The notes under the pieces are model-generated. The model made no database searches and was not told the DNA's origin. It saw nothing but the letters and a program-made list of their open reading frames with translations. Source: Parvularcula mediterranea (GTDB lineage: Bacteria > Pseudomonadota > Alphaproteobacteria > Caulobacterales > Parvularculaceae). From it: a stretch of DNA of 64,000 bases. The stretch is from positions 672,501-736,500 of the forward strand of contig NZ_JABFCX010000002.1 of the NCBI RefSeq assembly GCF_013085255.1. Reading direction: 5' to 3'. Shown here piece after piece: positions 1 through 64,000 of the stretch (positions are counted from its first letter, which is position 1; each line of letters begins with the position of its first letter). The translations under genes and the position numbers were made by a program.

Positions 1-53
1 ACCATGCCGAAGGCATCGGCATCAGCTTCCCGCCGCCGCGCTACAAGGCCTGA
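1..53 (+). CDS. 3' end of an unidentified gene
   Basis: The third forward frame is open from the window edge and ends in TGA at 51-53, coding for a 16-residue tail (HAEGIGISFPPPRYKA). A GYF_2-domain gene follows 12 bases later on the same strand, so the two may be co-transcribed. The tail is too short to assign a family. Confidence 0.55.
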   Translation, partial: HAEGIGISFPPPRYKA

Positions 54-65
54 CTGGAGAGAAGG

Positions 66-554
66 ATGGCGACCGAGAACTGGTGCATGAATGTCGGCGA
101 GCGGATCTACGGTCCCTACTCCACCGACCAGCTCAAAGACTTCGTTGGCCAGAAGCGCCTCGCCTATCACTCCATGGTGGCCCCGGCAGGGAGCCGCGAC
201 TTCCGTCCCGCACTCCAATATTCCGAACTGAGGGCCTTCTTCCGCGGTGAAGGTGCCGTTGCCGAAGCGCAGCCCCAGACTGGGGCCGTCCACCTCGCCA
301 TCTTCGGCAGCGACGACGCAGCCGCCAAGGCCAACTCCCAGCTGTTCGCTGCCCTGCCCGAGGCACGGCCGCTCAGCGGTTCGGCGTATATGATTGTCTC
401 GCCGAAGAGCGCCGACGACCTGCGCGATTCGCTGAGCCAGACCCTCGGTGCGATGGAGCGGACGATCATTGTGACCCTCGGCGATGCCGAGATCTCCTCC
501 CACGGGGTGAGCCTTCAGGAGCATGAGACGTTAAAGGCGATGCTCGGCTCGTGA
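66..554 (+). CDS. GYF_2 (DUF4339)-domain protein
   Basis: A 162-residue soluble protein. Residues 5-55 resemble the GYF_2/DUF4339 fold, with an N-terminal tryptophan, the I-Y-G-P-Y core and a D-Q-L-K helix. This family is thought to bind proline-rich or other peptides and often sits in membrane-trafficking or phage-like proteins. The rest has no recognised domain and no signal peptide or membrane segment. GAGAGAAGG just upstream is a good ribosome site for the ATG at 66. It sits 12 bases after the preceding stop and 57 bases before a response regulator. Its function is unknown; the domain call is from pattern recognition only. Confidence 0.7.
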   Translation: MATENWCMNVGERIYGPYSTDQLKDFVGQKRLAYHSMVAPAGSRDFRPALQYSELRAFFRGEGAVAEAQPQTGAVHLAIFGSDDAAAKANSQLFAALPEARPLSGSAYMIVSPKSADDLRDSLSQTLGAMERTIIVTLGDAEISSHGVSLQEHETLKAMLGS

Positions 555-611
555 TCAGGGACGCTGGCTCTTCTTCTTGGGCCGAGGCCAGAAACTGTTC
601 TAAAGGGCCCC

Positions 612-1313
612 ATGAGCTCCCGTAACGACACCCTCGCTGGTTCGGACACGCCGCATATCCTCGTTATCGACGATGACGAGCGGATTCGGCAGCTCCTTGC
701 CCGTTACCTGCGGGAGAATGGCTTCCTCGCCTCTGCCGTCGAAAGCGCTGACAAGGCCGATGCGCTGATGAAGACCATCAGCTTTGACGCGCTGGTCATC
801 GACGTGATGATGCCGGGCGAAGACGGTCTTTCCATGACGAGGCGTGTGCGGGCCGGATCGGCCGTGCCGATCATCCTGCTGACCGCGCGGGGTGAGCCTC
901 AGGACAGGATCGCAGGCCTCGAATCAGGCGCCAGCGATTACCTGCCGAAGCCATTCGAACCGCGTGAGCTGGTGCTGCGGCTTCAGGGCCTCCTCCAGCG
1001 TTCGGCCCTGCCGCCCAAGGATGATGTCATCCGTTTCGGTCCCTTCGCGTTCGATCCAGGCCGGGGTGAGCTGACCCGCGGCGAGGAGCGCGTGAAGCTG
1101 ACCGATGCGGAGCTTCACCTTCTCCGCACGCTCGCGGCCAAGCCTGGCGCACCGATCCCGAGGACGGTGCTCGCGCAGAAAGAGCTCGGGGTCTTCGACC
1201 GCTCGATTGATGTTCAGGTGACGCGCCTTCGCCGGAAGATCGAGGATGATCCGCGTACGCCCCAGCACCTCAAGACGGTGCGCGGCATCGGCTACGCCTT
1301 GATGACGGACTAG
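612..1313 (+). CDS. OmpR-family response regulator
   Basis: A 233-residue DNA-binding response regulator. The receiver domain (about 15-130) has the acidic pair at D20-D22, the phospho-acceptor aspartate at D64 (in LVIDVMMPG) and the lysine of the Y-L-P-K-P-F motif. A winged-helix Trans_reg_C domain (about 140-230) ends in the family's conserved T-V-R-G-I-G-Y. It is followed 9 bases later by its likely partner kinase, and this pairing with an EnvZ-like kinase suggests an envelope or osmotic-stress system. The target genes cannot be read from the window. Alternative names (OmpR, PetR, ChvI) cannot be separated with certainty. Confidence 0.92.
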   Translation: MSSRNDTLAGSDTPHILVIDDDERIRQLLARYLRENGFLASAVESADKADALMKTISFDALVIDVMMPGEDGLSMTRRVRAGSAVPIILLTARGEPQDRIAGLESGASDYLPKPFEPRELVLRLQGLLQRSALPPKDDVIRFGPFAFDPGRGELTRGEERVKLTDAELHLLRTLAAKPGAPIPRTVLAQKELGVFDRSIDVQVTRLRRKIEDDPRTPQHLKTVRGIGYALMTD

Positions 1314-1322
1314 CGGCGAAAA

Positions 1323-2624
1323 ATGCTCCGCCGTATTGCTCCCAAAAGTCTCTGGGGACGGACGGTCCTGATCGTCGTGCTGCCCATCTTCATGATGCAG
1401 TCGGTGGTGACCTTCATCTTCTTCAACCGCCACTGGGAGGAAGTGACCGGCGCCCTCGCCCGTCAGTCGGCGAGCGAGATGGCGCATATCCTGAACCTCT
1501 GGAAGGAGCCGCCCGAAGGCTTTACCCGCGCCGATGTCACCCGGATGGCGCGGGAGGACCTGCAGCTCTTCATGCGATGGGCACCGGGGGAGACCATTCC
1601 GGCGACGGATAAACTCTCCTTTTTCTCCCCGCCCAACAGGACCCTCGAGATGGAGCTCGAGCGCGCGATCGAGGAACCGGTCTGGATCAACACGAGAGGG
1701 TATGCGGAGGAAGTCGAAGTCCGCGTGCAGCTCGATGAAGGCTATATGGTTTTCGTCACCCCGCGCGATCAGGTGAGCGCCCAGAACGGGCACCTCTTCG
1801 TCCTCTGGATGATCGCGACCACCGGGCTCCTCGGCTATGTCGCCGTCCAGTTCATGCGCAATCAGGTGCGCTCCATCACGAGGCTCGCAGCCGCTGCGGA
1901 GGCCTTCGGCCGGGGTGATGACATGCCTGAGTTCAGGCCCACCGGCGCGCGCGAAGTCAGGAAGGCAGGTCAGGCCTTCATGGCCATGCGTGCACGGATC
2001 AAGCGTTACCTCCTCCAAAGGACTGAGATGCTGGCCGGGGTCAGCCATGACCTGCGCACCCCCCTCACCCGCATGAAGCTCGGCATCGCGATGCTGCCCG
2101 ATAGCGAAGACAAGACCGCCCTCGATGCCGATGCGCGGGAGATGGAGCGGATGCTCGAAGCCTATCTCGACTTTGTCCGGGACAGTCAGGACGCGGATCG
2201 CGAGATCGTCGACATGCAAGAGCTGGCGAACGAGCTGATCGCGGAACATGGCCGACTCGGCCACGACCTCACCGCCAAGATTGAGGAGGATCTCTCCGTC
2301 CACGCAGGGCGCGTGAGCCTCAAGCGGGCGCTCGAGAACCTCTGCTCCAACGGCTTCAAGTTCGGGGAGAAGGTGACGCTATCCGGGCACCGTGCGGGCG
2401 ACAATGTGGTGCTGACCATCGAAGATGATGGGCCCGGCATCGCGGAAACGGATCGTGAGCGGGCGCTCCAGCCCTTCGAGCGGCTGGATCAGGCGCGCTC
2501 TACGCCAGGCACGGGCCTCGGTCTGGCAATCGTGCAGGACATCGTCAGGAGCCACGGCGGGCGCCTCACCCTTGGCGATGCGCCAGACGGAGGCCTCCGC
2601 GCCCAGATCAGCCTGCCCGGCTGA
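1323..2624 (+). CDS. EnvZ-like sensor histidine kinase
   Basis: A 433-residue inner-membrane kinase. Helix one lies at about 14-34 and helix two at about 159-178, enclosing a periplasmic loop of about 120 residues; HAMP follows at 179-231. The HisKA box carries the phosphorylated H242 in SHDLRTPLTR, and the ATPase domain shows N, D-D-G-P-G-I and G-T-G-L-G-L-A-I boxes. It probably phosphorylates the regulator encoded 9 bases upstream; the two form an operon. Length and layout match the EnvZ type. The stimulus is unknown. The gene ends 5 bases from the convergent bamB stop. Confidence 0.93.
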   Translation: MLRRIAPKSLWGRTVLIVVLPIFMMQSVVTFIFFNRHWEEVTGALARQSASEMAHILNLWKEPPEGFTRADVTRMAREDLQLFMRWAPGETIPATDKLSFFSPPNRTLEMELERAIEEPVWINTRGYAEEVEVRVQLDEGYMVFVTPRDQVSAQNGHLFVLWMIATTGLLGYVAVQFMRNQVRSITRLAAAAEAFGRGDDMPEFRPTGAREVRKAGQAFMAMRARIKRYLLQRTEMLAGVSHDLRTPLTRMKLGIAMLPDSEDKTALDADAREMERMLEAYLDFVRDSQDADREIVDMQELANELIAEHGRLGHDLTAKIEEDLSVHAGRVSLKRALENLCSNGFKFGEKVTLSGHRAGDNVVLTIEDDGPGIAETDRERALQPFERLDQARSTPGTGLGLAIVQDIVRSHGGRLTLGDAPDGGLRAQISLPG

Positions 2625-2629
2625 TCCGT

Positions 2630-4009
2630 TTACTGAAGTTCGAAAGGTGCTGCGCCGAAGGCCTCGATGAAGCCGTCATCGGTAATGACGAACAGCATGC
2701 CCTGCGCCACCACTGGCGGCTGGGTCGAGCCTTCCTTCAGGCGGTACTCATCGATGATCTCGCCATTCTGGGGATCGACGGCCACAAGCTCACGCTCGGA
2801 ACCCGAGAGATAGAGCTTGCCGCCAGCAAGCACGGGGCCCGACCAGGTCCTGCGCTTCTTGCGCTTGTCGGGGTTCCGCCAGAGCGGCAGCTCCGCCGTC
2901 CACCGAACGCGGCCATCGACGCGGTTGAGCGCCGTCAGGCTGCCGCGGTTCGAAAGAACGTAGATCGTCTCTCCTGCGACCCAGGGCAGGTTCTGGCCAC
3001 CCACAGGCTGCTCCCACGCAACATTGCCCGTACGCAGATCAATGCCGGCCATCTGTCCGGCTTGGCTGACGGTGAAGACAGCGCCTCGGTCGATCACCGG
3101 GCTGCCTGCGATATCGCCGAAGGTCGAAAGGGCGTTGAGGCGCGAGGTCCTTGCGATCACGGCCTGCCACAGGACACGGCCGTTGGTGCGGCTGAGGGAG
3201 ACGATCTCACCGGAGGAGAAAGGCACGACGACGCTTTCGCCTTCGACGGCAGGGGCGGCCGAGGCGAGGAACCGTGCGGACTCCTCAAAGCTCTCATAGC
3301 TCCAGACTTCATCGCCGGTCTGCTGATCGTAAGCGATGACCTGGTTCGAGATCGTCACCGCGATCACGAGGCCATTGGCAACCGTTGGCGGATTCCGCGT
3401 GGGGCTCGGCGTGTCGATCTGCCAGAGAAGCTCGCCCGTGCCCGCATCGAGCGCGGCCACGAAGCCGAAGCCGCTGGTCACGAAGACCCGGCCGTTCGCC
3501 AGGGCCACACCGCCGCCGAAGCCGAGATCTTTCGGATCGATCTTGGCAAAGATATTCCATGCACGGACATTCTCGTCGCGCACATCAGGGGTCAGGGTCG
3601 TCCGCCACGTTTCATCGCCGGTGGCGATGTCGATCGCGACCACCGAACCGATGGCGTCGATGACGAAGAGGCTGGTCTCGCTCACCGCAGGCGCGGAGGT
3701 AACCGGGGCACCGCGCGCCTTGCGACTGTAGGCAGCCGTGCGCCATTGGCGCTCGAGCGTGAAGGGTGCCGCGACGTGACCGATCGCGTGGCTCGGACCG
3801 CCTGCGACCTGTGGCCAGACCATATTTTCTGTGGCCGGAGGGATCGCGACGGGCTGCCCTGCGAACTCAGGATCCGGGAGGACCTGGTCTTCAGGGTTCA
3901 GGATCGCAACGGCGTCGGAGAAGTCACCCTTGTCCTTGTCGCCCGTGTAGCTGCCGCAAGCGGCGAGGAAAACGAAGGACGAGGCGGCGAGCCAGTGGAG
4001 ACCCCTCAC
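2630..4009 (-). CDS. bamB: BamB, outer-membrane assembly lipoprotein
   Basis: A 459-residue beta-propeller lipoprotein of the BAM complex, which folds outer-membrane proteins. The signal peptide ends in a lipobox (FLAAC, C18). Repeated PQQ-like blades contain patterns such as V-A-L-D-A-x-T-G and V-W at regular spacing. Start is GTG at 4009, overlapping the stop of the upstream TPR gene by four bases, so the two are translationally coupled. In many alphaproteobacteria the next gene is der (engA), but here bamB ends against the convergent histidine kinase, so der lies elsewhere. It is slightly longer than the E. coli protein because of an N-terminal extension after the lipidated cysteine. Confidence 0.92.
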   Translation of the reverse strand: MRGLHWLAASSFVFLAACGSYTGDKDKGDFSDAVAILNPEDQVLPDPEFAGQPVAIPPATENMVWPQVAGGPSHAIGHVAAPFTLERQWRTAAYSRKARGAPVTSAPAVSETSLFVIDAIGSVVAIDIATGDETWRTTLTPDVRDENVRAWNIFAKIDPKDLGFGGGVALANGRVFVTSGFGFVAALDAGTGELLWQIDTPSPTRNPPTVANGLVIAVTISNQVIAYDQQTGDEVWSYESFEESARFLASAAPAVEGESVVVPFSSGEIVSLSRTNGRVLWQAVIARTSRLNALSTFGDIAGSPVIDRGAVFTVSQAGQMAGIDLRTGNVAWEQPVGGQNLPWVAGETIYVLSNRGSLTALNRVDGRVRWTAELPLWRNPDKRKKRRTWSGPVLAGGKLYLSGSERELVAVDPQNGEIIDEYRLKEGSTQPPVVAQGMLFVITDDGFIEAFGAAPFELQ

Positions 4010-4878
4010 GGTTGCTCACCTTCTTCGGTTTCTTCTTCTGCGCCTTCGGCAGCATCCTCAGCGGCGGCGACTGCAGCTGCTTCAGCGGCTGCGGCCTGCT
4101 CAGCCAGGGCGCCAAGTTCGGGAAGTTCGGGGAGCGCGGGAGCGTCGGTGACGCTCGCTCCGGACGTGCCGAGCTGCTCACCGAGCCGTTCAATAAAGGA
4201 CTGGGTGCTCTCTGGCGGGGTCAGCTGGGAGCCGTTGGCAGCAGCATCCGCGACCGCGGCATAGAGGTCCGCGCGCTGCTGAAGGCTCGGCGGGACACCG
4301 TCCTGCGCGGAGAGTGCGCGGAACCCGGCCCGGGCAGCGGCATACTGGCCGTTCTTGAGCGCTGCGGCGGAGGTGAGCTCTTCTGCGTGGAAGCGGAAAG
4401 CCTCGCTCTCGACCTGCGCAGCGATGTCTGCGGCACGGTTCGTCTTGTTGTCGAACAGGAGATAGGCAGCGCGAAGACGGGCCAGGTCGCGGAGCGGCGC
4501 GGAGAGGCCGTCATCCTCATAGACCTTTGCGTAGAGCTCCTCGGCGCGCTCGAGGTCACCCTCGGCGCCGAGCTGTGCCGCCGCGCGGAGCGAAGCGAGG
4601 ACAGCATACCCCCCGCCGGTCTCATTCGCGAAATTGGTCAGTTCGCCAGCGGGCACTTCGCCCTCGGCGCCGAAGCTGAGCGGCACATAGGCCTGCGCCG
4701 CAGAAGACACGGCGTTCTCTTTCGAGGTCGACCAGATCTCATTGCCTGCCACACCGCCAAGGACGAGCACCGCGCCAGCAATCAGCGGCGTGCGGTACTT
4801 GCGGAGGCGGTCAAAAGTTTGGTCCCGGGAGAGATCTTCATCGACCTCACGAAGGAGGACGTCTTCTTCAGAGGCCAC
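4006..4878 (-). CDS. YfgM-like TPR membrane protein
   Basis: A 290-residue protein with one transmembrane helix at about 31-49, followed by a periplasmic TPR_21-type repeat region (about 60-220) and a low-complexity Ala/Glu-rich tail. E. coli YfgM contacts the SecYEG-PpiD chaperone network and sits next to bamB, matching the four-base overlap here. Start is GTG at 4878 with GAGGAG five bases upstream. The acidic, alanine-rich C-terminus (last 60 residues) is longer than in enteric YfgM and probably disordered. The role in outer-membrane protein export is inferred from family and neighbour. Confidence 0.85.
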   Translation of the reverse strand: MASEEDVLLREVDEDLSRDQTFDRLRKYRTPLIAGAVLVLGGVAGNEIWSTSKENAVSSAAQAYVPLSFGAEGEVPAGELTNFANETGGGYAVLASLRAAAQLGAEGDLERAEELYAKVYEDDGLSAPLRDLARLRAAYLLFDNKTNRAADIAAQVESEAFRFHAEELTSAAALKNGQYAAARAGFRALSAQDGVPPSLQQRADLYAAVADAAANGSQLTPPESTQSFIERLGEQLGTSGASVTDAPALPELPELGALAEQAAAAEAAAVAAAEDAAEGAEEETEEGEQP

Positions 4879-4910
4879 AGGCGCTCCTCATTCTTGCGAA
4901 ACGGAGGGCC

Positions 4911-4986
4911 TGGCAGGGGCAGCAGGACTTGAACCCGCGACCCTCGGTTTTGGAGACCGATGCTCTACCAACTGAGCTATACCCCT
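4911..4986 (-). tRNA. tRNA-Trp (anticodon CCA)
   Basis: The reverse strand folds into a 76-nt cloverleaf: acceptor AGGGGUA with UGCCCCU plus discriminator G, D loop AGCUCAGUUGGUAGAGC, anticodon loop with CUCCAAA (CCA anticodon), T loop GGUUCAAGUCC, and encoded 3' CCA. It lies 32 bases upstream of the YfgM-like gene on the same strand with no clear terminator between. Confidence 0.96.
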
Positions 4987-5055
4987 AAGGCCGTCTGGGG
5001 GCCTTACGGCCCCCGCTCTTCTGACGCAATAAGCCCTGAACCATGAAGGGCGATT

Positions 5056-5460
5056 TTACATCGGATAGAAGAATTCCTCGCGGACGATCTTCCCGTCCTT
5101 GACGTGATAGGTCGCGATTTCCGTCCCTTCGGTGATTTCCCCGGACTGCTTGTTCTTCACCTTCATCTGGAAATGGACGCTGAACGCCTCATCGCCGTGG
5201 TAGTAAGGCCCCTGAACGGCCTGCTCTGGCGGGATGGCGCCGATCTGCTCTTCGAACATCGACTCCCACCATTCGTGCTTACCCTTGATGGCGTCACGAC
5301 CGTTGGCCTCCCGGTCCATCTTCATGTCAGGGTTGGCGTAGGCTTCGACCGAGACAGCGTCTTTGGCATAGAGCTTCTCAAGGTTCTGGCTGGCCGTTCC
5401 TTTGCGGCAGCCATCAACCAGCGTGGTGGCGACTTCGCGCAGCTTGTCACTCGGACCCAT
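5056..5460 (-). CDS. SnoaL-like / NTF2-fold protein
   Basis: A 134-residue soluble protein. The N-terminal helix with L-E-K-L-Y-A-K-D-A-V-S-V-E, the central K-x-K-x-E-W-W and the C-terminal strand ending in K-I-V-R-E-E-F-F-Y match the SnoaL/NTF2-like superfamily, whose cone-shaped fold serves as an enzyme pocket or dimer scaffold. Start is ATG at 5460 with GGGAGAA seven bases upstream; reading further upstream is not supported by coding character. No operon partner is clear: tRNA-Trp lies downstream and a DnaJ-domain gene 64 bases upstream. Substrate unknown. Confidence 0.8.
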   Translation of the reverse strand: MGPSDKLREVATTLVDGCRKGTASQNLEKLYAKDAVSVEAYANPDMKMDREANGRDAIKGKHEWWESMFEEQIGAIPPEQAVQGPYYHGDEAFSVHFQMKVKNKQSGEITEGTEIATYHVKDGKIVREEFFYPM

Positions 5461-5524
5461 GATGTTCTCCCTTTGTTTCACGCCCCTCCGTCGCACGGAC
5501 AAAGAGGCGGGGCAAGCACGGGAG

Positions 5525-5986
5525 TCAGTTCTTCGGCAGCAGGATGCCCTTCGCCTCGTTGACCTTGGCGGCAAGGTAGTCGCTGCCGCCCTGGTCGGGG
5601 TGGGCGCGCATGATCATCCGCTTGTGCGCGGCGACGATCGCCTCGCGGTCAGGTTCGCCTTCGAGGCCGAGGACAGCCATCGCCTCGTCGCGGCCCATGC
5701 CTTTACCGGGAGGCGGCGGCGGAGCGCCTGCCGGCTCACCGAGATCGTCTTCGAAGTCCCCTCGCCTGCCGACCTCCTGCATGAGCTGGCTCGCCGCAAC
5801 GCCGACACCGATCACCGTCGCGAGTGCCGCGAGGGGCGCCAGCCGGATGAGGCCCAGCGTGAAGACGATGACGGCCGTGGTGGCACCGATCAGCATCAGC
5901 CGACGGCGCAAGGCCACCGAAGGGGCGAAACGCTTCTCGACCACACCGTAAAGAACAAGGAGAGCCGCAAGGCAAAAAAGGACCAT
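5525..5986 (-). CDS. Membrane-anchored DnaJ-domain protein
   Basis: A 153-residue protein with two N-terminal hydrophobic helices (about 1-16 and 29-60), a Pro/Gly-rich linker near 85-95 and a C-terminal J domain (about 97-150) with the essential H-P-D tripeptide in RAHPDQGG. This is the layout of mitochondrial Tim14/Pam18 and its bacterial relatives, which stimulate DnaK at the membrane. It lies nine bases downstream of mipZ and is probably co-transcribed with it; the same panC / SPOR / mipZ / DnaJ grouping is known from Caulobacter relatives. Function beyond Hsp70 stimulation is unknown. Confidence 0.85.
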   Translation of the reverse strand: MVLFCLAALLVLYGVVEKRFAPSVALRRRLMLIGATTAVIVFTLGLIRLAPLAALATVIGVGVAASQLMQEVGRRGDFEDDLGEPAGAPPPPPGKGMGRDEAMAVLGLEGEPDREAIVAAHKRMIMRAHPDQGGSDYLAAKVNEAKGILLPKN

Positions 5987-5995
5987 GCCTTCTCC

Positions 5996-6886
5996 CTACG
6001 CGGCTGCGATGCTCTCCGCTACCGCAGGTTTCGCGGGCTCTGCAGGTGCTTCGGGTGCCGCCAGCTGGGGCAGCTTGAGGAACGAGAGATAGCTCCTGAG
6101 CTCCTGGCGTGCCGCGATGTGGCTCATCGAGGAAAGTTTCCGCGGGCTGCCTTTGCACCCGAGATCGAGGAGCGTCATGCCATAGCTAAAAAGCTCCCGG
6201 TAGATGACGCGTTCACCGAAGCCCCGGGCCTGACGGAACTGGATGCGGGACGAAAGGTCCTGAAGCTTCGCCGCCATCGCCGCCTTGTTCTTGGCGTTGG
6301 TCGCCTGAAGGCGATTCCTGAGGACCACCCAGTCGATGCCGCCGATGACCCCCGACTTGGCCCGCATCTGGCGCGCCCGCCAGACGGTCTCTGCGTAGAG
6401 CGAGGGGCCGATGATCTCACCCGTCGCCGGGTTCACTCGCGCGAGGAGGTCGAAATCGACGAAGCTGTCGTTCAGCGGTGTCACGATCGTATCGGCATAG
6501 CAGTGGGCCGAGCGGCTGAGATGGGTGTCCGCGCCTGGGCTATCGATGACGAGGAAGTCGCAGTCGGCGAAAGCTGCGAGCGTTCGCCGCAGCCGGTCGT
6601 CATCGTCCTGAATGCGCTTCTCGTGGCTGTCATGCTCGGAGTTCTGGAGCGGCAGGAACTTCGGCATCGGAAGCTCTTCGGCCGTGAGGCCCTGAGCCAC
6701 GCCCCACTGGGCGCGGTTCTCGAGATAGCGCGCGAGGCTCTTCTGACGCACATCGATATCGAGGACGCCTACGGAGTATCCTGCGCGAAGAAGCGCCACG
6801 ACGGTGTGCATGGCGACGGTGGTCTTGCCGGAGCCGCCCTTCTCATTGCCGATGAGAATGACGTGGGTGTCGGTTTCTCTGTTCAT
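5996..6886 (-). CDS. mipZ: MipZ, division-site positioning ATPase
   Basis: A 296-residue ParA/MinD-family ATPase. It has the deviant Walker A motif K-G-G-S-G-K-T-T near residues 15-22 and D-I-D-V-R-Q-K-S-L in the switch region, characteristic of MipZ. In Caulobacter MipZ binds ParB at the poles, forms a gradient and inhibits FtsZ polymerisation away from midcell. The C-terminal Ala/Pro-rich tail (about 270-296) looks disordered. ATG at 6886 overlaps the upstream SPOR gene stop by four bases. Presence of MipZ rather than MinCD is one reason to place the organism in the Alphaproteobacteria. Confidence 0.93.
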   Translation of the reverse strand: MNRETDTHVILIGNEKGGSGKTTVAMHTVVALLRAGYSVGVLDIDVRQKSLARYLENRAQWGVAQGLTAEELPMPKFLPLQNSEHDSHEKRIQDDDDRLRRTLAAFADCDFLVIDSPGADTHLSRSAHCYADTIVTPLNDSFVDFDLLARVNPATGEIIGPSLYAETVWRARQMRAKSGVIGGIDWVVLRNRLQATNAKNKAAMAAKLQDLSSRIQFRQARGFGERVIYRELFSYGMTLLDLGCKGSPRKLSSMSHIAARQELRSYLSFLKLPQLAAPEAPAEPAKPAVAESIAAA

Positions 6887-7380
6887 CCGCGGGTTCCGAA
6901 ATCAGAGGTGAGGAAATCGCCGGCAGCACTTGCCGGAACGCAATAGGCACCCGCGCCCCTCAACGCGGAACATAGGTCAAAGGCTTCGCTCTCGCCGGGC
7001 AACGGCCCCGCATAGAGCCTGATGAAAATGCCCCGCTCGCCAAGGTCGACTTCCCGCAGGAGCGGCGTCCTAGGGTCAAGCTCCTCCGGATGGCGGCTGG
7101 CGAGGATCTCCCATCCACGCAGCGCGGCACTCTCGGAGTAGTAGGATGCAAGGTGCACCATGGCGCCCTCGCCCTCCTCGTCCAGCGCAGCCTCTTCCTC
7201 GAACTCTTCGTCCTCTACGGCTGCCTCCAGCTCCTCCGCAGGCTCGGGCGCGGGGGCCGGTGCCTTCGGCTCGAGCCGCAGCGGATCGCGCACGGAATCG
7301 AGCGATTGCGCAGCCGCCATCCCCGGCGCGAGAAGCACCGAAAGCAGCAAGAGCTTGAACTTCGAAGCAGGCTTTGACAT
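6883..7380 (-). CDS. SPOR-like secreted protein
   Basis: A 165-residue exported protein. Signal peptide 1-24 ends A-A-A-Q; a Pro/Ala then Glu-rich acidic linker covers about 36-75; the C-terminal part (about 80-155) has M-V-H-L-A-S-Y-Y-S-E-S-A-A and I-F-I-R-L-Y-A-G-P-L, which fit a SPOR domain. SPOR domains bind denuded peptidoglycan at division sites, consistent with coupling to mipZ (four-base overlap). Start is ATG at 7380; a longer reading would run into the divergent panC promoter. The SPOR call is by motif and context. Confidence 0.78.
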   Translation of the reverse strand: MSKPASKFKLLLLSVLLAPGMAAAQSLDSVRDPLRLEPKAPAPAPEPAEELEAAVEDEEFEEEAALDEEGEGAMVHLASYYSESAALRGWEILASRHPEELDPRTPLLREVDLGERGIFIRLYAGPLPGESEAFDLCSALRGAGAYCVPASAAGDFLTSDFGTRG

Positions 7381-7478
7381 GCGACCCAGCGTTTCCCATC
7401 GGGGTTGACGAAAAGTTACCGAACACGCGCGCAATACGTGTGCGGTGGTTCGCGGATAAGAAAAAGGCCAAATTGTCG

Positions 7479-8339
7479 ATGCAGGTAGCCCGCGGCCGAG
7501 CCGAGCTGGACAAAATTCTGTCGTCACAGAAGTTTCACGGAAGGTCGCGGGGCTTCGTACCGACCATGGGGGCGCTTCACGATGGGCATTTGTCCCTCGT
7601 CCACGTGGCCAAGGCACACGCGGAACGTGTGTGTGCGTCACTTTTCATCAACCCCAAACAGTTCGGACCCACTGAGGACCTCGCCAACTACCCCCGGACC
7701 GAGGAGGACGACCTCGCCAAGTTCGAGGCAGCAGGGGTCGATCTTGTCTATATCCCGAGCGCCGAGGGGATGTATCCTGAGGGCTATGCGACACTCGTCG
7801 ATGTCGGCCCGGTGGCGCGGCCTCTCGACGGCGCCTCGCGTCCTGCCTTCTTCGGGGGGATCGCCACGGTCGTCACCAAGCTCTTCATGCGGGTGAAGCC
7901 TGACGTCGCGGTCTTTGGCGAGAAGGACTATCAGCAGCTCCTTGTGATCCGCCGCCTCGTTCAGGATCTCGACCTCGGCGTGAAGATCGTTGGCGCACCG
8001 ATCATCCGTGAGGATGACGGTCTCGCCATGTCCTCGCGCAACCGCTACCTCACGCCGCCTGAGCGGAGGATCGCCGGTGAGCTCAACCAGATCATGCGCA
8101 AGGTCTGTGAGCGGATCAGGGGCTCTGTCCCCGTCGAAGCTGCCCTCATCCAGGGCATGCAGGAAATGGATCAGGTGGGCCTTCGCCCCGTCGACTATTT
8201 CGAGCTACGCTCATCGGACGACCTCGCCCCCATGCCCGACCGCGTCCTCCGCAAGGACGAAATCGCGACTGCAAGGCTTTTCGCTGCGGTCATGCTGGGG
8301 CGTACGCGGCTGATCGACAATATGGCGGTCGCAGTATGA
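7479..8339 (+). CDS. panC: Pantothenate synthetase
   Basis: A 286-residue cytosolic enzyme joining pantoate and beta-alanine with ATP to make pantothenate, the vitamin B5 step of CoA synthesis. Visible motifs are P-T-M-G-A-L-H-D-G-H (HxGH nucleotide-binding), F-I-N-P-K-Q-F, F-G-E-K-D-Y-Q-Q and the M-S-S-R-N loop, in family order. The ATG at 7479 gives the usual N-terminus; AAAAAGG lies nine bases upstream. A TTG two codons upstream is an alternative. It is divergent from the SPOR-mipZ operon with 98 bases between starts. panB is not adjacent. Confidence 0.95.
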   Translation: MQVARGRAELDKILSSQKFHGRSRGFVPTMGALHDGHLSLVHVAKAHAERVCASLFINPKQFGPTEDLANYPRTEEDDLAKFEAAGVDLVYIPSAEGMYPEGYATLVDVGPVARPLDGASRPAFFGGIATVVTKLFMRVKPDVAVFGEKDYQQLLVIRRLVQDLDLGVKIVGAPIIREDDGLAMSSRNRYLTPPERRIAGELNQIMRKVCERIRGSVPVEAALIQGMQEMDQVGLRPVDYFELRSSDDLAPMPDRVLRKDEIATARLFAAVMLGRTRLIDNMAVAV

Positions 8340-8388
8340 GTGATTGCCACGCCTGAAACTCTCTGTAGAGTAAAGAGGACGGGGAGTT

Positions 8389-8958
8389 ATGAATATGTTT
8401 TACAGGACTTTTTCTTCTTTCGTCAGCCTGGCGCTGTCATCTTTCGCTTCGGCTAGTGCGGCAACTATCTGGGACGAAGCGATCGATGGTGACTTGGCCA
8501 GACTTCCGCCAGGTACCGACCTCGGTTCGATCACAGAACCAGGGTCCGTGATCGTCGGATCTCTCTCAGCGGGCCCTACCGGGACGCAGCCGGTCATCGA
8601 TGAATTTGACTTTTTTGCGTTCACGACGGACGGCTCCCTTGAAATTGCTATCACTTACGTCACTGGCACGGCGCAGGCCTTCAACAACGTCAGCTCGCTG
8701 GCAATCACCTTCCCGGCTTTCGGGCCACCTCTCCAGATCGTTCCGATCGGTCAGACCTTCGTTTATTCTCCATCGGACTTCGATTTCGCCAATTCGCTGA
8801 GCATCGGACTACTTCCGTTCGCGAACGCCGGTGATGCGGTGTATCGGGTGGAGTTTCGGCCTGAGACGCCGATTCCGGCACCAGGAGCCGCGCTCCTTCT
8901 TCTCAGCGGTCTTGCACTTACAACCGGCCGACGGCTGACAGCGAGACCGAAAAACTAG
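8389..8958 (+). CDS. Secreted protein with PEP-CTERM-like tail
   Basis: A 189-residue exported protein. Signal peptide about 1-25 (ends A-S-A-A). The body is rich in Ser, Thr, Phe and Gly and predicted to be beta-rich, resembling bacterial pre-peptidase or PEP-CTERM surface proteins. The C-terminus has I-P-A-P-G-A-A-L-L-L-L-S-G-L-A followed by an Arg-rich end, the layout of a VPxPA/PEP-CTERM exosortase sorting signal. No exosortase gene is in the window. It ends four bases inside a convergent gene. Binding partner and function unknown. Confidence 0.75.
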   Translation: MNMFYRTFSSFVSLALSSFASASAATIWDEAIDGDLARLPPGTDLGSITEPGSVIVGSLSAGPTGTQPVIDEFDFFAFTTDGSLEIAITYVTGTAQAFNNVSSLAITFPAFGPPLQIVPIGQTFVYSPSDFDFANSLSIGLLPFANAGDAVYRVEFRPETPIPAPGAALLLLSGLALTTGRRLTARPKN

Positions 8959-9752
8959 CGCTCGGCGCCGCCTTCTCCCGCCTTGTCTTCTGTCAGCTGC
9001 TGGAGGCCGCCTTTCCGGCCCTCGCACTCGGGGCGGTCGAGGAGGCATCTCAGATGCTCACGAACGTTCCGTACGGCGAGCATTTCGGCCTCGCGCTCGA
9101 CGGAGAAGTCTTCGGAGAGTTCGATCTGGTTGAAGAAGGCCACGAGGGCGCGATTGTCCGATCTCAGGCCTTCGAGGTCGTAGCTCTTCCCGAGCGCGAT
9201 CCCCTCGCCGTTCGCTTCGCCTGCGAGGATCGCGTGCTGGTCCGAAAAGGGCTGCGCACCGAGGAGCGCTGACCTCAGCGCGTCCGCCCGCGCCGCGACC
9301 TGTTCGTGGGTCGCCATCTGGCGCTGGAGAAGGCCCCGCAGCTCCTGATCGCGGATAATCGGCATACGGCCCGTCGAGATGAGTTCGTCATAGGTCCCCG
9401 TGAGGACCGCGGGCCTTGGCAGGTCGCCTGACTGCACCAGCGCATCGACCGTGCGCTTGCGCTCCTCGGGGGTCAGCGCCTCTCCCGAAAGGAGGCGCTC
9501 CAGCGCCTTCCTGCCCTGGTCCCGCCTGTACCACATGCGCTCGAGCACTTCCTTGAGGGCGCCGTGATTGGCCTCTGCGTCTTCGAGAAGCCTTGCGAGA
9601 TATTCCGTCTCGTCTTCGCGGTTCTGCACCTCGTCGCGCCATGCGTCGATCCGCAGGCCAATGAGGATACCTGCGATGACGACGAGAAGGTCGAGGCCAA
9701 CGCCGAGCCAGTTCTGCGTCTTCCAATGGCGCAGGATACGGCGGACCAGCAT
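8955..9752 (-). CDS. DUF6090-like single-pass membrane protein
   Basis: A 265-residue protein with one N-terminal membrane helix at about 15-33 (WLGVGLDLLVVIAGILIGL), preceded by a basic stretch, and a long Glu/Arg-rich helical region after it. The sequence R-I-D-A-W-R-D-E immediately after the helix is typical of the uncharacterised DUF6090-type family. The soluble part probably faces the periplasm and may be coiled coil. Trigger factor lies 73 bases upstream in the transcript direction with no overlap. Function is unknown; the family call is tentative. Confidence 0.7.
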   Translation of the reverse strand: MLVRRILRHWKTQNWLGVGLDLLVVIAGILIGLRIDAWRDEVQNREDETEYLARLLEDAEANHGALKEVLERMWYRRDQGRKALERLLSGEALTPEERKRTVDALVQSGDLPRPAVLTGTYDELISTGRMPIIRDQELRGLLQRQMATHEQVAARADALRSALLGAQPFSDQHAILAGEANGEGIALGKSYDLEGLRSDNRALVAFFNQIELSEDFSVEREAEMLAVRNVREHLRCLLDRPECEGRKGGLQQLTEDKAGEGGAER

Positions 9753-9825
9753 TTTGGGCGCTCCTTAGAGAAAAGGCGCCGGACGTTCCCGCCCAGCGCC
9801 TTTCATTGTTCCGATGACGGAGGGC

Positions 9826-11151
9826 TTACTCGTCGCCCGGCTCCGCCATGAGTTCGTCCTTGGACACCGTTTTCTCGGTGACGTCGGCTTTCTCAATGAG
9901 GTGATCGACGACCTTCTCTTCGAAGAGCGGTGCACGGAACTGAGCGAGCAGTTCAGGGCGCTCCTGGATCATCTGGAAGAGCTGCTGAGGCTGCATGCCC
10001 ATCTGCATGGCCTGCATCTGGATCGAGCGGGTCAGCTCGTCCTGCGGGACATCGACGTTTGATTCCTTGCCGATCTCGGCGAGGAGGAGACCGAGTCGCA
10101 CGCGGCGCGCGGCGATCTTCTCGTAGTCAGCCTTGAGGTCGTCTTCCGACTTTTCCTTGTCCTCTTCGTCGAGCTCGGCCGACTGGACCTGTTGCCAGAT
10201 CTGCTCGAACTCGGCCTTCACCATGCCTGGGGGCAGATCGAAGTCGTGCTTCTCGTCGAGATAGTCGAGGAGCTCACGCTTCATGTGGAGGCGGGACTGG
10301 CTGTCGTAGCGGCCCTGGATCATCTCTTTGACGCGGGCTTTCAGCGCATCGAGGTCGTCCATGCCGAGCTGCTTGGCGAGATCGTCGTTGATCTCCGCGT
10401 CCTGCGGCTCTTGGTTGGCTTTGATCGTGACTTCGAACTCAGCCTCTTTGCCTGCGAGGTGCGCGGCCTGGTAGTCCTCAGGGAAGGTCACGGTGATGAC
10501 CTTCTCTTCGTCCTTCTTGGCGCCGACAAGTTGCTCTTCGAAGCCAGGGATGAACTGGCCGGAGCCGATCACCAGCTCGGCGGCCTCGCCCGAGCCGCCT
10601 TCGAAGTACTCGCCGTCGACCTTGCCCTTGAAGTCGATCGTGACCTTGTGGCCGTCCTTGACGTTCCGGTTCTTCGGAAGATCCTTGTACGTCTTGTTCT
10701 GGTCAGCGAGCTGCTTGAGCTCTTCCTCGATCTCCTCGTCGGCGATCTCGGCAACCATCTTCTCGAGCTTGATGGCGTCGAGGCCCTGGGGCTCGATCTC
10801 AGGAAGCACTTCGACGTGCATGTGGTATTCGAGGTCGGCCTTGCCGTCGACAACCTCGTCGAGGAGGCCGTCCTTCATGTGCGGATGCGGCTGCATCGCA
10901 GGCTGGACGTCCTTGAGCGCTTCGGCCTGGGCCGCCTGCATCTCTTCCTGGATCAGCTCGCCCATGAGGTTCTTGCCGTAAAGCTTCTTGAGGAAGCTGG
11001 TCGGCGCCTTGCCTGGGCGGAAGCCTTTCAGGTGAACCTGCGGCTTGATCTCTTCGAGCTTGGCGTTGAGCCGCTCCGAAAGGTGAGCCTGCGGGATGAC
11101 GACGTTATATTCGCGGCTCAGGCCTTCGTTCTTGGTCTCGGTGACTTGCAT
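9826..11151 (-). CDS. tig: Trigger factor
   Basis: A 441-residue ribosome-associated chaperone and peptidyl-prolyl isomerase. The N-terminal ribosome-binding domain carries the G-F-R-P-G-K-A-P signature near residues 43-50; an FKBP-type PPIase domain spans about 150-240 (with D-F-x-G and F-P-E-D-Y); the C-terminal helical arms complete the usual length. ATG at 11151 fits homologues; an upstream ATG at 11178 would add nine residues without similarity. In many alphaproteobacteria tig precedes clpP, but here the downstream gene is an unrelated membrane protein. Confidence 0.95.
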   Translation of the reverse strand: MQVTETKNEGLSREYNVVIPQAHLSERLNAKLEEIKPQVHLKGFRPGKAPTSFLKKLYGKNLMGELIQEEMQAAQAEALKDVQPAMQPHPHMKDGLLDEVVDGKADLEYHMHVEVLPEIEPQGLDAIKLEKMVAEIADEEIEEELKQLADQNKTYKDLPKNRNVKDGHKVTIDFKGKVDGEYFEGGSGEAAELVIGSGQFIPGFEEQLVGAKKDEEKVITVTFPEDYQAAHLAGKEAEFEVTIKANQEPQDAEINDDLAKQLGMDDLDALKARVKEMIQGRYDSQSRLHMKRELLDYLDEKHDFDLPPGMVKAEFEQIWQQVQSAELDEEDKEKSEDDLKADYEKIAARRVRLGLLLAEIGKESNVDVPQDELTRSIQMQAMQMGMQPQQLFQMIQERPELLAQFRAPLFEEKVVDHLIEKADVTEKTVSKDELMAEPGDE

Positions 11152-11365
11152 CTCGTTTCCGTTCCGGTGCCCGTTCATGCAGGCGCGTGTGATCCATGGC
11201 GCCGGGCCCTCCCGGCGGAAGCGGAGCGCCTAGAGCGGAAAGACGCTCTTTTCAATGGGGCGCTTGTCGATTGCTTGGGTTGCAGGGGTCAGGGCCGCAG
11301 CGCGCAGCTTGACTCACTGTGTCGCGATCGTGAATCATTAACGGTACGCAGTTGGGGTCAGGGCC

Positions 11366-12226
11366 ATGCGGGACATCGTCAAGTTCGTCAGGATCGCCTT
11401 CCTGATGCTGCTCTTCGCCGGTGGCTGGCTCCTGGGCGACCGGTTTGGCGTCCCACAGGTGGTCCGCGATCAGACCGACATCGTCTGGGGACAGGCGGTC
11501 TCCGGTGGCCAGAGAGCTTGGGCAAACTCAGAAGACATCATTCGCGAGCGGCTCAACGAAGCCGCAGCGTTCGACTTCGACGTCGACCTGCCTGAGCTCC
11601 CCTCCTCAATCAGTGCCGAGGATATCTCCATCGTTGTGACGCGCCCTGAGGTGACCCCGGCAATCAACCCCTCAGCTCCTAAGACCGTCGCAGAGAGTGG
11701 CGCGATGAGCCTTGTGAGGCTGTGCAAGGGGATGAGCATCTCGAACGCACCAAGAGCCGGGAGCGATCTCGTGGTGCAGGGCCTTGCCGAGCGGCGGGTC
11801 ATCAATGGCGTCGCGATCCGCACCGTCCCGGTCTCAGAAGGCTGCATCAGCTCAGGCCATGGCCCGCGCAGCGGTAAGACCCACCGCGGCGTCGATTTCC
11901 ACCATCCCTCAGGATCGACAGTTATGGCGGCGGCTTCAGGCAAGATTGTCGAGGCGGGATATCGCGACGACTTCGGCAACTACGTGATCCTCGACCACGG
12001 CAAGGGCGTCTACACGCGCTACGCCCACCTCGCGTCGTTCAGCTCAGGCATCAAAGCGGGACGTTCTGTGAAAGATGGCCAGGCGCTTGGCAGGATGGGA
12101 AATACGGCTGGCTACCCCATGCCGATCCACCTGCACTACGAGCTGCTGACAGGCGACTATGAGACCTCGAAGAAAAGCTTCGGCCTCAAGGACGCGAACC
12201 CGTTCACGGCAGGCAGCAGCGCCTGA
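11366..12226 (+). CDS. M23 (LytM) peptidase-like protein
   Basis: A 286-residue protein with a membrane or signal segment at about 8-24 and a C-terminal M23 domain from about 160. The zinc ligands of the family are present: H173 and D177 in THRGVDFHH, and the H255-x-H257 motif in IHLHYE, so it should be an active peptidoglycan endopeptidase rather than an EnvC-like inactive activator. It acts in the periplasm. It stands alone, 214 bases after the divergent trigger factor start. A very stable inverted repeat follows the stop. Confidence 0.88.
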   Translation: MRDIVKFVRIAFLMLLFAGGWLLGDRFGVPQVVRDQTDIVWGQAVSGGQRAWANSEDIIRERLNEAAAFDFDVDLPELPSSISAEDISIVVTRPEVTPAINPSAPKTVAESGAMSLVRLCKGMSISNAPRAGSDLVVQGLAERRVINGVAIRTVPVSEGCISSGHGPRSGKTHRGVDFHHPSGSTVMAAASGKIVEAGYRDDFGNYVILDHGKGVYTRYAHLASFSSGIKAGRSVKDGQALGRMGNTAGYPMPIHLHYELLTGDYETSKKSFGLKDANPFTAGSSA

Positions 12227-12266
12227 GGGCATCTGCCTTTTTCATGGCTGACTGAAGAGCGTGGGG

Positions 12267-12302
12267 TGCTCCGTGCGGGTGCTAGGGTTCCCGCACGGAG
12301 CA
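12267..12302. repeat. 13-bp perfect inverted repeat
   Basis: TGCTCCGTGCGGG and its exact complement flank a 10-base loop, forming a very stable hairpin 40 bases past the M23 stop. A short CTTTTTC lies before it but no T-run follows, so it is not a standard intrinsic terminator. It may stop transcription with Rho, act as a roadblock, or be a fragment of a dispersed repeat. It sits in the 398-base gap before the GH3 gene. Confidence 0.6.
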
Positions 12303-12418
12303 ATCGTGCTGCCCGCAGGGAGTTGCGGGAACACGGAAACGGACATGAGCAGGAATGCCTTTGGGAAGGAGGAGGCGCAGACCGTTCTTCTCCCGACGTC
12401 CTGAGACTGACATCCCTG

Positions 12419-12434
12419 TTGACTACGTTGTCAA
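12419..12434. promoter_or_regulatory. LacI-like operator, GH3 promoter, site 1
   Basis: TTGACTACGTTGTCAA is a 16-base palindrome with one mismatched pair and a central CG, the form of LacI-family operators. It lies about 190 bases before the GH3 start. A second related site lies 36 bases downstream, centre to centre. The regulator is inferred, possibly the LacI protein at 25.9 kb. Confidence 0.5.
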
Positions 12435-12454
12435 ATGTGGCACGTAGACGCTTA

Positions 12455-12470
12455 TTGTCATCGTTGTCAA
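12455..12470. promoter_or_regulatory. LacI-like operator, GH3 promoter, site 2
   Basis: TTGTCATCGTTGTCAA shares the GTTGTCAA half with site 1 and is a weaker palindrome (six of eight pairs). The AT-rich CAATATTTTCC follows it. Paired sites suggest looping or cooperative binding. Confidence 0.42.
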
Positions 12471-12624
12471 TATTTTCCGGCACTGTGCCCCACAGTTGGT
12501 GAGAGCACCGACCGGGATTAGTGCAGGGATGGCGCGACACCGCGAGAGAGAAGCAGCGCATGCGCTTTCAAGTGGCCTCAAGAGGACGAGCCGAGAAACG
12601 CAGCCGCAGGGAAAGGGAACTCAA

Positions 12625-15177
12625 ATGATCAAACGTACGAACTGGATGGGCCCATCGTTCATTGCCCTGACCGTAGGTCTTGCGGCCTGCGGCGGCGGTG
12701 ATGCGCCAGAGGCTACGGCTCCGAGCGCCGGTGAACCGACCGCTGTCGCCGAAACGGGCGCAGCGCCGGCTCCCGCCGAAGCGGTCATCAATCCAGAGAA
12801 CTGGCCGAAGGTCGAGACCCCGGCTCTGAACCCAGTGGTTGAGCGCCGCGTGGATGAGCTCCTCTCGAAGCTCACCCTCGAGCAGAAAGTCGGTCAGGTG
12901 ATCCAGGCCGATTCAAGCGATATCACTCCTGAGGAGGTCAAGAAGTACCGCCTCGGATCCGTTCTCTCCGGCGGCAACTCGGCTCCTGGTCCCCTCCCCT
13001 ATGCTGATACGGCGACGTGGCTCGCAGCTGCCGACGCTTATTGGGAGGCCTCCGTTGATGGCGAGGGCGTCGAGGTCGCCATCCCGATCATGTGGGGCAT
13101 CGACGCTGTCCACGGCCACGCGAACCTGCGCGGCGCCACCGTCTTCCCGCATAATATTGGCCTCGGCGCTGCCAACAACCCTGACTTGATCGAAGAGATC
13201 GCCGCGGTCACGGCACGCGAGCTGACCGTCTCCGGCCACGACTGGACCTTCGCACCGACCCTCGCCGTCCCGCAGGACGACCGCTGGGGCCGCACCTATG
13301 AGGGCTTCTCCGAAGACCCCTCGATTGTTGCATCCTATGGCGACCGCATCGTGATCGGCCTTCAGGGCCGGTTCGGCTCGGACGAGTTCATGGGGGATGG
13401 CCACGTCATCTCTTCGGCGAAGCACTTCCTCGGCGATGGCGGCACGAAAGACGGCATCGACCAGGGCGACGCCATCATCAGCGAAGAAGAACTGCGCGAC
13501 ATCCACAATGCCGGCTACGTCACTTCGGTGCAGGCTGGCGTTCAGACCGTCATGGCGAGCTTCTCCGCATGGCAGGGCCAGCGCATGCACGGCCAGAAAG
13601 AGCTCCTCACCGACGTTCTCAAAGGCCGGATGGACTTTAAGGGCTTCGTCATCGGTGACTGGAACGGTCACGCGCTGATCCCGGGCTGCACGAGCGAGGA
13701 TTGCCCCCAGTCGCTCAATGCCGGCCTCGACATGTACATGGCGCCTGACAGCTGGCGCTATCTCTATGAGAGCACCCTGCGCCATGTGCAGGAGGGCACG
13801 ATCCCCATGGAGCGCCTCGACGATGCGGTCCGCCGTATCCTGCGGGTGAAGGTCCAGTCTGGCATCATGGACAAGCCCCGGCCCTCTGAACGACCGAACG
13901 CAGGGGACGAAAGCGTTCTCGCATCGGCAGAACACCGCGAGGTCGCAAGACGCGCCGTACGCGAGTCTCTCGTCCTGATGAAAAACGAGAACCAGACGCT
14001 TCCCCTTGATGCCTCCAAGACGATCCTCGTCGTTGGCGACGGTGCCGACAGCATCTCCAAGGTCTCAGGCGGCTGGACACTGAGCTGGCAGGGCGGCGGC
14101 TACCCGAACTCGGAATTCCCGAACGGACAGTCGATCCTCGATGCCATGGAAGAAGCGGTCGAGGCCGCGGGCGGCGAGCTCATCTTCTCCGCTGACGGCT
14201 CTTACGATGGCGAGGCCGACGCGGTCGTCGCGATCTACGGCGAAGATCCGTATGCCGAGTTCCAAGGCGACAGGCAGGATGTCGACTTCGAGCCAAACGG
14301 TTTCGACACAGGCCTCCTCCAGACCTATCGTGACCGGGGTCTGCCAGTCGTATCGGTCTTCCTCTCGGGTCGTCCGCTCTGGACCAACCCGGAGATGAAC
14401 GACTCCTCCGCATTCGTCGCAGCGTGGCTGCCGGGCTCGGAAGGCGGCGGTGTCTCCGACATGATCTTCCGGAGCGACGACAGCTTCGAGTTCACCGGAC
14501 GTCTCAGCTATTCATGGCCGGCGCTTGCGACCCAAACGACGGTCAATGTGGGCGGCGATGAGACCCCCCTCTTCCCCGTGGGCTACGGTCTTTCCTACGG
14601 CGACAGCGCAGAGCCTGTGATCCTGAGCGAGGAATCAGGCCTGACCGATGCGGCAACGGCTGCGAAGGGCGAGTTCTTCGTCCGCGGCGAATTCCGCCAG
14701 CCCTGGCAGCTCTACCGCGACGGCACGCCGGTCGACGCGGTTCCGTTCAGCGACGACGTGGTTGCTGCACGGACGGTGGATGGAGAGGCTCAGGAAGACT
14801 CCCTGGCGTTCCGCTTCTCGGGCGCTGGCGATGTCGCCATCGGATCGGGCTACGGCCATGACTTCTCTCGCGAGAGCAATGGCGCGCTGGAGCTTGTCTT
14901 CCGTGCACGCATCCTCTCCGGCCCTGAGGACGTCACGGTCGGGATGGGTTGCCATCAGGACGACTGCACGGCCTTCGGCACCATGACCCTCGATGAGGAA
15001 TGGTCAGAGTACCGCATGGCCCTGTCCTGTTTCGCTGGGGACGGCGTCGACATGACGAGCTTCAACCGTGCCCTGATCATCCGGGGTGCTGAGGGCCAGG
15101 AGGTCGCCGTCGGCAATGTCCGTCTGACCTCGGATGATGACGGTCAGGCCGACTGCCCGGCTGGCCTCGGCGACTGA
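12625..15177 (+). CDS. GH3 beta-glycosidase lipoprotein
   Basis: An 850-residue exported glycoside hydrolase family 3 enzyme. Lipobox L-A-A-C at C22 anchors it to a membrane. The N-terminal TIM barrel and the following alpha/beta sandwich are complete, with K-H-F-L-G-D-G and nucleophile D345 in GFVIGDWNGH. A C-terminal domain of about 190 residues (about 660-850) resembles the beta-sandwich seen in ExoP-type exo-1,3/1,4-beta-glucanases. It probably releases glucose or xylose from beta-linked oligomers for import. Start is ATG at 12625 with GGGAAAGGGAAC upstream. Two LacI-like palindromes precede it, a strong terminator follows it, and a TonB receptor is convergent with it. Confidence 0.92.
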   Translation: MIKRTNWMGPSFIALTVGLAACGGGDAPEATAPSAGEPTAVAETGAAPAPAEAVINPENWPKVETPALNPVVERRVDELLSKLTLEQKVGQVIQADSSDITPEEVKKYRLGSVLSGGNSAPGPLPYADTATWLAAADAYWEASVDGEGVEVAIPIMWGIDAVHGHANLRGATVFPHNIGLGAANNPDLIEEIAAVTARELTVSGHDWTFAPTLAVPQDDRWGRTYEGFSEDPSIVASYGDRIVIGLQGRFGSDEFMGDGHVISSAKHFLGDGGTKDGIDQGDAIISEEELRDIHNAGYVTSVQAGVQTVMASFSAWQGQRMHGQKELLTDVLKGRMDFKGFVIGDWNGHALIPGCTSEDCPQSLNAGLDMYMAPDSWRYLYESTLRHVQEGTIPMERLDDAVRRILRVKVQSGIMDKPRPSERPNAGDESVLASAEHREVARRAVRESLVLMKNENQTLPLDASKTILVVGDGADSISKVSGGWTLSWQGGGYPNSEFPNGQSILDAMEEAVEAAGGELIFSADGSYDGEADAVVAIYGEDPYAEFQGDRQDVDFEPNGFDTGLLQTYRDRGLPVVSVFLSGRPLWTNPEMNDSSAFVAAWLPGSEGGGVSDMIFRSDDSFEFTGRLSYSWPALATQTTVNVGGDETPLFPVGYGLSYGDSAEPVILSEESGLTDAATAAKGEFFVRGEFRQPWQLYRDGTPVDAVPFSDDVVAARTVDGEAQEDSLAFRFSGAGDVAIGSGYGHDFSRESNGALELVFRARILSGPEDVTVGMGCHQDDCTAFGTMTLDEEWSEYRMALSCFAGDGVDMTSFNRALIIRGAEGQEVAVGNVRLTSDDDGQADCPAGLGD

Positions 15178-15201
15178 CGCCACTTCCATAGAACCCACAG
15201 A

Positions 15202-15231
15202 GGCCGCAGCGTTTCCGCTGCGGCCTTTTTT
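15202..15231 (+). terminator. Intrinsic terminator of the GH3 gene
   Basis: A perfect 10-bp stem GGCCGCAGCG / CGCTGCGGCC with a TTTC loop is followed by six T. It lies 25 bases after the GH3 stop. Confidence 0.92.
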
Positions 15232-15271
15232 ACTGCCCGGCATTCACCCGACTACGGACGATCCGCCCACG

Positions 15272-15300
15272 AAAAAAGGGGAGGCCGCAAGGCCTCCCCT
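15272..15300 (-). terminator. Intrinsic terminator of the TonB receptor
   Basis: On the reverse strand AGGGGAGGCC / GGCCTCCCCT forms a 10-bp stem with a four-base loop, followed by six T. It lies 29 bases beyond the receptor stop, facing the GH3 terminator. Confidence 0.9.
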
Positions 15301-15328
15301 TCTCCTTTTGAGCAGTACCAGCCCGCTC

Positions 15329-18300
15329 TTAGAAGAACGAGTACCGGACGCCGACTTCGAAGCGGCGGTCGTTGGTGAAGACCGAGCGGCCGAAGCGCTG
15401 GCCTTCCTGGTCGATCTGCTGGAACGCGACAGCTTTGGTATCCAGGAGGTTTGCACCGAGGATACGGAACTGAAGGTTGTCCGTCAGGTCGTAACGGAGC
15501 GACGCATCGAGGAAGCCGATGTCATCCTGGATGATCGGGTTACCCGTGATGAAGTCGCGGTACGAGCTGAAGTACTCCGAACGCCAGTTGTAGGCGAGAC
15601 GGGCTTCGAACTTGTCGGTCTGGTAGAGGCCGACGAGGTTGTAGTTGTGCTCGGAGAGACCAAGGAGGTCCTGCACACCCCAACGGAAGACCGTCAGGAA
15701 GCCTTCAACACCGTCACCGTCAGCATCTTCCAGAGCCGGAAGCGGCTCGGTTTCAGACTGGAGGTAGGTGTAGTTGGCCTGCACACCGAAGTTCGACCAG
15801 TAGCCCGGCAGCTCGGTGAAGAACTGCTGGAAGGCAACTTCGACACCCGAGACCGAACCGTCGTTGAGGTTCGTCTCGCCGCGGAAGTCGAGGCCGATGT
15901 CCATGCCGTCAAGGTTCACGACACCGAGGTTCTCTTCACCGAAGACGATAATGTTCTCGAGTTCCTTGTGGAAGAACGCGACCGAGAACTGGCCGTCTTC
16001 ACCGAAGTAGTACTCGTAGGACAGGTCGAAGTTCAGCGATTCGATCGGCTGAAGGTTCGGGTTGCCACCATTGATGATGATGGTGCCCTGCGACTCGATG
16101 TTGGCGACCGCCATCGGATCGTTCGGGTCAGGCGTGAAGACCAGCGGAGCGAATGCACCGCCGCCTGCGTTGAGGCTGGCGATGTTCGGCGGCGTGATCG
16201 ACTCGCTGATGCCGAGGCGGATCAGCATCTCGTCGTTAAGACCCCATTTGAGGTTCAGCGACGGCAGGTAGTACTCATAGTCACGCTCGGTGACCGAGAG
16301 TGCATCGCCGTTCGCCATGAACGCTGCCAGTTCCGGAAGGAACGATGCCGGTTGGGCATCGAGGTTCTGGAAGTCGACGACGCCGTTGCTCAGGATGTCC
16401 GTCCGGGTATAGCGAACACCGAAGTTGCCATCGAGCGTCATGCCGTTGGCGAACTCGCTTGCGATGTCGAAGCGAACATAAGCGTTGGTGGTTTCTTCCG
16501 TAACCGAACCATCTGCGCCGCGACCGGCAAAGTCCGTGACGCCATTGCGGCGAAGCGGGTTCCAGTCAGGAGCAAACGTGCCTGGGGTGTTGATGAGCGG
16601 CTCATTGTCAACAAAGGCGACGAAGTCGTCATAGTTGTTGAGAAGCTCGGCGCTCGGGAACACGACGCCCGTGTTCTCGCCCTGGAAGACACCGCCACGC
16701 TGGAAGTTGCTGAAGTCGACGAACTCAGAAGCGTTGTCGACGGCAGTGATGTTGCCAAACGGCAGGTAGCCGCCAGCCCACGGAGGAGCGATACCAGCCC
16801 AGTTCAGGCCAGCCTGACGGTTGTTCTGCTTACGCTCAGCACGGCGGACGCCGAACTTCACCGACTCGAACCAGCTGTCGTTGTCGAACTCATAGGTCGC
16901 GTCACCGCGCCATGCGAAGAGCTCGCCATCGTTCTCCTGGAACTCGTCTGCTGCGAAGAGCAGGAACGAGGTTGCCGGGTCTGCGAGCGACGTCGGCGGA
17001 ACGCCATTGCCACCGCGGACAGCCCATTCCTGGACCTGCATCGAGTCATCGAGGAACAGACGGACCTCGGGGTTCTCGATGTCGGAGAAGTCGAACTCGT
17101 AGTCCGCGAAGACATTCGTACCAGCCCAGAGGCGGTCGAGCGTAGCCGTAGCTTCGGTGTAGTGCGCGTCAAACTCGAGGAAGAGGTTGTCGGTCGCACG
17201 CCACTTATAGTTGGCGCTGAGGTCCGAGGTCACCGAGTTACGGGTCTCGCGAACGGCAAGGCCAGAGAACGGAGTGCCGAGCGTACCATCGGTACCGAGC
17301 CAGTCACGCAGGCCGTTGGAGACCGTACCGGCTTCGAAGAGGCCACCGTCAACCGGGACGAGCGTCTCACACGAGCCCGGACCGCCATTGGCGCCTTCGT
17401 TGTTGCCGTTACACTGGGGCAGGCCCGAGGACGTGAACGGGGTGATGTTGTAGTCGGTGCCGAGGAATTCCCAGTTCTGCCACGACTCACCGTCGGTGAA
17501 CCACTCGAAGGTGCGCTCGCTGGAGGCCGTGTCGTTTTCGGCACGGATGTACTTGACCGTCAGCTCACGGGTCGAGTCAGGCGAACGCCACTGACCAGCG
17601 ACGTAGATCGAATCGCGCTCGCGCTCGAAGTCGACGTCACGAGCCTGGAAGCCGCCGGGAAGGCCGATGGTGCTCATGTTGTTCGGATCCGGGTGCGCGA
17701 CCGGAACCACTTGACCGTACTGGAAGCCGTTGATCTTCGAGTTGAGCTCGGAGGTCGAGAACATGCCCAGGAGACCCCAGTCGCCTGCGTCCGTGCTCCA
17801 GCGGTTGCCGAGAACGACGCTGCCGCCCGGTGCCCACTCTTCTGCGAGGTCAGTGTAGGTGGCTTCGCCAACGACAACGGCAACAGGGCCGGAATTGTCG
17901 AAGGGCTCGAGGGTGCGGAGGTTCACCGTACCGGCGATACCGCCTTCGATCATGTCGGCCGATTGCGACTTGTAGACGTCGACCGAGCCGATCAGTTCCG
18001 GCGGGATCGAAGCCCACTCGAGAGCACGACCACCGTTCGCGGAGAACGCGTCACGGCCGTTGAACTCGGAACGAACGTACTGGAGACCACGGACGATGTT
18101 GCCGGAGCCTTCAGGGCTCGGGAAGTCGCCGTCGGAGCCGCCAAGCTCAAAGCGCTGAACCACGACACCCGGGACACGGGCGAGGGCTTCAGCAACCGAG
18201 AGGTCGGGCAGCTGGGTGACGTCCGATGCCGTGATCGAGTCGACCGCGACGTCGGAATTCTTTTTCGTGTCACGTGCGGTACGCAGCGACTGGCGGATGC

Positions 18301-18454
18301 CTTTGACGACGATGACGTCGCTGTCTTCGGCGGCTTCGATCCCGTCAGCAGGTTCCTGCGCGTGGGCAGTGGGCATCGCCAGCGCCAGGAGCGCTGTTGA
18401 GCCCAGCAGCGCGCACTTCGCTGAAGCGCCGCTGATCTTCAGTCTCAAACTCAT
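15329..18454 (-). CDS. TonB-dependent outer-membrane receptor
   Basis: A 1041-residue receptor of the large proteobacterial carbohydrate type. Signal peptide about 1-32 (ends A-H-A-Q); a TonB box-like D-V-I-V-V-K-G-I-R follows near 46-54, then the plug (D-L-S-V-A-E-A-L-A-R-V-P-G-V) and a long beta-barrel ending in the aromatic R-Y-S-F-F needed for barrel insertion. It should import oligosaccharides with TonB/ExbBD energy. It is divergent from four halogenase-family genes, an arrangement repeatedly seen in Caulobacter and Xanthomonas sugar loci. The substrate is inferred from the neighbouring GH3 and GH10 genes: beta-glucan or xylan fragments. Confidence 0.93.
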   Translation of the reverse strand: MSLRLKISGASAKCALLGSTALLALAMPTAHAQEPADGIEAAEDSDVIVVKGIRQSLRTARDTKKNSDVAVDSITASDVTQLPDLSVAEALARVPGVVVQRFELGGSDGDFPSPEGSGNIVRGLQYVRSEFNGRDAFSANGGRALEWASIPPELIGSVDVYKSQSADMIEGGIAGTVNLRTLEPFDNSGPVAVVVGEATYTDLAEEWAPGGSVVLGNRWSTDAGDWGLLGMFSTSELNSKINGFQYGQVVPVAHPDPNNMSTIGLPGGFQARDVDFERERDSIYVAGQWRSPDSTRELTVKYIRAENDTASSERTFEWFTDGESWQNWEFLGTDYNITPFTSSGLPQCNGNNEGANGGPGSCETLVPVDGGLFEAGTVSNGLRDWLGTDGTLGTPFSGLAVRETRNSVTSDLSANYKWRATDNLFLEFDAHYTEATATLDRLWAGTNVFADYEFDFSDIENPEVRLFLDDSMQVQEWAVRGGNGVPPTSLADPATSFLLFAADEFQENDGELFAWRGDATYEFDNDSWFESVKFGVRRAERKQNNRQAGLNWAGIAPPWAGGYLPFGNITAVDNASEFVDFSNFQRGGVFQGENTGVVFPSAELLNNYDDFVAFVDNEPLINTPGTFAPDWNPLRRNGVTDFAGRGADGSVTEETTNAYVRFDIASEFANGMTLDGNFGVRYTRTDILSNGVVDFQNLDAQPASFLPELAAFMANGDALSVTERDYEYYLPSLNLKWGLNDEMLIRLGISESITPPNIASLNAGGGAFAPLVFTPDPNDPMAVANIESQGTIIINGGNPNLQPIESLNFDLSYEYYFGEDGQFSVAFFHKELENIIVFGEENLGVVNLDGMDIGLDFRGETNLNDGSVSGVEVAFQQFFTELPGYWSNFGVQANYTYLQSETEPLPALEDADGDGVEGFLTVFRWGVQDLLGLSEHNYNLVGLYQTDKFEARLAYNWRSEYFSSYRDFITGNPIIQDDIGFLDASLRYDLTDNLQFRILGANLLDTKAVAFQQIDQEGQRFGRSVFTNDRRFEVGVRYSFF

Positions 18455-18654
18455 TGATGATCCTCCCTAGGATACAAAAAGGCCTTCTGATGTCTTTGAA
18501 GAGGCTATTGACCCTGCGCTGTCCCCTGCATCCTGCCTGACGTGTCCCCGCCAATTCGGATCGTTTGCAAGAGGGTGCCCTGTCCTCCACAGAAGACATC
18601 GTTAGCCATTTGTCGCGGCGTGTATAGTGTCACAAAAGCGATAACCGTGCTAAA

Positions 18655-18668
18655 TGTGCACGCTACCA
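18655..18668. promoter_or_regulatory. XylR-like operator in the receptor/halogenase gap
   Basis: TGTGCACGCTACCA matches 11 of 14 bases of TGTTAGCGCTACCA, which I recall as the Caulobacter XylR operator, including a complete CGCTACCA half. It ends 16 bases before the first halogenase start in a 230-base divergent gap, a position suited to repression. The rest of the gap shows no clear promoter pair by eye. Confidence 0.4.
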
Positions 18669-18684
18669 TAAGGATGTTGTATTT

Positions 18685-20208
18685 ATGCAGCAGTCGCAGT
18701 CTGTATGCGTGCTAGGGGGCGGCACGGCCGGTTGGATGACCGCTGCTGCCCTTGCGAACAAGTTCCAGAGGTCGGCCGTGCCGGTGACCCTGATTGAGTC
18801 CGAGCAGATCGGAACGGTGGGTGTCGGCGAGGCAACCCTTCCGCATATTCGCTTTTTCAATCAGGCCCTTGGCATCGACGAGCGGGCCTTCATGCGGGAG
18901 ACGAATGCGACCTTCAAACTGGGCATCGAGTTCTGCGACTGGGGTGCGCTCGGAGACCGGTACATCCACCCGTTCGGGGACTATGGGCTGCCCACCCCGG
19001 ACAATGATTTCCACCAGCTTTGGCTCCGCGCAGGCAAGGTTTCCAAGGTCTCGCGGCTCGACGACTATTCTTACCCAATAGTTGCGGCGGAGGCCGGCAG
19101 GTTCCGCATTCCGGGTGAGAATCCTGACCAGATTGGCTCGAATTTTGGCTATGCGTACCAATTCGACTCGAATCTCTTCGCGAAGTTCTTGCGCGGCTAT
19201 GCCGAATCGGCAGGCGTCGAGCGGCAAGAGGGCAAAGTGGTCGATGTCGCCGTCGATCCCGAGAGCGGCCACGTCCGGTCGGTGACCCTCGACGACGGCA
19301 GAACGATCGAGGCGGACCTCTTTGTCGACTGCTCAGGCTTCAGGGGCATCCTGATCGAGCAGACCCTCAAAACCGGCTATGATGACTGGTCGAACTGGCT
19401 GCCTTGCAACCGGGCGGTTGCGGTGCCGACCGAGCTCAACGGAAAGCCCCTGCCCTTTACCCGCGCCACAGCGAAGACCGCTGGCTGGCAATGGCGGATC
19501 CCGCTCCAGCACCGAACCGGCAACGGCCATGTCTACTGCAGCGATTTTGCCACCGATGATGAGGCCCTGAAGACTCTCATGGACGGTCTTGATGCACGGG
19601 CCATCGCAGAGCCGAGGCAGCTCTTCTTCACGACGGGCCGCCGCAAGAAGTTCTGGAACAAGAACGTGGTGAGCATCGGCCTCTCCGGCGGTTTCCTCGA
19701 GCCATTGGAGTCAACGTCGATCCACCTGATCCAGGAAGGCATCACCAACCTGATCGAGCTCTTCCCGACCGGTGAGCTCGAGCCCTACGACATTGACGAG
19801 TACAATGAGCGGATGGGCCTCAACTTTGAGCGGGTGCGGGACTTCCTGCTTCTTCACTATGTCGCCACCCAACGGGACGACAGTGAGATGTGGCGGCATT
19901 TCCGAAACCTGACCCTTCCGGATTCGCTTCAGGAGAAGATCGATGCATGGCTGACGCGTGGCTATGTGCTGCCCTACGAATTCGGCGTGTTCCTGCCGCC
20001 AAGCTGGATCGCCGTGATGCTCGGCCAGAACCTGGAGCCGAAGAATCACGACAAGCGTGCGGATCGCATTCCGGAGGCTGATCTTTTGAGATATCTTGAG
20101 GACATTCGCGCCAAGACCGCGAAAGAGGCGGAGGCGACCCCCGTCCACGCCGACTTCCTTGAGCGTTACCTCGCTGACGCGCCGCAAGCGGCCTGGCGGA
20201 CGACCTGA
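18685..20208 (+). CDS. Flavin-dependent tryptophan-halogenase family protein 1
   Basis: A 507-residue FAD protein. G-G-G-T-A-G-W at 11-17 binds FAD; K78 in TFKLGIEF aligns with the catalytic lysine of PrnA (K79); W268-x-W270-x-I-P273 is the halogenase signature that blocks monooxygenation; G-L-S-G-G-F-L-E-P-L-E-S-T-S is present. All catalytic marks are therefore intact. In alphaproteobacteria such genes often accompany TonB receptors for sugars rather than tryptophan metabolites, and their substrate there is not established. It is the first of four tandem genes; its stop overlaps the next ATG by one base. Confidence 0.9.
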   Translation: MQQSQSVCVLGGGTAGWMTAAALANKFQRSAVPVTLIESEQIGTVGVGEATLPHIRFFNQALGIDERAFMRETNATFKLGIEFCDWGALGDRYIHPFGDYGLPTPDNDFHQLWLRAGKVSKVSRLDDYSYPIVAAEAGRFRIPGENPDQIGSNFGYAYQFDSNLFAKFLRGYAESAGVERQEGKVVDVAVDPESGHVRSVTLDDGRTIEADLFVDCSGFRGILIEQTLKTGYDDWSNWLPCNRAVAVPTELNGKPLPFTRATAKTAGWQWRIPLQHRTGNGHVYCSDFATDDEALKTLMDGLDARAIAEPRQLFFTTGRRKKFWNKNVVSIGLSGGFLEPLESTSIHLIQEGITNLIELFPTGELEPYDIDEYNERMGLNFERVRDFLLLHYVATQRDDSEMWRHFRNLTLPDSLQEKIDAWLTRGYVLPYEFGVFLPPSWIAVMLGQNLEPKNHDKRADRIPEADLLRYLEDIRAKTAKEAEATPVHADFLERYLADAPQAAWRTT

Positions 20209-21668
20209 TGGACCAGCCTTCAAAAAAGCCTCTCCGTGTCCTGATCTTCGGACGTGGCATGACCGCCGAGCTGACTGCAGCAGCCCTCGCGGTCGGCCTT
20301 GGCAGCGCAGCCACCTGCATCCGTGTAGGGAGCGTCGCGCCCGCGCCCGACGACATTCTGTTCGGCAATGCCGCGGGGCCGTCGGCCTATGATTTTTTCC
20401 AGTCGATCGGCCTGACCGAACCGAGGCTCTTCCTTGGTGCCCCGACTTCGTTCTCGTTCGGCACCAAGTTCGAAGACTGGCCTGCGCCTGGCAGGAGCTG
20501 GCTTCAGAGTTTTCAGGCGCCGATTGAAACCCTTTTCGGCGTTCCGTTCCATCAGTTCCTCCGTGAGCGGAGCGAGGGCCTATCGCCCTACCTCATTGCG
20601 GCCGCTGCTGCCGAGGCAGGCAAGTTTGCCCACCCGCCCGAGGAACAGGGGCACCCCCTCGCCAAGGCTGAGTATGGTCACCATATCTCTCCAGAAGCGC
20701 TGACAGCTCTCGTCGGGCGCCATCCGGCAGTCACCGCGCAGGAGCGCTATCTCAGCGATGGTGCTGAAGTCCTCGTCGAGGATGGCGAGATCAAGGGGTT
20801 GAAGCTCGTCGATGGAAGGACCGTCGAAGCAGATCTCTACGTCGACTGTTCGGGCACAGAGCGTAAGCTCGCTTCAGCGGTCGGTGCGCGCTTTTCAGCA
20901 GCTCGGACCCTGGCAGCAGCCCACTCTCAGGCGGCCCTCACCTCGCCCCCTCCCGCCTACAGGACCGTCAGCCTCCAGAGCTTTGGCTACGATATCGACA
21001 CCCCTCTGCAGGACAGGATTTCGAAGCTCCGCGTCTTCCATCCCGACCAGAAGCAGGAGGCCGTTGGCGATGAAGAGGCGCTGACCTTCGAAACCGGCCA
21101 TGTGGAAGAGGCATGGGTCGGCAATTGCGTCGCCATCGGGCTTGCCTCTGCGGTTCTTGAGCCCCTCACCCCTGCGCCGATGATGCTCCTGGAGCGCGCG
21201 GTCCAACGTCTGGTCGAGCTTGCTCCTGATGCAGACGATATGTCGGTGGAGCGCCGTGAGTTCAATCGCCTCCACGCCAACGACACGAAGAACGCGAGCC
21301 TGTTCACCCGCGCGCTTTTTGTCGGCGACGACTTCCCCGACACGCCCTTCTGGGCTGAAGCTCAGGGCTCGGACATTCCCTCCGAACTCGACCGCAAGCT
21401 GAAGCAGTTCGCATCCCGCGGCGTGCTCGTACAGTACGATCATGAACCGTTCGACGCAGAGGACTGGGCCGTCCAGCATTTCGGTATCGGTAGGCGCCCG
21501 TCGCGGCACGATGCACAGGTCGATCAAGTCCCCACCGATGACATCGATCGTGCGCTGACGAGTGTCCGCACAACGGTGGACAGGGTGGTGGCCGCCATGC
21601 CGCCCCACCATGTCTATCTTACGAAATTCAAAGACTATCTGACGAGGAAGAACCTTGGCCAATCCTGA
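20208..21668 (+). CDS. Degenerate halogenase-family protein
   Basis: A 486-residue paralogue of its neighbours that has lost the family's active features. The FAD motif GGGTAGW is replaced by G-R-G-M-T-A-E, the catalytic lysine region FKLGIEF reads F-S-F-G-T-K-F (K to S), WxWxIP is absent, and the LEPLESTS motif reads L-E-P-L-T-P-A-P. Length, a V-D-C-S-G segment and the C-terminal layout remain, and the frame is open throughout, so it is not a decaying pseudogene. It may be a non-catalytic partner of the adjacent enzymes. It is coupled to both neighbours by overlapping starts and stops. Confidence 0.8.
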   Translation: MDQPSKKPLRVLIFGRGMTAELTAAALAVGLGSAATCIRVGSVAPAPDDILFGNAAGPSAYDFFQSIGLTEPRLFLGAPTSFSFGTKFEDWPAPGRSWLQSFQAPIETLFGVPFHQFLRERSEGLSPYLIAAAAAEAGKFAHPPEEQGHPLAKAEYGHHISPEALTALVGRHPAVTAQERYLSDGAEVLVEDGEIKGLKLVDGRTVEADLYVDCSGTERKLASAVGARFSAARTLAAAHSQAALTSPPPAYRTVSLQSFGYDIDTPLQDRISKLRVFHPDQKQEAVGDEEALTFETGHVEEAWVGNCVAIGLASAVLEPLTPAPMMLLERAVQRLVELAPDADDMSVERREFNRLHANDTKNASLFTRALFVGDDFPDTPFWAEAQGSDIPSELDRKLKQFASRGVLVQYDHEPFDAEDWAVQHFGIGRRPSRHDAQVDQVPTDDIDRALTSVRTTVDRVVAAMPPHHVYLTKFKDYLTRKNLGQS

Positions 21669-23172
21669 AGACAACCAGGTCCGCAAGGTCGTCATCGTTG
21701 GCGGCGGTTCCGCCGGATGGATGACGGCTGCCGCGCTGTCGAGCCTTCTTTCTCCGCGTGCGGTGGAAACGGCTCTGGTCGAGTCCGATGCTATCGGCAC
21801 GGTCGGCGTCGGCGAAGCGACGATCCCGGACATCATCAACTTCAACGCGCTGCTCGGCATCGACGAGGCAGAGTTCCTGAAGGCCACCAACGGCACCTTC
21901 AAGCTCGGCATCGAGTTCGTGAACTGGTCTCGTCTGGGCGAGAGCTATTTCCATCCCTTCGGCACCCACGGCGCCGATATGCAGGGCATCGACTTCCATC
22001 AATTCTGGATGCGGACGAAAGCCGGCGACCCTCAGAGCCGGCTCGAGGACTACAGCCTCTGCTCGGCCGCGGCGATGAAGGACAAGTTCTGCCTGCCGCA
22101 GAACGATCCGCGTTCGGTGCTTTCGCAGATCCGCTACGCCTATCATTTTGATGCCACAGCCTATGCCCGCTTTCTGCGCGACTACGCCGAGAAGCGCGGC
22201 GTGAAGCGGCAGGAAGGCAAGATTGAAAGCGTCGCACAAAACGCCGAGAACGGGTTCATCGAAAGCGTCACGCTGGACAATGGGACGACGATCGAGGGCG
22301 ACCTCTTCATTGATTGCTCCGGATTCAGAGGCCTTCTGCAGGAAGAGACGCTGGACGTTCCGTACAGGGACTGGAGCCACTGGCTGCCCTGCGATACCGC
22401 CCAGGCCGTCGCGTGCGAGCGGAGCGGGCCTCTCCTGCCCTACACCCGTTCGACGGCGACCGAAGCAGGCTGGCGCTGGCGCATCCCGACCCAGCACAGA
22501 ACGGGCAACGGTCAGATCTATTCGAGTGCCTACATGGATGACGACGCCGCGCGCCAGTCGCTCCTTGATGGCCTTGACGGCAAGCCCTTGGGTGAGCCGC
22601 GGAAGATCAAGTTCCGCACCGGTTGCCGCGAGCGGTTCTGGGAGAAGAACTGCGTCGCCATTGGCCTCTCTGGCGGCTTCCTTGAGCCTCTGGAATCGAC
22701 ATCGCTCTACCTCATTCAGGAGGGCATTTCGAAGCTGATCTCGCTCTTCCCAACGGCGGACATGCCGGCCATCGTGCAGCAGCAATATAACAGCCTGCTG
22801 ACGAAAAAATTCGAACAGGTGCGCGATTTCATCATCCTTCACTACAAGGCAACCGAACGCGATGACTCGCCGTTCTGGAACTATTGCCGGACGATGGATG
22901 TGCCGGACTCCCTGAAGGAACGCTGGGAGCTGTTCGAGCAGGCGGGGCGCGTGTTCCGCTTCGAGGACGAGCTTTTCTCCAAGACGAGCTGGATCGCGGT
23001 TTTCATTGGACAGAACATCATTCCGCGGACGGTCGATCCGATCGCAAGCTCCGTGGAGCTTCCCGCCATCGAGCGCAGCCTCGCCTCGATGAAAGGCGCC
23101 ATCGCGCAGGCGGCAGAGCGGATGCCGACCCATGAGGCCTTCATCCGGCGCTACGCCCCATCGGGCATCTAA
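21655..23172 (+). CDS. Flavin-dependent tryptophan-halogenase family protein 2
   Basis: A 505-residue enzyme with the full motif set: G-G-G-S-A-G-W FAD site near residue 17, T-F-K-L-G-I-E-F catalytic lysine, W-R-W-R-I-P, and G-L-S-G-G-F-L-E-P-L-E-S-T-S. The only start that keeps the FAD strand is TTG at 21655, placed 14 bases inside the preceding gene with GAGGAAG five bases upstream, so translation is probably coupled to the degenerate paralogue. Substrate unknown; context points to a sugar-uptake locus. Confidence 0.88.
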   Translation: MANPEDNQVRKVVIVGGGSAGWMTAAALSSLLSPRAVETALVESDAIGTVGVGEATIPDIINFNALLGIDEAEFLKATNGTFKLGIEFVNWSRLGESYFHPFGTHGADMQGIDFHQFWMRTKAGDPQSRLEDYSLCSAAAMKDKFCLPQNDPRSVLSQIRYAYHFDATAYARFLRDYAEKRGVKRQEGKIESVAQNAENGFIESVTLDNGTTIEGDLFIDCSGFRGLLQEETLDVPYRDWSHWLPCDTAQAVACERSGPLLPYTRSTATEAGWRWRIPTQHRTGNGQIYSSAYMDDDAARQSLLDGLDGKPLGEPRKIKFRTGCRERFWEKNCVAIGLSGGFLEPLESTSLYLIQEGISKLISLFPTADMPAIVQQQYNSLLTKKFEQVRDFIILHYKATERDDSPFWNYCRTMDVPDSLKERWELFEQAGRVFRFEDELFSKTSWIAVFIGQNIIPRTVDPIASSVELPAIERSLASMKGAIAQAAERMPTHEAFIRRYAPSGI

Positions 23173-23202
23173 GAGAACAACAAAAGACTAGGGATCAGAG
23201 AC

Positions 23203-24711
23203 GTGGACGATTTGAGGATCAGGAAAATTGTCGTGGCAGGCGGCGGCACAGCGGGCTGGATGGCAGCCTCAGCGCTGGCCATTCTCCTCAATGACCCAAC
23301 CGTCAGCATACGGGTCATCGAATCTAAAGCGATCGGTACGGTAGGCGTCGGCGAGGCGACCATCCCGCATATTCGCTACTTTAACCGTCTGCTCGGCCTT
23401 GATGAAGCAGAGTTCCTGCGGAAGACCAAAGCCACGTTCAAACTCGGCATCGAGTTCGTGAACTGGGGCAAGCTAGGCGACAGCTACATACACCCGTTCG
23501 GTCCGTATGGATACAATATGGACGGGGTGCACTTCCACCATTACTGGCTTCGTCACCAGAACCAGCCAGGCTCTGCCCACGTCGATGACTACAACCTGGT
23601 CGTCTCGGCGGCCAAGGCTGGCAAGTTCACCCACCCTAAGACCAACCTCAACAACTCGCCGCTGAACACGGTCGAATACGCCTATCAGTTCGATGCCGCG
23701 CTCTATGCGCAGTACATGCAATCGGTCGCTGAAGCCCGCGGGGTACGGACGACCGAGGGCAAGATCACCAAGGTCAACCAGCGCGCCGAAGATGGCTTCA
23801 TCGAAAGCCTCGAAATGGAAGATGGCGAGGTCATCGAGGGTGATCTCTTCATCGACTGCACGGGCTTCCGTGGCCTTCTGATCGAGCAGACGCTTCAGAC
23901 GGGGTACACGGACTGGTCGCACTATCTGCCTTGCAACCGCGCTGTCGCCATGCCGTGTGAGATGAATGGCCCGCCCATTCCCTACACCCGCGCAACGGCT
24001 CGTGACGCGGGCTGGCAGTGGCGCATTCCGCTGCAGCACCGGACAGGCAACGGTCATGTCTATTGTAGCGAGTATATCAGCGACGACGAAGCCGTCTCGG
24101 TCCTCAAGAGCAACCTCGATGGCGAAGCGTTGGCAGACCCCAACTTCCTGCGCTTCACCACGGGGATCAGGAACAAGGTCTGGAACAAGAACGTCGTGGC
24201 GCTCGGCCTCGCGTCAGGCTTCCTTGAGCCGCTGGAGTCGACCTCCATCCACCTCATTCAGACCGCCATCGCGCGGTTGATGACCAACTTCCCGGACCGT
24301 CTCTTCAACGAGCATGATATCGAATACTATAATCAGCGTACGCTGCTGGAGTACGAGCAGGTGCGAGACTTCCTCGTCCTCCACTACAACGCGACCCAGC
24401 GGGACGATACGCCGTTCTGGAATTACTGCCGGACGATGGAGCTGCCTGAGACGCTCAAGCAGCGGATGGACATCTATTCAGAGAACGGACGGCTCTACCG
24501 CCACGACAACGAGCTGTTTGGCGACACCAGCTGGTTTGCGGTCTTCGAGGGGCAGAATGTCCGTCCGAAAAGGTATCACCCGTTTATCAACCGCCTGTCC
24601 GATGCAGAGCTTGATCACCGTATGACCGAGATGCGCCGCGCCACGCAGAAATGCATGGACGCCTTCGAGGATCACAGCACCTATCTTCAGAAGGTCATGG
24701 GCGCGCGCTGA
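23203..24711 (+). CDS. Flavin-dependent tryptophan-halogenase family protein 3
   Basis: A 502-residue enzyme, the fourth gene of the tandem set and the third with intact motifs: G-G-G-T-A-G-W, T-F-K-L-G-I-E-F, W-Q-W-R-I-P and L-E-P-L-E-S-T-S. Start is GTG at 23203 behind AGGGATCAGAG, 30 bases after the previous stop. It appears closer to protein 1 than to protein 2 (shared N-G-H-V-Y-C-S and L-P-C-N-R-A-V-A). It ends directly against the convergent TPR gene with no intervening bases. Confidence 0.88.
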   Translation: MDDLRIRKIVVAGGGTAGWMAASALAILLNDPTVSIRVIESKAIGTVGVGEATIPHIRYFNRLLGLDEAEFLRKTKATFKLGIEFVNWGKLGDSYIHPFGPYGYNMDGVHFHHYWLRHQNQPGSAHVDDYNLVVSAAKAGKFTHPKTNLNNSPLNTVEYAYQFDAALYAQYMQSVAEARGVRTTEGKITKVNQRAEDGFIESLEMEDGEVIEGDLFIDCTGFRGLLIEQTLQTGYTDWSHYLPCNRAVAMPCEMNGPPIPYTRATARDAGWQWRIPLQHRTGNGHVYCSEYISDDEAVSVLKSNLDGEALADPNFLRFTTGIRNKVWNKNVVALGLASGFLEPLESTSIHLIQTAIARLMTNFPDRLFNEHDIEYYNQRTLLEYEQVRDFLVLHYNATQRDDTPFWNYCRTMELPETLKQRMDIYSENGRLYRHDNELFGDTSWFAVFEGQNVRPKRYHPFINRLSDAELDHRMTEMRRATQKCMDAFEDHSTYLQKVMGAR

Positions 24712-25446
24712 TCAGCGCAGCTCGACCTCTCCGGCAATCGCTGCCTCAAGGTGCGTGATACGCTGTTCGATCTCGTCCTTGGCTTCGCATTTGCGGCAGC
24801 GGCGCAGCACTGTCTTGATGCTCCGCAGGCGTCGCTTCGCAGTACCTTCATCTCCCTCAAGAAGGGCGATCAGGCCTAGCTTGTAGTGGGCGTCGTAGAG
24901 CATGGGGTCGAGGGAAATCGCGGTCTGGAAATTCTTCTTCGCGTCCTCAGTCTTACCGAGCTGAAGCTGCGAGAGGCCCTTCATGTAGAGCTGGAAGCCG
25001 CGGTTCTCGCAGGTGCGCTCCTTGCTCTCCTCGCCCTCGTCACGGACATTGTTCGGCACGGAAGAGCCGCCGCTGCTGGCGCCCTGATTGCTGGAGCCGC
25101 CCTGGCCCGGGCCGCTGGCACCTGAGGGGGTCGTGGACTGGCTCTGGCTCTGCGTCTCGCCACGCGCTGCATCACGGCGGGCGTTTTCGAAGGCCGCTTC
25201 CTGCTCACGCTCACGGCGAAGGGCGCAGCGGGCGTTGAGATTGAACTCCACCTCAGCCTTTGCGTAATCGCCGCGCCGGAAGGCATCCATGGCGTTGTCG
25301 CGCTGGATCGGGACCTCAATGACGATCGTGTCGTCTGCCTCAGCCTCGGCCTGATCGGCGGCCTCCTCATTGTCCTGAGCGCTCGCGGGGAAGGAAGCTG
25401 CCATCATGAAGCCGAAGGCGGCGGCCAACAGGCGGTTCTTAGTCAT
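24712..25446 (-). CDS. Secreted TPR protein
   Basis: A 244-residue exported protein. Signal peptide 1-24 (ends A-S-A-Q), an acidic stretch, one TPR-like unit near 50-75 (A-M-D-A-F-R-R-G-D-Y-A-K-A), a Ser/Gly/Gln-rich flexible linker (about 95-135), then at least two TPRs (about 145-205) including S-L-D-P-M-L-Y-D-A-H-Y-K-L-G. Cysteines at the C-terminal R-C-R-K-C may bind metal or form a disulfide. It is a periplasmic scaffold of unknown partner, possibly tied to the TonB receptor system by position only. Confidence 0.8.
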   Translation of the reverse strand: MTKNRLLAAAFGFMMAASFPASAQDNEEAADQAEAEADDTIVIEVPIQRDNAMDAFRRGDYAKAEVEFNLNARCALRREREQEAAFENARRDAARGETQSQSQSTTPSGASGPGQGGSSNQGASSGGSSVPNNVRDEGEESKERTCENRGFQLYMKGLSQLQLGKTEDAKKNFQTAISLDPMLYDAHYKLGLIALLEGDEGTAKRRLRSIKTVLRRCRKCEAKDEIEQRITHLEAAIAGEVELR

Positions 25447-25852
25447 GAGATCTTCCCCAATCGAAGCGGTTCGACCCCACTATACTGCCCGATCTGACAT
25501 CGAGAGACAATAAAGGCCGACACAGAGCGGAAAATCCGATCACAGCATCGCCGGCGGACGTCGGAGAGCTTCAAGCCTCTGTTTTCGTATATTTTTCTAA
25601 CTCTGACAGTCAGGGGTGTGGCAAAATGGCAGCGCCGATGTTACTGTTATCATTCCAGAACGATGAGCGACCACGGAGGGAGAGAGGGCCGTCGGTCGGA
25701 TCTGGCCTCGAGAGGGCGCTGCACGCACCACAATATCTCTTGGCAGGATGCGCTCTTCTATCTGGCGATGTTCAAGGTCATCGCGTATGCCGTTGAACGC
25801 TAGGGTTTTTGTCGCGTTGACTCGCGGCAAAAAGAAAAAGGGAGTCTGGGAC
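25447..25852 (+). other. 406-base leader upstream of the LacI gene
   Basis: No convincing gene is seen here. It contains a perfect CTGAC-A-GTCAG palindrome at 25603-25613, an AT-rich stretch at 25581-25600, and TGTTACTGTTATCA at 25639-25652, which matches 10 of 14 bases of a TGTTAGCGCTAACA operator and could be an autoregulatory site. Short open frames inside it lack ribosome sites. Confidence 0.45.
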
Positions 25853-26875
25853 GTGCGTCGCTCTGGTTCGACGATCAAAGAAGTTGCGCAAAAAGCTGGC
25901 GTATCGCCCATGACCGTTTCGCGGGTCCTGAACAATCAGGACGTCGTGCGCGAGACGACGAAGCGCCGGGTCTTCGACGCTATCCGTGAGCTGAACTACC
26001 GGCCGAGCATCATGGCGCGCAGCCTCGCCAATGGCCGCAGCCTGTGTGTCGGTCTCCTCTACACCAACCCGAGTCACGGCTATCTGAGCGAGCTGCTGCT
26101 CGGCACGCTTTCAGCCTGCCGGGAGCGCCAACACCTTCTGGTGGTCGACAAGCCGGATGAGGATCTTCTGCGTAGGGATCCTCAGTATGTGGAACAGACG
26201 TTCCTGCGCTCGAGCATTCAGGCCCTGGTCGTTGCGCCGCCTCTCTCGGAAGACGCTGAGTTCATGGCGAAAATCGCAGCTGCGGAAATCAGGTACATCG
26301 CGCTTGGCCCTGTCCATTGGGGCAACGGACTGTCCGTATGCATCGATGAGATCGCGGCTGCGGAGGATATGACCAGCCACCTCCTTGAGCTCGGCCACCG
26401 GGACATCGGCCTGATCCGGGGGCCCGCTGCGCACGCCGCGAGCGCCTTGAGGTTTGAAGGCTACAAACGCGCAATTGAAAAGGCGGGTATCCCGGTCGAC
26501 GAGCGTCTGATCGCCGACGGTAACTTCGACTACCATTCGGGCCGGGAAGCTGCTCGCAGGCTCCTCTCGGGCGACAAGAAGCCTACGGCGATCTTCGCGA
26601 CGAACGACGACATGGCCTGCGGCGCTATTGGTTTTGCTTATGAGCAGGGCCTTCGCATCCCGAGGGATCTGTCCGTGGTCGGATTTGACGACTCGCCGAG
26701 CGCTGCAGCCAACTGGCCGCCCCTGACGACCATTCGTCAGCCAGTGCGGGAGATGGCGGAGATCGCCGTCGGCTTGCTCGACGCCGACATTATGACGATC
26801 GCCCCTGACCAACGCCAGCGAGTTGTTCCGCACACCCTGGTCAAGCGAGAGTCAACAAGGCCGCTTCTCGACTAG
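25853..26875 (+). CDS. LacI-family transcriptional regulator
   Basis: A 340-residue sugar-responsive repressor. The N-terminal helix-turn-helix reads T-I-K-E-V-A-Q-K-A-G-V-S then P-M-T-V-S-R-V-L-N, followed by the hinge helix and a periplasmic-binding-protein-like effector domain ending in F-D-D-S-P and a T-T-I-R-Q-P strand. The GTG at 25853 with GGGAG eight bases upstream gives the usual N-terminus; an upstream ATG would add 35 residues with no similarity. It is the only regulator in the glycan locus and is divergent from nothing but faces the catabolic run, so it is the natural candidate for the palindromes described there. Confidence 0.92.
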   Translation: MRRSGSTIKEVAQKAGVSPMTVSRVLNNQDVVRETTKRRVFDAIRELNYRPSIMARSLANGRSLCVGLLYTNPSHGYLSELLLGTLSACRERQHLLVVDKPDEDLLRRDPQYVEQTFLRSSIQALVVAPPLSEDAEFMAKIAAAEIRYIALGPVHWGNGLSVCIDEIAAAEDMTSHLLELGHRDIGLIRGPAAHAASALRFEGYKRAIEKAGIPVDERLIADGNFDYHSGREAARRLLSGDKKPTAIFATNDDMACGAIGFAYEQGLRIPRDLSVVGFDDSPSAAANWPPLTTIRQPVREMAEIAVGLLDADIMTIAPDQRQRVVPHTLVKRESTRPLLD

Positions 26876-26883
26876 AAGCGGCC
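26859..26883. terminator. Inverted repeat at the LacI 3' end
   Basis: GGCCGCTTCT and AGAAGCGGCC form a perfect 10-bp stem with a five-base loop that includes the LacI stop codon. No T-run follows on either strand, so termination strength is uncertain; it separates two convergent genes. Confidence 0.45.
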
Positions 26884-26894
26884 CTGGTCGCTGG

Positions 26895-27722
26895 CTAGAA
26901 TTCGAGATCGCTCAAATGCTCATAAGCGTAGCTGATCGATACGAGCGCGTCGTCCGGGTTGTCGTGCTCGACGAAGTAGTGCTCGACGCCCGTTTTCCTT
27001 CCCGTCGATAGGATCCGCGCGAAGTCGATATCGCCTCGGCCAACATCGACCATCGATTGATCCGTACTTTTCATATCCTTGATGTGGAGGAGCGGGATGC
27101 GCCCAGGGTTCGCTTCCATGATCGCAACCGGATCAAAGCCTGCAAGCGTGGCCCAGAAGACGTCGAGTTCAATCTTCACACGGTCCGGGTCGGTGCCTTC
27201 GAGGATGAGATCGAAGGGGATCACGCCCTCCACCTCTTCGAACTCGAACTCGTGATTGTGGTAGGCGAACTTGATGCCGATTTTCTCAGCATACGCACCG
27301 GCCTGATCGATCCGCTCGACCCACTGCTGCCATTGGGCAAGCGTCTGGCGCTCATCTTCGGGGAGGTAGGCGAGGATCGCGTACTCGGCGCCGACGGCTT
27401 TGGCTTCATCGATGACCGCTTCGGGCGTATCGCGGAAGCGTCGCCAATCGACATGGGACGCGACAGGGGTCAGCCCTTTGCTGGCCAGGATTTCGCGGAC
27501 CTCGGCGGGATCGCGACCAAAGAAGCCCGCGAGTTCAACCTGGTCATAGCCGACATCAGCGATTTTCTGGAGGGTGCCCTCATAGTCTTCCGCAAGCGGT
27601 GCTCGCAGTGTGTAGAGCTGAACGCCAGGGGCGTAGTCCGAACCCTCGGGGGTCGAGACTTCACCGCCAGATCCGCATGCTGCGGTGAGTGCAAGCGCGC
27701 AGATGCCGAGAAACCGTTTCAT
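26895..27722 (-). CDS. Lipoprotein sugar isomerase/epimerase-like TIM barrel
   Basis: A 275-residue protein of the xylose-isomerase-like TIM-barrel (AP endonuclease 2) superfamily with a lipobox (T-A-A-C, C16), so it acts outside the cytoplasm. Metal-site-like segments are visible: Y-H-N-H-E-F, E-L-D-V-F-W and H-I-K-D-M. Exported members of this family occur in glycoside-degrading loci; some relatives cleave 3-keto-glycosides by beta-elimination, which fits the adjacent GMC oxidoreductase. Start is ATG at 27722 with AAAAAGG upstream. It is the last gene of the leftward run, 40 bases after the GMC gene. The reaction is inferred, not shown. Confidence 0.85.
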   Translation of the reverse strand: MKRFLGICALALTAACGSGGEVSTPEGSDYAPGVQLYTLRAPLAEDYEGTLQKIADVGYDQVELAGFFGRDPAEVREILASKGLTPVASHVDWRRFRDTPEAVIDEAKAVGAEYAILAYLPEDERQTLAQWQQWVERIDQAGAYAEKIGIKFAYHNHEFEFEEVEGVIPFDLILEGTDPDRVKIELDVFWATLAGFDPVAIMEANPGRIPLLHIKDMKSTDQSMVDVGRGDIDFARILSTGRKTGVEHYFVEHDNPDDALVSISYAYEHLSDLEF

Positions 27723-27762
27723 AAGCCGATACCTTTTTCTTCCGTAGACGGTTGGCTCCGCC

Positions 27763-29457
27763 CTATGAGAACACACCCTGCTCGAAGAGGTCCGTGGCGT
27801 AGTTCGCAGCCCTTGCCGAGAAAGCCATGTAGGTGAGTGAGGGGTTCTGACAGGCGCTCGACGTCATGAACGCACCGTCGGTCATGAAGAGATTGTCGAT
27901 GTCGTGGGCCTGGTTCCACTTGTTGAGAACCGACGTCATCGGATCGCGACCCATCCGCGCCGTGCCCATCTCGTGAATCGTGTTGCCAGGGGCCGAGAGC
28001 CCGAAATCGTCCTCAGACGAATAGATGATCCTGCCGCCCGCTGCTTTCAGCATCTCGGCTGCGTCCTTCGACGCCTTGCGCATCATCTTTTCTTCGTTCT
28101 CCCCGTAGCGCGCATCCATGACCGGGATCGGCACGCCCCATTTGTCCGTCTTCGTCGGGTGGAGGGTCATGCGGCTGTTCTCATCGGGGAGAACCTCGCC
28201 GAAACCGGTGAGCCAGAAGATCCACGGACCTGGATCGCGGTTCTTCTCTTTGAGGTCCTGTCCGATACCCGGAATGTCGGAGTTCCAGCCAACCCTCCGT
28301 GCACTGCCCTGATAACCAAAGCCTCGGACGAAGTCCTGATCCTGTCCGCCAATATTGACGTAGCGCGGGATGTAGATGCCGTTGGGCCGCCTGCCGAAAT
28401 AGTAGCTATCGGGGAAGTCGTTGAAGACGGCCTGCGCCCTCGCGCCGGTGACGTGGTCCATCAGGTTGCGGCCAAGCTGGTCGCTGCGGTTCGCAAGGCC
28501 GTTCGGGTTTTCCTCATCGGCCGAGTTCATCAGTATGCCCGCAGACGCAATGGCCGATGCGTTAAGGAAGACGAGCTTCGCCGTGTAAGTCCGGCGCTGC
28601 ATCGTGTTGGAGTCGATAACTTTCACGCCCGTGATGCGCTTCGTCTGTGGATCGTAGTCGACAGAATGGACGATCGCATCGGTGACGATGGTCGCGTTGC
28701 CAGTCCGCCTCGCGGCCGGAAGCGTTGCCGAGACAGCCGAGAAGTACCCGCCGAAAACGCAACCATTCTCGCATCGCGACCGGACCTGGCACTGGACCCG
28801 GCCGAGCTTCTTATGATGGTCCCGAGCCTCGCGCAGGTGCGCTGCGCGCCCGGTGATCATCTTGCGTTCAGGCCAGCGCTCCTCGATGGCGGCCTTGACC
28901 TTCTTCTCCATGCAATTGAGCTCAAAGGGCGGGAGGAAGTCGCCGTCAGGAAGCTGCTCAAGGCCCTCTTTCGACCCCGAGATACCAGCGAAGTTTTCGA
29001 CATAATCATACCACGGAGCGATATCGTCATACCTGACCGGCCAGTCGACGCCATAGCCGTCCTGCGCATTGGCTTCGAAATCGAGAGGCGCGAAGCGATA
29101 GCTCTGCCGCGCCCACATGATCGAGCGCCCACCGAGGTGATAGCCGCGACGCCAGATATAGTCCGTTCCGGGAGCTGTTTCGTAGGGGTGCTCGGTGTCC
29201 TTGACCCAAAGCTTCTTGTTGACCTTGGAGAAGGCGTAGACGCTCTTCTGGATGTGGTATTCTTCCTCTTCCTCGTCGGTAAGAGGGTCGGTTTCCGCGA
29301 TCTCCCATGGCGTTTTCTGGTCGGTATAGTCTTCGGCCGGATCAATGTTCCGCCCGCGCTCTAGCACCAGCACCTTGAGGCCGCGCTCGGAGAGCTCCTT
29401 GGCGACCCAGCCGCCGCTCATCCCCGATCCAACGACGATGGCATCAAAATCAGTCAT
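27763..29457 (-). CDS. GMC-family FAD oxidoreductase (glucoside 3-dehydrogenase-like)
   Basis: A 564-residue flavoprotein with the dinucleotide motif G10-S-G12-M-S-G15 and the E-R-G ribose-binding end, and C-terminal H-E-M-G-T-A-R-M-G and N-P-S-L-T segments of the GMC active site. Followed upstream by a gluconate 2-dehydrogenase subunit 3-type gene, it resembles the large subunit of periplasmic sugar or glucoside 3-dehydrogenases, which oxidise the C3 hydroxyl. It has no signal peptide of its own, so it would be exported with the Tat-tagged small subunit. A cytochrome c subunit, usual for such complexes, is not adjacent. Confidence 0.87.
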   Translation of the reverse strand: MTDFDAIVVGSGMSGGWVAKELSERGLKVLVLERGRNIDPAEDYTDQKTPWEIAETDPLTDEEEEEYHIQKSVYAFSKVNKKLWVKDTEHPYETAPGTDYIWRRGYHLGGRSIMWARQSYRFAPLDFEANAQDGYGVDWPVRYDDIAPWYDYVENFAGISGSKEGLEQLPDGDFLPPFELNCMEKKVKAAIEERWPERKMITGRAAHLREARDHHKKLGRVQCQVRSRCENGCVFGGYFSAVSATLPAARRTGNATIVTDAIVHSVDYDPQTKRITGVKVIDSNTMQRRTYTAKLVFLNASAIASAGILMNSADEENPNGLANRSDQLGRNLMDHVTGARAQAVFNDFPDSYYFGRRPNGIYIPRYVNIGGQDQDFVRGFGYQGSARRVGWNSDIPGIGQDLKEKNRDPGPWIFWLTGFGEVLPDENSRMTLHPTKTDKWGVPIPVMDARYGENEEKMMRKASKDAAEMLKAAGGRIIYSSEDDFGLSAPGNTIHEMGTARMGRDPMTSVLNKWNQAHDIDNLFMTDGAFMTSSACQNPSLTYMAFSARAANYATDLFEQGVFS

Positions 29458-29487
29458 CAGTGTACTCCAATACCGTCCTAGCCTGCC

Positions 29488-30090
29488 TTAGACAGCCCAG
29501 GTCCGGCCAATCTCTTTCAGGGGAACGCAGGCCTTCCAATCACCGGGGGTGGCGAGCCATTGCAGCTCCTCCGTACACCCGGCTTCGGTGGTGTAGTAAG
29601 CGCCGACGATCTCTCGCTTCAGCTGGCGGTAGGCGTCTGCGCCGTTGCCGCCTTTGTCATAGGCCTTTTCATCCATGGCTTTGACCATGGCCAGCCTCGC
29701 TTCGGCATCAGCCTCAGCAAACGATCTGTCACCGTCGGCGGAGAGGGCGTCGTGGACCTCTTGAACCTTGGTGAGCCATTCGATCTTTCCCTGCCGGTCG
29801 AGCCAGTTCTCATGCACCATCGCCAGGCGCTCAGGCACCCCGGCCTTGAGGGCTCCGGGGCTGTCCGTATCCGGCACGATGATATCGCTCAGCTGGCTGA
29901 CGAAGGAACGGAGCTCTTCGGTGTAGAACCCCGACGCTGCTCCGTTCCGCGGATCACCTTTGGGATAGAGCGTTCCTGCAGGCACGTCGGCCTGACCCGT
30001 CTGCTGGCCACAGGCTGCAAGCGCTCCGGTCCCTGCAAGGGCGAGGAGCCCCTGCAGCATGTCGCGGCGGGATGCTTGAGGTTGGGTCAT
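29488..30090 (-). CDS. Gluconate 2-dehydrogenase subunit 3-family protein
   Basis: A 200-residue small subunit. The N-terminus S-R-R-D-M-L then a hydrophobic run ending L-A-A-C (C27) combines a Tat motif with a lipobox. The body has the family's conserved aromatic and acidic positions, including Y-T-E-E-L-R and D-I-I-V-P-D-T-D-S-P-G-A. In known complexes this subunit carries the FAD subunit through the Tat pore and stabilises it. It precedes the GMC gene by 30 bases and its ATG overlaps the upstream MFS gene stop by four bases. Confidence 0.88.
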   Translation of the reverse strand: MTQPQASRRDMLQGLLALAGTGALAACGQQTGQADVPAGTLYPKGDPRNGAASGFYTEELRSFVSQLSDIIVPDTDSPGALKAGVPERLAMVHENWLDRQGKIEWLTKVQEVHDALSADGDRSFAEADAEARLAMVKAMDEKAYDKGGNGADAYRQLKREIVGAYYTTEAGCTEELQWLATPGDWKACVPLKEIGRTWAV

Positions 30091-31508
30091 GCTTCGTCTC
30101 CAGCCGTTTTCGCGATGCGGTCCTTGAGAGCGTAGAGGATCGCAAAGAGCACGATGAGGGACACAGGGAAGAGGACGAGCTTGGAGAGCGCGCCCTGCCC
30201 TGCCGCAACCTCGACAGCCGTGCCTGTGAGCCCCGTCTCCTCAGCCGTCATCCGTGCACTGTCGATCCAGCCACCGATGATCGGGTTCCAGATGGTCAGC
30301 GCGAACATCCCGGCGGCCCCGACAAGGCTCATCCCCAAAGCGCCAGAGCGCGGGATGAACTGCGCTGTCACACCGATCATGGTCGGCCAGAAATAACAGA
30401 CGCCGAAGGCGAAGATGATCGCCGAGACGTAGACCATCCCTCCCGATGCGGACGACATGAGGAAGAGCCCCAGCGCCGTCAGCACTGCGCTCATCAGGAG
30501 GACACCGAACGGGTTCAGCGCATGGATCAGGGGTCCTGCGAAATAGCGGCCCACGGCCATGATGCCGGTCACCATGCCGAGGACGATCATCGCCTGCCCC
30601 GGAACGCCGCCGAGCTGGGCGCCGAGGATGCGGTCGACCCATTGCTGGGTGCCAAGCTCCGATGTCGCGGTGATGCTCATGATGCCCATCAGGACGAGGA
30701 GCAGCGCTGCGTCTCGCGTCTGGCCCGTGCGGAAGAAGGTCAGCGCGAAGGTCAGCGCCACGACGCCGATCAGCGGCAGGAGGAAGGTGCCGGGAAGACC
30801 TCCAATGAAATCATTCGGCGTACCGATGAGGACGAGCAGCGCGAAGATGGCTGCCATCAGGCCAATGCCCTTTGCATCCAGATCGACCTTTTTCTCGACT
30901 TCTGGAATCGCCGGGAAGACCGTGGTGAAGACCATGTACCCATAGATCGCCGTGGGGATCAGCATGACCGCGATCTGCGGCTGCCAGCCAAGGCCTGCAT
31001 TGGTCATGAGGTAGGAGATCACCGCGCCAATCACGATGCCGCCGGGGAACCAGACGTGGAAGCGGTTGAGCCACTTGGACTTATCATCCTTGTAAAGATC
31101 AGCGACCAGCGGATTGCACGCCGCCTCCACCGAGCCATTGGCAAAGCCGATGAAGAAGGTGGAGATCAGGAGCCCTAAAAACCCACCTGCTGTGATCGTC
31201 AGCACGAGGCCCAAAAGGTGCCCTGCGAAGGCGAGGATCATGATCAGCCTCGGCCCCAGCTTGTTGTAGAGGAAGCCAAAGACCACCATCGCCAGCGGGA
31301 AGCCAAGGAAGGCCATCGAGTTGACCCAGCCGAGCTGGGTATCGCTGAGCGCGAACTGCTCGGAAAGCTGGGAGAGGATCCCTGCCCTGATCGCGAAGGT
31401 CATGGCCGTGACGACCAGCGACAGGCAGCTCAGGAGGAATAGGCGATCCGCCTTGATCGCGCCGGGAGGCGAGGCAGCAGCGCCGGGATGGGCTTCAGAT
31501 GAGGACAA
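30087..31508 (-). CDS. MFS sugar transporter
   Basis: A 473-residue inner-membrane transporter with about 12 predicted helices and a central cytoplasmic loop near 200-220 (E-V-E-K-K-V-D-L-D). It most resembles the sugar/nucleoside MFS group found in glycan loci. Its position between oxidoreductase and isomerase genes suggests uptake of the oxidised or cleaved sugar. The best start is TTG at 31508, eight bases after GGGAG; GTG at 31517 is possible. An ATG further upstream would overlap the preceding gene heavily and lacks transporter-like sequence. Confidence 0.85.
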   Translation of the reverse strand: MSSSEAHPGAAASPPGAIKADRLFLLSCLSLVVTAMTFAIRAGILSQLSEQFALSDTQLGWVNSMAFLGFPLAMVVFGFLYNKLGPRLIMILAFAGHLLGLVLTITAGGFLGLLISTFFIGFANGSVEAACNPLVADLYKDDKSKWLNRFHVWFPGGIVIGAVISYLMTNAGLGWQPQIAVMLIPTAIYGYMVFTTVFPAIPEVEKKVDLDAKGIGLMAAIFALLVLIGTPNDFIGGLPGTFLLPLIGVVALTFALTFFRTGQTRDAALLLVLMGIMSITATSELGTQQWVDRILGAQLGGVPGQAMIVLGMVTGIMAVGRYFAGPLIHALNPFGVLLMSAVLTALGLFLMSSASGGMVYVSAIIFAFGVCYFWPTMIGVTAQFIPRSGALGMSLVGAAGMFALTIWNPIIGGWIDSARMTAEETGLTGTAVEVAAGQGALSKLVLFPVSLIVLFAILYALKDRIAKTAGDEA

Positions 31509-31539
31509 GGCTTTCACTCCCGCTAAGTGCTTCGTAACC

Positions 31540-32592
31540 TCAGTCGAGGCCGAGCATCTTTCTGTTGGTTTCTGTACTGACGTCACCGCCTGCGAAGTCG
31601 TCGAAGGCCTTGTCCGTCACGCGGATGATGTGGTCGGAGACGAACTGAGCCCCCTCTCGCGCGCCGTCCTGGGGATGCTTGAGGGCGCATTCCCACTCGA
31701 CCACGGCCCAGCCGTCGAAGTCATTGGCCGCCATCTTCGAGAAGATCGCACCGAAATCGATCTGGCCATCGCCCAGCGACCGGAAACGCCCCGGACGGTC
31801 GACCCATCCCTGATAGCCGCCATAGATGCCGCTCTTGCCGTTGGGCAGGAACTCCGCATCCTTGACGTGGAACATCCGGATACGATCCTTGTAGTGATCA
31901 ATGAAGTCGAGATAGTCGAGCTGCTGCAGCACGAAGTGGCTCGGATCGTAGAGGATGTTGCACCGCGGATGATCGTCCACCAGCGCAAGGAAGCGCTCGA
32001 AGGTCACGCCGTCATGAAGATCCTCACCCGGATGGATTTCGTAGCAGACGTCCACGCCGCATTCGTCATAATAATCGAGGATCGGACGCCAGCGCCGGGC
32101 CAGCTCCTCAAACCCTTCCTCGACGAGACCAGCGGGCCTTTGCGGCCAAGGGTACATGAACGGCCAGACGAGCGCGCCCGGGAAGGATACGGAGCGGCCG
32201 AGACCTAAGTTTTGCGACGCCTTGGCGGCGTACATGACCTGCTGCACGGCCCATTCCTGACGGGCCTGCGGTTTACCGTGCAGCTCTTCGGGAGCGAAGG
32301 CATCGAAGGCCACGTCATAGGCCGGATGCACGGCCACGAGCTGGCCCTGAATATGGGTCGAAAGCTCGGTGATCTCGACGCCCCATTCCTTGCACTGACC
32401 TTTGAAGGTATCGCAATAGTCCTTGCTCTCGGCCGCGAGCTTCAGGTCCATGCAGACAGGATTATCCGAAGGCACCTGCACCCCCTTGTAGCCAGCATCG
32501 GCCATCCAGCGGCACGCGCTCTCCATCGTGTGGAAGGGCTCATCGCCCATGAACTGCGCCAGAAAAATGGCAGGGCCCTTGATAGTCTTCAC
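31540..32592 (-). CDS. Cytoplasmic sugar phosphate isomerase/epimerase-like TIM barrel
   Basis: A 350-residue protein of the AP endonuclease 2 TIM-barrel superfamily, without a signal peptide. Likely metal ligands lie in C-Y-E-I-H-P-G-E-D, N-I-L-Y-D-P-S-H, R-M-F-H-V-K-D-A-E and V-V-E-W-E-C. Close relatives are found beside Gfo/Idh oxidoreductases in inositol, keto-sugar and glycoside pathways. The GTG start at 32592 overlaps the oxidoreductase stop by four bases. Together with the lipoprotein paralogue it gives the locus one barrel on each side of the inner membrane. Exact substrate unknown. Confidence 0.87.
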   Translation of the reverse strand: MKTIKGPAIFLAQFMGDEPFHTMESACRWMADAGYKGVQVPSDNPVCMDLKLAAESKDYCDTFKGQCKEWGVEITELSTHIQGQLVAVHPAYDVAFDAFAPEELHGKPQARQEWAVQQVMYAAKASQNLGLGRSVSFPGALVWPFMYPWPQRPAGLVEEGFEELARRWRPILDYYDECGVDVCYEIHPGEDLHDGVTFERFLALVDDHPRCNILYDPSHFVLQQLDYLDFIDHYKDRIRMFHVKDAEFLPNGKSGIYGGYQGWVDRPGRFRSLGDGQIDFGAIFSKMAANDFDGWAVVEWECALKHPQDGAREGAQFVSDHIIRVTDKAFDDFAGGDVSTETNRKMLGLD

Positions 32593-33713
32593 GCTTCAAT
32601 CTCCGTCCACGCAGCATTGTTACCGCTGCTTTTCACGAGCGCCTCGACGAACGCCATGCCCCTGATTGCAGGCTCCATGCCCGCCTTCACGCCGCCGCCC
32701 GAGCGGACCGCTTCGACGAACTCGAGGTAGATGTTGGCGAAGGCTTCAAGATAGCCCTCGGGGTGTCCCGGCGGCGTGCGGTACTGCGCCTGAATGCTCT
32801 CAGGCAGATATCCGTGGGCTGACCGAATGACCTCCATCGGACGGTCGGCATAGGTCCTGAGGAGCGTGTTTGGCTCCTCCTGATGCCATTCGAGGCCGCC
32901 CGTTTCGCCGTAGACGCGGATCGACAGGCTGTTCTCCCGCCCGACGCAAACCTGCGAGGCGGAGAGCGTTCCCTTCGCCCCGCCATCCATGCGGAAGAGC
33001 GCTGAACCATCATCATCGAGGCGCCTGCCATCGACGAAGATCGAGAGGTCGGCCGCAACGTGGCTCATGCGCTGGCCGGTCACGTACTCAACGAGATTAT
33101 GCGCATGCGTGCCAATATCGCCCATGCAGCCGGAGATGCCCGAGCGGGAGGGGTCGGTGCGCCAGTCGGCCTGCTTGTTATCGACTTCTTTCGCCAACCA
33201 GCCCTGGATATACTCAGCGTAGATCTTGCGGACCTTGCCGATGCCGCCCTCAGCGATGATCTGGCGCGCGGCGCTCACCAGCGGGTAGCCGAGATAGGTG
33301 TGGGTCAGGCCATAAGCCTTGCCCGACTTCAGAACGATGTCGCCGAGCGCCCGCGCCTCATCGAGATTGAGGGTTGCAGGCTTGTCGGAGAGCACATGGA
33401 ACCCCGCCTCCAGCGCCGCCTTCGCCACGGGAAAGTGGACGTGGTTCGGCGTGACGATGGAAACGAACTCCATCCGCTCGTTCTCCGGAAGCTGTGCTTC
33501 CTTCGCCATCATTTCTTCGTAGTCGGAATAACAGCGCGAGGGGTCAAGGCCAAGCGAGGCGCCTGTTTTCTTGCAGTTGTCAGGGTCGCGGGAAAACGCT
33601 CCGCATACGAGCTGCACCGCCCCATCGAGGCGTGCCGCGAGACGGTGCACGTCGCCGATGAAGGCGCCAGCACCCCCGCCAACCATGCCCATGCGCAATG
33701 GCTTGGAAGTCAC
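32589..33713 (-). CDS. Gfo/Idh/MocA-family oxidoreductase
   Basis: A 374-residue NAD(P)-dependent dehydrogenase. The Rossmann motif M-V-G-G-G-A-G-A-F-I-G lies near the N-terminus, the family's V-T-P-N-H-V-H and D-K-P-A-T-L-N (catalytic lysine) follow, and the D-I-G-T-H-A-H segment carries the active-site pair. It acts on sugars or keto-sugars in the cytoplasm. It is the first gene of the leftward run. Start is GTG at 33713 behind CAGGAGAGG. Two operator-like palindromes lie within 76 bases upstream. Confidence 0.92.
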   Translation of the reverse strand: MTSKPLRMGMVGGGAGAFIGDVHRLAARLDGAVQLVCGAFSRDPDNCKKTGASLGLDPSRCYSDYEEMMAKEAQLPENERMEFVSIVTPNHVHFPVAKAALEAGFHVLSDKPATLNLDEARALGDIVLKSGKAYGLTHTYLGYPLVSAARQIIAEGGIGKVRKIYAEYIQGWLAKEVDNKQADWRTDPSRSGISGCMGDIGTHAHNLVEYVTGQRMSHVAADLSIFVDGRRLDDDGSALFRMDGGAKGTLSASQVCVGRENSLSIRVYGETGGLEWHQEEPNTLLRTYADRPMEVIRSAHGYLPESIQAQYRTPPGHPEGYLEAFANIYLEFVEAVRSGGGVKAGMEPAIRGMAFVEALVKSSGNNAAWTEIEA

Positions 33714-33740
33714 TTGTTTCCTCTCCTGCCCTGAGTATTA

Positions 33741-33754
33741 TGGTAACGCTAACG
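33741..33754. promoter_or_regulatory. XylR-like operator before the catabolic run
   Basis: TGGTAACGCTAACG matches 12 of 14 bases of TGGTAGCGCTAACA, the complement of the remembered Caulobacter XylR operator. It lies 28 bases upstream of the Gfo/Idh GTG start. Confidence 0.55.
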
Positions 33755-33773
33755 CTCAGAAGTTCCGGAGCGG

Positions 33774-33789
33774 ATGTCAAGGTTGTCAG
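33774..33789. promoter_or_regulatory. Second operator-like site before the catabolic run
   Basis: ATGTCAAGGTTGTCAG shares the GTTGTCA half and 12 of 16 positions with the GH3 promoter sites. It suggests that the GH3 gene and the catabolic run answer to one LacI-type factor. Weak on its own. Confidence 0.4.
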
Positions 33790-34011
33790 CTGTATTCTTG
33801 AAGGGGAGCACTGCTCTCGCCTTTAGCGAATATTGCGCTGCACAATGACAATCGTACCGCACCGTTCTTCTGCGGACCCCTGCGTGGCCACGGGGTCTGA
33901 ACGCGACAGTTGAGGCCCGGGAGGACAGAACCGGGCGAGGCAAGGAAACGAGGCAAGTGTCGTCCTGAGGTCACCGGGTCATGCACTGCCGAAGGCTAGG
34001 GAGTAACGCTC

Positions 34012-34599
34012 ATGGGACGGCGTTTCTGGGCAGGCATGGTCGCCGCCCTTTTCGGTCTGGGTGCAGCAGCGCCCGCTGCAGCACAAGATGATGCTGCGAT
34101 GCAGGAAGCGATTTCGGCGCTGGAATCTGCGCTGAAGGGCGAGCTTCTCAACAATCCGTATACAACCCGCTGGAGCACAGAGGGCAACGGCGTACGCGGC
34201 AAGGTGGTCCGTTCGGACACTGCCCCAGGCGGTGCAGCGTTTGAAGTCTCGGTCAAACGCTCCTTCCAGAACGCCTGGGAGGGCCGCGTGACCGTGCCGC
34301 TCGAGAAGGACATCGAGAAAGGCGACATGATCGAAGTCTCGATCTACCTCCGCGCCGAGAAGCTTCCCAAATCGATGCAGGCCGGCAATGTGGACCTTCA
34401 GGTCGTTCGCACCCGCGAGCCCTATGACAACATCATGAGCGAGAACATCCGTCCGGGTTCGGATTGGCAGCTCTACACCGTCCGCGGCGTCGCAGGTCGC
34501 GATTTTGATGCGGACCAGACAGTGTTCGGCGTCAACATGGGATCGGCAAAACAGACGCTCCAGCTCGGCTCGGTCTACGTCGTCCGCAAGCAGCAGTAG
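34012..34599 (+). CDS. Secreted carbohydrate-binding-module-like protein
   Basis: A 195-residue exported protein. Signal peptide about 1-24 (ends A-A-A-Q). The mature part is a predicted jelly-roll: paired strands with G-D-M-I-E-V-S-I-Y-L-R-A and W-Q-L-Y-T-V-R-G resemble CBM4/9/22-type or galactose-binding-like modules commonly attached to GH10 xylanases. Here the module is a separate gene placed 157 bases before a GH10 xylanase that lacks such a module, which suggests they work together. A strong terminator follows, so the two are transcribed separately. The module family is inferred. Confidence 0.75.
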   Translation: MGRRFWAGMVAALFGLGAAAPAAAQDDAAMQEAISALESALKGELLNNPYTTRWSTEGNGVRGKVVRSDTAPGGAAFEVSVKRSFQNAWEGRVTVPLEKDIEKGDMIEVSIYLRAEKLPKSMQAGNVDLQVVRTREPYDNIMSENIRPGSDWQLYTVRGVAGRDFDADQTVFGVNMGSAKQTLQLGSVYVVRKQQ

Positions 34600-34628
34600 C
34601 GCTGCCGCTCCACGCAACAGAACCTCGG

Positions 34629-34664
34629 AAGGCCGCGGGCAGCATTGCCAGCGGCCTTTCTTTT
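34629..34664 (+). terminator. Intrinsic terminator of the CBM-like gene
   Basis: AAGGCCGC and GCGGCCTT pair across a 14-base loop that may pair further (GGCA with TGCC), followed by TCTTTTT. It lies 30 bases after the stop. Confidence 0.85.
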
Positions 34665-34692
34665 TGCCGGCCCTTGGCTCACCGGCCTGCTC

Positions 34693-34708
34693 ATGTTAGC
34701 GCAAACAT
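34693..34708. promoter_or_regulatory. XylR-like operator before the GH10 xylanase
   Basis: ATGTTAGCGCAAACAT is a 16-base palindrome with one mismatched pair, and its core differs by one base from TGTTAGCGCTAACA. It lies 49 bases before the xylanase ATG and after the upstream terminator, exactly where a repressor site is expected. Confidence 0.65.
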
Positions 34709-34756
34709 CATGCGAGCGCCTCAAATTCTCAAGGGGCCCTCACGGGAGCCAATGCC

Positions 34757-35869
34757 ATGACCTTCACCCCCAGCCGTCGCGAAACCCTCCTTGGCGCGGC
34801 AAGCCTGCTCGCCGCTGCCGGCTGTTCCCAGAGCGCTCCTGCACCCTCCCCGTCGCTCGCCTCTCTCGCTGCCGAAAAGGGGCTCAAGTTCGGCACCGCG
34901 ATGAACTCGCGGCAGCTGTCGGACCCCCGCTACATCGACCTTGTGCTGAAGGAATGCGCCGTGATCGTCGCAGAGAACGAGCACAAGATGTACACGATCC
35001 AGCCAAGCCCCGACGCGATGGATTTCTCCCGCGGCGACGCCCTCGCCGCCTTCGCACGGGAAAACGGCCTCGGGATGCGCGGCCACACCGTCGTCTGGCA
35101 CCACCCCAGATGGCTTCCCGACTGGATCAACAATTCCGTGTTTGGATCAGCTGCCGAGGCTGAAGCTGAACTCACTCGCTATATCAATGCCGTCGCAAGC
35201 CGTGATCAGGATGTCATATACTCCTGGGATGTCATCAACGAGGCTGTGGACGACCAGACCGGAGAGCTGCGCGAGACCTCCTACTCCCGCGCCATGGGCG
35301 GCGGGGCAGAGGTGATCGACTTCTGTTTTCGCCAGACGAAGGAAGCCGCTCCGAATGCGACCCTGGCGTACAATGACTATATGAGCTGGGAGCCTGGGAC
35401 GCAGAACCACAGGCGAGGAGTCCTCAGGCTTCTCGAAGAGCTCAAAAAGCGCGGCACACCGATCGATGCCCTCGGCATCCAAAGCCACTCGAACTACGGC
35501 ATGCCCGACGAATTCACGGCGGAGCGGAAGCGCGAGTGGAAAGCCTTCGTTGATGAAGTCGTGGGCATGGGCCTCGACATCTACCTGACGGAGTTCGACG
35601 TCAACGACACAAGGCTGGACCCCGACCCAGCCCTCCGCGACCGGCTGATCGCAACCTATACGGAAGAATATCTCGGGATGATGCTGGACTATCCCCAGAC
35701 CAAGGACATCCTCCTCTGGGGCATGGTCGACAAGGACAGCTGGCTCCAGACCTTCCTGCCGCGGGATGACGGCGTCGAGAAACGCCCCGTACCCTGGGAC
35801 TCGGACTACCAGCCGAAGCCCATGCGGGAGGCCATCGCGCGAGCGCTCAAGGCTGCGCCGGCTCGGTAG
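34757..35869 (+). CDS. GH10 endo-1,4-beta-xylanase lipoprotein
   Basis: A 370-residue glycoside hydrolase family 10 enzyme cutting internal beta-1,4 bonds in xylan. The acid/base is E162 in WDVINEA and the nucleophile E279 in YLTEFDVN; the N-H-N-like E-N-E-H and H-T-V-V-W-H substrate motifs are in order. The N-terminus has S-R-R-E-T-L-L and a lipobox A-A-G-C (C23), so it is a Tat-type or Sec-type lipoprotein in the periplasm or on the cell surface. It is a single-domain enzyme; the CBM-like protein encoded upstream may supply binding. A XylR-like operator precedes it. Confidence 0.95.
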   Translation: MTFTPSRRETLLGAASLLAAAGCSQSAPAPSPSLASLAAEKGLKFGTAMNSRQLSDPRYIDLVLKECAVIVAENEHKMYTIQPSPDAMDFSRGDALAAFARENGLGMRGHTVVWHHPRWLPDWINNSVFGSAAEAEAELTRYINAVASRDQDVIYSWDVINEAVDDQTGELRETSYSRAMGGGAEVIDFCFRQTKEAAPNATLAYNDYMSWEPGTQNHRRGVLRLLEELKKRGTPIDALGIQSHSNYGMPDEFTAERKREWKAFVDEVVGMGLDIYLTEFDVNDTRLDPDPALRDRLIATYTEEYLGMMLDYPQTKDILLWGMVDKDSWLQTFLPRDDGVEKRPVPWDSDYQPKPMREAIARALKAAPAR

Positions 35870-35997
35870 GAGATCTCGTTCTCCTTCCCTCAGGATACGA
35901 ACGTCTTCCACGGTCAGGCCATAGATCCGATGCCCATCACTGCCGGAGAAACCAAGGCATTGAAGGATCTTCAAGACTTCTGAGCTAGTCCAATGCG

Positions 35998-36486
35998 ATG
36001 GCTTGGATCAGGTGGGTCAGGCAGAGCGTTCACGCTTCTTGTTTCGCGCTTGCGACGCTCTTCGCGACCGCATCGATCGCTCATGCTCAAGTGCCCCTGA
36101 TCGTCGTCTCCGTGACAGAGCTCGACTTTGGAAAGCTCATGGGCTCAGCAAGTGGCGGGACGGTGAACCTGACCGACGGCGGGGTCAGGACCACGTCGGG
36201 CGGAGTGACAGGCGTCGACCTCGATTACTTCGCAGTCGAGATCGAGATCATGGGAACACCGAACGCGAAGTACGTCTTTGACGAGCCCAGGAAGGTCCCC
36301 CTTGCACACCCCACAGGGGGCGCGTCGATCGAGATCCGGGCCGTTGACTGCAATCCGAACAAGCGCGGGACCCTGGACACAACAGGACGCGCGACGATCC
36401 GCTGCGGCGGAGCCTTGGTAGTACCGGCCAGCCCCTTGGCGGGGCTCTATGCCTCCACAGTCTTCATCGACTTCGACTACAAATAG
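35998..36486 (+). CDS. DUF4402-like secreted subunit, first copy
   Basis: A 162-residue exported protein. Signal peptide about 1-32 (ends A-H-A-Q). The mature part begins with the pattern V-S-V-T-E-L-D-F-G-K-L, has a cysteine pair (D-C-N and R-C-G) and ends in the strand F-I-D-F-D-Y-K, all typical of DUF4402 pilin-like proteins. It heads a four-gene same-strand set with a second DUF4402 protein, a PapD-like chaperone and an usher-like protein. It may be the tip or a minor subunit. Start at 35998; the weak upstream ribosome site makes the exact start uncertain. Confidence 0.75.
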   Translation: MAWIRWVRQSVHASCFALATLFATASIAHAQVPLIVVSVTELDFGKLMGSASGGTVNLTDGGVRTTSGGVTGVDLDYFAVEIEIMGTPNAKYVFDEPRKVPLAHPTGGASIEIRAVDCNPNKRGTLDTTGRATIRCGGALVVPASPLAGLYASTVFIDFDYK

Positions 36487-36651
36487 TCCTGCCAGCGACG
36501 CAGAGACCGGTGAGCCGGGTCGGTCAGGTTTGATTCACTTTAGCCACGCCCATTGCACATAGTTCTTCAAGGCCATGTGATTAAATATCGATCCATCGGG
36601 CCAGTGGGGGTCCATCTAAAATGGGCATCTCGGGTACCCGTGGAGAGAACA

Positions 36652-37155
36652 GTGAAAAGAACGATCCTCAAGGCGTGCTCGGCCGCCTCGACCGCTATCC
36701 TTGCCGTCACCAGCATCGCCGCCGCTCAGGACACCGCGGACTTCACCGCGAGCGCGCTGATCCTTGAAGCCATCACGGTCACGAAGTCGACGGACCTCGA
36801 CTTCGCATCGATCGCGCCGGATGCATCTACGGCCGCAACCGTTGAAGTCACCCCGGCGGGCGCACGGAACTGCGGGGCTATCCTGACCTGTTCCGGAACC
36901 GTCAGTGCAGCGAGCTTTAGCGTTACCGGCGCCGACGGCGCGACCTTCGCTGTCACCCTTCCCGCAGCCGCCAACATCACGTCCGGTGCAGATACCATGC
37001 TTGTGGACACGTTTACTTCATCGCTTACGGGTAACACTGGGACCCTGACCGGCGGTGCGGCGACGTTTTCGCTTGGTGCGACTTTAAATGTCGGCGCCGC
37101 GCAGCCAGCGGGTTCCTACACGGGCACCTTCACGGTGACCGTCGACTACAACTAA
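36652..37155 (+). CDS. DUF4402-like secreted subunit, second copy
   Basis: A 167-residue exported protein. Signal peptide about 1-24 (ends A-A-A-Q). The mature chain opens T-A-D-F-T-A-S-A-L-I-L, carries T-K-S-T-D-L-D-F-A-S-I, a C-G-A-I-L-T-C disulfide candidate and ends F-T-V-T-V-D-Y-N, the alternating last strand of chaperone-usher subunits. It is rich in Ala, Thr and Gly and is probably the major polymer subunit. Start is GTG at 36652 with GGAGAG six bases upstream; an ATG 99 bases upstream would put 33 non-signal residues before the signal peptide. A chaperone gene follows in 25 bases. Confidence 0.82.
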   Translation: MKRTILKACSAASTAILAVTSIAAAQDTADFTASALILEAITVTKSTDLDFASIAPDASTAATVEVTPAGARNCGAILTCSGTVSAASFSVTGADGATFAVTLPAAANITSGADTMLVDTFTSSLTGNTGTLTGGAATFSLGATLNVGAAQPAGSYTGTFTVTVDYN

Positions 37156-37180
37156 ATCTGCCGAGGGCGGGGCGACGATC

Positions 37181-38020
37181 ATGAACTCTGGAGCAAGGCG
37201 GTTTCTCGCCTCTTTCATCCTTGTCTGGATCGTTGCCTTTCCTCACGCGGCCCATGCTCAGGGCGGTGACCTTGTCGTTGCTCCTGTCCGTGTCGTCTTC
37301 GAAGGCCGCGCCCGCGTCGCCGAGGTCACCCTCGTCAGCCGGGCCGACGAAGTGAAAACCTACCGTATCAGCTTCGAGAACCGGCGGATGACGCCAACCG
37401 GCAGCTTTGTCGCCATCGACAATGCTGGTCCCGGCGAGCGGTTCTCCGACAGCCTCGTCCGCTACGCTCCGCGCAGCGTCGAGCTGGAGCCCGGCAAGGC
37501 ACAGACCATCCGCCTCCTCCTTCGCAAACCAGCTGATCTCGAATCCGGCGAGTACCGTTCGCACCTGAAGTTCGCAGCCGTCCCGGAGACCGCCGGCGCG
37601 ATCAATTCGATCGAACGGACCGGTGATAAGAAGGACGGAATCTCGATTGCCCTGACGCCGATCTATGGCGTCACCATCCCGGTGATCGTCCGCCATGGCC
37701 AGACGAAGGCGTCCACCTCGATCGCGTCAGCCGATCTTGTGGACGACGAAGGCGGCATCGGTGTCGTCGTGGATCTCCAGCGTGAGGGCACGCGCTCTGT
37801 CTACGGAGATATCCGCGTCTACTCCGCCAATGGCAGGACCCTGCTGACTGAACAGCGAGGGATCGCCGTCTACACGCCGAACAACAACCGGCAACTCCGC
37901 CTCGGGCTTACCGCAGACGCCGCAAACACGGCAGCACGCGACGGCGTCCTCGTGAAATTCGATGAACGCAGCCCGCGCGACAATGCATCCTCGCGCTTCA
38001 TCTCGGACCCCCTGAAGTAA
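37181..38020 (+). CDS. PapD-like periplasmic chaperone
   Basis: A 279-residue exported protein with signal peptide about 1-26 (ends A-H-A-Q) and two immunoglobulin-like domains. Family marks include the N-terminal strand V-V-A-P-V-R-V-V-F-E, R-Y-A-P-R-S-V-E-L-E-P-G-K-A-Q-T-I-R in the G1-strand region and Y-R-S-H-L-K-F. Such chaperones donate a strand to unfinished pilin subunits. It is slightly longer than classical PapD (about 220-240) because of extra sequence in domain 2. It is followed by the usher-like gene after 10 bases. Confidence 0.85.
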   Translation: MNSGARRFLASFILVWIVAFPHAAHAQGGDLVVAPVRVVFEGRARVAEVTLVSRADEVKTYRISFENRRMTPTGSFVAIDNAGPGERFSDSLVRYAPRSVELEPGKAQTIRLLLRKPADLESGEYRSHLKFAAVPETAGAINSIERTGDKKDGISIALTPIYGVTIPVIVRHGQTKASTSIASADLVDDEGGIGVVVDLQREGTRSVYGDIRVYSANGRTLLTEQRGIAVYTPNNNRQLRLGLTADAANTAARDGVLVKFDERSPRDNASSRFISDPLK

Positions 38021-38030
38021 TCTTCAAACC

Positions 38031-40778
38031 ATGGGGTGGGGCGGGAGCATAACCAAGCGCCTGATCGGCGCTCTGACGGCCTGCCTGCTCGCCACAACCC
38101 CGGCCAGGGCTGCGTTCCCCGAAGTCTTCTCGGACGAACTCCTCATCCTCAAGGTGCGTACCGGCGGCATCATGCTCTCCGACGCGCTTCTGGCTTATGA
38201 GACGGACAGTGGCACCTGCGTTCTCCTCGACGATTTCGCGGCTGCTCTTGAGTTTCCAATCACTACGGAAGGAACCGTCGCCTCAGGTTGGCTCTTCCGT
38301 CCCAAGAGGACATTCCGCCTCGACCTCGAGACCGAAGAGCTTGAGCTTGAAGGCCGCGCGAGGTTCATCGGTCCGGGTGACGTCTATCTGGATCAGGGCC
38401 TGCCTTGCGTGACGCTGGAGGCGGCCGGTCGATGGTTTGGCCTCAAGTCGGAGCTCATCAAACGGGACGCTCTTCTCCAGATCGAAAGCGCTATTCCCCT
38501 CCCCGCTCAGGAACGGGAGAACCGCGAGAAGATCCGCAAAAGGATGCGAACAGCCCTCGGCGAAACAGATGAGGATCTCGAGCGTGCTGACCTCGTTCCC
38601 TACGCGTGGGCGTCTGTTCCCCATACGGATTTTAACCTGCGCTATGTCAGTGAAGAGGCCGGTGAGCGGGTTGAAAGCGACCTCCTTGCCATCGGCGATC
38701 TTGGAAAGATGAGCACTGAAATCCTGGTGCGGGGCGACACCGACCGGGGGCTGCTTGGCGTGCGCGGCCGGATAGGCAGACGTGCCCCTCAAGGGATCCT
38801 CCCGCGAGGGCCGAGGATAACTGAAATGGCTCTCGGCGATATCGAAACGCCAGCAGGAAGGCTCAGTGCAGAGACTATCCCGGGCCGCGGGGCGATCATA
38901 TCCTCGCGGAGGCTCGGCCAGCCCGACGTCTATGACCGGACGACTGTCGAGGGTGATGCGATCCCCGGGTGGGAGGTTGAACTCTACCGCAACAAGACGC
39001 TGCTCGATGCTCAGATCGTGGACGAAACCGGGCGCTACCGATTTCTCAATGTACCGCTCCTCTTCGGCAACAACCGCTTCGTTCTCGAACTCTACGGTCC
39101 GGAAGGGCAGCGTCGCCGGGAGGTTGAGAACGTCGTTGTCGGCGATGAAGCCCTGCCCAAGGGCGAGAGCGAATTCACCATCGCGGCGAACCAGCAACGC
39201 GTGCCGACCTTCTACGCCAAGGAGCTCGATTCCGATCCTGACACCGGTTCAGCCCGGGTCGGTGCGCTCCTCGCCTACGGGCTTGGTCAAAGCACGGCCC
39301 TGACAGTCGGTACACAGACCTATCAGTTCGATGGCGAGCGTCTTTCCTTTTTCGACGCCGGGATCAGGTCAGGCCTCAAGGGTATTGGCCTCTTCGTTGA
39401 TAGCTCCTTTCAGAACGGAGGAGGATCCGCCTTCTCGATCGGTGCGCAAAAGGGCCTTTCGGCAGGCTTGATCACAGCCCGCCTTGAGACCTTCTCCAGC
39501 TATGTCAGCGAGCGCGCACGGGCCTTCGGGGACGACACGCTTTCGAGCCGTGCGGTACTTAATTCAGAGGTCACCGCCCGGCTGCCGGGGCAGCTCTTCG
39601 TCCCCCTCGCCGTCACCCTGTCGAGGGAGGAGCGTACTTCCGGCCGTTCCGATGACCAGCTGGCGATAAGAGCCAACACCCGTTTCGGCTCTGCCAGCAT
39701 CAACCAGCAAATCGGCGTCAGGCGTATCGTCATACCGGGGCTTGATGTCACCGAGAACATCAGTGGACGGACGCTGATCAGCCGACGCGGACGCTGGCTC
39801 AACCTTCGTGCAGAGGCCGATTACCGGTTTGGCGACGACAGGAGCTTCGATCGCATCAGCGGCACTGCGGAATACCGGGCCGGAAAGAGTCTTTTCGTTC
39901 GCCTCACGGGCGCCCATCTTCCGAGAACAGAGCAAAACACTGTCAGCTTGGGGATCAATGCCGTCACCAACTGGGCAACTTTCGGGGTTTCAGGGACAAG
40001 GGATCCGAACGAGGAGGTGAGCTTCCGCGCCAGCCTCGCCATCTCAGCAGCAAAAACCCCAACCCGGAAGCCCCGGCTGATCACATCGCGAAGAAGCTTT
40101 GCGAGGACAGGAACGGCTTTCGTCAGGCCGTTCATAGACACCAACGCAGACGGCGCGCACCAGGAAGGCGAACAGGTGCTTGAGAGCACCATTGTCGTCA
40201 ATGGCCGGGCTTATCAGTCGACTGAGTGGACGAGCGAAGGCGCGCTCATCAGGTACCTTCGCCTGGACAGGCCCAGCGCCGTGACGGTCGATCTCTCAAG
40301 CGTTCCGTCCGACGACGTGATCCTCGTTGCACCGGAGGAAGCAAAGCTCCTGCCCCGTGCCGGCAGGACGCCGGTGATCGACCTCCCCCTGACGCCGTCG
40401 GGCGATATGATCGGACAAACGAAGGATGAGATCAGCGGGATCATCCTGTCCGACGTGGCGCTCGAACTGGTCGATGAAAAAGGCGCGGTGATCGCAGAGA
40501 CCCGGTCGCTCTTCGACGGCTACTTCATCTTCGAGAACGTGCCCCTCGGCGGTTATCTCGTGAGGATCGCACCAGATCAGCGCGAACGGCTGGGCATAGG
40601 ATCGATCAGTGAGCGTTGGGTCGTTCTGAGCGAAGGCGTCGATATCATCGAGGGTCTTGAAATGCTGATCGACAGCACGGCCGCTGGACGCTTCGACTTG
40701 CCGACAGCAGCCTACCCCTATCTTCCCGACGACCCCGAAGGCGAACGCGGCTCGGACGAGGCAGCAGGCGCGCAATGA
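38031..40778 (+). CDS. Usher-like outer-membrane protein with C-terminal Ig-like domains
   Basis: A 915-residue exported protein. Signal peptide about 1-28. The N-terminal region (about 29-180) binds no recognised motif but includes two cysteines; the middle (about 200-660) is a run of amphipathic strands fitting an outer-membrane barrel, with an A-G-R-L-S-A-E-T-I-P-G-R-G segment and a plug-like G-W-E-V-E-L-Y-R-N region typical of ushers. The C-terminal 230 residues carry an SdrD-B/carboxypeptidase-regulatory-like fold with D-T-N-A-D-G and F-D-G-Y-F-I-F-E-N-V. It is probably the secretion pore for the DUF4402 subunits, though sequence similarity to FimD looks remote. Confidence 0.7.
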   Translation: MGWGGSITKRLIGALTACLLATTPARAAFPEVFSDELLILKVRTGGIMLSDALLAYETDSGTCVLLDDFAAALEFPITTEGTVASGWLFRPKRTFRLDLETEELELEGRARFIGPGDVYLDQGLPCVTLEAAGRWFGLKSELIKRDALLQIESAIPLPAQERENREKIRKRMRTALGETDEDLERADLVPYAWASVPHTDFNLRYVSEEAGERVESDLLAIGDLGKMSTEILVRGDTDRGLLGVRGRIGRRAPQGILPRGPRITEMALGDIETPAGRLSAETIPGRGAIISSRRLGQPDVYDRTTVEGDAIPGWEVELYRNKTLLDAQIVDETGRYRFLNVPLLFGNNRFVLELYGPEGQRRREVENVVVGDEALPKGESEFTIAANQQRVPTFYAKELDSDPDTGSARVGALLAYGLGQSTALTVGTQTYQFDGERLSFFDAGIRSGLKGIGLFVDSSFQNGGGSAFSIGAQKGLSAGLITARLETFSSYVSERARAFGDDTLSSRAVLNSEVTARLPGQLFVPLAVTLSREERTSGRSDDQLAIRANTRFGSASINQQIGVRRIVIPGLDVTENISGRTLISRRGRWLNLRAEADYRFGDDRSFDRISGTAEYRAGKSLFVRLTGAHLPRTEQNTVSLGINAVTNWATFGVSGTRDPNEEVSFRASLAISAAKTPTRKPRLITSRRSFARTGTAFVRPFIDTNADGAHQEGEQVLESTIVVNGRAYQSTEWTSEGALIRYLRLDRPSAVTVDLSSVPSDDVILVAPEEAKLLPRAGRTPVIDLPLTPSGDMIGQTKDEISGIILSDVALELVDEKGAVIAETRSLFDGYFIFENVPLGGYLVRIAPDQRERLGIGSISERWVVLSEGVDIIEGLEMLIDSTAAGRFDLPTAAYPYLPDDPEGERGSDEAAGAQ

Positions 40779-40864
40779 ATGCGGATCGTACGCGTGAAAG
40801 GTCTCGCCCAACGAACCCTTGATTGAGAGAAAGCCAGCCCCTGCCAGGGCATTCGCCACTTTCA

Positions 40865-40885
40865 AAAGGTCCCCCAGACCTTTTG
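40865..40885. terminator. Terminator-like hairpin beyond tRNA-Leu
   Basis: AAAAGGTC and GACCTTTT form a perfect 8-bp stem with a five-base loop, giving T-rich ends on both strands. A second GC-rich hairpin (TCGCGC / GCGCGA) lies beside it. It can serve both the leftward tRNA and the rightward usher gene. Confidence 0.65.
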
Positions 40886-40913
40886 ATCGCGCCTTGCGCG
40901 ACCAGAGGCGAAT

Positions 40914-40997
40914 GGTGCGGATGAGAGGACTCGAACCTCCACGCCGTAAGACACCAGAACCTAAATCTGGCGCGTCTACCAATTCCGCCACATCCGC
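40914..40997 (-). tRNA. tRNA-Leu (anticodon TAG)
   Basis: The reverse strand folds as an 84-nt class II tRNA: acceptor GCGGATG / CATCCGC with discriminator A, D arm with AATTGGTAGAC, anticodon stem CCAGA / TCTGG around TTTAGGT (anticodon TAG), a variable arm TGTCTTACGGCGT, T arm GGTTCGAGTCC, and encoded CCA. The 322-base gap between usher and DUF1428 genes holds this tRNA and the terminator, and nothing else was seen. Confidence 0.96.
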
Positions 40998-41100
40998 ACG
41001 GTTTGGGCGAAATGGCTGAATAGTCCCTGACGGGGCTGCTGTCGAGAAGGGTTGTGGCGTGATCTTTCCCGGGCGACCCTGCGGCGTCAGGAGGACCCCC

Positions 41101-41451
41101 ATGAGCTATCTGGAAGTTGCTGTCTCACCAGTGCCGACCGAGAACCGGGAGCGTTATGTCGAGGTCGCGGAGGCCGCCGCCGCTGTCTTCAAGAAGCACG
41201 GTGCGCTGAGCATTACCGAGAATTGGGGCGATGATGTGCCCGAAGGAAAGCAGACGGACTATCACCGTGCCGTGGCGAAGAAGGATGGCGAGACCATCGT
41301 GATCTCCACGATCCTTTGGCCCTCTAAAGAGGTGCGTGATGCAGCCTGGCCCAAGGTCATGGAAGACCCTGCGATGGGCGCCCATGACGGCCTTTTCGAC
41401 ATGTCGCGGATGATCTTTGGCGGTTTCGTGCCGATCGTCTCGGTCAGCTAG
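41101..41451 (+). CDS. DUF1428 family protein
   Basis: A 116-residue cytosolic protein. The start M-S-Y-L-E-V-A-V, the middle W-G-D-D-V-P-E-G-K-Q-T-D-Y and the end M-I-F-G-G-F-V-P-I-V match the YbaA/DUF1428 family, a ferredoxin-like dimeric alpha-beta barrel fold of unknown biochemical role. Start is ATG at 41101, six bases after AGGAGG, one of the best ribosome sites in the window. Its 3' end overlaps the convergent NAD(P)HX gene by eight bases. Confidence 0.9.
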   Translation: MSYLEVAVSPVPTENRERYVEVAEAAAAVFKKHGALSITENWGDDVPEGKQTDYHRAVAKKDGETIVISTILWPSKEVRDAAWPKVMEDPAMGAHDGLFDMSRMIFGGFVPIVSVS

Positions 41452-42886
41452 ACGCGAGCCTCTCGAGCACCGCTGCGATGCGCGGAGCCAACTGATCAGC
41501 GTTGAAGCCGGGGCCTGCGCCCTGCGCAGCTTCGGCGTGCACCCACGCGGCAGCGGCGGCGGCGACTTCGGGCGCGATGCCCCGGGCCATGAAGCCGCCA
41601 ATAAGGCCCGCGAGGGTGTCGCCTGATCCGGCCGTGGCAAGCGCAGCGCTGCCGTTGGTGTTCAGTACGGGGAGGATGCCTCCGGCGATCGCGGTGGTCG
41701 AACCCTTGAGGAGGACCATCGCACCAGCGCGGGCAGAGGCCTTTTTCGCGCGCGAAAGCCTGTCACCATCGAGGCCGGGGAAGAGCCGGCTGAACTCTCC
41801 CTCGTGGGGGGTCAGGATGCACCTCTCGTGGAGCTTGCCGAAAAGGACGTGCGGCGTGTCCTCGTAGAGGGTCAGCGCGTCGGCATCGAGGACACAGGGC
41901 AAGCCGCTTTCAAGCGCCGCGCTCAGACACTCGCTGGCCAGGCGTCCATGGCCCATCCCCGGGCCGATCACGATCGCCGATGCCGTGCCATCGATCAGGG
42001 TGCGGAGCTCCTCAGGACCGGTGAGCGGCTTGACCATAACCGCATCGAACTGGCTGGCCGCGAACTCCGCTCCTGAAAGCGGCGCAAGATACGTCACGGC
42101 ACCGGCGCCCGAAACACTGGCCGCGCGTGCCGCAAGACGCGCTGCGCCGCCCTTGAGGCCGGGACCACCGACCACGGCGACATGGCCGCGCGCATATTTG
42201 TGGGTATCTCCGTCAGCGACCGCGAGGCTTTGCTTCCAAAGCGCCGGATCATTGTGGAGCGCAGAGGTATCATCATGGTGCGGAACGATGCCGATATCCG
42301 CGATGAACAACCTGCCGGAGAGACGCCGTCCTTCGCCAAGAAAATGCCCAGGCTTAGCGCGGTGGAAGCTGACCGTGATGTCGGCCTTCGCCGCAGCGCC
42401 GAGGACCTCGCCGGTCCTGCCGTCAATGCCGCTCGGTAAGTCAACCGCGAGGACCGAAGCGTCCGACGCTTCCAGTTTTTCGATGAGAAGCCTCGCTTCG
42501 CCTTCGATGGGACGATTGAGGCCTGCGCCGAAGAGAGCGTCGACGACCAGCGTGCCCGCCTCGGGGCGGAAGGTCCCCGTCGGACTAAGGAGCCGCATGA
42601 GCCCCGAAGAGGTGTCGCTCTCATCCATCACGCCAGCATCGAGAAGATTCAACGTCACCGGCCAGCCCGCCTCGTCGAGAAGCGCCGCGAGCATCAGCCC
42701 GTCCTCGCCGTTCTGGCCCGGTCCGCAGAGGATGGTGACAGGTCGCCGCGTATAGTGTGCACGGAGGATCCTGAAGATGGCCCGCGCCGCTCGGGCGACC
42801 AGCGTGCCCACGGGGGTGCCGCCCGCGATGGTCCGCCGGTCGGCGGCCTGCATCGCATCGGGCGTCAGGAGCGCCTGCCGTTGCAT
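41444..42886 (-). CDS. nnr: Bifunctional NAD(P)HX epimerase/dehydratase
   Basis: About 480 residues. It repairs hydrated NADH and NADPH. The N-terminal YjeF_N epimerase domain has L-L-T-P-D-A-M-Q-A-A-D, G-P-G-Q-N-G-E-D-G (usually N-N-G-G-D) and D-L-P-S-G-I-D; the C-terminal ADP-dependent dehydratase domain has T-P-H-E-G-E-F-S-R-L and the A-T-A-G-S-G-D-T-L-A-G catalytic loop. The start is uncertain: ATG at 42886 follows GGAGG closely, while ATG at 42907 follows GGGGTGA; both keep the domain. N-G-E-D-G in place of N-N-G-G-D is a mild departure in the epimerase phosphate loop. Confidence 0.92.
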   Translation of the reverse strand: MQRQALLTPDAMQAADRRTIAGGTPVGTLVARAARAIFRILRAHYTRRPVTILCGPGQNGEDGLMLAALLDEAGWPVTLNLLDAGVMDESDTSSGLMRLLSPTGTFRPEAGTLVVDALFGAGLNRPIEGEARLLIEKLEASDASVLAVDLPSGIDGRTGEVLGAAAKADITVSFHRAKPGHFLGEGRRLSGRLFIADIGIVPHHDDTSALHNDPALWKQSLAVADGDTHKYARGHVAVVGGPGLKGGAARLAARAASVSGAGAVTYLAPLSGAEFAASQFDAVMVKPLTGPEELRTLIDGTASAIVIGPGMGHGRLASECLSAALESGLPCVLDADALTLYEDTPHVLFGKLHERCILTPHEGEFSRLFPGLDGDRLSRAKKASARAGAMVLLKGSTTAIAGGILPVLNTNGSAALATAGSGDTLAGLIGGFMARGIAPEVAAAAAAWVHAEAAQGAGPGFNADQLAPRIAAVLERLASS

Positions 42887-43034
42887 CGCCTCCCTCTCGA
42901 ACCCCATCGCTTCACCCCATGCATGGACGACCGTCCCGGAATGGGACGGCTGTGTCTCTATGATAGTATAACGCAAGAGCGTTGCCATGCGATCCAAACT
43001 GGAACCTTTTCGCTCAGGCTGTTAGCGCATCCCC

Positions 43035-44147
43035 ATGAGGGCATTGATTTCAGACGAAGAAAAGCTGGCGCGGTTGCGTCTCATCCGGTCCCGGGGCATC
43101 GGTCCCCTGACCTATGGACAGCTCCTGGCGCGCTCGGGATCGGCACTTTCGGCGATCGAATTGCTGCCTGAGCTGGCAGAAAAAGCGGGCCGGAGGCGGA
43201 TCGAACTGATGGGAGCGGGACCTGCCGCGCGGGAGATGGATGCCGCTGCGAGGCTTGGCGCGAAGATCGTGACCTTGGGAGAGGCTGAGTATCCCGGAGC
43301 GCTTGCAGCCATCGCCGACCCGCCTCCCCTCCTCACGGTGATCGGCAACCTTGCGCTTCTCCTCAAGGACAATATCGGCATCGTCGGTGCGCGGAATGCC
43401 TCGGCAGCGGGTCGGCGCATGGCGCGGGACCTCGCCCATGATCTGGGGGCGGAGGGTTTCGTCGTCGCCTCTGGAATGGCGCGAGGGATCGACGGCGCGG
43501 CCCATGAAGCGGCTTTCGAGAACGGTACCGTCGCCGTGCTCGCAGGCGGCGCTGACTCCATCTATCCGCCGGAACATGCATCGCTCTACCGTCAGATCAC
43601 GGAGAAGGGCGCCATCGTTTCCGAGCAGCCTCTCGGGATGACGGCCCGCGCCAAGGACTTCCCCAAGCGAAACCGCATTGTCTCAGGCCTCTCGCGCGGC
43701 GTGGTGGTGGTCGAGGCTGCAGAGCGGTCAGGCACCCTCATCACCGCCCGCCTTGCCTCTGAGCAAGGCCGGGAGGTCTTTGCCGTACCCGGATCACCGC
43801 TTGACCCGAGGAGTGGCGGGACGAACGACCTTCTCCGGCGCGGCGCGACCCTGATCCGCGATGCGCAGGACGTGATCGACGAGCTTGCCCAGCCGATGCG
43901 CCAGGGCCTCTTCGAGCCTCCAGCCGATCCCTATACAGAGGAAGGTTTCGAGCCGGATCCCACTTTGCGGGCGACTATTCTCAGCCTTCTCAGCTTCACT
44001 CCGACCCACCGGGACCGCCTGATCGCGGAGGCAGGCGCCTCTGCAGGCCAGGTCGCTGCTGTGCTTCTCGATCTGGTGTTAGAGGGCAAAGCCGCGGAAG
44101 AAACAGGAGGGGCTTACGTGCTCTCTTCGGAGAGCGGCGGCAGGTAA
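43035..44147 (+). CDS. dprA: DNA-processing protein DprA
   Basis: A 370-residue protein that loads RecA on single-stranded DNA taken up during transformation. An N-terminal helical (SAM-like) part precedes the extended Rossmann fold with G-A-R-N-A-S, V-A-S-G-M-A-R-G-I-D-G-A-A-H and V-L-A-G-G-A-D-S-I-Y-P, the DprA signature. The C-terminal winged-helix domain is present (about 300-365), as in many proteobacteria. Other competence genes are not in the window. The last 34 bases overlap a convergent hydrolase gene. Confidence 0.95.
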   Translation: MRALISDEEKLARLRLIRSRGIGPLTYGQLLARSGSALSAIELLPELAEKAGRRRIELMGAGPAAREMDAAARLGAKIVTLGEAEYPGALAAIADPPPLLTVIGNLALLLKDNIGIVGARNASAAGRRMARDLAHDLGAEGFVVASGMARGIDGAAHEAAFENGTVAVLAGGADSIYPPEHASLYRQITEKGAIVSEQPLGMTARAKDFPKRNRIVSGLSRGVVVVEAAERSGTLITARLASEQGREVFAVPGSPLDPRSGGTNDLLRRGATLIRDAQDVIDELAQPMRQGLFEPPADPYTEEGFEPDPTLRATILSLLSFTPTHRDRLIAEAGASAGQVAAVLLDLVLEGKAAEETGGAYVLSSESGGR

Positions 44148-45064
44148 GCCTCGCAATGGCTGTCGAAAATGTCCCAGAACTGGTCGCGATACTCGTCGCG
44201 CTCCATCAGGACCTCGTGCTTTGCGCCGGGGATCTCTGAGACGGTGACATGGGCCGGACAGGCCTCGGCCACCTTGTGATGGTGCGCCGGGTTGACCCAT
44301 TCATCGTCAGGCAGGCTCACGATCACCGTGGGCACCGTAATCTGGTCGAGCGCACCTTCCTTTGAAAGCTTTGCATGCTGATCATGCATGGCCGCAACCA
44401 TATGCGCGTAGGTCCTCGGCAGCGTCAGCCGCTCATCCTCGAGAAGCAGGTCCCGCAGCATCGCATGACGTTCCGGGTCGGAGGTCAACGTGTTGCCTTC
44501 GAACTCCATCGCCTGCCCGCCTTCGGGGGAAAGCGGTCTGTCGCCCTGACCAACGGCTTTGAGGAGCGCGGCGGCCGCCCGCGCACCCATGCGCTGAACG
44601 ACTGAAGGGAAGATCCGCGTCGCCGGCGCAGACAGGATCGCGCAGTCCGCGCGGCCACCTTCGGCAAGGTAGCTGAGCGTTGCCAGCCCGCCCATTGAGT
44701 GCCCAAGCAGCGTCAGGCGTTCCGCACCCAGATGATCAACGGCGGCCCTCAGATCACCCACATGCTTGGAGAAATCATCAATCCGACCGCGCTCGTCACC
44801 TTCCTTGAGGCGCTGGGACATGCCTTGTCCGCGCGGGTCGATGGCATGGACGCGGAAGCCCCGGTCAATGAGATCGAGGGCAACCTCGGTGTACTTTTCC
44901 GAAGGCTCGGTCCAGCCGGGGACCATCAGGACATCGCCGCGTGTGCCGGGGCCACCGAAATGGACGAGCCTTATCGTCGCGCCGTCAAAGCTCTCGATGA
45001 ACTCGGCAGTCGCTTCTTCAGGAACAGGGACGCTCTCGACACGGACGATAGGCGCTTCGGTCAT
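44114..45064 (-). CDS. Alpha/beta hydrolase (lysophospholipase/monoacylglycerol lipase type)
   Basis: A 316-residue hydrolase. The nucleophile elbow G-H-S-M-G-G and the oxyanion strand V-P-G-W-T are present; D in V-S-L-P-D-D-E and H in P-G-A-K-H-E-V complete a triad. The R-G-Q-G-M-S-Q-R segment matches the lysophospholipase/MAG-lipase branch (PldB-like). No signal peptide. It forms a tight leftward run with an SCP2-like protein (four-base overlap), which hints at lipid handling. Substrate inferred from family only. Confidence 0.88.
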   Translation of the reverse strand: MTEAPIVRVESVPVPEEATAEFIESFDGATIRLVHFGGPGTRGDVLMVPGWTEPSEKYTEVALDLIDRGFRVHAIDPRGQGMSQRLKEGDERGRIDDFSKHVGDLRAAVDHLGAERLTLLGHSMGGLATLSYLAEGGRADCAILSAPATRIFPSVVQRMGARAAAALLKAVGQGDRPLSPEGGQAMEFEGNTLTSDPERHAMLRDLLLEDERLTLPRTYAHMVAAMHDQHAKLSKEGALDQITVPTVIVSLPDDEWVNPAHHHKVAEACPAHVTVSEIPGAKHEVLMERDEYRDQFWDIFDSHCEAYLPPLSEEST

Positions 45065-45378
45065 TCAAAATCCCTGATCTTGAGGCGGGCCATCACCGCC
45101 ATGTCGCCGCTGATTTTCAGCTGACCTGCGGTCATCGCCGTCTCCAGCCGCCGCTGGCCGGAGAGCACGGTCCGCAGGACCTGCCCGTCGCCGCGCCACA
45201 GGCAGAACCGCGACATCACCTCAGGCGGAGCCGCCTCGGAGATCGCGACCGCATCTTCCCGGCCATCAATCCACAGGGATGATCCGTCATCGGTACATTC
45301 GATCCTGAGAACACCGGCGAAGGGAGCAAGGAAGCTCTCCTTCGCCGCGGTCTCAAGTGATGAGGCAATGCTACTCAA
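45061..45378 (-). CDS. SCP2-like sterol-binding domain protein
   Basis: A 105-residue small protein resembling SCP2/UbiJ-type lipid-binding domains: W-I-D-G-R-E-D-A-V-A-I-S near 36-47, and the C-terminal M-T-A-G-Q-L-K-I-S-G-D-M-A-V-M-A-R-L characteristic of the family. Start is TTG at 45378, inside the 3' end of the upstream methyltransferase gene by eight bases, so coupling is likely. The family binds lipids or ubiquinone intermediates in a hydrophobic pocket. The role here is unknown. Confidence 0.85.
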   Translation of the reverse strand: MSSIASSLETAAKESFLAPFAGVLRIECTDDGSSLWIDGREDAVAISEAAPPEVMSRFCLWRGDGQVLRTVLSGQRRLETAMTAGQLKISGDMAVMARLKIRDFE

Positions 45379-46312
45379 GGAGCGCTTCCGCCGGCTCGAT
45401 CGGCTTCTTGAAGCGAAGGGTCATGCGGTCGCTTTCGCCGATGGCCTTGTATTCCTCAGCATCGAAACCTTCAGGCGCCGTACCGTCCTGGCCAGAGGTC
45501 CGGCTACGCGGCGGCAGGGTCCAGACACCGAATGGGTGGTCCGCATCGTCGTTCGGGTTGGCGTTCACTTCGCTCGATCCGTCAAAGACAAAGCCAGCTT
45601 CTTCAGCGAGCTGACGAACGGTCGAAACCTTCACATACCCGGACGATTTCTCCATCGCCTTGTCAGCTTCTTCAGGCAGGCGGTGATCGACGACACCAAG
45701 GACACCGCCGGGCTTCAGCGCTTCGAAGAAGCCTGCGAAGGCCGCTTCGGACCAGCCGCCCATCTCGAAATTGTGGACGTTGCGGAAGGTCAGGACGACA
45801 TCAGCCGTGCCTGCAGGCGCGAGCTCCTGACGCTCCGAGGTGAGGACCGACATCTCGATCTCGCCGAACTCGTCCGCGTTGTCGACGAAGCGCTCTTGGA
45901 AGGCTGCGAGCGAAGCCTGAACCCGCTCGTTCTCGCTCTCGGGATCGAAGCCAGCTGCGTAGAGCTTGCCGCCACCCGCTGCGAGGTAGCGCGCCAGAAC
46001 CTGAGTGTACCAGCCGCCGCCGGGCCATGCTTCAACGACGGTGTCATCAGGCTCGACGCCGAAGAAAAGGAGCGTGTCGACCGGATTACGGAATTCGTCG
46101 CGCGCTTTCTGGTCCTCAGGACGGTCAGCGTCGTCGGCCGCAGCCTGAAGCATCTCGCGACGCGCCTCTTCGGAATAGCCCTCGGCCTCCGCAGGGGCTT
46201 CGGTTTCGACCGGTGCCAGGACTTCAGCGGGCTCAGGCGCCTCGGCTTCGGGGGAGCCGCAAGCGGCCACGAGGGCCAGGGCGGCGACAGAAAGAAGGGA
46301 CGTTGCTTTCAC
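45371..46312 (-). CDS. Exported methyltransferase-fold lipoprotein
   Basis: A 313-residue protein with a signal peptide and lipobox V-A-A-C (C18), a Glu/Pro/Ala-rich linker to about 45, then a class I methyltransferase-like fold: D-T-V-V-E-A-W-P-G-G-G-W-Y-T as motif I, L-Y-A-A-G-F-D near motif II and G-V-L-G-V-V-D-H-R further on. It matches the COG4798-type predicted methyltransferases. S-adenosylmethionine is not expected in the periplasm, so either the fold binds something else or the protein is not a methyltransferase. GTG start at 46312. It is first in a run with SCP2-like and hydrolase genes. Confidence 0.83.
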   Translation of the reverse strand: MKATSLLSVAALALVAACGSPEAEAPEPAEVLAPVETEAPAEAEGYSEEARREMLQAAADDADRPEDQKARDEFRNPVDTLLFFGVEPDDTVVEAWPGGGWYTQVLARYLAAGGGKLYAAGFDPESENERVQASLAAFQERFVDNADEFGEIEMSVLTSERQELAPAGTADVVLTFRNVHNFEMGGWSEAAFAGFFEALKPGGVLGVVDHRLPEEADKAMEKSSGYVKVSTVRQLAEEAGFVFDGSSEVNANPNDDADHPFGVWTLPPRSRTSGQDGTAPEGFDAEEYKAIGESDRMTLRFKKPIEPAEALLE

Positions 46313-46400
46313 GGGAGTTTCCTCACTTCACGTTCGGCGACGCCCATAAACGGTTTTCGGGGTCCTCGGAAGGGAAGAGAAAAAAACTGCGCAGCGACCT

Positions 46401-46424
46401 CTTGAACTCTTTTGTCCTCCATCC
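46401..46424 (+). promoter_or_regulatory. Heat-shock (sigma-32-like) promoter of hsp20
   Basis: CTTGAA at 46401-46406 and CCATCC at 46419-46424 are separated by 12 bases, close to alphaproteobacterial RpoH promoters (CTTGAA, then CCATAT-like). Transcription would start near 46431, just before the leader hairpins. Confidence 0.5.
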
Positions 46425-46436
46425 CAGTTTTCCGGT

Positions 46437-46504
46437 GTCGGACGCCATAATGGGTCCGGCAAAGCCCCAAGAGGGGCGCAAGTTGTTGCTCAATGGAGAA
46501 TGAC
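46437..46504 (+). promoter_or_regulatory. ROSE-like RNA thermometer in the hsp20 leader
   Basis: Three hairpins fill the 5' leader: 46437-46460 (GTCGGAC / GTCCGGC), 46464-46477 (GCCCC / GGGGC with AAGA loop), and 46482-46504, where GTTGTTGCTC pairs with the GGAGAATGAC that contains the ribosome site. The last one holds the ROSE core UUGCU facing the Shine-Dalgarno, with a G-G opposition inside the helix, as in rhizobial ROSE elements. It should mask translation at low temperature and open on heating. Confidence 0.72.
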
Positions 46505-46975
46505 ATGAGGACTTACGATATGAGCCCGGTTTACCGCAATTCTGTTGGTTTCGACCGGCTTTTCAACGAGCTTTTTGATGGTCTCAGCAAAGCTGAAACC
46601 TCTGGCTACCCCCCCTACAATATCGAAGTGATCGACGAGAACGACTACCGCATTACCGTGGCTGTCGCTGGTTTCGCTGAAGAAGAACTCGATATCGAAG
46701 TGACGGACCGCGCGCTGCGCGTAACCGGCTCGCGTAAGGGCGAGGAAGCCGAACGGACTTTCCTGCACCAGGGCATTGCCGGCCGCTCCTTCGAGCGCCG
46801 CTTCCAGCTTGCCCAGCACCTCAAAGTGCGCGGCGCGACGCTTGAGAACGGACTTCTCAACATCGAGCTGCAGCGGGACATCCCCGAAGCGATGAAACCT
46901 CGCAAGATCTCGATCGGTACGTCGGAAGACGCCGAGACGGGTCCGCGCGTCATCGCCAGCAACGACGCGGCTTAA
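46505..46975 (+). CDS. Small heat-shock protein, Hsp20 family
   Basis: A 156-residue IbpA-type holdase. The N-terminus M-R-T-Y-D-M-S-P-V-Y-R-N-S-V-G-F-D-R-L-F is typical of alphaproteobacterial class A sHsps; an alpha-crystallin domain (about 35-125) ends with L-E-N-G-L-L-N-I-E-L; a short tail with P-R-K-I-S-I provides the I-x-I-type contact. It binds unfolding proteins for later refolding by DnaK/ClpB. ATG at 46505 is chosen because the ribosome site GGAGA lies seven bases before it; an ATG at 46493 lies inside that site. Controlled by an RpoH-like promoter and a ROSE-like leader. Confidence 0.95.
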   Translation: MRTYDMSPVYRNSVGFDRLFNELFDGLSKAETSGYPPYNIEVIDENDYRITVAVAGFAEEELDIEVTDRALRVTGSRKGEEAERTFLHQGIAGRSFERRFQLAQHLKVRGATLENGLLNIELQRDIPEAMKPRKISIGTSEDAETGPRVIASNDAA

Positions 46976-47083
46976 CCTCCGCTCCTCTTCCTCCCACGAT
47001 GGTGGCCTGAGGGTTCGTTTCCCTCTTCCTCCCCCGAACGCTCGGGCGCCTTCACGGCGGAGATGATGCCAATCGTTGCAAGT

Positions 47084-47166
47084 CAGGATGCCGCCTCCGG
47101 CATCCTGGCGACGACCTGAGAAGATCTGAAGATCAACCGAGCACGCCGGCCCCTCGAGGCCGGCGT
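47084..47166. terminator. Two GC-rich hairpins between hsp20 and the LysR gene
   Basis: A perfect 10-bp stem CAGGATGCCG / CGGCATCCTG (47084-47107) and a 9-bp stem ACGCCGGCC / GGCCGGCGT (47143-47166) lie between convergent genes. Neither has a proper T-run; only TTT follows at some distance. They may end both transcripts together with Rho. Confidence 0.45.
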
Positions 47167-47174
47167 TCGGCGTT

Positions 47175-48122
47175 TCAGAGCCTGAGATTCTCTTCTGCCA
47201 GGCGGCTCAGCTCGTTCATCAGCCGCTCGCGCACCCAGCGGTGCTGGGGGTCATGGGTCCAGTTGGGATGCCAGCCGATATAGCAGGCGAAGCCTTCCGT
47301 ATGCACTGGGCACGGCATCACCGAGAACTTGTCCTGGTGATAGCGGAAAAGGCTCGCCGGCGCGGTCAGCACACAGTCTGAGTTCTCAAGCGCTTCAAGC
47401 GCGAGAAGGAAGGTCTCCGTCCTGAAGGCGATCCGCCGCTTGCGCCCAGCATCATGGAGGCGCTGGTCGATCGGCCCCACATCCATGCCTTCAGGGTTGA
47501 TGAGGATGTGGTCCGCCTCGCAGTAGCGCTCGATGTCCATGCCGTTGGCCAACGGGTGATCCCGCCGGACTGCCGTGACGTAACGCTCTTCGAAAAGACG
47601 CCGCTGGACGAAATCGTCGATATTCACCCCGGGCGGCAGGGACAGCATTTTGGGTTCAGGGAGGATGATCGCGTCGATCTTGCCTGCGATCAGGTCCTGG
47701 GCCTGGGCGACCGCTGGTTGGAGGATATCCAGTTCGAGCCCCGGTGCGTCTGGTTGTATCACTGACTGCCAGGATCGGACCACCATTGCCCCAATGCTGT
47801 CTATGACAGCTATTCGGAATTTTCCCTTTTGATGGGCTGGATCGAAGCTCTCTTCTTCCAGAAGAAGGTCCCGCATCCGGTCGACGATCTCCGCGACCCG
47901 GGGCTGCAGGCTCTCCGCCTTCTTGGTCGGAAGCATGGTCCGGCCTGATTTGATCAGCAGCGGATCCCCCAGAAGCTCCCGCAATCGGCCAAGCGCATGG
48001 CTCACCGTCGGCTGAGAGACATCGAGCCGCTGGGCGGCGCGGGTCACGGACTGTTCGGTGAGCAGCCAGTGGAGCGTGACGATCAGGTTGAGGTCGAGGT
48101 CTTCAAGGCGTGTGCGGGTCAT
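47175..48122 (-). CDS. LysR-family regulator, NodD-like
   Basis: A 315-residue activator. The N-terminal winged helix has S-V-T-R-A-A-Q-R-L-D-V-S-Q-P-T-V-S-H-A-L-type HTH residues (about 25-45), and the effector-binding domain runs from about 90 to 300. The opening L-E-D-L-D-L-N-L-I-V-T-L and R-L-R-E-L-L-G-D-P-L-L-I are characteristic of the NodD/NahR/LinR branch. It is divergent from a small secreted protein gene 95 bases away, and LysR proteins often control their divergent neighbour. Inducer unknown. Confidence 0.92.
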   Translation of the reverse strand: MTRTRLEDLDLNLIVTLHWLLTEQSVTRAAQRLDVSQPTVSHALGRLRELLGDPLLIKSGRTMLPTKKAESLQPRVAEIVDRMRDLLLEEESFDPAHQKGKFRIAVIDSIGAMVVRSWQSVIQPDAPGLELDILQPAVAQAQDLIAGKIDAIILPEPKMLSLPPGVNIDDFVQRRLFEERYVTAVRRDHPLANGMDIERYCEADHILINPEGMDVGPIDQRLHDAGRKRRIAFRTETFLLALEALENSDCVLTAPASLFRYHQDKFSVMPCPVHTEGFACYIGWHPNWTHDPQHRWVRERLMNELSRLAEENLRL

Positions 48123-48217
48123 AGAGGCAGCCTATAACGAAACTGACGATCTTGCATTTGATTTTATGACAGGAGGCTCCTAATTCGTTTGCAACGCACA
48201 AACCACGGAGATTTCCT

Positions 48218-48502
48218 GTGACCAAAATCGCTCAACTTTCCGCTGCTGCCCTTGCTCTCACGTTCGCCTTCGGCACCGCACAAGCCGGTAGCCTAAATGA
48301 CGACATCAAGAACTGCCGCGCTGCAATCGAAGAAGCTGAGCTTCTCGGTGGTGCTGAGTTCAACCTCGACTTCGTCTCGGACAAGGGCAAGCGCAGCCGC
48401 GTTATCACCCTCGAAGCCCGCGTCGTCGGCGGTGACAACCAAACCATCGAATGCCGCATGACCCGTTCGAAGATCAACGAAGTCGTCGTCATCGAGGGCT
48501 AA
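48218..48502 (+). CDS. Small secreted protein
   Basis: A 94-residue exported protein with signal peptide 1-23 (ends A-Q-A). The mature 71 residues carry two cysteines (K-N-C-R and I-E-C-R) that could form one disulfide, and a predicted strand-rich end. Start is GTG at 48218 with CGGAG eight bases upstream. It is divergent from the LysR gene and closed by a strong terminator, so it is a monocistronic unit that may be controlled by that regulator. No family recognised. Confidence 0.78.
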   Translation: MTKIAQLSAAALALTFAFGTAQAGSLNDDIKNCRAAIEEAELLGGAEFNLDFVSDKGKRSRVITLEARVVGGDNQTIECRMTRSKINEVVVIEG

Positions 48503-48576
48503 GCCTTCCTGCTGGCACCCGGCGCGCTGCGCCGCGCCTTCCGGATGCCATTTTCTCCTCCTCCCGGGAGACTGAT

Positions 48577-48614
48577 CGCCGCGCCGGCTGCCTCCGGCGC
48601 GGCGTTTCCTTTTT
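48577..48614 (+). terminator. Intrinsic terminator of the small secreted protein gene
   Basis: CGCCGCGCCGG and CCGGCGCGGCG form a perfect 11-bp stem with a six-base loop, followed by TTTCCTTTTT. A second GC-rich hairpin lies about 60 bases earlier. Confidence 0.9.
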
Positions 48615-48661
48615 CGGGGGACTGGCCTAGGCGCGTGATCAGAGTGTGAGGCCAAAGCGTA

Positions 48662-49831
48662 ATGTCAGCGAGCAGGAATCAGACTGACGAAGCGCCGATC
48701 CCCTGGCTCAGCCTGACGGCAGCCATCGCCGCGATTTCCGTCGCTGGCATGGGATTCGGGCACTCGCTGCCGCTCTTCTCCGTCCTGCTGGAAACCTACG
48801 GCGCCTCGGATTTCGAGATCGGCCTCAACACAGCGGTCGCGGCCATCGCCTCCCTCATTGGCGCGCCTTACTACCCCAGGATCATTGAGCGGATCGGTCT
48901 CAGGCCGTTTCTCCTCATCGCCCTTGCGGTGATGGTGACGCCCTACCTCCTCGTCTATCTCGCAGGGGACCAGATCATCTGGTGGTACCCCTTGCGGTTC
49001 ATCTTCTCCGTCGGCGGCGGCGCCTTGTTTGCGGGGTCGGAGATCTGGATCAATGCGGCCACCCCTGACCGCATCAGGGGACGGGTGATCGGCCTGTACG
49101 GGACGTGCCTCGCGCTTGGCTTTGCCCTCGGTCCGTTGGTCGTCGACCAGACAGGCTATCAGGGCTGGCTGCCCTTCGTGGTCGGCGCAGGGGTCTTCTC
49201 CCTCGCAGCCATTCCGCTCGCCATCGCCAAGTCTCCAGGCATGGCCGAGAAGAGCGAAGGCAACATTTTCAAGGAGATGTTCAAGGACCGGGTCCTCTTC
49301 GGCGCAGCGGCCATGTTCGCAGGCGTAGAGAGCGCCATGCTCATCTTCCTGCCGATCCTCGCCATGGAGATCGGCCACGGCGTCTCGGCAGGCGCGCACT
49401 CGCTAACGATTTACGGGATCGGCCTCCTCGCGGCCCAGACCCCGGTGGGCAAGCTCTGCGAAATGTTCAGCCCGGGCAAAGTGCTGACAGGTTGCGCGGC
49501 CCTTGGCGCAGCGCTCGCCTTCGCCGTGCCGTTCGTTCAGGGCGAGCTCTTTCTCTTGCAGGCCGTCCTGTTCTTATGGGGTGGTGCGGTGGGCGGCATT
49601 TATACGTCAGGGCTGGTGGAGCTGGGCAACCGGTTCAAAGGCGCGGCGCTCTCAGCAGCCAACACCGGCTTTGTCTTCACCTATGCCCTGGGTGCCGTCG
49701 TCGGCCCGCTGGCAGCAGGCGCCGTGCGCGGGGGGATCGGTCCCGACGGGCTCCTCTACGGGATCGCCCTGTCGCTTGGCCTTTATGCCGTGGCGGCGGC
49801 GCGACGTCGTTCCGGTATGGCAGGGGCGTAG
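48662..49831 (+). CDS. MFS transporter
   Basis: A 389-residue inner-membrane transporter with about 12 hydrophobic helices. The first half has the cytoplasmic loop P-R-I-I-E-R-I-G-L-R-P between helices 2 and 3, and helix 5 carries L-G-F-A-L-G-P. It belongs to the YcaD/MFS_1 group by appearance; substrate cannot be read. Start ATG at 48662. The last 49 bases overlap a convergent gene, so that gene's end is constrained by the transporter's final residues. Confidence 0.88.
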   Translation: MSASRNQTDEAPIPWLSLTAAIAAISVAGMGFGHSLPLFSVLLETYGASDFEIGLNTAVAAIASLIGAPYYPRIIERIGLRPFLLIALAVMVTPYLLVYLAGDQIIWWYPLRFIFSVGGGALFAGSEIWINAATPDRIRGRVIGLYGTCLALGFALGPLVVDQTGYQGWLPFVVGAGVFSLAAIPLAIAKSPGMAEKSEGNIFKEMFKDRVLFGAAAMFAGVESAMLIFLPILAMEIGHGVSAGAHSLTIYGIGLLAAQTPVGKLCEMFSPGKVLTGCAALGAALAFAVPFVQGELFLLQAVLFLWGGAVGGIYTSGLVELGNRFKGAALSAANTGFVFTYALGAVVGPLAAGAVRGGIGPDGLLYGIALSLGLYAVAAARRRSGMAGA

Positions 49832-50184
49832 AACCCCAGAAGCGGAGCCGCACGGTCGAGCAGGGTCTGCACCTCACGCTCAGGAACCAGCCAGAGCGCG
49901 GCCTGACGAGCTTCATCTTCGCGGCGGTCGGCAATTGCGCGGATCATGGAGAGAAGCCGCGTTTCCTGCGGGCTTGGAACAACGCCCTGATCCATGCGCC
50001 AGCCACGGCGACCGTGCCGCCTCAGATGCTCAAGGGTCCGCTGCAAAGCCCAGCCGAGAACGCGGCCAGCGGCCCTGCCGGGGTCTTCAGCCAGCGCATC
50101 GCAGGAACGGGCCCGCATCTCGTCATTACCGACAGCGTGGGTGCGGAGGTGGCTCAAAAGCAGAAGGTCGTCCTGTTCGATCAT
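49783..50184 (-). CDS. Hypothetical protein behind Fur-like boxes
   Basis: A 133-residue soluble, Arg/Leu/Ala-rich, probably all-helical protein without cysteine clusters or a signal peptide. It matches no family I recognise. The ATG at 50184 has AGGA only two bases upstream, so a start at the internal M23 (50118) is possible. Two Fur-like palindromes occupy the 78-base gap before it, implying iron-dependent expression. Its last 49 bases overlap the convergent MFS gene. Confidence 0.6.
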   Translation of the reverse strand: MIEQDDLLLLSHLRTHAVGNDEMRARSCDALAEDPGRAAGRVLGWALQRTLEHLRRHGRRGWRMDQGVVPSPQETRLLSMIRAIADRREDEARQAALWLVPEREVQTLLDRAAPLLGFYAPAIPERRRAAATA

Positions 50185-50191
50185 TCCTAGA

Positions 50192-50206
50192 TAATAATCA
50201 TTCGCA
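50192..50206. promoter_or_regulatory. Fur-like box 1
   Basis: On the reverse strand TGCGAATGATTATTA matches 11 of 14 informative positions of the 7-1-7 Fur consensus TGATAATNATTATCA. It lies eight bases upstream of the 133-residue gene's start. Confidence 0.5.
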
Positions 50207-50226
50207 GGAGCAGTCGCAACCGTTTT

Positions 50227-50241
50227 TGCGAATGTTTCGCA
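50227..50241. promoter_or_regulatory. Fur-like box 2
   Basis: TGCGAA-TGT-TTCGCA is a perfect inverted repeat in the 15-base layout expected of Fur or a Fur-like iron regulator. It lies 35 bases upstream of box 1. Confidence 0.55.
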
Positions 50242-50262
50242 GAAGCAATTCGGCGTCCGCTT

Positions 50263-50850
50263 TCACAGGGGCCGCCGCGCCTCATACATGTTGTTTCCGC
50301 CCTCATCCGAAATCGTCGCGATCTCCTCGAACCCCGCATCCGCAAGCAGGCTCCGGTACCGCGCCTCCCCCAAGGAGACAGACCGCCGCCCGGTGAGGAT
50401 GTCATCCCAGTCCCCAACCTCCTTCGGAGCAGAGAAAAGCAGCCATCCGCCGGCCACCAGCCCACCGAAGAGTTCTGGGAATAACGCCTCCTGCTCTCGC
50501 TCGGGCAGGAGAAAGACGAGCCCGATGGCAATGACGGCTCCGAAGCCCCCGCCCTTCAGGAAGGCGCTGCCTTGCACCGGGCCACAGACCCATTCAGAAT
50601 CAGGGAAGCGCTTGCGATAGGCTTCCATCAGCGTCGGCGAGGCGTCGAGACCTGCCTGCTTCATCCCGCAGTCCGAGAGTACGTCCCCGATCGGCCAGCC
50701 CGAACCGCACCCAAGGTCGAGGACCCGAGCGCCCGGCGCGAGACGCCGCTTTGCCCAGGCTTTGACCGCCTTCGCACCCACCTCGCTTCTTACGTCCACG
50801 AACTGCCCAGCCACCGCTTCGTAGCCGGACGATTGGTCGTGCTCATCCAT
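50263..50850 (-). CDS. Class I SAM-dependent methyltransferase
   Basis: A 195-residue cytosolic enzyme. Motif I V-L-D-L-G-C-G-S-G-W-P lies near residues 42-52, motif II Q-A-G-L-D-A-S near 70, and a post-I segment follows; these bind S-adenosylmethionine. Length and order match Methyltransf_11/25 proteins. The acceptor is unknown. ATG at 50850 follows GGAGGTCTCCG. It stands alone, 78 bases before the Fur-box promoter of the next leftward gene. Confidence 0.88.
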   Translation of the reverse strand: MDEHDQSSGYEAVAGQFVDVRSEVGAKAVKAWAKRRLAPGARVLDLGCGSGWPIGDVLSDCGMKQAGLDASPTLMEAYRKRFPDSEWVCGPVQGSAFLKGGGFGAVIAIGLVFLLPEREQEALFPELFGGLVAGGWLLFSAPKEVGDWDDILTGRRSVSLGEARYRSLLADAGFEEIATISDEGGNNMYEARRPL

Positions 50851-50888
50851 CGGAGACCTCCGATCAAAGCTTAGCGGGAGGTGGCCAA

Positions 50889-50916
50889 GAAAAAAGCCGG
50901 CCCCGCAGGACCGGCT
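50889..50916 (-). terminator. Intrinsic terminator of the Cys-rich microprotein gene
   Basis: On the reverse strand AGCCGG and CCGGCT pair around a 10-base loop that can pair further (CC with GG), followed by TTTTT. It lies 27 bases after the stop of the 54-residue gene. Confidence 0.8.
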
Positions 50917-50942
50917 CCTCTCAAAGGGGGTTTCAAAACGCC

Positions 50943-51107
50943 TCAGGCGGACTTCTTCGCCTTGTCGTCTTCCTTGTATTCACCGCACCAGTCCGAAGCG
51001 GCGACGGTCGGCCAGCTGGCCTTTTTCTCATTGTCAGCAGGCTGCGGTGCGTAACGGCGGCACTCGCTACCCTTGTCGTTGAAGTAGGCGCAGGACTGAC
51101 AACTCAT
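50943..51107 (-). CDS. Cysteine-rich 54-residue protein
   Basis: A short gene coding for 54 residues with four cysteines: C3 and C6 in MSCQSCAYF, C16 in SECRRYAP, and C41 in SDWCGEY. The C-x2-C ... C ... C layout with tryptophans before the last cysteine suggests a zinc or iron-sulfur site and resembles small uncharacterised proteins found across bacteria. ATG at 51107 follows AAGGAGAA, an excellent ribosome site, and a terminator closes the unit. Two Fur-like palindromes lie upstream, so it may respond to iron. Function unknown. Confidence 0.85.
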   Translation of the reverse strand: MSCQSCAYFNDKGSECRRYAPQPADNEKKASWPTVAASDWCGEYKEDDKAKKSA

Positions 51108-51206
51108 CGCGGTTCTCCTTCTTAAGGTCTGAATTGCTGACAGCTTGGCTACAGTGATCGTTCGCCTAAAACAACAGTAATCGAAGCACTATCTTTGCTC
51201 ATGACT

Positions 51207-51223
51207 TTGCGAAACACTCGCAT
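51207..51223. promoter_or_regulatory. Fur-like box upstream of the Cys-rich gene, site 1
   Basis: TTGCGAAACACTCGCAT contains TGCGA / TCGCA arms around five bases and matches 12 of 14 informative positions of TGCGAATNATTCGCA. About 100 bases upstream of the gene start. Confidence 0.5.
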
Positions 51224-51250
51224 TGCAGATGCAAGTCTTTCGCAATGACT

Positions 51251-51267
51251 TTGAGAGACGTTCTCAA
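51251..51267. promoter_or_regulatory. Fur-like box upstream of the Cys-rich gene, site 2
   Basis: TTGAGA-GACGT-TCTCAA is a perfect 6-5-6 inverted repeat. With site 1 it lies in a diverged direct repeat: TGACTTTG precedes and TTGCAGA follows each box. It ends 11 bases before the M14-type gene's stop codon. Confidence 0.5.
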
Positions 51268-51277
51268 TTGCAGAAGG

Positions 51278-52321
51278 CTAGACGATCTCTTCGCCATCAA
51301 AGAGCGGATCAACTTCGACGGCCTTCTCGAGCGCATCGTGGGCAGCCGCCGCTTTCTTGGCTGTTTCAGCGATGTGAAAGAGCGCATCGCCCCGGTTGAC
51401 GATGGGCAAGTTGGTTCGCCCGATCATCAGGCCTTCTGTCCGCGCACGGACTTCTGTCTCCTCCTCGCCCAAGGGCCCGGAGACAACGCCCAGGAGCGCA
51501 CCCTCCTCCACGTAATCGCCGAGGGAGACATAAGCCCTCATAATGCCGCTGATCGGCGCACGCTCCCAATGGCTCTGGCCTGAGCGCAGGGGTTTGGCGG
51601 GAGGCTTCTGGGTCTTCGTTCTCGGCAGCATGCCGCGCTGGCGCATGACGTTGAGGATGCCGCGCACACCGATCCTGATCGCGGTCTCGTCAAAGCGCAG
51701 CGCTTCCCCGGCTTCATAGAGAAGGATGTCGCAACCAAGCGCCTGCGCCTCGGCCCTGAGGGAGCCATCCCGAAGGCGCGCGTCGAGCATGACGGAGGTA
51801 CCGAAAGCGGTGGCCATCGCCTCCACTTCCTCGTTGCCAAGGTCAGCCCTGATCTGGGGAAGATTGTCCCGGTGGACGGCAGCGGAGTGCAAATCGATGC
51901 CGATGCTCGAAGGCTTCACCACCTCCTGCATGAAGGTGTGGGCGAGCTGCGCTGCCATGGAGCCCCGCTGCGTGCCCGGGAAACTGCGGTTGAGATCACG
52001 CCTGTCCGGCAGGTACCGGCTTTGGGTCACGAAGCCATAGGCGTTGACGACCGGCACAAGGATCAGGGTCCCCTTGAGCTTTTCCAGCGCCTTCACCTCG
52101 GCAAGGCGGCGGATGATTTCGACGCCGATAATCTCATCGCCGTGGATCGCGCCCGAGACGAACATGACCGGACCGTCCTGCTTGCCGTGGATCACCTGGG
52201 CGACGAGGTGCATTCGGGTGTGGTCCGAAAGACGGCTGAGCGGGATGTCGATGGTCTGGCGCTGGCCCGGCTGGATTTCTGTCCCTGCGAAGATGAAGGA
52301 CGAACGGGGTGTGGTGGTCAC
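51278..52321 (-). CDS. Succinylglutamate desuccinylase/aspartoacylase-family protein
   Basis: A 347-residue zinc hydrolase of the M14-like AstE/AspA family. Zinc ligands are in G-A-I-H-G-D-E and G-I-D-L-H-S-A; R in D-R-R-D-L-N-R-S-F-P-G binds the substrate carboxylate. A C-terminal beta-domain of about 90 residues contains a biotinyl-lipoyl-like stretch (Y-V-S-L-G-D-Y-V-E-E-G). Relatives deacylate N-acyl amino acids; the exact substrate is unknown. Start is GTG at 52321. Confidence 0.88.
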   Translation of the reverse strand: MTTTPRSSFIFAGTEIQPGQRQTIDIPLSRLSDHTRMHLVAQVIHGKQDGPVMFVSGAIHGDEIIGVEIIRRLAEVKALEKLKGTLILVPVVNAYGFVTQSRYLPDRRDLNRSFPGTQRGSMAAQLAHTFMQEVVKPSSIGIDLHSAAVHRDNLPQIRADLGNEEVEAMATAFGTSVMLDARLRDGSLRAEAQALGCDILLYEAGEALRFDETAIRIGVRGILNVMRQRGMLPRTKTQKPPAKPLRSGQSHWERAPISGIMRAYVSLGDYVEEGALLGVVSGPLGEEETEVRARTEGLMIGRTNLPIVNRGDALFHIAETAKKAAAAHDALEKAVEVDPLFDGEEIV

Positions 52322-52453
52322 GAACGGTTCCTAGAAAGAGCGCCTGTCTTTTCGGCCTTATCGCGGGGCCCGTCGAGCAGTTTCGCTTGACAGGACAGCG
52401 TCAGCCTTTAAACGCCGCGCTTCTGATTTTTCGAACCTTCGACAGGTGACCCC

Positions 52454-52621
52454 GTGGCAAAACCGACTACCATCAAGATCCGCCTCAACTCGACCGCAGG
52501 CACCGGCTATTTCTACGTGACCAAGAAGAACACGCGGACCATGACCGAGAAGATGGTCGTCCGTAAGTACGACCCGGTCGCGCGCAAGCACGTCGAGTTC
52601 AAGGAAGGCAAGATCAAGTAA
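52454..52621 (+). CDS. rpmG: Ribosomal protein L33
   Basis: A 55-residue 50S subunit protein. The pattern [20 protein letters not shown] and [11 protein letters not shown] is diagnostic. It has no C-x-x-C pairs, so it is the zinc-independent (C-minus) form. Start is GTG at 52454, four bases after AGGTGA. It is divergent from the AstE-like gene and closed by a terminator, a single-gene unit. Confidence 0.97.
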
Positions 52622-52647
52622 GCACGCTTGATCGCCAGAACGACGAA

Positions 52648-52671
52648 GGGGCGCCTGAGCGCCCCTTTTTT
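52648..52671 (+). terminator. Intrinsic terminator of rpmG
   Basis: GGGGCGC / GCGCCCC, a perfect 7-bp stem with a CTGA loop, is followed by six T. It lies 26 bases after the stop. No gene is seen in the remaining 123 bases to the next stop. Confidence 0.93.
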
Positions 52672-52794
52672 GTTGCCGATTTTCAGGTGCAGCTTCGCTC
52701 CTGAGGTCTCCGCACGAAGGCCCTCAAGCGAGGGCCCGGCGCAAAAGCGCCGCCCCGCCGGAGGCGCCACGCGCCGTGAGGCAGAAGAGCCTTC

Positions 52795-53382
52795 CTACTC
52801 GATCAGCCCGACACCCCAACGCTTCGCGGCTTTCGCGAACCGCTCGCCGTAAAGCTTCGCCGTTTTGATATCGCCCCGAGGCGGGTTGTTCGGGCCAGGC
52901 TCAGCGTTTGCCGACTGCGCCATCGGGCCTAGATAGCCGCCAACGCGGTTCACAGCATCTTCGAAGGCACCGTCGTAGTCAGGATCGGAAGTCTGGTTAC
53001 CGAGGCCAAGGTTGACCCACAGCATCTGCTGTTGACCGGCGAGGACCGACATTCGCTGCAGGGTCGCAAGCTTGTCGCCCGACAGGCTGCCTGAATTGGT
53101 GAAGCCGCCCGCGAGCTTGTCCTTCCAGCCCTGGCGGAACCAGATCTTCGAGGTCTTGTCGAAGAAGTCCTCCATCGGTGCAGAAACCGAGCCCATGTAA
53201 GTCGGCGAGCCGAAGATGATGCCGGCGACATCATCAAAGCTGTCCAGCGCATCGCCTGCTTCCTCAACGGTGTGGAGGCGGACCTCGACCCCGTCGACGC
53301 TCGCAGCACCGTCGCGCACGGCTTCTGCGACGAGTTTCGTGTGGCCGTAGCCTGAGTGATAAATGATAGCGATCGTGGTCAT
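52795..53382 (-). CDS. WrbA-like flavodoxin-family NAD(P)H:quinone oxidoreductase
   Basis: A 195-residue FMN protein. The phosphate loop Y-H-S-G-Y-G-H-T near residue 8 and G-S-P-T-Y-M-G-S in the second FMN loop match the WrbA/flavodoxin_2 family, which reduces quinones by two electrons to avoid radical formation. G-N-Q-T-S near 130 differs from the usual WrbA G-Q-E-T. ATG at 53382 is supported by GGAGGCTTCGGCC; open sequence further upstream is the antisense of purQ and was excluded. Confidence 0.88.
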   Translation of the reverse strand: MTTIAIIYHSGYGHTKLVAEAVRDGAASVDGVEVRLHTVEEAGDALDSFDDVAGIIFGSPTYMGSVSAPMEDFFDKTSKIWFRQGWKDKLAGGFTNSGSLSGDKLATLQRMSVLAGQQQMLWVNLGLGNQTSDPDYDGAFEDAVNRVGGYLGPMAQSANAEPGPNNPPRGDIKTAKLYGERFAKAAKRWGVGLIE

Positions 53383-53502
53383 GGCCGAAGCCTCCTCTCG
53401 TAACGGGAGGAATGTGAGACAGGCAGCGCCCGATACCAGTTCCTTCTCAGCGAAGCTGCCTTGCCCCTTTCGCAAGGGACCGGGTCTCGCTAGGGGGCGC
53501 GG

Positions 53503-54162
53503 ATGAAGACTGCCGTCATCGTATTCCCCGCCTCGAACTGCGACCGTGACGCCCAGGTGGCCCTGCGTGAGGTCACCGGCCAAGAGCCGCAGATGATCTG
53601 GCACGCCGAGACCGAGCTGCCCGAGGGCCTCGACCTCGTGCTGCTGCCCGGCGGGTTCGCCCATGGTGACTATCTGCGCTGCGGCGCGATCGCTGCGCGC
53701 TCGAAGATCATGGAAGCGGTGAAGAAGCGCGCCGAGGCTGGCGGGCCGACCCTCGGCATCTGCAACGGGTTCCAGATCCTCTGCGAGACAGGGATCCTCC
53801 CCGGTGCTCTCATGTCGAACACCAACCAGCATTTCATCAGCCGCGAAGTGACCCTGCGTGTCGGCAATTCCGACAATCCCTTCACCAGGGGCTACAGCGA
53901 GGGCGACTTCACGCGCTTCTCGGTCGCGCACCATGACGGCAATTATCAGGCCTCGGATGAAGAGCTCGACCGCCTCGAAGGCGAAGGCCGCGTGGCCTTC
54001 CGCTATGTCGAGCCGATCAACGGAGCCGCGCGCCAGATCGCAGGGATCGTCTCCGAGGACCGCAAGACTCTCGGCATGATGCCCCACCCCGAACGCGCCA
54101 TGTCCGAGGGCGCCTATGGCCGCATCTTCTTTGAACGGATGATCGAGGCGCTGGCAGCTTAG
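53503..54162 (+). CDS. purQ: PurQ, glutaminase subunit of FGAM synthase
   Basis: A 219-residue class I glutamine amidotransferase. The nucleophile is C87 in G-I-C-N-G-F, and the H and E of the triad are in P-H-P-E-R-A. It hydrolyses glutamine and passes ammonia to PurL for formylglycinamidine ribotide synthesis, step four of purine synthesis. In the Bacillus-type enzyme PurS bridges PurQ and PurL and purS normally precedes purQ; here only 120 bases lie upstream, too few for purS. purL is 3.9 kb downstream. The stop overlaps a convergent gene by four bases. Confidence 0.95.
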   Translation: MKTAVIVFPASNCDRDAQVALREVTGQEPQMIWHAETELPEGLDLVLLPGGFAHGDYLRCGAIAARSKIMEAVKKRAEAGGPTLGICNGFQILCETGILPGALMSNTNQHFISREVTLRVGNSDNPFTRGYSEGDFTRFSVAHHDGNYQASDEELDRLEGEGRVAFRYVEPINGAARQIAGIVSEDRKTLGMMPHPERAMSEGAYGRIFFERMIEALAA

Positions 54163-54881
54163 TCCTGCACCTTCCGCATCAGGAGCATATCCTTGATCCT
54201 GAGCGCGTTCTCGGGCTCGAAGCCGCATGCCACCTCGCCTTTTCGCGGGTTGGCGTAGGTGCCGAAGACCGCGTCCCATATCGGCAGGCCGTAGTTCCGC
54301 GCATGGACGCCCCGCTCATGGTGGAGGCGATGCATCTCCGGCCTCTGGGTCAGGAACCCGAGCCAGTGGGGGGTCTTCTGATCGGCATGGGCGATGAGGT
54401 TGAACACCGACACATAGAAGATCGCAAGACCCGCCGCCCACGGACTAACCCCGAACAGAAGATAGGCGACCCCTGCATTGAGAAGGTTCGCCGCGAGGCT
54501 GTCGAGCGGATGGACATAGAAGGCGGTCAGCACCTCGATCCGAGGCGGACTGTGATGCAGCTGGTGCATCATCCGCCACAGCGTGTCCGACTTGTGGATC
54601 AGCCGGTGCCACCAATAGGCGAGGAAGCTCGCGGTCAGGAAGACGGCGACGCTCTGGCTGAAGGGATCGCTGAACGGCAAAGGCAGCAGCGCGTTCATCC
54701 CGATCCATCGGGAGAAGACGAACCCTGTGATCACGACCACGGCGACATTCCCGGCATTCACCGCGCCCGCGAGGATACGCCAGCGCTTGTCACAGCTCGC
54801 CCCTGACGCAGGGGCGATGACTTCCCGGGTGAAAAGCGCCGTGAACAGAACGATCGTCGCGATATAGGCCAGAAGAACCAA
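54159..54881 (-). CDS. Sterol desaturase/fatty acid hydroxylase family protein
   Basis: A 240-residue integral membrane di-iron enzyme. Histidine boxes H-R-L-I-H, H-Q-L-H-H and H-R-L-H-H are in the family order between hydrophobic helices; the C-terminal part has D-A-V-F-G-T-Y. It hydroxylates or desaturates a lipid, carotenoid or sterol-like substrate at the inner membrane. Start is TTG at 54881 with AGGAGG seven bases upstream. No lipid pathway partner is adjacent. Confidence 0.9.
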   Translation of the reverse strand: MVLLAYIATIVLFTALFTREVIAPASGASCDKRWRILAGAVNAGNVAVVVITGFVFSRWIGMNALLPLPFSDPFSQSVAVFLTASFLAYWWHRLIHKSDTLWRMMHQLHHSPPRIEVLTAFYVHPLDSLAANLLNAGVAYLLFGVSPWAAGLAIFYVSVFNLIAHADQKTPHWLGFLTQRPEMHRLHHERGVHARNYGLPIWDAVFGTYANPRKGEVACGFEPENALRIKDMLLMRKVQD

Positions 54882-55022
54882 GGGCCTGCCTCCTTGCGCT
54901 CAGCCTAGTGGCCATGCCCAGCCTGTTCCAGCGAAATGACGCCGCGCTCGCCTCTGCCTCCGAGATTTGCGCCCGTCCGGCAATTCGGCCAGCCTCCCGC
55001 CTTCTTCTGGAGGGACAAAGCC

Positions 55023-56261
55023 ATGCTCGGACGCCGCCAATTTGTCACCGGTCTCGCCCTCGGCCTTGGGGCTGTCGCTGGGTGCAGTGAAGGATCAGAG
55101 GCCGAGGCCCCTGCACCGGCATCTGCGCCAGCGGGCACGCCGCCCAAGGGACAGGCCCTGTCGCTGACGGATCTCGAAGATGCGCTGACCGGCGCGAGCT
55201 ATCTTGGGTGCGGTGGAGGCGGGGGCCTCGCCGAAGCGCGAAAGCTGATCCGCGATGATATCGCCGCTGGCCGGTCCTTCTCCATGCTGCCTGTCGAGAG
55301 GCTCCGGGACAAGGACCGCGTCGCCTGCCCCTACGGCCTTGCGAGCCTTGCCCCGACGAGCCCTGAGATGAAGGCGCGCCTCGACAGCTTCGAAAACCTG
55401 GACACCTTCCCGGTGCTTTCCTCCTTTGAGCATCTGGAGCAGCACCTCGGCACACGCTTTGCTGGCGTCATCCTCGGCGAGATCGGCCCCCTGTCGCTGG
55501 CTGAGGGCCTGTCGATCGCTGCGCGTATCGGCAGGCCTGCGCTCGATGCCGACACGGTCGGCCGGGCCGTGCCGGAGATCAATCAGCACTCGGTCAAAGT
55601 CGCGGGGCTCCCCCTCACCCCGATCGGCGGCGCAACGCCGTTCAGGGACAGGGTCGTCCTGTCGGAGACCGGGCATCCGACCCGTGCGGAGGACATGCTG
55701 CGCGGCCTGGCTGTGGTCAGCCGCGAGCTCGGTGTCACGGACTCGCCGATCACGGGCGCAGAAGCCAAACGCACCGGCACCCTCGTCACAGGCAGCCTCT
55801 CCCTCGCGATGGGCATCGGCGCCGCGGTCAGGCAGGCGCTGGCGGCAGGCGGCGACGCCATAGAAGCCGCAAGGCTTGCAGGCGATGGCTACACCCTGTT
55901 TCAAGGCGAGGTACAGGATTTCAACTGGCGCGATGAAGACGGATTCCTGATGGGTACACTGACCGTTACCGGAACGGGCGCCTTCGCAGGATCAACCCTC
56001 CTCACGGACTACAAGAACGAGCATCTCCTCGCCAGAAGGGACGGCGAGGTCATCGCCACCTGCCCTGATCTCATCACCGTGATCGACGAGGAGACAGCGG
56101 ACGGGATCAACAACCCTGATTTCGTCAGGGGACAGAAGGTAAGAGTGCTAGGCTTCCGCTGCGACCCGCTTTGGCGGACACCGCAGGGCCTCGAAGTCTT
56201 CAGCCCCGGCTATTTCGGCTATGACGCCGACTACATCCCGATTGAAGAACGGTTAGGCTGA
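55023..56261 (+). CDS. DUF917-family exported lipoprotein
   Basis: A 412-residue protein of the DUF917 (S-methyl thiohydantoin desulfurase-like/hydantoinase-related) family: L-G-C-G-G-G-G near residue 60, the long alpha/beta body and I-T-V-I-D at the far end. Unlike usual cytosolic members it opens with G-R-R-Q-F-V-T-G and a lipobox A-V-A-G-C (C21), so it should be a Tat-exported lipoprotein, followed by a Pro/Ala-rich linker. ATG at 55023 is chosen for GGAGGGAC eight bases upstream; an earlier ATG adds 29 residues with no coding character. Reaction unknown. Confidence 0.85.
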   Translation: MLGRRQFVTGLALGLGAVAGCSEGSEAEAPAPASAPAGTPPKGQALSLTDLEDALTGASYLGCGGGGGLAEARKLIRDDIAAGRSFSMLPVERLRDKDRVACPYGLASLAPTSPEMKARLDSFENLDTFPVLSSFEHLEQHLGTRFAGVILGEIGPLSLAEGLSIAARIGRPALDADTVGRAVPEINQHSVKVAGLPLTPIGGATPFRDRVVLSETGHPTRAEDMLRGLAVVSRELGVTDSPITGAEAKRTGTLVTGSLSLAMGIGAAVRQALAAGGDAIEAARLAGDGYTLFQGEVQDFNWRDEDGFLMGTLTVTGTGAFAGSTLLTDYKNEHLLARRDGEVIATCPDLITVIDEETADGINNPDFVRGQKVRVLGFRCDPLWRTPQGLEVFSPGYFGYDADYIPIEERLG

Positions 56262-56269
56262 GGGGGCCC

Positions 56270-57376
56270 TCACAGGCCGTCGATCAGCAGCTCGCGCAAC
56301 AGCCCGCGCATAGGGCCGTATCCGGATTGATCGAGTGCAGCGCCTGAGACCACGCGTCCGCTGTCGGGCCGGATGCTGACATAGGTGCCCCAGAACCCTC
56401 CGTGACTGTAGATCCGGACGCCGTCGATCTCCCCAGTGAACAAGCCGATGCGGTAGGGGCTTCCTTCGGGATGCCCGGGAGCCGTGATCATCAGATCGAG
56501 GGTTGAGGGGTCTTCGAAGACCTCGCCCTTGAAGAGGCTCGCATAGAAGAGCGCGACCTCCTCAACGCTGGCGATGAGGCCGCCTCCCCCATGCGCATCA
56601 ATCGAACCATGGATGTCATGGGTCGGTGCTCCGTTCACATATTGATGTGCGCGTGGCAGGGCGCCTTCGGGCTGCGGCTCTTCACCATCCCACCAGGTTC
56701 GCTCAAGCCCAAGCGCATCAAGCTTTGTCAGCTCCCTGACGGCTTCGTGGAGAGGCCTTCCCGTGAGACCCTCGATGATGAGACCGAGCAGCACATAGCC
56801 GCTGTCGGAATAAGCGAACGCTTCGCCCGGCGCGCTCAGCGGATCGGTCTCGGCAACGAGCACGCCAATCTGCTCTTCAGGGGACCAGACCTTGCTCCGC
56901 TCACTGAAAACCTGATCGAGATAGGCTTCCGTCTGGGCATGGTCGGCAAAGCCGCCTGAATGCATCAGGAGGTGCCGCACGGTGATCGCGCCGAGGTCAT
57001 AACCATCGCCAGAAAGAAGCGCCAACACATCCTCTCCGACCAGCGGTCCGATCGGGCTGTCGAGATCAATCTCGCCTTCCTCCATCAAGCGCAGGACAGC
57101 GGCGGCGACGATGGTCTTGGTGATCGAAGCCATGCGCAGAGGCGTCGCTGGCGTCATGGGTGCGCCCTCAGGATCCGCAACACCTGAGGCGCCTGAGATC
57201 ATCCCGCCGCCCGCTTCGATGATCGCGAACGCAAAGCCTGGGACATCGCCGTTCTCATCATGCAGCGCCGTGATCCTCTGGGCGAGGGCCGTCTCCGGCG
57301 GCATTTCGCTGGGCGACGTTTCGGGCTCTGCGCAGGCAGCGAGCGCGAGGGCGGCAAGAGGAAGAATGGGTTTCAT
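56270..57376 (-). CDS. Serine hydrolase, beta-lactamase class C-like lipoprotein
   Basis: A 368-residue exported protein with lipobox L-A-A-C (C15). The catalytic S84-x-x-K87 (SITK) and the Y-S-D motif (Y-S-D-S-G) are present, and H-G-G-F-W-G near the C-terminus is the third motif, so the active site is complete. Such proteins include D-amino acid peptidases, esterases and beta-lactam hydrolases; resistance cannot be inferred. ATG at 57376; the region upstream is antisense to the NnrU start. It is convergent with the DUF917 gene, eight bases away. Confidence 0.9.
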   Translation of the reverse strand: MKPILPLAALALAACAEPETSPSEMPPETALAQRITALHDENGDVPGFAFAIIEAGGGMISGASGVADPEGAPMTPATPLRMASITKTIVAAAVLRLMEEGEIDLDSPIGPLVGEDVLALLSGDGYDLGAITVRHLLMHSGGFADHAQTEAYLDQVFSERSKVWSPEEQIGVLVAETDPLSAPGEAFAYSDSGYVLLGLIIEGLTGRPLHEAVRELTKLDALGLERTWWDGEEPQPEGALPRAHQYVNGAPTHDIHGSIDAHGGGGLIASVEEVALFYASLFKGEVFEDPSTLDLMITAPGHPEGSPYRIGLFTGEIDGVRIYSHGGFWGTYVSIRPDSGRVVSGAALDQSGYGPMRGLLRELLIDGL

Positions 57377-57451
57377 AGGTCGTCTCCTGCGCCCGGGCCT
57401 TCCCGAAGGACGCAAAAGGTTCCTACCCTCCCCATCAGCAGGGAGGAAGAC

Positions 57452-58033
57452 ATGGCCATTCTCTATACGGGGCTCGCGATCTTCATCGGGGTCCACCTTT
57501 TCACAGGCTTCGCGCGCGGCCCCCGGGCGGCACTGATCGGCAAGCTTGGAGACGGCGGGTACAAGGGGATCTACTCCCTCGTCTCTCTCGCCGGCTTCAT
57601 CCTCATCATCATCGGATGGCGGCAGGGGTCGACCGACCCCGTCTACACCCCGCCCGAATGGGGACCCGGCGCAGCGGTCATTCTGATGGCGCTGAGCTTC
57701 ATCCTCTTCACAGCGGCTTACCTGCCAGCCGGGCGGATCAAGTCATTCGTGGGCCACCCTATGGTCGTCGGCACCATCCTTTTCGCCGCCGCACACCTCC
57801 TGACCAACGGTGACCTCAGATCCGGAGTGCTCTTCGGCGCCCTCCTCGGATGGAGCCTCCTCGACCGCATTGCCGTGAAAATGCGCGGCGATCTTGGGCC
57901 GAAGGGCAGCTCGCTCGTTGGCGATGGCTTATCAATCGCGGCGGGGCTCTTCAGCACCTACCTCGTGGCGCACCACCTCCACCGCTACATCGCGGGCGTC
58001 GGCCTCGATCCAGCGCATTTCTTCGGCGGGTAA
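57452..58033 (+). CDS. NnrU-family membrane protein
   Basis: A 193-residue inner-membrane protein with about five or six helices and the family's conserved [15 protein letters not shown]. NnrU proteins are linked to denitrification in some bacteria and to zeta-carotene isomerase (Z-ISO) by homology, and bind heme through conserved histidines. No denitrification genes are nearby. ATG at 57452 follows GGAGGAAGAC. It precedes purL by 43 bases on the same strand and may be co-transcribed with it. Confidence 0.9.
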
Positions 58034-58076
58034 GCATCCCTTGCGCAGAGGCGGAGATGGGGGCATTCCGTGCCCC

Positions 58077-60800
58077 ATGACTCACTCCGCCGAGACCATC
58101 GCCGAACACGGCCTGACGCCCGAAGAATATGACCGCTTCAAGACCTCGATCGGTCGCGAGCCAAGCATGCTTGAGCTCGGCATCGTCTCGGTCATGTGGT
58201 CCGAGCACTGCTCCTACAAGAGCTCCCGGCGGCACCTGAAGACCCTGCCCACCGAAGGCCCGCAGGTCATCCACGGCCCCGGCGAGAACGCAGGCGTGGT
58301 CGACATTGGCGACGGTCAGGCGGTCATCTTCAAGATGGAGAGCCACAACCACCCAAGTTTCATCGAGCCCTATCAGGGAGCAGCGACCGGGGTGGGCGGC
58401 ATCATGCGCGATGTCTTCACCATGGGCGCGCGTCCGGTGGCGCTTCTCAATGCGCTCCGCTTCGGCGCGATCGATCATCCGAAGACGAAGCACCTTCTGT
58501 CGGGCGTCGTTGCGGGCATTGGCGGCTACGGCAACTGCATGGGCGTCCCGACCGTCGGCGGTGAGACAGGGTTCGATCCCCGCTACAATGGCAACATCCT
58601 CGTCAACGCCATGTGCGTTGGCATCGCGGACACCGACAAGATCTTCCTCTCGGCTGCCAAGGGTGCAGGCAATCCTGTCGTGTACGTCGGATCGAAGACT
58701 GGCCGCGACGGTATCCACGGCGCGACCATGGCCTCGGCTGAGTTCGACGAAGCCTCCGAGGAGAAGCGCCCCACCGTGCAGGTCGGCGACCCCTTCATGG
58801 AGAAGCTGCTCCTCGAAGCCTGCCTCGAGCTAATGGCCGAAGACGCTATCGTCGCGATCCAGGACATGGGCGCGGCTGGCCTCACTTCCTCGTCGGTGGA
58901 GATGGCGTCCGGTGGCCTCGCAGCTGGCGAAGGCGGTCTGCACCTCAAGCTCGATGACGTTCCTCAGCGTGAGGACGGCATGACGGCATACGAGATGATG
59001 CTGTCGGAGAGCCAGGAGCGTATGCTGATGGTTCTCAAGCCCGGCGCCGAAGACAAGGCCCGCGCCATCTTCGACAAATGGGAAGTCGACTTCGCCGTCA
59101 TCGGCCATACGACGGACACAGGCCGGCTCGTGATCGAGCACAAGGGCGAGATTGAATGCGACCTTCCCCTCGAACCCCTCGCTGACGAAGCGCCGAACTA
59201 TGACCGTCCGCAAGCGGAACTCTCTGAGCCTGCACAGCTCGAAGATCCGGTCGCCAGCTTCACCGACCTTCAGGTCTCGCTCACCAAGGGTGAGCAGGAC
59301 CTCGAACAGGTGGCCGAAGCCCTGATCTCCGAGACCCTGAGCGGCAAGGACGGCATCGGCGCTGTTGGTATCTCTGAGGGTAACGGAACCCTCACCATCC
59401 ACGCGCGCACCAGCTTCGGCGCGGACAGCGCGGTTCTCGACACCTTCAAGACCGCCGCCCAGAATCTTGAAGCCGCAGGGGCTGTCGCCAAGGTCCGCGC
59501 CGAAGACGAGACGGTGGAGGTGAACCTCGCCGACCAGCCGGGCGGCGACACCATGCTGCTGGCACTCCGTAAGCTGACGGCTTCGCCTGACCTTTGCTCG
59601 CGCCGCTGGATCACCCAGCAGTACGACCACACGGTCATGGCCGACACGCTAATAACCGGCGGCGATGCTTCGGTGGTTCGGGTGCACGGGACGAACAAGG
59701 CTCTCGGCGTCACCGCCGATTGTACGCCCCGCTATTGCGCCGTAGCGCCCTATGAGGGCGGCAAGCAGGCCGTGGCCGAAGCCTGCCGCAACCTCTCCGC
59801 CGTGGGTGCTGAGCCGCTGGCGATCACCAACTGCCTCAATTTCGGCAATCCCGAAAAGCCCGAGATCATGGCCGGTTTCGTCGGCTGTATCCGGGGCCTC
59901 GGCGATGCTGCCAAAGCGCTTGGGGCACCTGTCGTGTCGGGCAACGTCTCGCTCTACAACGAAACCGACGGCTCGCCCATTCCGCATACCCCGGCCATTG
60001 GCGCCGTAGGCATCCTCCGTGACCAGAACAAGCGCGCGACCATCTCCGGCATGGAGAGTGGCGATGCGCTCATCGCCATCGGTGTGACCCGGGGCCACCT
60101 CGGCCAGTCGCTCTACATGCGAAACCTCTTCGGCATTGAGGAGGGCGCTCCCCCCGCCGTCGATCTCGAGCTTGAGAAGAAGACCGGCGATTTCATCCGT
60201 AAGCAGATCGAAGATAGCGCTGTCTCGGCCGTCCACGACGTCTCCGATGGCGGCCTTCTCGTCGCAGCGTCCGAAATGTGCCTCGCCAGCGGCATGGGCG
60301 TTGCCCTCACGACCTCGATCAGTGCCCGGAAGGCAGCCTTCTGGTTTGGCGAGGACCAGGCCCGCTACCTCGTCTCCGTCCCGGCCGAGACCGCAGACAG
60401 CTTCGTCCTCAAGGCCGCCATGGCAGGGCTCCAGGCCAGCCGTCTCGGCATCTTCGGCGGCGAGGAAATCATCCTCGACGGCCAGGAACGCATTGCCGTC
60501 ACCGATCTCGCCGCAGCCCACGAAGCCACGATCCCTGAACTCTACCGCCTCGAGGAGGACCGCCTGATGCCCATGAAGGAATCCGAGATCAAAGAGATGA
60601 TCCTGACCGCCATGCCCGACGCCGAGGTCGAGATCGAAGACCTCGCAGGCGATGGCGACCACTACCGCGCAGTCGTCCGGTCAAACGCCTTCGAAGGCCT
60701 CACCCGCATCCAGCAGCATCAGTTGGTCTACCGAGCACTGGGCGGAAAAATGGGCGACACCCTCCACGCCCTGGCCCTTGAAACACAGGTTAAGGGGTAG
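58077..60800 (+). CDS. purL: PurL-BolA fusion (FGAM synthase large subunit plus BolA domain)
   Basis: A 907-residue fusion. Residues 1-380 and about 490-825 form the two PurL halves that convert formylglycinamide ribotide to the amidine with [20 protein letters not shown] and the G-N-V-S-L-Y-N-E-T motif are intact. About 393-484 is an extra segment not seen in Bacillus-type PurL (about 740 residues). Residues 831-907 are a complete BolA/IbaG domain with [19 protein letters not shown] and L-H-A-L-A-L. In alphaproteobacteria bolA is normally the next, separate gene. An internal GAGGAGG and ATG sit at the junction. No grxD follows. Confidence 0.93.
60552..60575 (+). promoter_or_regulatory. bolA: Internal ribosome site and start for the BolA part
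   Basis: GAGGAGG at 60552-60558 is eight bases from an in-frame ATG at 60567, with a second ATG at 60573. It lies exactly where PurL homologues end and BolA begins, so a free 77- or 75-residue BolA could be made besides the fusion. Confidence 0.6.
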
Positions 60801-60808
60801 AGCTGCGC

Positions 60809-60835
60809 GCTGCCCCTTCTTCAGGTAGGGGCAGC
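60809..60835. terminator. Terminator-like hairpin after purL
   Basis: GCTGCCCC and GGGGCAGC pair around an 11-base loop nine bases after the purL stop and before a convergent gene. No T-run on either side, so strength is uncertain. Confidence 0.45.
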
Positions 60836-60867
60836 GTTGATAAAGCGAAGGCCGCGCTCGAGCGCCC

Positions 60868-61521
60868 TCAGCATTCCTCTGAGATGCGAGCGAACGAGAT
60901 GTCGGCATTCTCACGGCCCGTCAGCCTCGCGACCTCGGCCAGCAGGGCATCCCGATCAAAGTCGGCTGGCGAGATGATGACTTCAGAAGCCTCCACACTC
61001 ATTGTCAGTGGACCGATGACCTGAACCTCAGCGTCGTTCGCCTCAATGGTGATCCCGTTGCGTGGTTCGAAGCGAACCTGCCGATTTCCCGCCGACGTGA
61101 AGGCGAAAGCCGCGTAGCCGGAAAATTCGAGGCCACGCATCCTGTATCGGAATCCTGGAGCAGCCTGCCTACCCTGCAACTGATCGATCGACATTACCCA
61201 CCGAGACGAAGACACGACCTCCCCCGGCGCCAAGCGCTCTCCAGCGCCAAATCGGAAAAAGAGAGAGCTGTTGCTCATCCCAATTCCCGTTTTTACCTCA
61301 CAACCGGTGGCAGACGCGTATTGCGAGAAACGCACCTCGGTACTCAGATACGTAACAGGCGCTCCGTCGCGGCTTGCCGCCTCCGCCTCGAAAGCCTCCA
61401 GAGACGCCCGTTCGATAACCAATACTGACAGAGGTTCATCCGCAGACGCGATATCAGGCGGTCGACTCGCGCAAGCGGCGAGCGCGAGCCCGAATAGGAG
61501 TGAAGAGATAAAGCGTTGCAT
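60868..61521 (-). CDS. Hypothetical lipoprotein
   Basis: A 217-residue protein with signal peptide and lipobox L-A-A-C (C17). The mature part is predicted strand-rich with a single further cysteine (T-G-C-E). It contains I-T-I-E-A-N-D-A-E-V-Q-V-I-G-P-L but no family I recognise. ATG at 61521 is the natural start before the signal peptide. It ends 67 bases from the convergent purL stop. Nothing in the context indicates a role beyond an envelope location. Confidence 0.75.
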   Translation of the reverse strand: MQRFISSLLFGLALAACASRPPDIASADEPLSVLVIERASLEAFEAEAASRDGAPVTYLSTEVRFSQYASATGCEVKTGIGMSNSSLFFRFGAGERLAPGEVVSSSRWVMSIDQLQGRQAAPGFRYRMRGLEFSGYAAFAFTSAGNRQVRFEPRNGITIEANDAEVQVIGPLTMSVEASEVIISPADFDRDALLAEVARLTGRENADISFARISEEC

Positions 61522-61576
61522 CGTTCTGACCCACTGAGCTGGAGAACTGAACCACAGCCCAGCGTCACACGCCACC

Positions 61577-62593
61577 CTACTCATTCTCGTCCTCATACCC
61601 CACAAGATGCAGCGCCTTAGCCTTCCGCCCCTGAAGCTCCGCCCACCGAACAAGCGCATCCTCTCGCCCGTGGGTGACCCACAGCTCTGAGGGATCGACC
61701 TCCTCCACCGTGTCCGTCAGCTCGTTCCAGTCGGCATGGTCGGACATGATGATCGGCAGCTCGACACCGCGCTGCTTTGCACGCTGACGAACCCGCATCC
61801 ACCCACTTGCAAAGGCGGGAAGCGGATCAGGAAAGCGCCGCGCCCAAGTCGACTGGATCGCGGCAGGTGGGCAGACGACGATCTCCCCGGCGAAGCGGTC
61901 CTTTTCGCCTTTCCCCTTCTCGATCGTCGCAGGCTCCAGCGGTCCGAGGGGGACGCCGAGTTCTTCGTAGAGGTCGCAGAGCTTCTTCATCGCACCATGG
62001 ATGAAGATCGGCTTGTCATAGCCCTCTTCGCGCAGGTGGCAGATGAGCCGCTGCGCCTTCCCCAAAGCATAAGCTCCGACAAGATGCGCGCGCTCAGGGA
62101 ACTGCTCCGTCGAGGCGATCAGCTTGCGCGCCTCCCCATCAGTAGGCGGATGGACAAACACCGGAAGCCCGAAGGTCGCCTCGGATATCAGCACATCGCA
62201 AGGCACAGGCTCGAACTGGGCACAGGTCGGATCCCGCCGGCGCTTATAGTCCCCGGTGGTCACGATCCGTGTACCCTTGTGCTCGACCACTGCCTGCGCT
62301 GAGCCCAGCACATGGCCAGCAGGCACCAGCCAGACGGTGACGCCGTTCACTTCGACGACCTCGCCATAGGCAATCGGCTGGCGCTTCTCGGTGAACATCT
62401 CGCCGTAGCGCACGGCCATGATCGCCAGCGTCTCAGGCGTCGCGAGCACCGCGCCGTGCCCTGCCCGCGCATGGTCGGCATGGCCATGGGTGATGATCGC
62501 CCGCCCCACCGGCGCCACCGGGTCGATGTAAAAATCCCCCGGCGGGCAATAGAGCCCCGCAGGCGTCGGGTGGAGGAGGGCTTCAGGCTTCAC
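61577..62593 (-). CDS. Ligase-associated DNA exonuclease (metallo-beta-lactamase/beta-CASP)
   Basis: A 338-residue nuclease of the SNM1/CPSF-like family. The zinc motif T-H-G-H-A-D-H-A-R lies near residue 36; further ligands include P-A-G-H-V-L-G-S, T-G-D-Y and M-S-D-H-A-D-W of the beta-CASP part. Family members sit in operons with an ATP-dependent DNA ligase and an Lhr-like helicase in DNA-repair gene sets; neither is seen here within the window's 1.4 kb remainder downstream, since the neighbour is divergent. Start is GTG at 62593. Confidence 0.9.
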   Translation of the reverse strand: MKPEALLHPTPAGLYCPPGDFYIDPVAPVGRAIITHGHADHARAGHGAVLATPETLAIMAVRYGEMFTEKRQPIAYGEVVEVNGVTVWLVPAGHVLGSAQAVVEHKGTRIVTTGDYKRRRDPTCAQFEPVPCDVLISEATFGLPVFVHPPTDGEARKLIASTEQFPERAHLVGAYALGKAQRLICHLREEGYDKPIFIHGAMKKLCDLYEELGVPLGPLEPATIEKGKGEKDRFAGEIVVCPPAAIQSTWARRFPDPLPAFASGWMRVRQRAKQRGVELPIIMSDHADWNELTDTVEEVDPSELWVTHGREDALVRWAELQGRKAKALHLVGYEDENE

Positions 62594-62682
62594 GCTGAGG
62601 GACCTAGGCCGCGCGCTGTCTTCCGCAAGGGACGCTTGACAGGCGCGGGGCCGGGGCGGACCGTCGCACGTAGGAGGTTCCC

Positions 62683-63660
62683 ATGCACCGTTTCCTGATC
62701 GCCGCCCTTGCTTTGGTAGGCACCGCCCACGCCGAAACCCTGATCGTCGGCAACAAGGCCGAACACACGGTCAGCTTCATCGACCTTGCGACCGGCGAGG
62801 AAGTCGCCCGTCGCGAGACCGGCAAGCATCCCCATGAGATCGTCACCACCCCCGATGGAAAGACAGCGGTGGTCGTGAGCTATCGCGGCCCCGACTACAC
62901 TGGGAACAGCCTCCACCTCTTCGATGTCGCAGGCATGATCCGGACGGACGTGACGAGCCTTGGCAGCGCGAGAGGGCCCCACGGGCTCAAATGGATTCCG
63001 GGTACGGACAAGGTGATCGTCACCACCGAAGCGACCCAGAACGTGGTCATCCTCGACCCGCTCGACGAGCGGACCGGGAGGCGGGTCGCGACGGACCAGC
63101 AGGGCTCCCACATGGTCGCCGTCGCCCCTGACGCGGGCCGCGCCTATGTCGCCAACATCGGCTCGGGCAGCTTCACGGTGATTGACCTCAAGCGCAACCG
63201 CAAGGTCACGGACGTCAAGGCTGGCGACGGGACCGAAGCGATTGCCGTGACGCCTGACGGCTCGACCATCCTTGTAGGGAACAATGGCTCGAAATCGGTC
63301 ATGCTGTTCGATGCCATGACGCTGCAGCAGACAGCCGCCTTCGACACACCGGGCGTCCCGATCCGGGTGGAGGTGCACCCCGACGGCGAGAGCTTGGCGG
63401 TCAGCCATTTCGATATCGCCGAGGTGCATATCTACGACATGGCGAGCCTCGACCGAACGGCGACGATCAAACTTGCGGAGAATAGCCTCCCGGTCACCAT
63501 GCTCTACGGCCCCGAAGGCAAGCGCCTCTGGGTCGCGGCGACCCGGGAGCAGATGATCTACGAGATCGATACGTCTACGAATGAGATCACGCGCAAAATG
63601 AAGGCTGGCGAAGGCTCAGACGGGCTCGGCTATTCGCCCATCACGCTGGAGCGCGGCTGA
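62683..63660 (+). CDS. Periplasmic YncE/YVTN-type beta-propeller protein
   Basis: A 325-residue exported protein, signal peptide 1-17 (ends A-H-A). Seven-bladed propeller repeats are visible as V-x-F-I-D-L-A-T-G-E, V-T-P-D-G-K, V-A-V-A-P-D-A-G-R-A-Y-V-A-N and V-T-P-D-G-S at roughly 42-residue spacing. YVTN-type proteins bind ligands or DNA or support quinoprotein systems; no PQQ gene is adjacent. ATG at 62683 has GTAGGAGG six bases upstream. Confidence 0.88.
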   Translation: MHRFLIAALALVGTAHAETLIVGNKAEHTVSFIDLATGEEVARRETGKHPHEIVTTPDGKTAVVVSYRGPDYTGNSLHLFDVAGMIRTDVTSLGSARGPHGLKWIPGTDKVIVTTEATQNVVILDPLDERTGRRVATDQQGSHMVAVAPDAGRAYVANIGSGSFTVIDLKRNRKVTDVKAGDGTEAIAVTPDGSTILVGNNGSKSVMLFDAMTLQQTAAFDTPGVPIRVEVHPDGESLAVSHFDIAEVHIYDMASLDRTATIKLAENSLPVTMLYGPEGKRLWVAATREQMIYEIDTSTNEITRKMKAGEGSDGLGYSPITLERG

Positions 63661-63721
63661 CTTATCCCCGCCCTCTCCGGCTGCCTTAGGCTCTGGTCAC
63701 TGAATTGACCGGAGCCGCCCC

Positions 63722-64000
63722 ATGTCCCTCACCTCGACCCGCCTCGGGCTCAGCTACCTCGCCGAAGCCCAGGCGCAGAAGCATGTCACCATCAACGAGA
63801 CCGTCCGTATGCTGGACACTCTCGTCCACCTCTCCGTGAAGAGCGCCAGCATCGCTACAGAGCCCGCGGGCGTTGACGGCGAGGCCTATATCCTGCCCGC
63901 TGGCGCGAGCGGTGCGGCGTGGGACGGCAGGCCGGAAGGGACCGTGATGGCCTTTCAGGAAAACGCCTGGGCTGAGATCACGCCGCTCATCGGGATGGTC
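63722..64000 (+). CDS. DUF2793 protein, 5' part
   Basis: The first 93 codons of a gene cut by the window edge. The start L-G-L-S-Y-L-A-E-A-Q-A-Q-K-H-V-T-I-N-E and later G-E-A-Y-I-L-P-A-G-A-S-G-A-A-W match DUF2793, a domain common in alphaproteobacterial gene-transfer-agent or phage tail-region proteins. ATG at 63722. Sequence beyond the window is needed to see whether a tail-gene cluster follows. Confidence 0.8.
   Translation, partial: MSLTSTRLGLSYLAEAQAQKHVTINETVRMLDTLVHLSVKSASIATEPAGVDGEAYILPAGASGAAWDGRPEGTVMAFQENAWAEITPLIGMV

Follow-up and report, generated by a model that had tools for sequence, protein, structure and literature searches.

A purL-bolA gene fusion in the Parvularculaceae that likely kept the start of its downstream gene

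The window, a stretch of 64,000 nucleotides of Parvularcula mediterranea DNA, holds a reading frame in which the purine enzyme PurL (FGAM synthase) runs on into BolA. How did two genes come to share one frame, and does the joined gene give one protein or two? bolA adjoins purL in many Alphaproteobacteria and no explanation for this was found; a covalent link kept across a family makes a functional tie between PurL and BolA directly testable. The role of BolA in bacteria is itself unsettled, and the title of a 2023 review calls it mysterious (PMC10051749).

From 58077 to 60797 the sequence is a single open frame of 907 codons, closed by a stop codon at 60798-60800. It encodes in order PurL, a short linker, and a 77-residue BolA that begins MPMKESEIK, with no stop between them; a ten-residue PurL landmark is joined to BolA by ten residues. 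The features of the locus are:

58077..60800, + strand: fused purL-bolA frame, 907 codons and a stop, open throughout in all 55 family genomes whose junction is assembled
58077..60536, + strand: PurL (FGAM synthase, small type), residues 1-820, from NF002290, TIGR01736 and Pfam AIRS and AIRS_C
59244..59546, + strand: inserted domain of about 101 residues between the AIRS halves (residues about 390-490), from alignment and predicted structure
60537..60566, + strand: linker of 10 residues, part of it probably the old purL-bolA spacer now translated, from comparison with separate loci; variable in length, always in frame
60552..60558, + strand: internal Shine-Dalgarno sequence GAGGAGG, eight bases before the ATG
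60567..60569, + strand: internal in-frame ATG, the BolA start (ATG-CCC-ATG), an ATG in 55 of 55 family loci
60567..60797, + strand: BolA domain of 77 residues (Pfam PF01722), also the predicted free BolA of 8.53 kDa

The predicted mass of the fusion is 95.95 kDa, and that of a product begun at 60567 is 8.53 kDa. The PurL part scores 994.5 bits with NF002290 (cut-off 648) and 916.5 bits with TIGR01736 (cut-off 525.75), both NCBIfam equivalogs. Pfam places AIRS, AIRS_C, FGAR-AT_linker and BolA on the fusion, and the two AIRS/AIRS_C repeats that mark a small PurL are present, two stretches of each. The BolA part scores 46.2 bits with PF01722 (cut-off 25.7) in a match spanning profile positions 26-72 of 76, and Met831 at the border of BolA is invariant in all 30 sequences aligned. 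In an AlphaFold model of the whole protein linker residues 825-831 have a pLDDT below 50, consistent with a flexible tether. The first-pass annotation of this DNA had put PurL and BolA in one stop-free frame, with GAGGAGG eight bases 5' of an in-frame ATG at 60567; both statements hold at the same coordinates. Its description of the PurL needs one correction: the enzyme is more than a plain PurL, as it carries the extra domain at residues about 390-490.

Related genomes, where the first-pass annotation proposed looking for the same fusion, do carry it. With the full fusion protein as query, 60 of 62 genomes of the family matched, two of those only through another BolA gene, and the PurL-to-BolA junction is free of stops in all 55 genomes where it is assembled. 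The seven genomes without a visible junction are two with no match (G005, G047), two with the other BolA only (G007, G018) and three cut before the junction (G026, G027, G061). Of 57 loci examined, two were set aside: L181, which holds the other half of a BolA split in one genome, and L182, which has no BolA. In three of the remaining 55 a contig end or a run of N truncates BolA. Relatives with the fusion include Parvularcula oceani, Aquisalinus flavus, Marinicaulis (now Hyphococcus) and Parvularculaceae MAGs. The 80 named loci comprise 12 fused ones, 2 fragments of fused genes at the edges of contigs and 66 that are unfused. Of the 14 fused records, 12 carry Parvularculaceae or the name of a genus within it in the title, and two only 'Alphaproteobacteria bacterium'. 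As the named loci overlap the family genomes (L086 with L175, L091 with G004), they are not independent evidence. G018 and G007 have no detectable PurL hit despite a completeness rating of 98%, which is probably due to gaps in fragmented assemblies, or possibly to purine auxotrophy.

Elsewhere the two genes are separate. An order-level search of 200 genomes gave no fusion outside the family among the matches listed, nor did a class-wide sample of 387 genomes (326 matched) add one among its listed matches, although rare cases may still exist beyond them. The long open frame of G219 in the order-level search is accidental and not a PurL-BolA fusion, and those of G436, G291, G346, G232, G407 and G551 are not fusions either, with PurL in another frame or far off. 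In the unfused named loci the PurL frame stops and never runs through BolA in 63 of the 63 with PurL in view, the remaining three of the 66 (L152, L159, L165) showing no PurL. The median gap from the purL stop to the bolA start is 27 bases (range -20 to 284), and one pair, L156, overlaps in another frame. The separate bolA mostly starts with ATG-CCN-ATG or ATG-GCN-ATG after a Shine-Dalgarno sequence; the mean Shine-Dalgarno value is -6.6 over 65 loci, 63 of them separate and two the fused fragments L134 and L139.

The gene behind bolA differs as well. grxD lies at most 1.2 kb behind bolA in 57 of the 62 separate loci with room to tell, a count that takes in L152, L159 and L165. At the fused loci, for which mostly about 1.5 kb downstream was examined, grxD is not adjacent; L075 and L175 have it about 1 kb away, and among the fused named loci with longer flanks it is 1 kb away in L086 (probably the same contig as L175) and about 5 kb away in L090 and L145. 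The first-pass annotation had suggested searching the genome for a second bolA and for grxD, and P. mediterranea has both: a second BolA gene elsewhere in the genome, and a CGFS glutaredoxin gene unlinked to the fusion on another contig (G000:C2:985291-985578).

In a quick tree of 73 PurLs, made without bootstrap from alignments lacking the inserted domain and BolA, 19 fused PurLs form one clade (SH-aLRT 100). Given the separate neighbours elsewhere, the one fusion clade and the likeness of the linker to the former spacer, a single loss of the purL stop appears to account for the fusion. Loss of the stop in an ancestral purL-bolA pair, by which the spacer would have become the linker, is therefore well supported by sequence comparison. 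The first-pass annotation had proposed the same event and noted that purL and bolA are commonly adjacent yet separate in Alphaproteobacteria, and the stops and short gaps of the separate loci agree with both points.

The joined gene nevertheless looks to have kept the start of bolA. With the ATG at the BolA border present in every one of the 55 family loci, the duplex with the anti-Shine-Dalgarno sequence reaches -5 kcal/mol or lower in 54 of them (mean -8.1). By comparison, 15.5% of 1200 other in-frame ATGs of the same genes do so (mean -2.1). L076 is almost without a Shine-Dalgarno sequence, at -0.1 kcal/mol. The distance between a GGAG core and the ATG is 9 bases in 36 loci and 6 bases in 7. 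The family thus has one mark of an N-terminal proteoform pair, a conserved in-frame start codon with a Shine-Dalgarno sequence.

The open frame looks to be under selection too. The linker, taken from the I of IPELYR up to the junction Met, comes in ten lengths (11 to 30 residues) among 51 loci, all of them in frame and without a stop. Shuffled linkers are stop-free 62% of the time on average, and the product of the no-stop probabilities over eight genera, with one locus each, is 0.006 before the frame-keeping changes in length are counted. Beyond the linker, Ka/Ks values of 0 to 0.17 for BolA in 11 gene pairs, some with Ks near saturation, indicate purifying selection. Frame and start signal are thus apparently kept together at one site, as the making of two products would require.

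Based on these comparisons, it is likely that the loss of the stop and the kept internal start lead to two products, PurL-BolA and a free 8.5-kDa BolA. Under this scenario, an ancestor lost the stop between its adjacent purL and bolA, which turned the spacer, with the ribosome-binding site of bolA in it, into an in-frame linker. As the sequence reads, translation begun at purL finds no stop until BolA is complete and so yields PurL-BolA. The old bolA Shine-Dalgarno sequence and ATG would have been selectively kept inside the joined gene, and other ribosomes would enter there to make free BolA. Both products appear to have been retained, as no linker was seen with a stop or a lost frame and the start signal persists in nearly all. 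Most likely this is because the cell would still need free BolA to pair, as BolA usually does, with the CGFS glutaredoxin GrxD. The tethered copy, more speculatively, might put BolA, and hence its glutaredoxin partner, on FGAM synthase. Among the points against two products, a Shine-Dalgarno sequence inside a gene under translation may be used weakly, and the second BolA gene could be the source of free BolA.

Both products might also be made with the tethered BolA a passenger, only the free BolA being at work and PurL tolerating the tail. This is possible, if rather unlikely. The conserved start signal would be expected in that case, and the low confidence of the model at linker residues 825-831 (pLDDT below 50) and a grxD that no longer adjoins the gene would also fit. 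However, a passenger should sometimes be lost. One change could restore the stop, yet none of the 55 junctions has one, with the linker varying through ten lengths in 51 loci.

A greater departure from the two-product reading, and an improbable one, is that the gene makes the fusion protein only, the internal Shine-Dalgarno sequence and ATG being relics or the outcome of a preference for Lys-Glu/Glu-Glu in the linker. The amino acids of the linker do already favour purine-rich codons, as synonymous recoding of the 24 bases before the ATG, by each gene's own codon usage, still gives a mean of -5.0 against the observed -8.1. The Shine-Dalgarno sequence of the window itself does not exceed in strength what synonymous recoding gives by chance (p = 0.33), so the signal is one of the family, and in 3 of the 55 loci (L004, L008, L076) it is weaker than the gene's own synonymous mean. 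Over the family, however, the Shine-Dalgarno sequence exceeds this amino-acid-matched null. The pooled z of -8.4 is overstated, the genomes being related; averaged over eight genera the observed value is -7.5 against -4.3 for recoded sequences, and 0 of 2000 draws were as low. In four loci (L010, L074, L085, L171), moreover, the GGAG stands 8 bases from the ATG in a shifted codon register, so that the amino acids differ while the same RNA signal is kept. The mRNA near the internal start is also less structured than the remaining gene (47 loci), and this goes beyond synonymous recoding, with a z of +1.05 (standard error 0.14, 49 loci) against -0.42 in control windows (standard error 0.08, n=196). 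Given the ATG in 55 of 55 loci, the strong Shine-Dalgarno sequence in 54, its excess over synonymous recoding across eight genera and the unstructured mRNA, the internal bolA start looks to be kept by selection. The second, free BolA product that the first-pass annotation had suggested thereby gains comparative support that is strong but indirect, from the conservation of the Shine-Dalgarno sequence and ATG, the register shifts and the low structure.

That free BolA arises by proteolysis in the linker, and not by internal initiation, is much less probable again. The low confidence of the linker in the model is what a flexible stretch would show, but the sequence of the linker is poorly conserved, with a mean majority residue of 59% against 83% for BolA (46 sequences), while the Shine-Dalgarno sequence and ATG within it are kept. 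A sequencing or assembly error that deleted the purL stop has practically no chance of being the explanation, as nothing was found in its favour and it is ruled out by all 55 family genomes with an assembled junction, which read through it in the same way.

The fused PurLs differ from the separate ones in a further respect. The extra residues between the AIRS halves, about 101 of them, occur in 49 of the 51 fused loci aligned (the remaining two are fragments that do not extend to the region) and in none of the 16 separate PurLs aligned (15 different, one duplicate). The domain was modelled with a beta-alpha-beta-beta-alpha-beta core at a pLDDT of about 92-95. Foldseek matched it to ferredoxin-like folds with modest TM-scores (best 50 of 1781 matches), and on fold alone it may be described as ferredoxin-like. 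A sequence search of the PDB with it returned one designed protein only (E = 0.11). The order of its core elements prompted the idea of an origin from PurS. This is not supported by hhalign, with a probability of 0.3% from shallow alignments, or by Foldseek, with no PurS among the best 50 of the 1781 matches; the test is a weak one. A small PurL would act as FGAM synthase together with PurS and PurQ; a separate PurS gene is present in P. mediterranea (86.3 bits, cut-off 39), and 53 of the 62 family genomes have a PurS gene over the cut-off. The inserted domain is fast-evolving, with Ka/Ks up to 0.44, and among the PurLs compared was seen only in fused ones (for example L003-L032).

What might such a gene be for? 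Tentatively, and with the odds clearly against it at present, the locus could be a node between purine synthesis and iron-sulfur metabolism: an FGAM synthase with a fixed BolA and a lineage-specific ferredoxin-like domain, and a free BolA translated off the one mRNA. In this reading GrxD, in its holo or apo form, would be recruited by PurL-BolA and purine synthesis would thereby sense iron-sulfur status, with internal ribosome entry setting the ratio of PurL to BolA. The physical tie of FGAM synthase to iron-sulfur status that the first-pass annotation suggested is likewise speculative, and the second BolA and the unlinked glutaredoxin are to be set beside it. An Fe-S cluster in PurF was considered as another link between the two and dropped: PurF of P. 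mediterranea (L233) has Cys at three positions like those of the four Fe-S cluster cysteines of the B. subtilis enzyme, and the fourth is apparently replaced.

Whatever its purpose, the locus shows cleanly how two neighbouring genes became one that probably still makes both proteins, the frame and the start signal both bearing signs of selection at one place. Among the matches listed in the open PMC literature, the scope of which leaves subscription journals aside, there was no paper on a PurL-BolA fusion.

Several known systems resemble the fusion in part. The closest is the separate purL-bolA-grxD neighbourhood of other Alphaproteobacteria, which has the same order of purL and bolA, the same close spacing and mostly the same ATG-[CG]CN-ATG start behind a Shine-Dalgarno sequence. 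There the PurL stop is present and grxD mostly follows close behind bolA, whereas the fused locus has neither. With the small PurL of B. subtilis type, the FGAM synthase of NF002290 and TIGR01736, the fused PurL shares equivalog scores far over the cut-offs, and it differs from it by the C-terminal BolA and the inserted domain of about 101 residues.

The fused BolA is a member of the BolA family (PF01722), of the purL-linked kind, by its Pfam score over the cut-off. Of the published motif SxxF(x18)E(x5)H (PMC10051749), the S, F and C-terminal H stand at motif spacing in 51 of the 55 fused BolAs; two of the other four are cut by contig ends (L070, L172), one contains Ns (L180) and one has extra residues (L171). 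Unlike other BolAs it is tethered to an enzyme, and the motif Glu is replaced by Arg (28) or Lys (23). Its separate relatives likewise have Arg or Lys at that position in 39 of 66 loci, with four giving no match. Since the Glu occurs once in these 66, it does not mark a purL-linked BolA. As a BolA, the protein would be expected to bind a CGFS glutaredoxin through a shared [2Fe-2S] cluster, and the genome encodes such a glutaredoxin elsewhere.

For the internal start, the likeness is to the N-terminal proteoform pairs of Salmonella and E. coli, where Ribo-RET detected downstream in-frame starts with strong Shine-Dalgarno contexts (PMC11005335). In those pairs, as in the fusion, an in-frame AUG with a strong Shine-Dalgarno sequence lies inside a longer gene. 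Those pairs were detected by Ribo-RET, whereas the internal product of the fusion is predicted from sequence and would be a whole former gene, brought inside the longer one by the fusion. Given such published starts, the internal-start mechanism would be ordinary, and the fusion is the unusual part.
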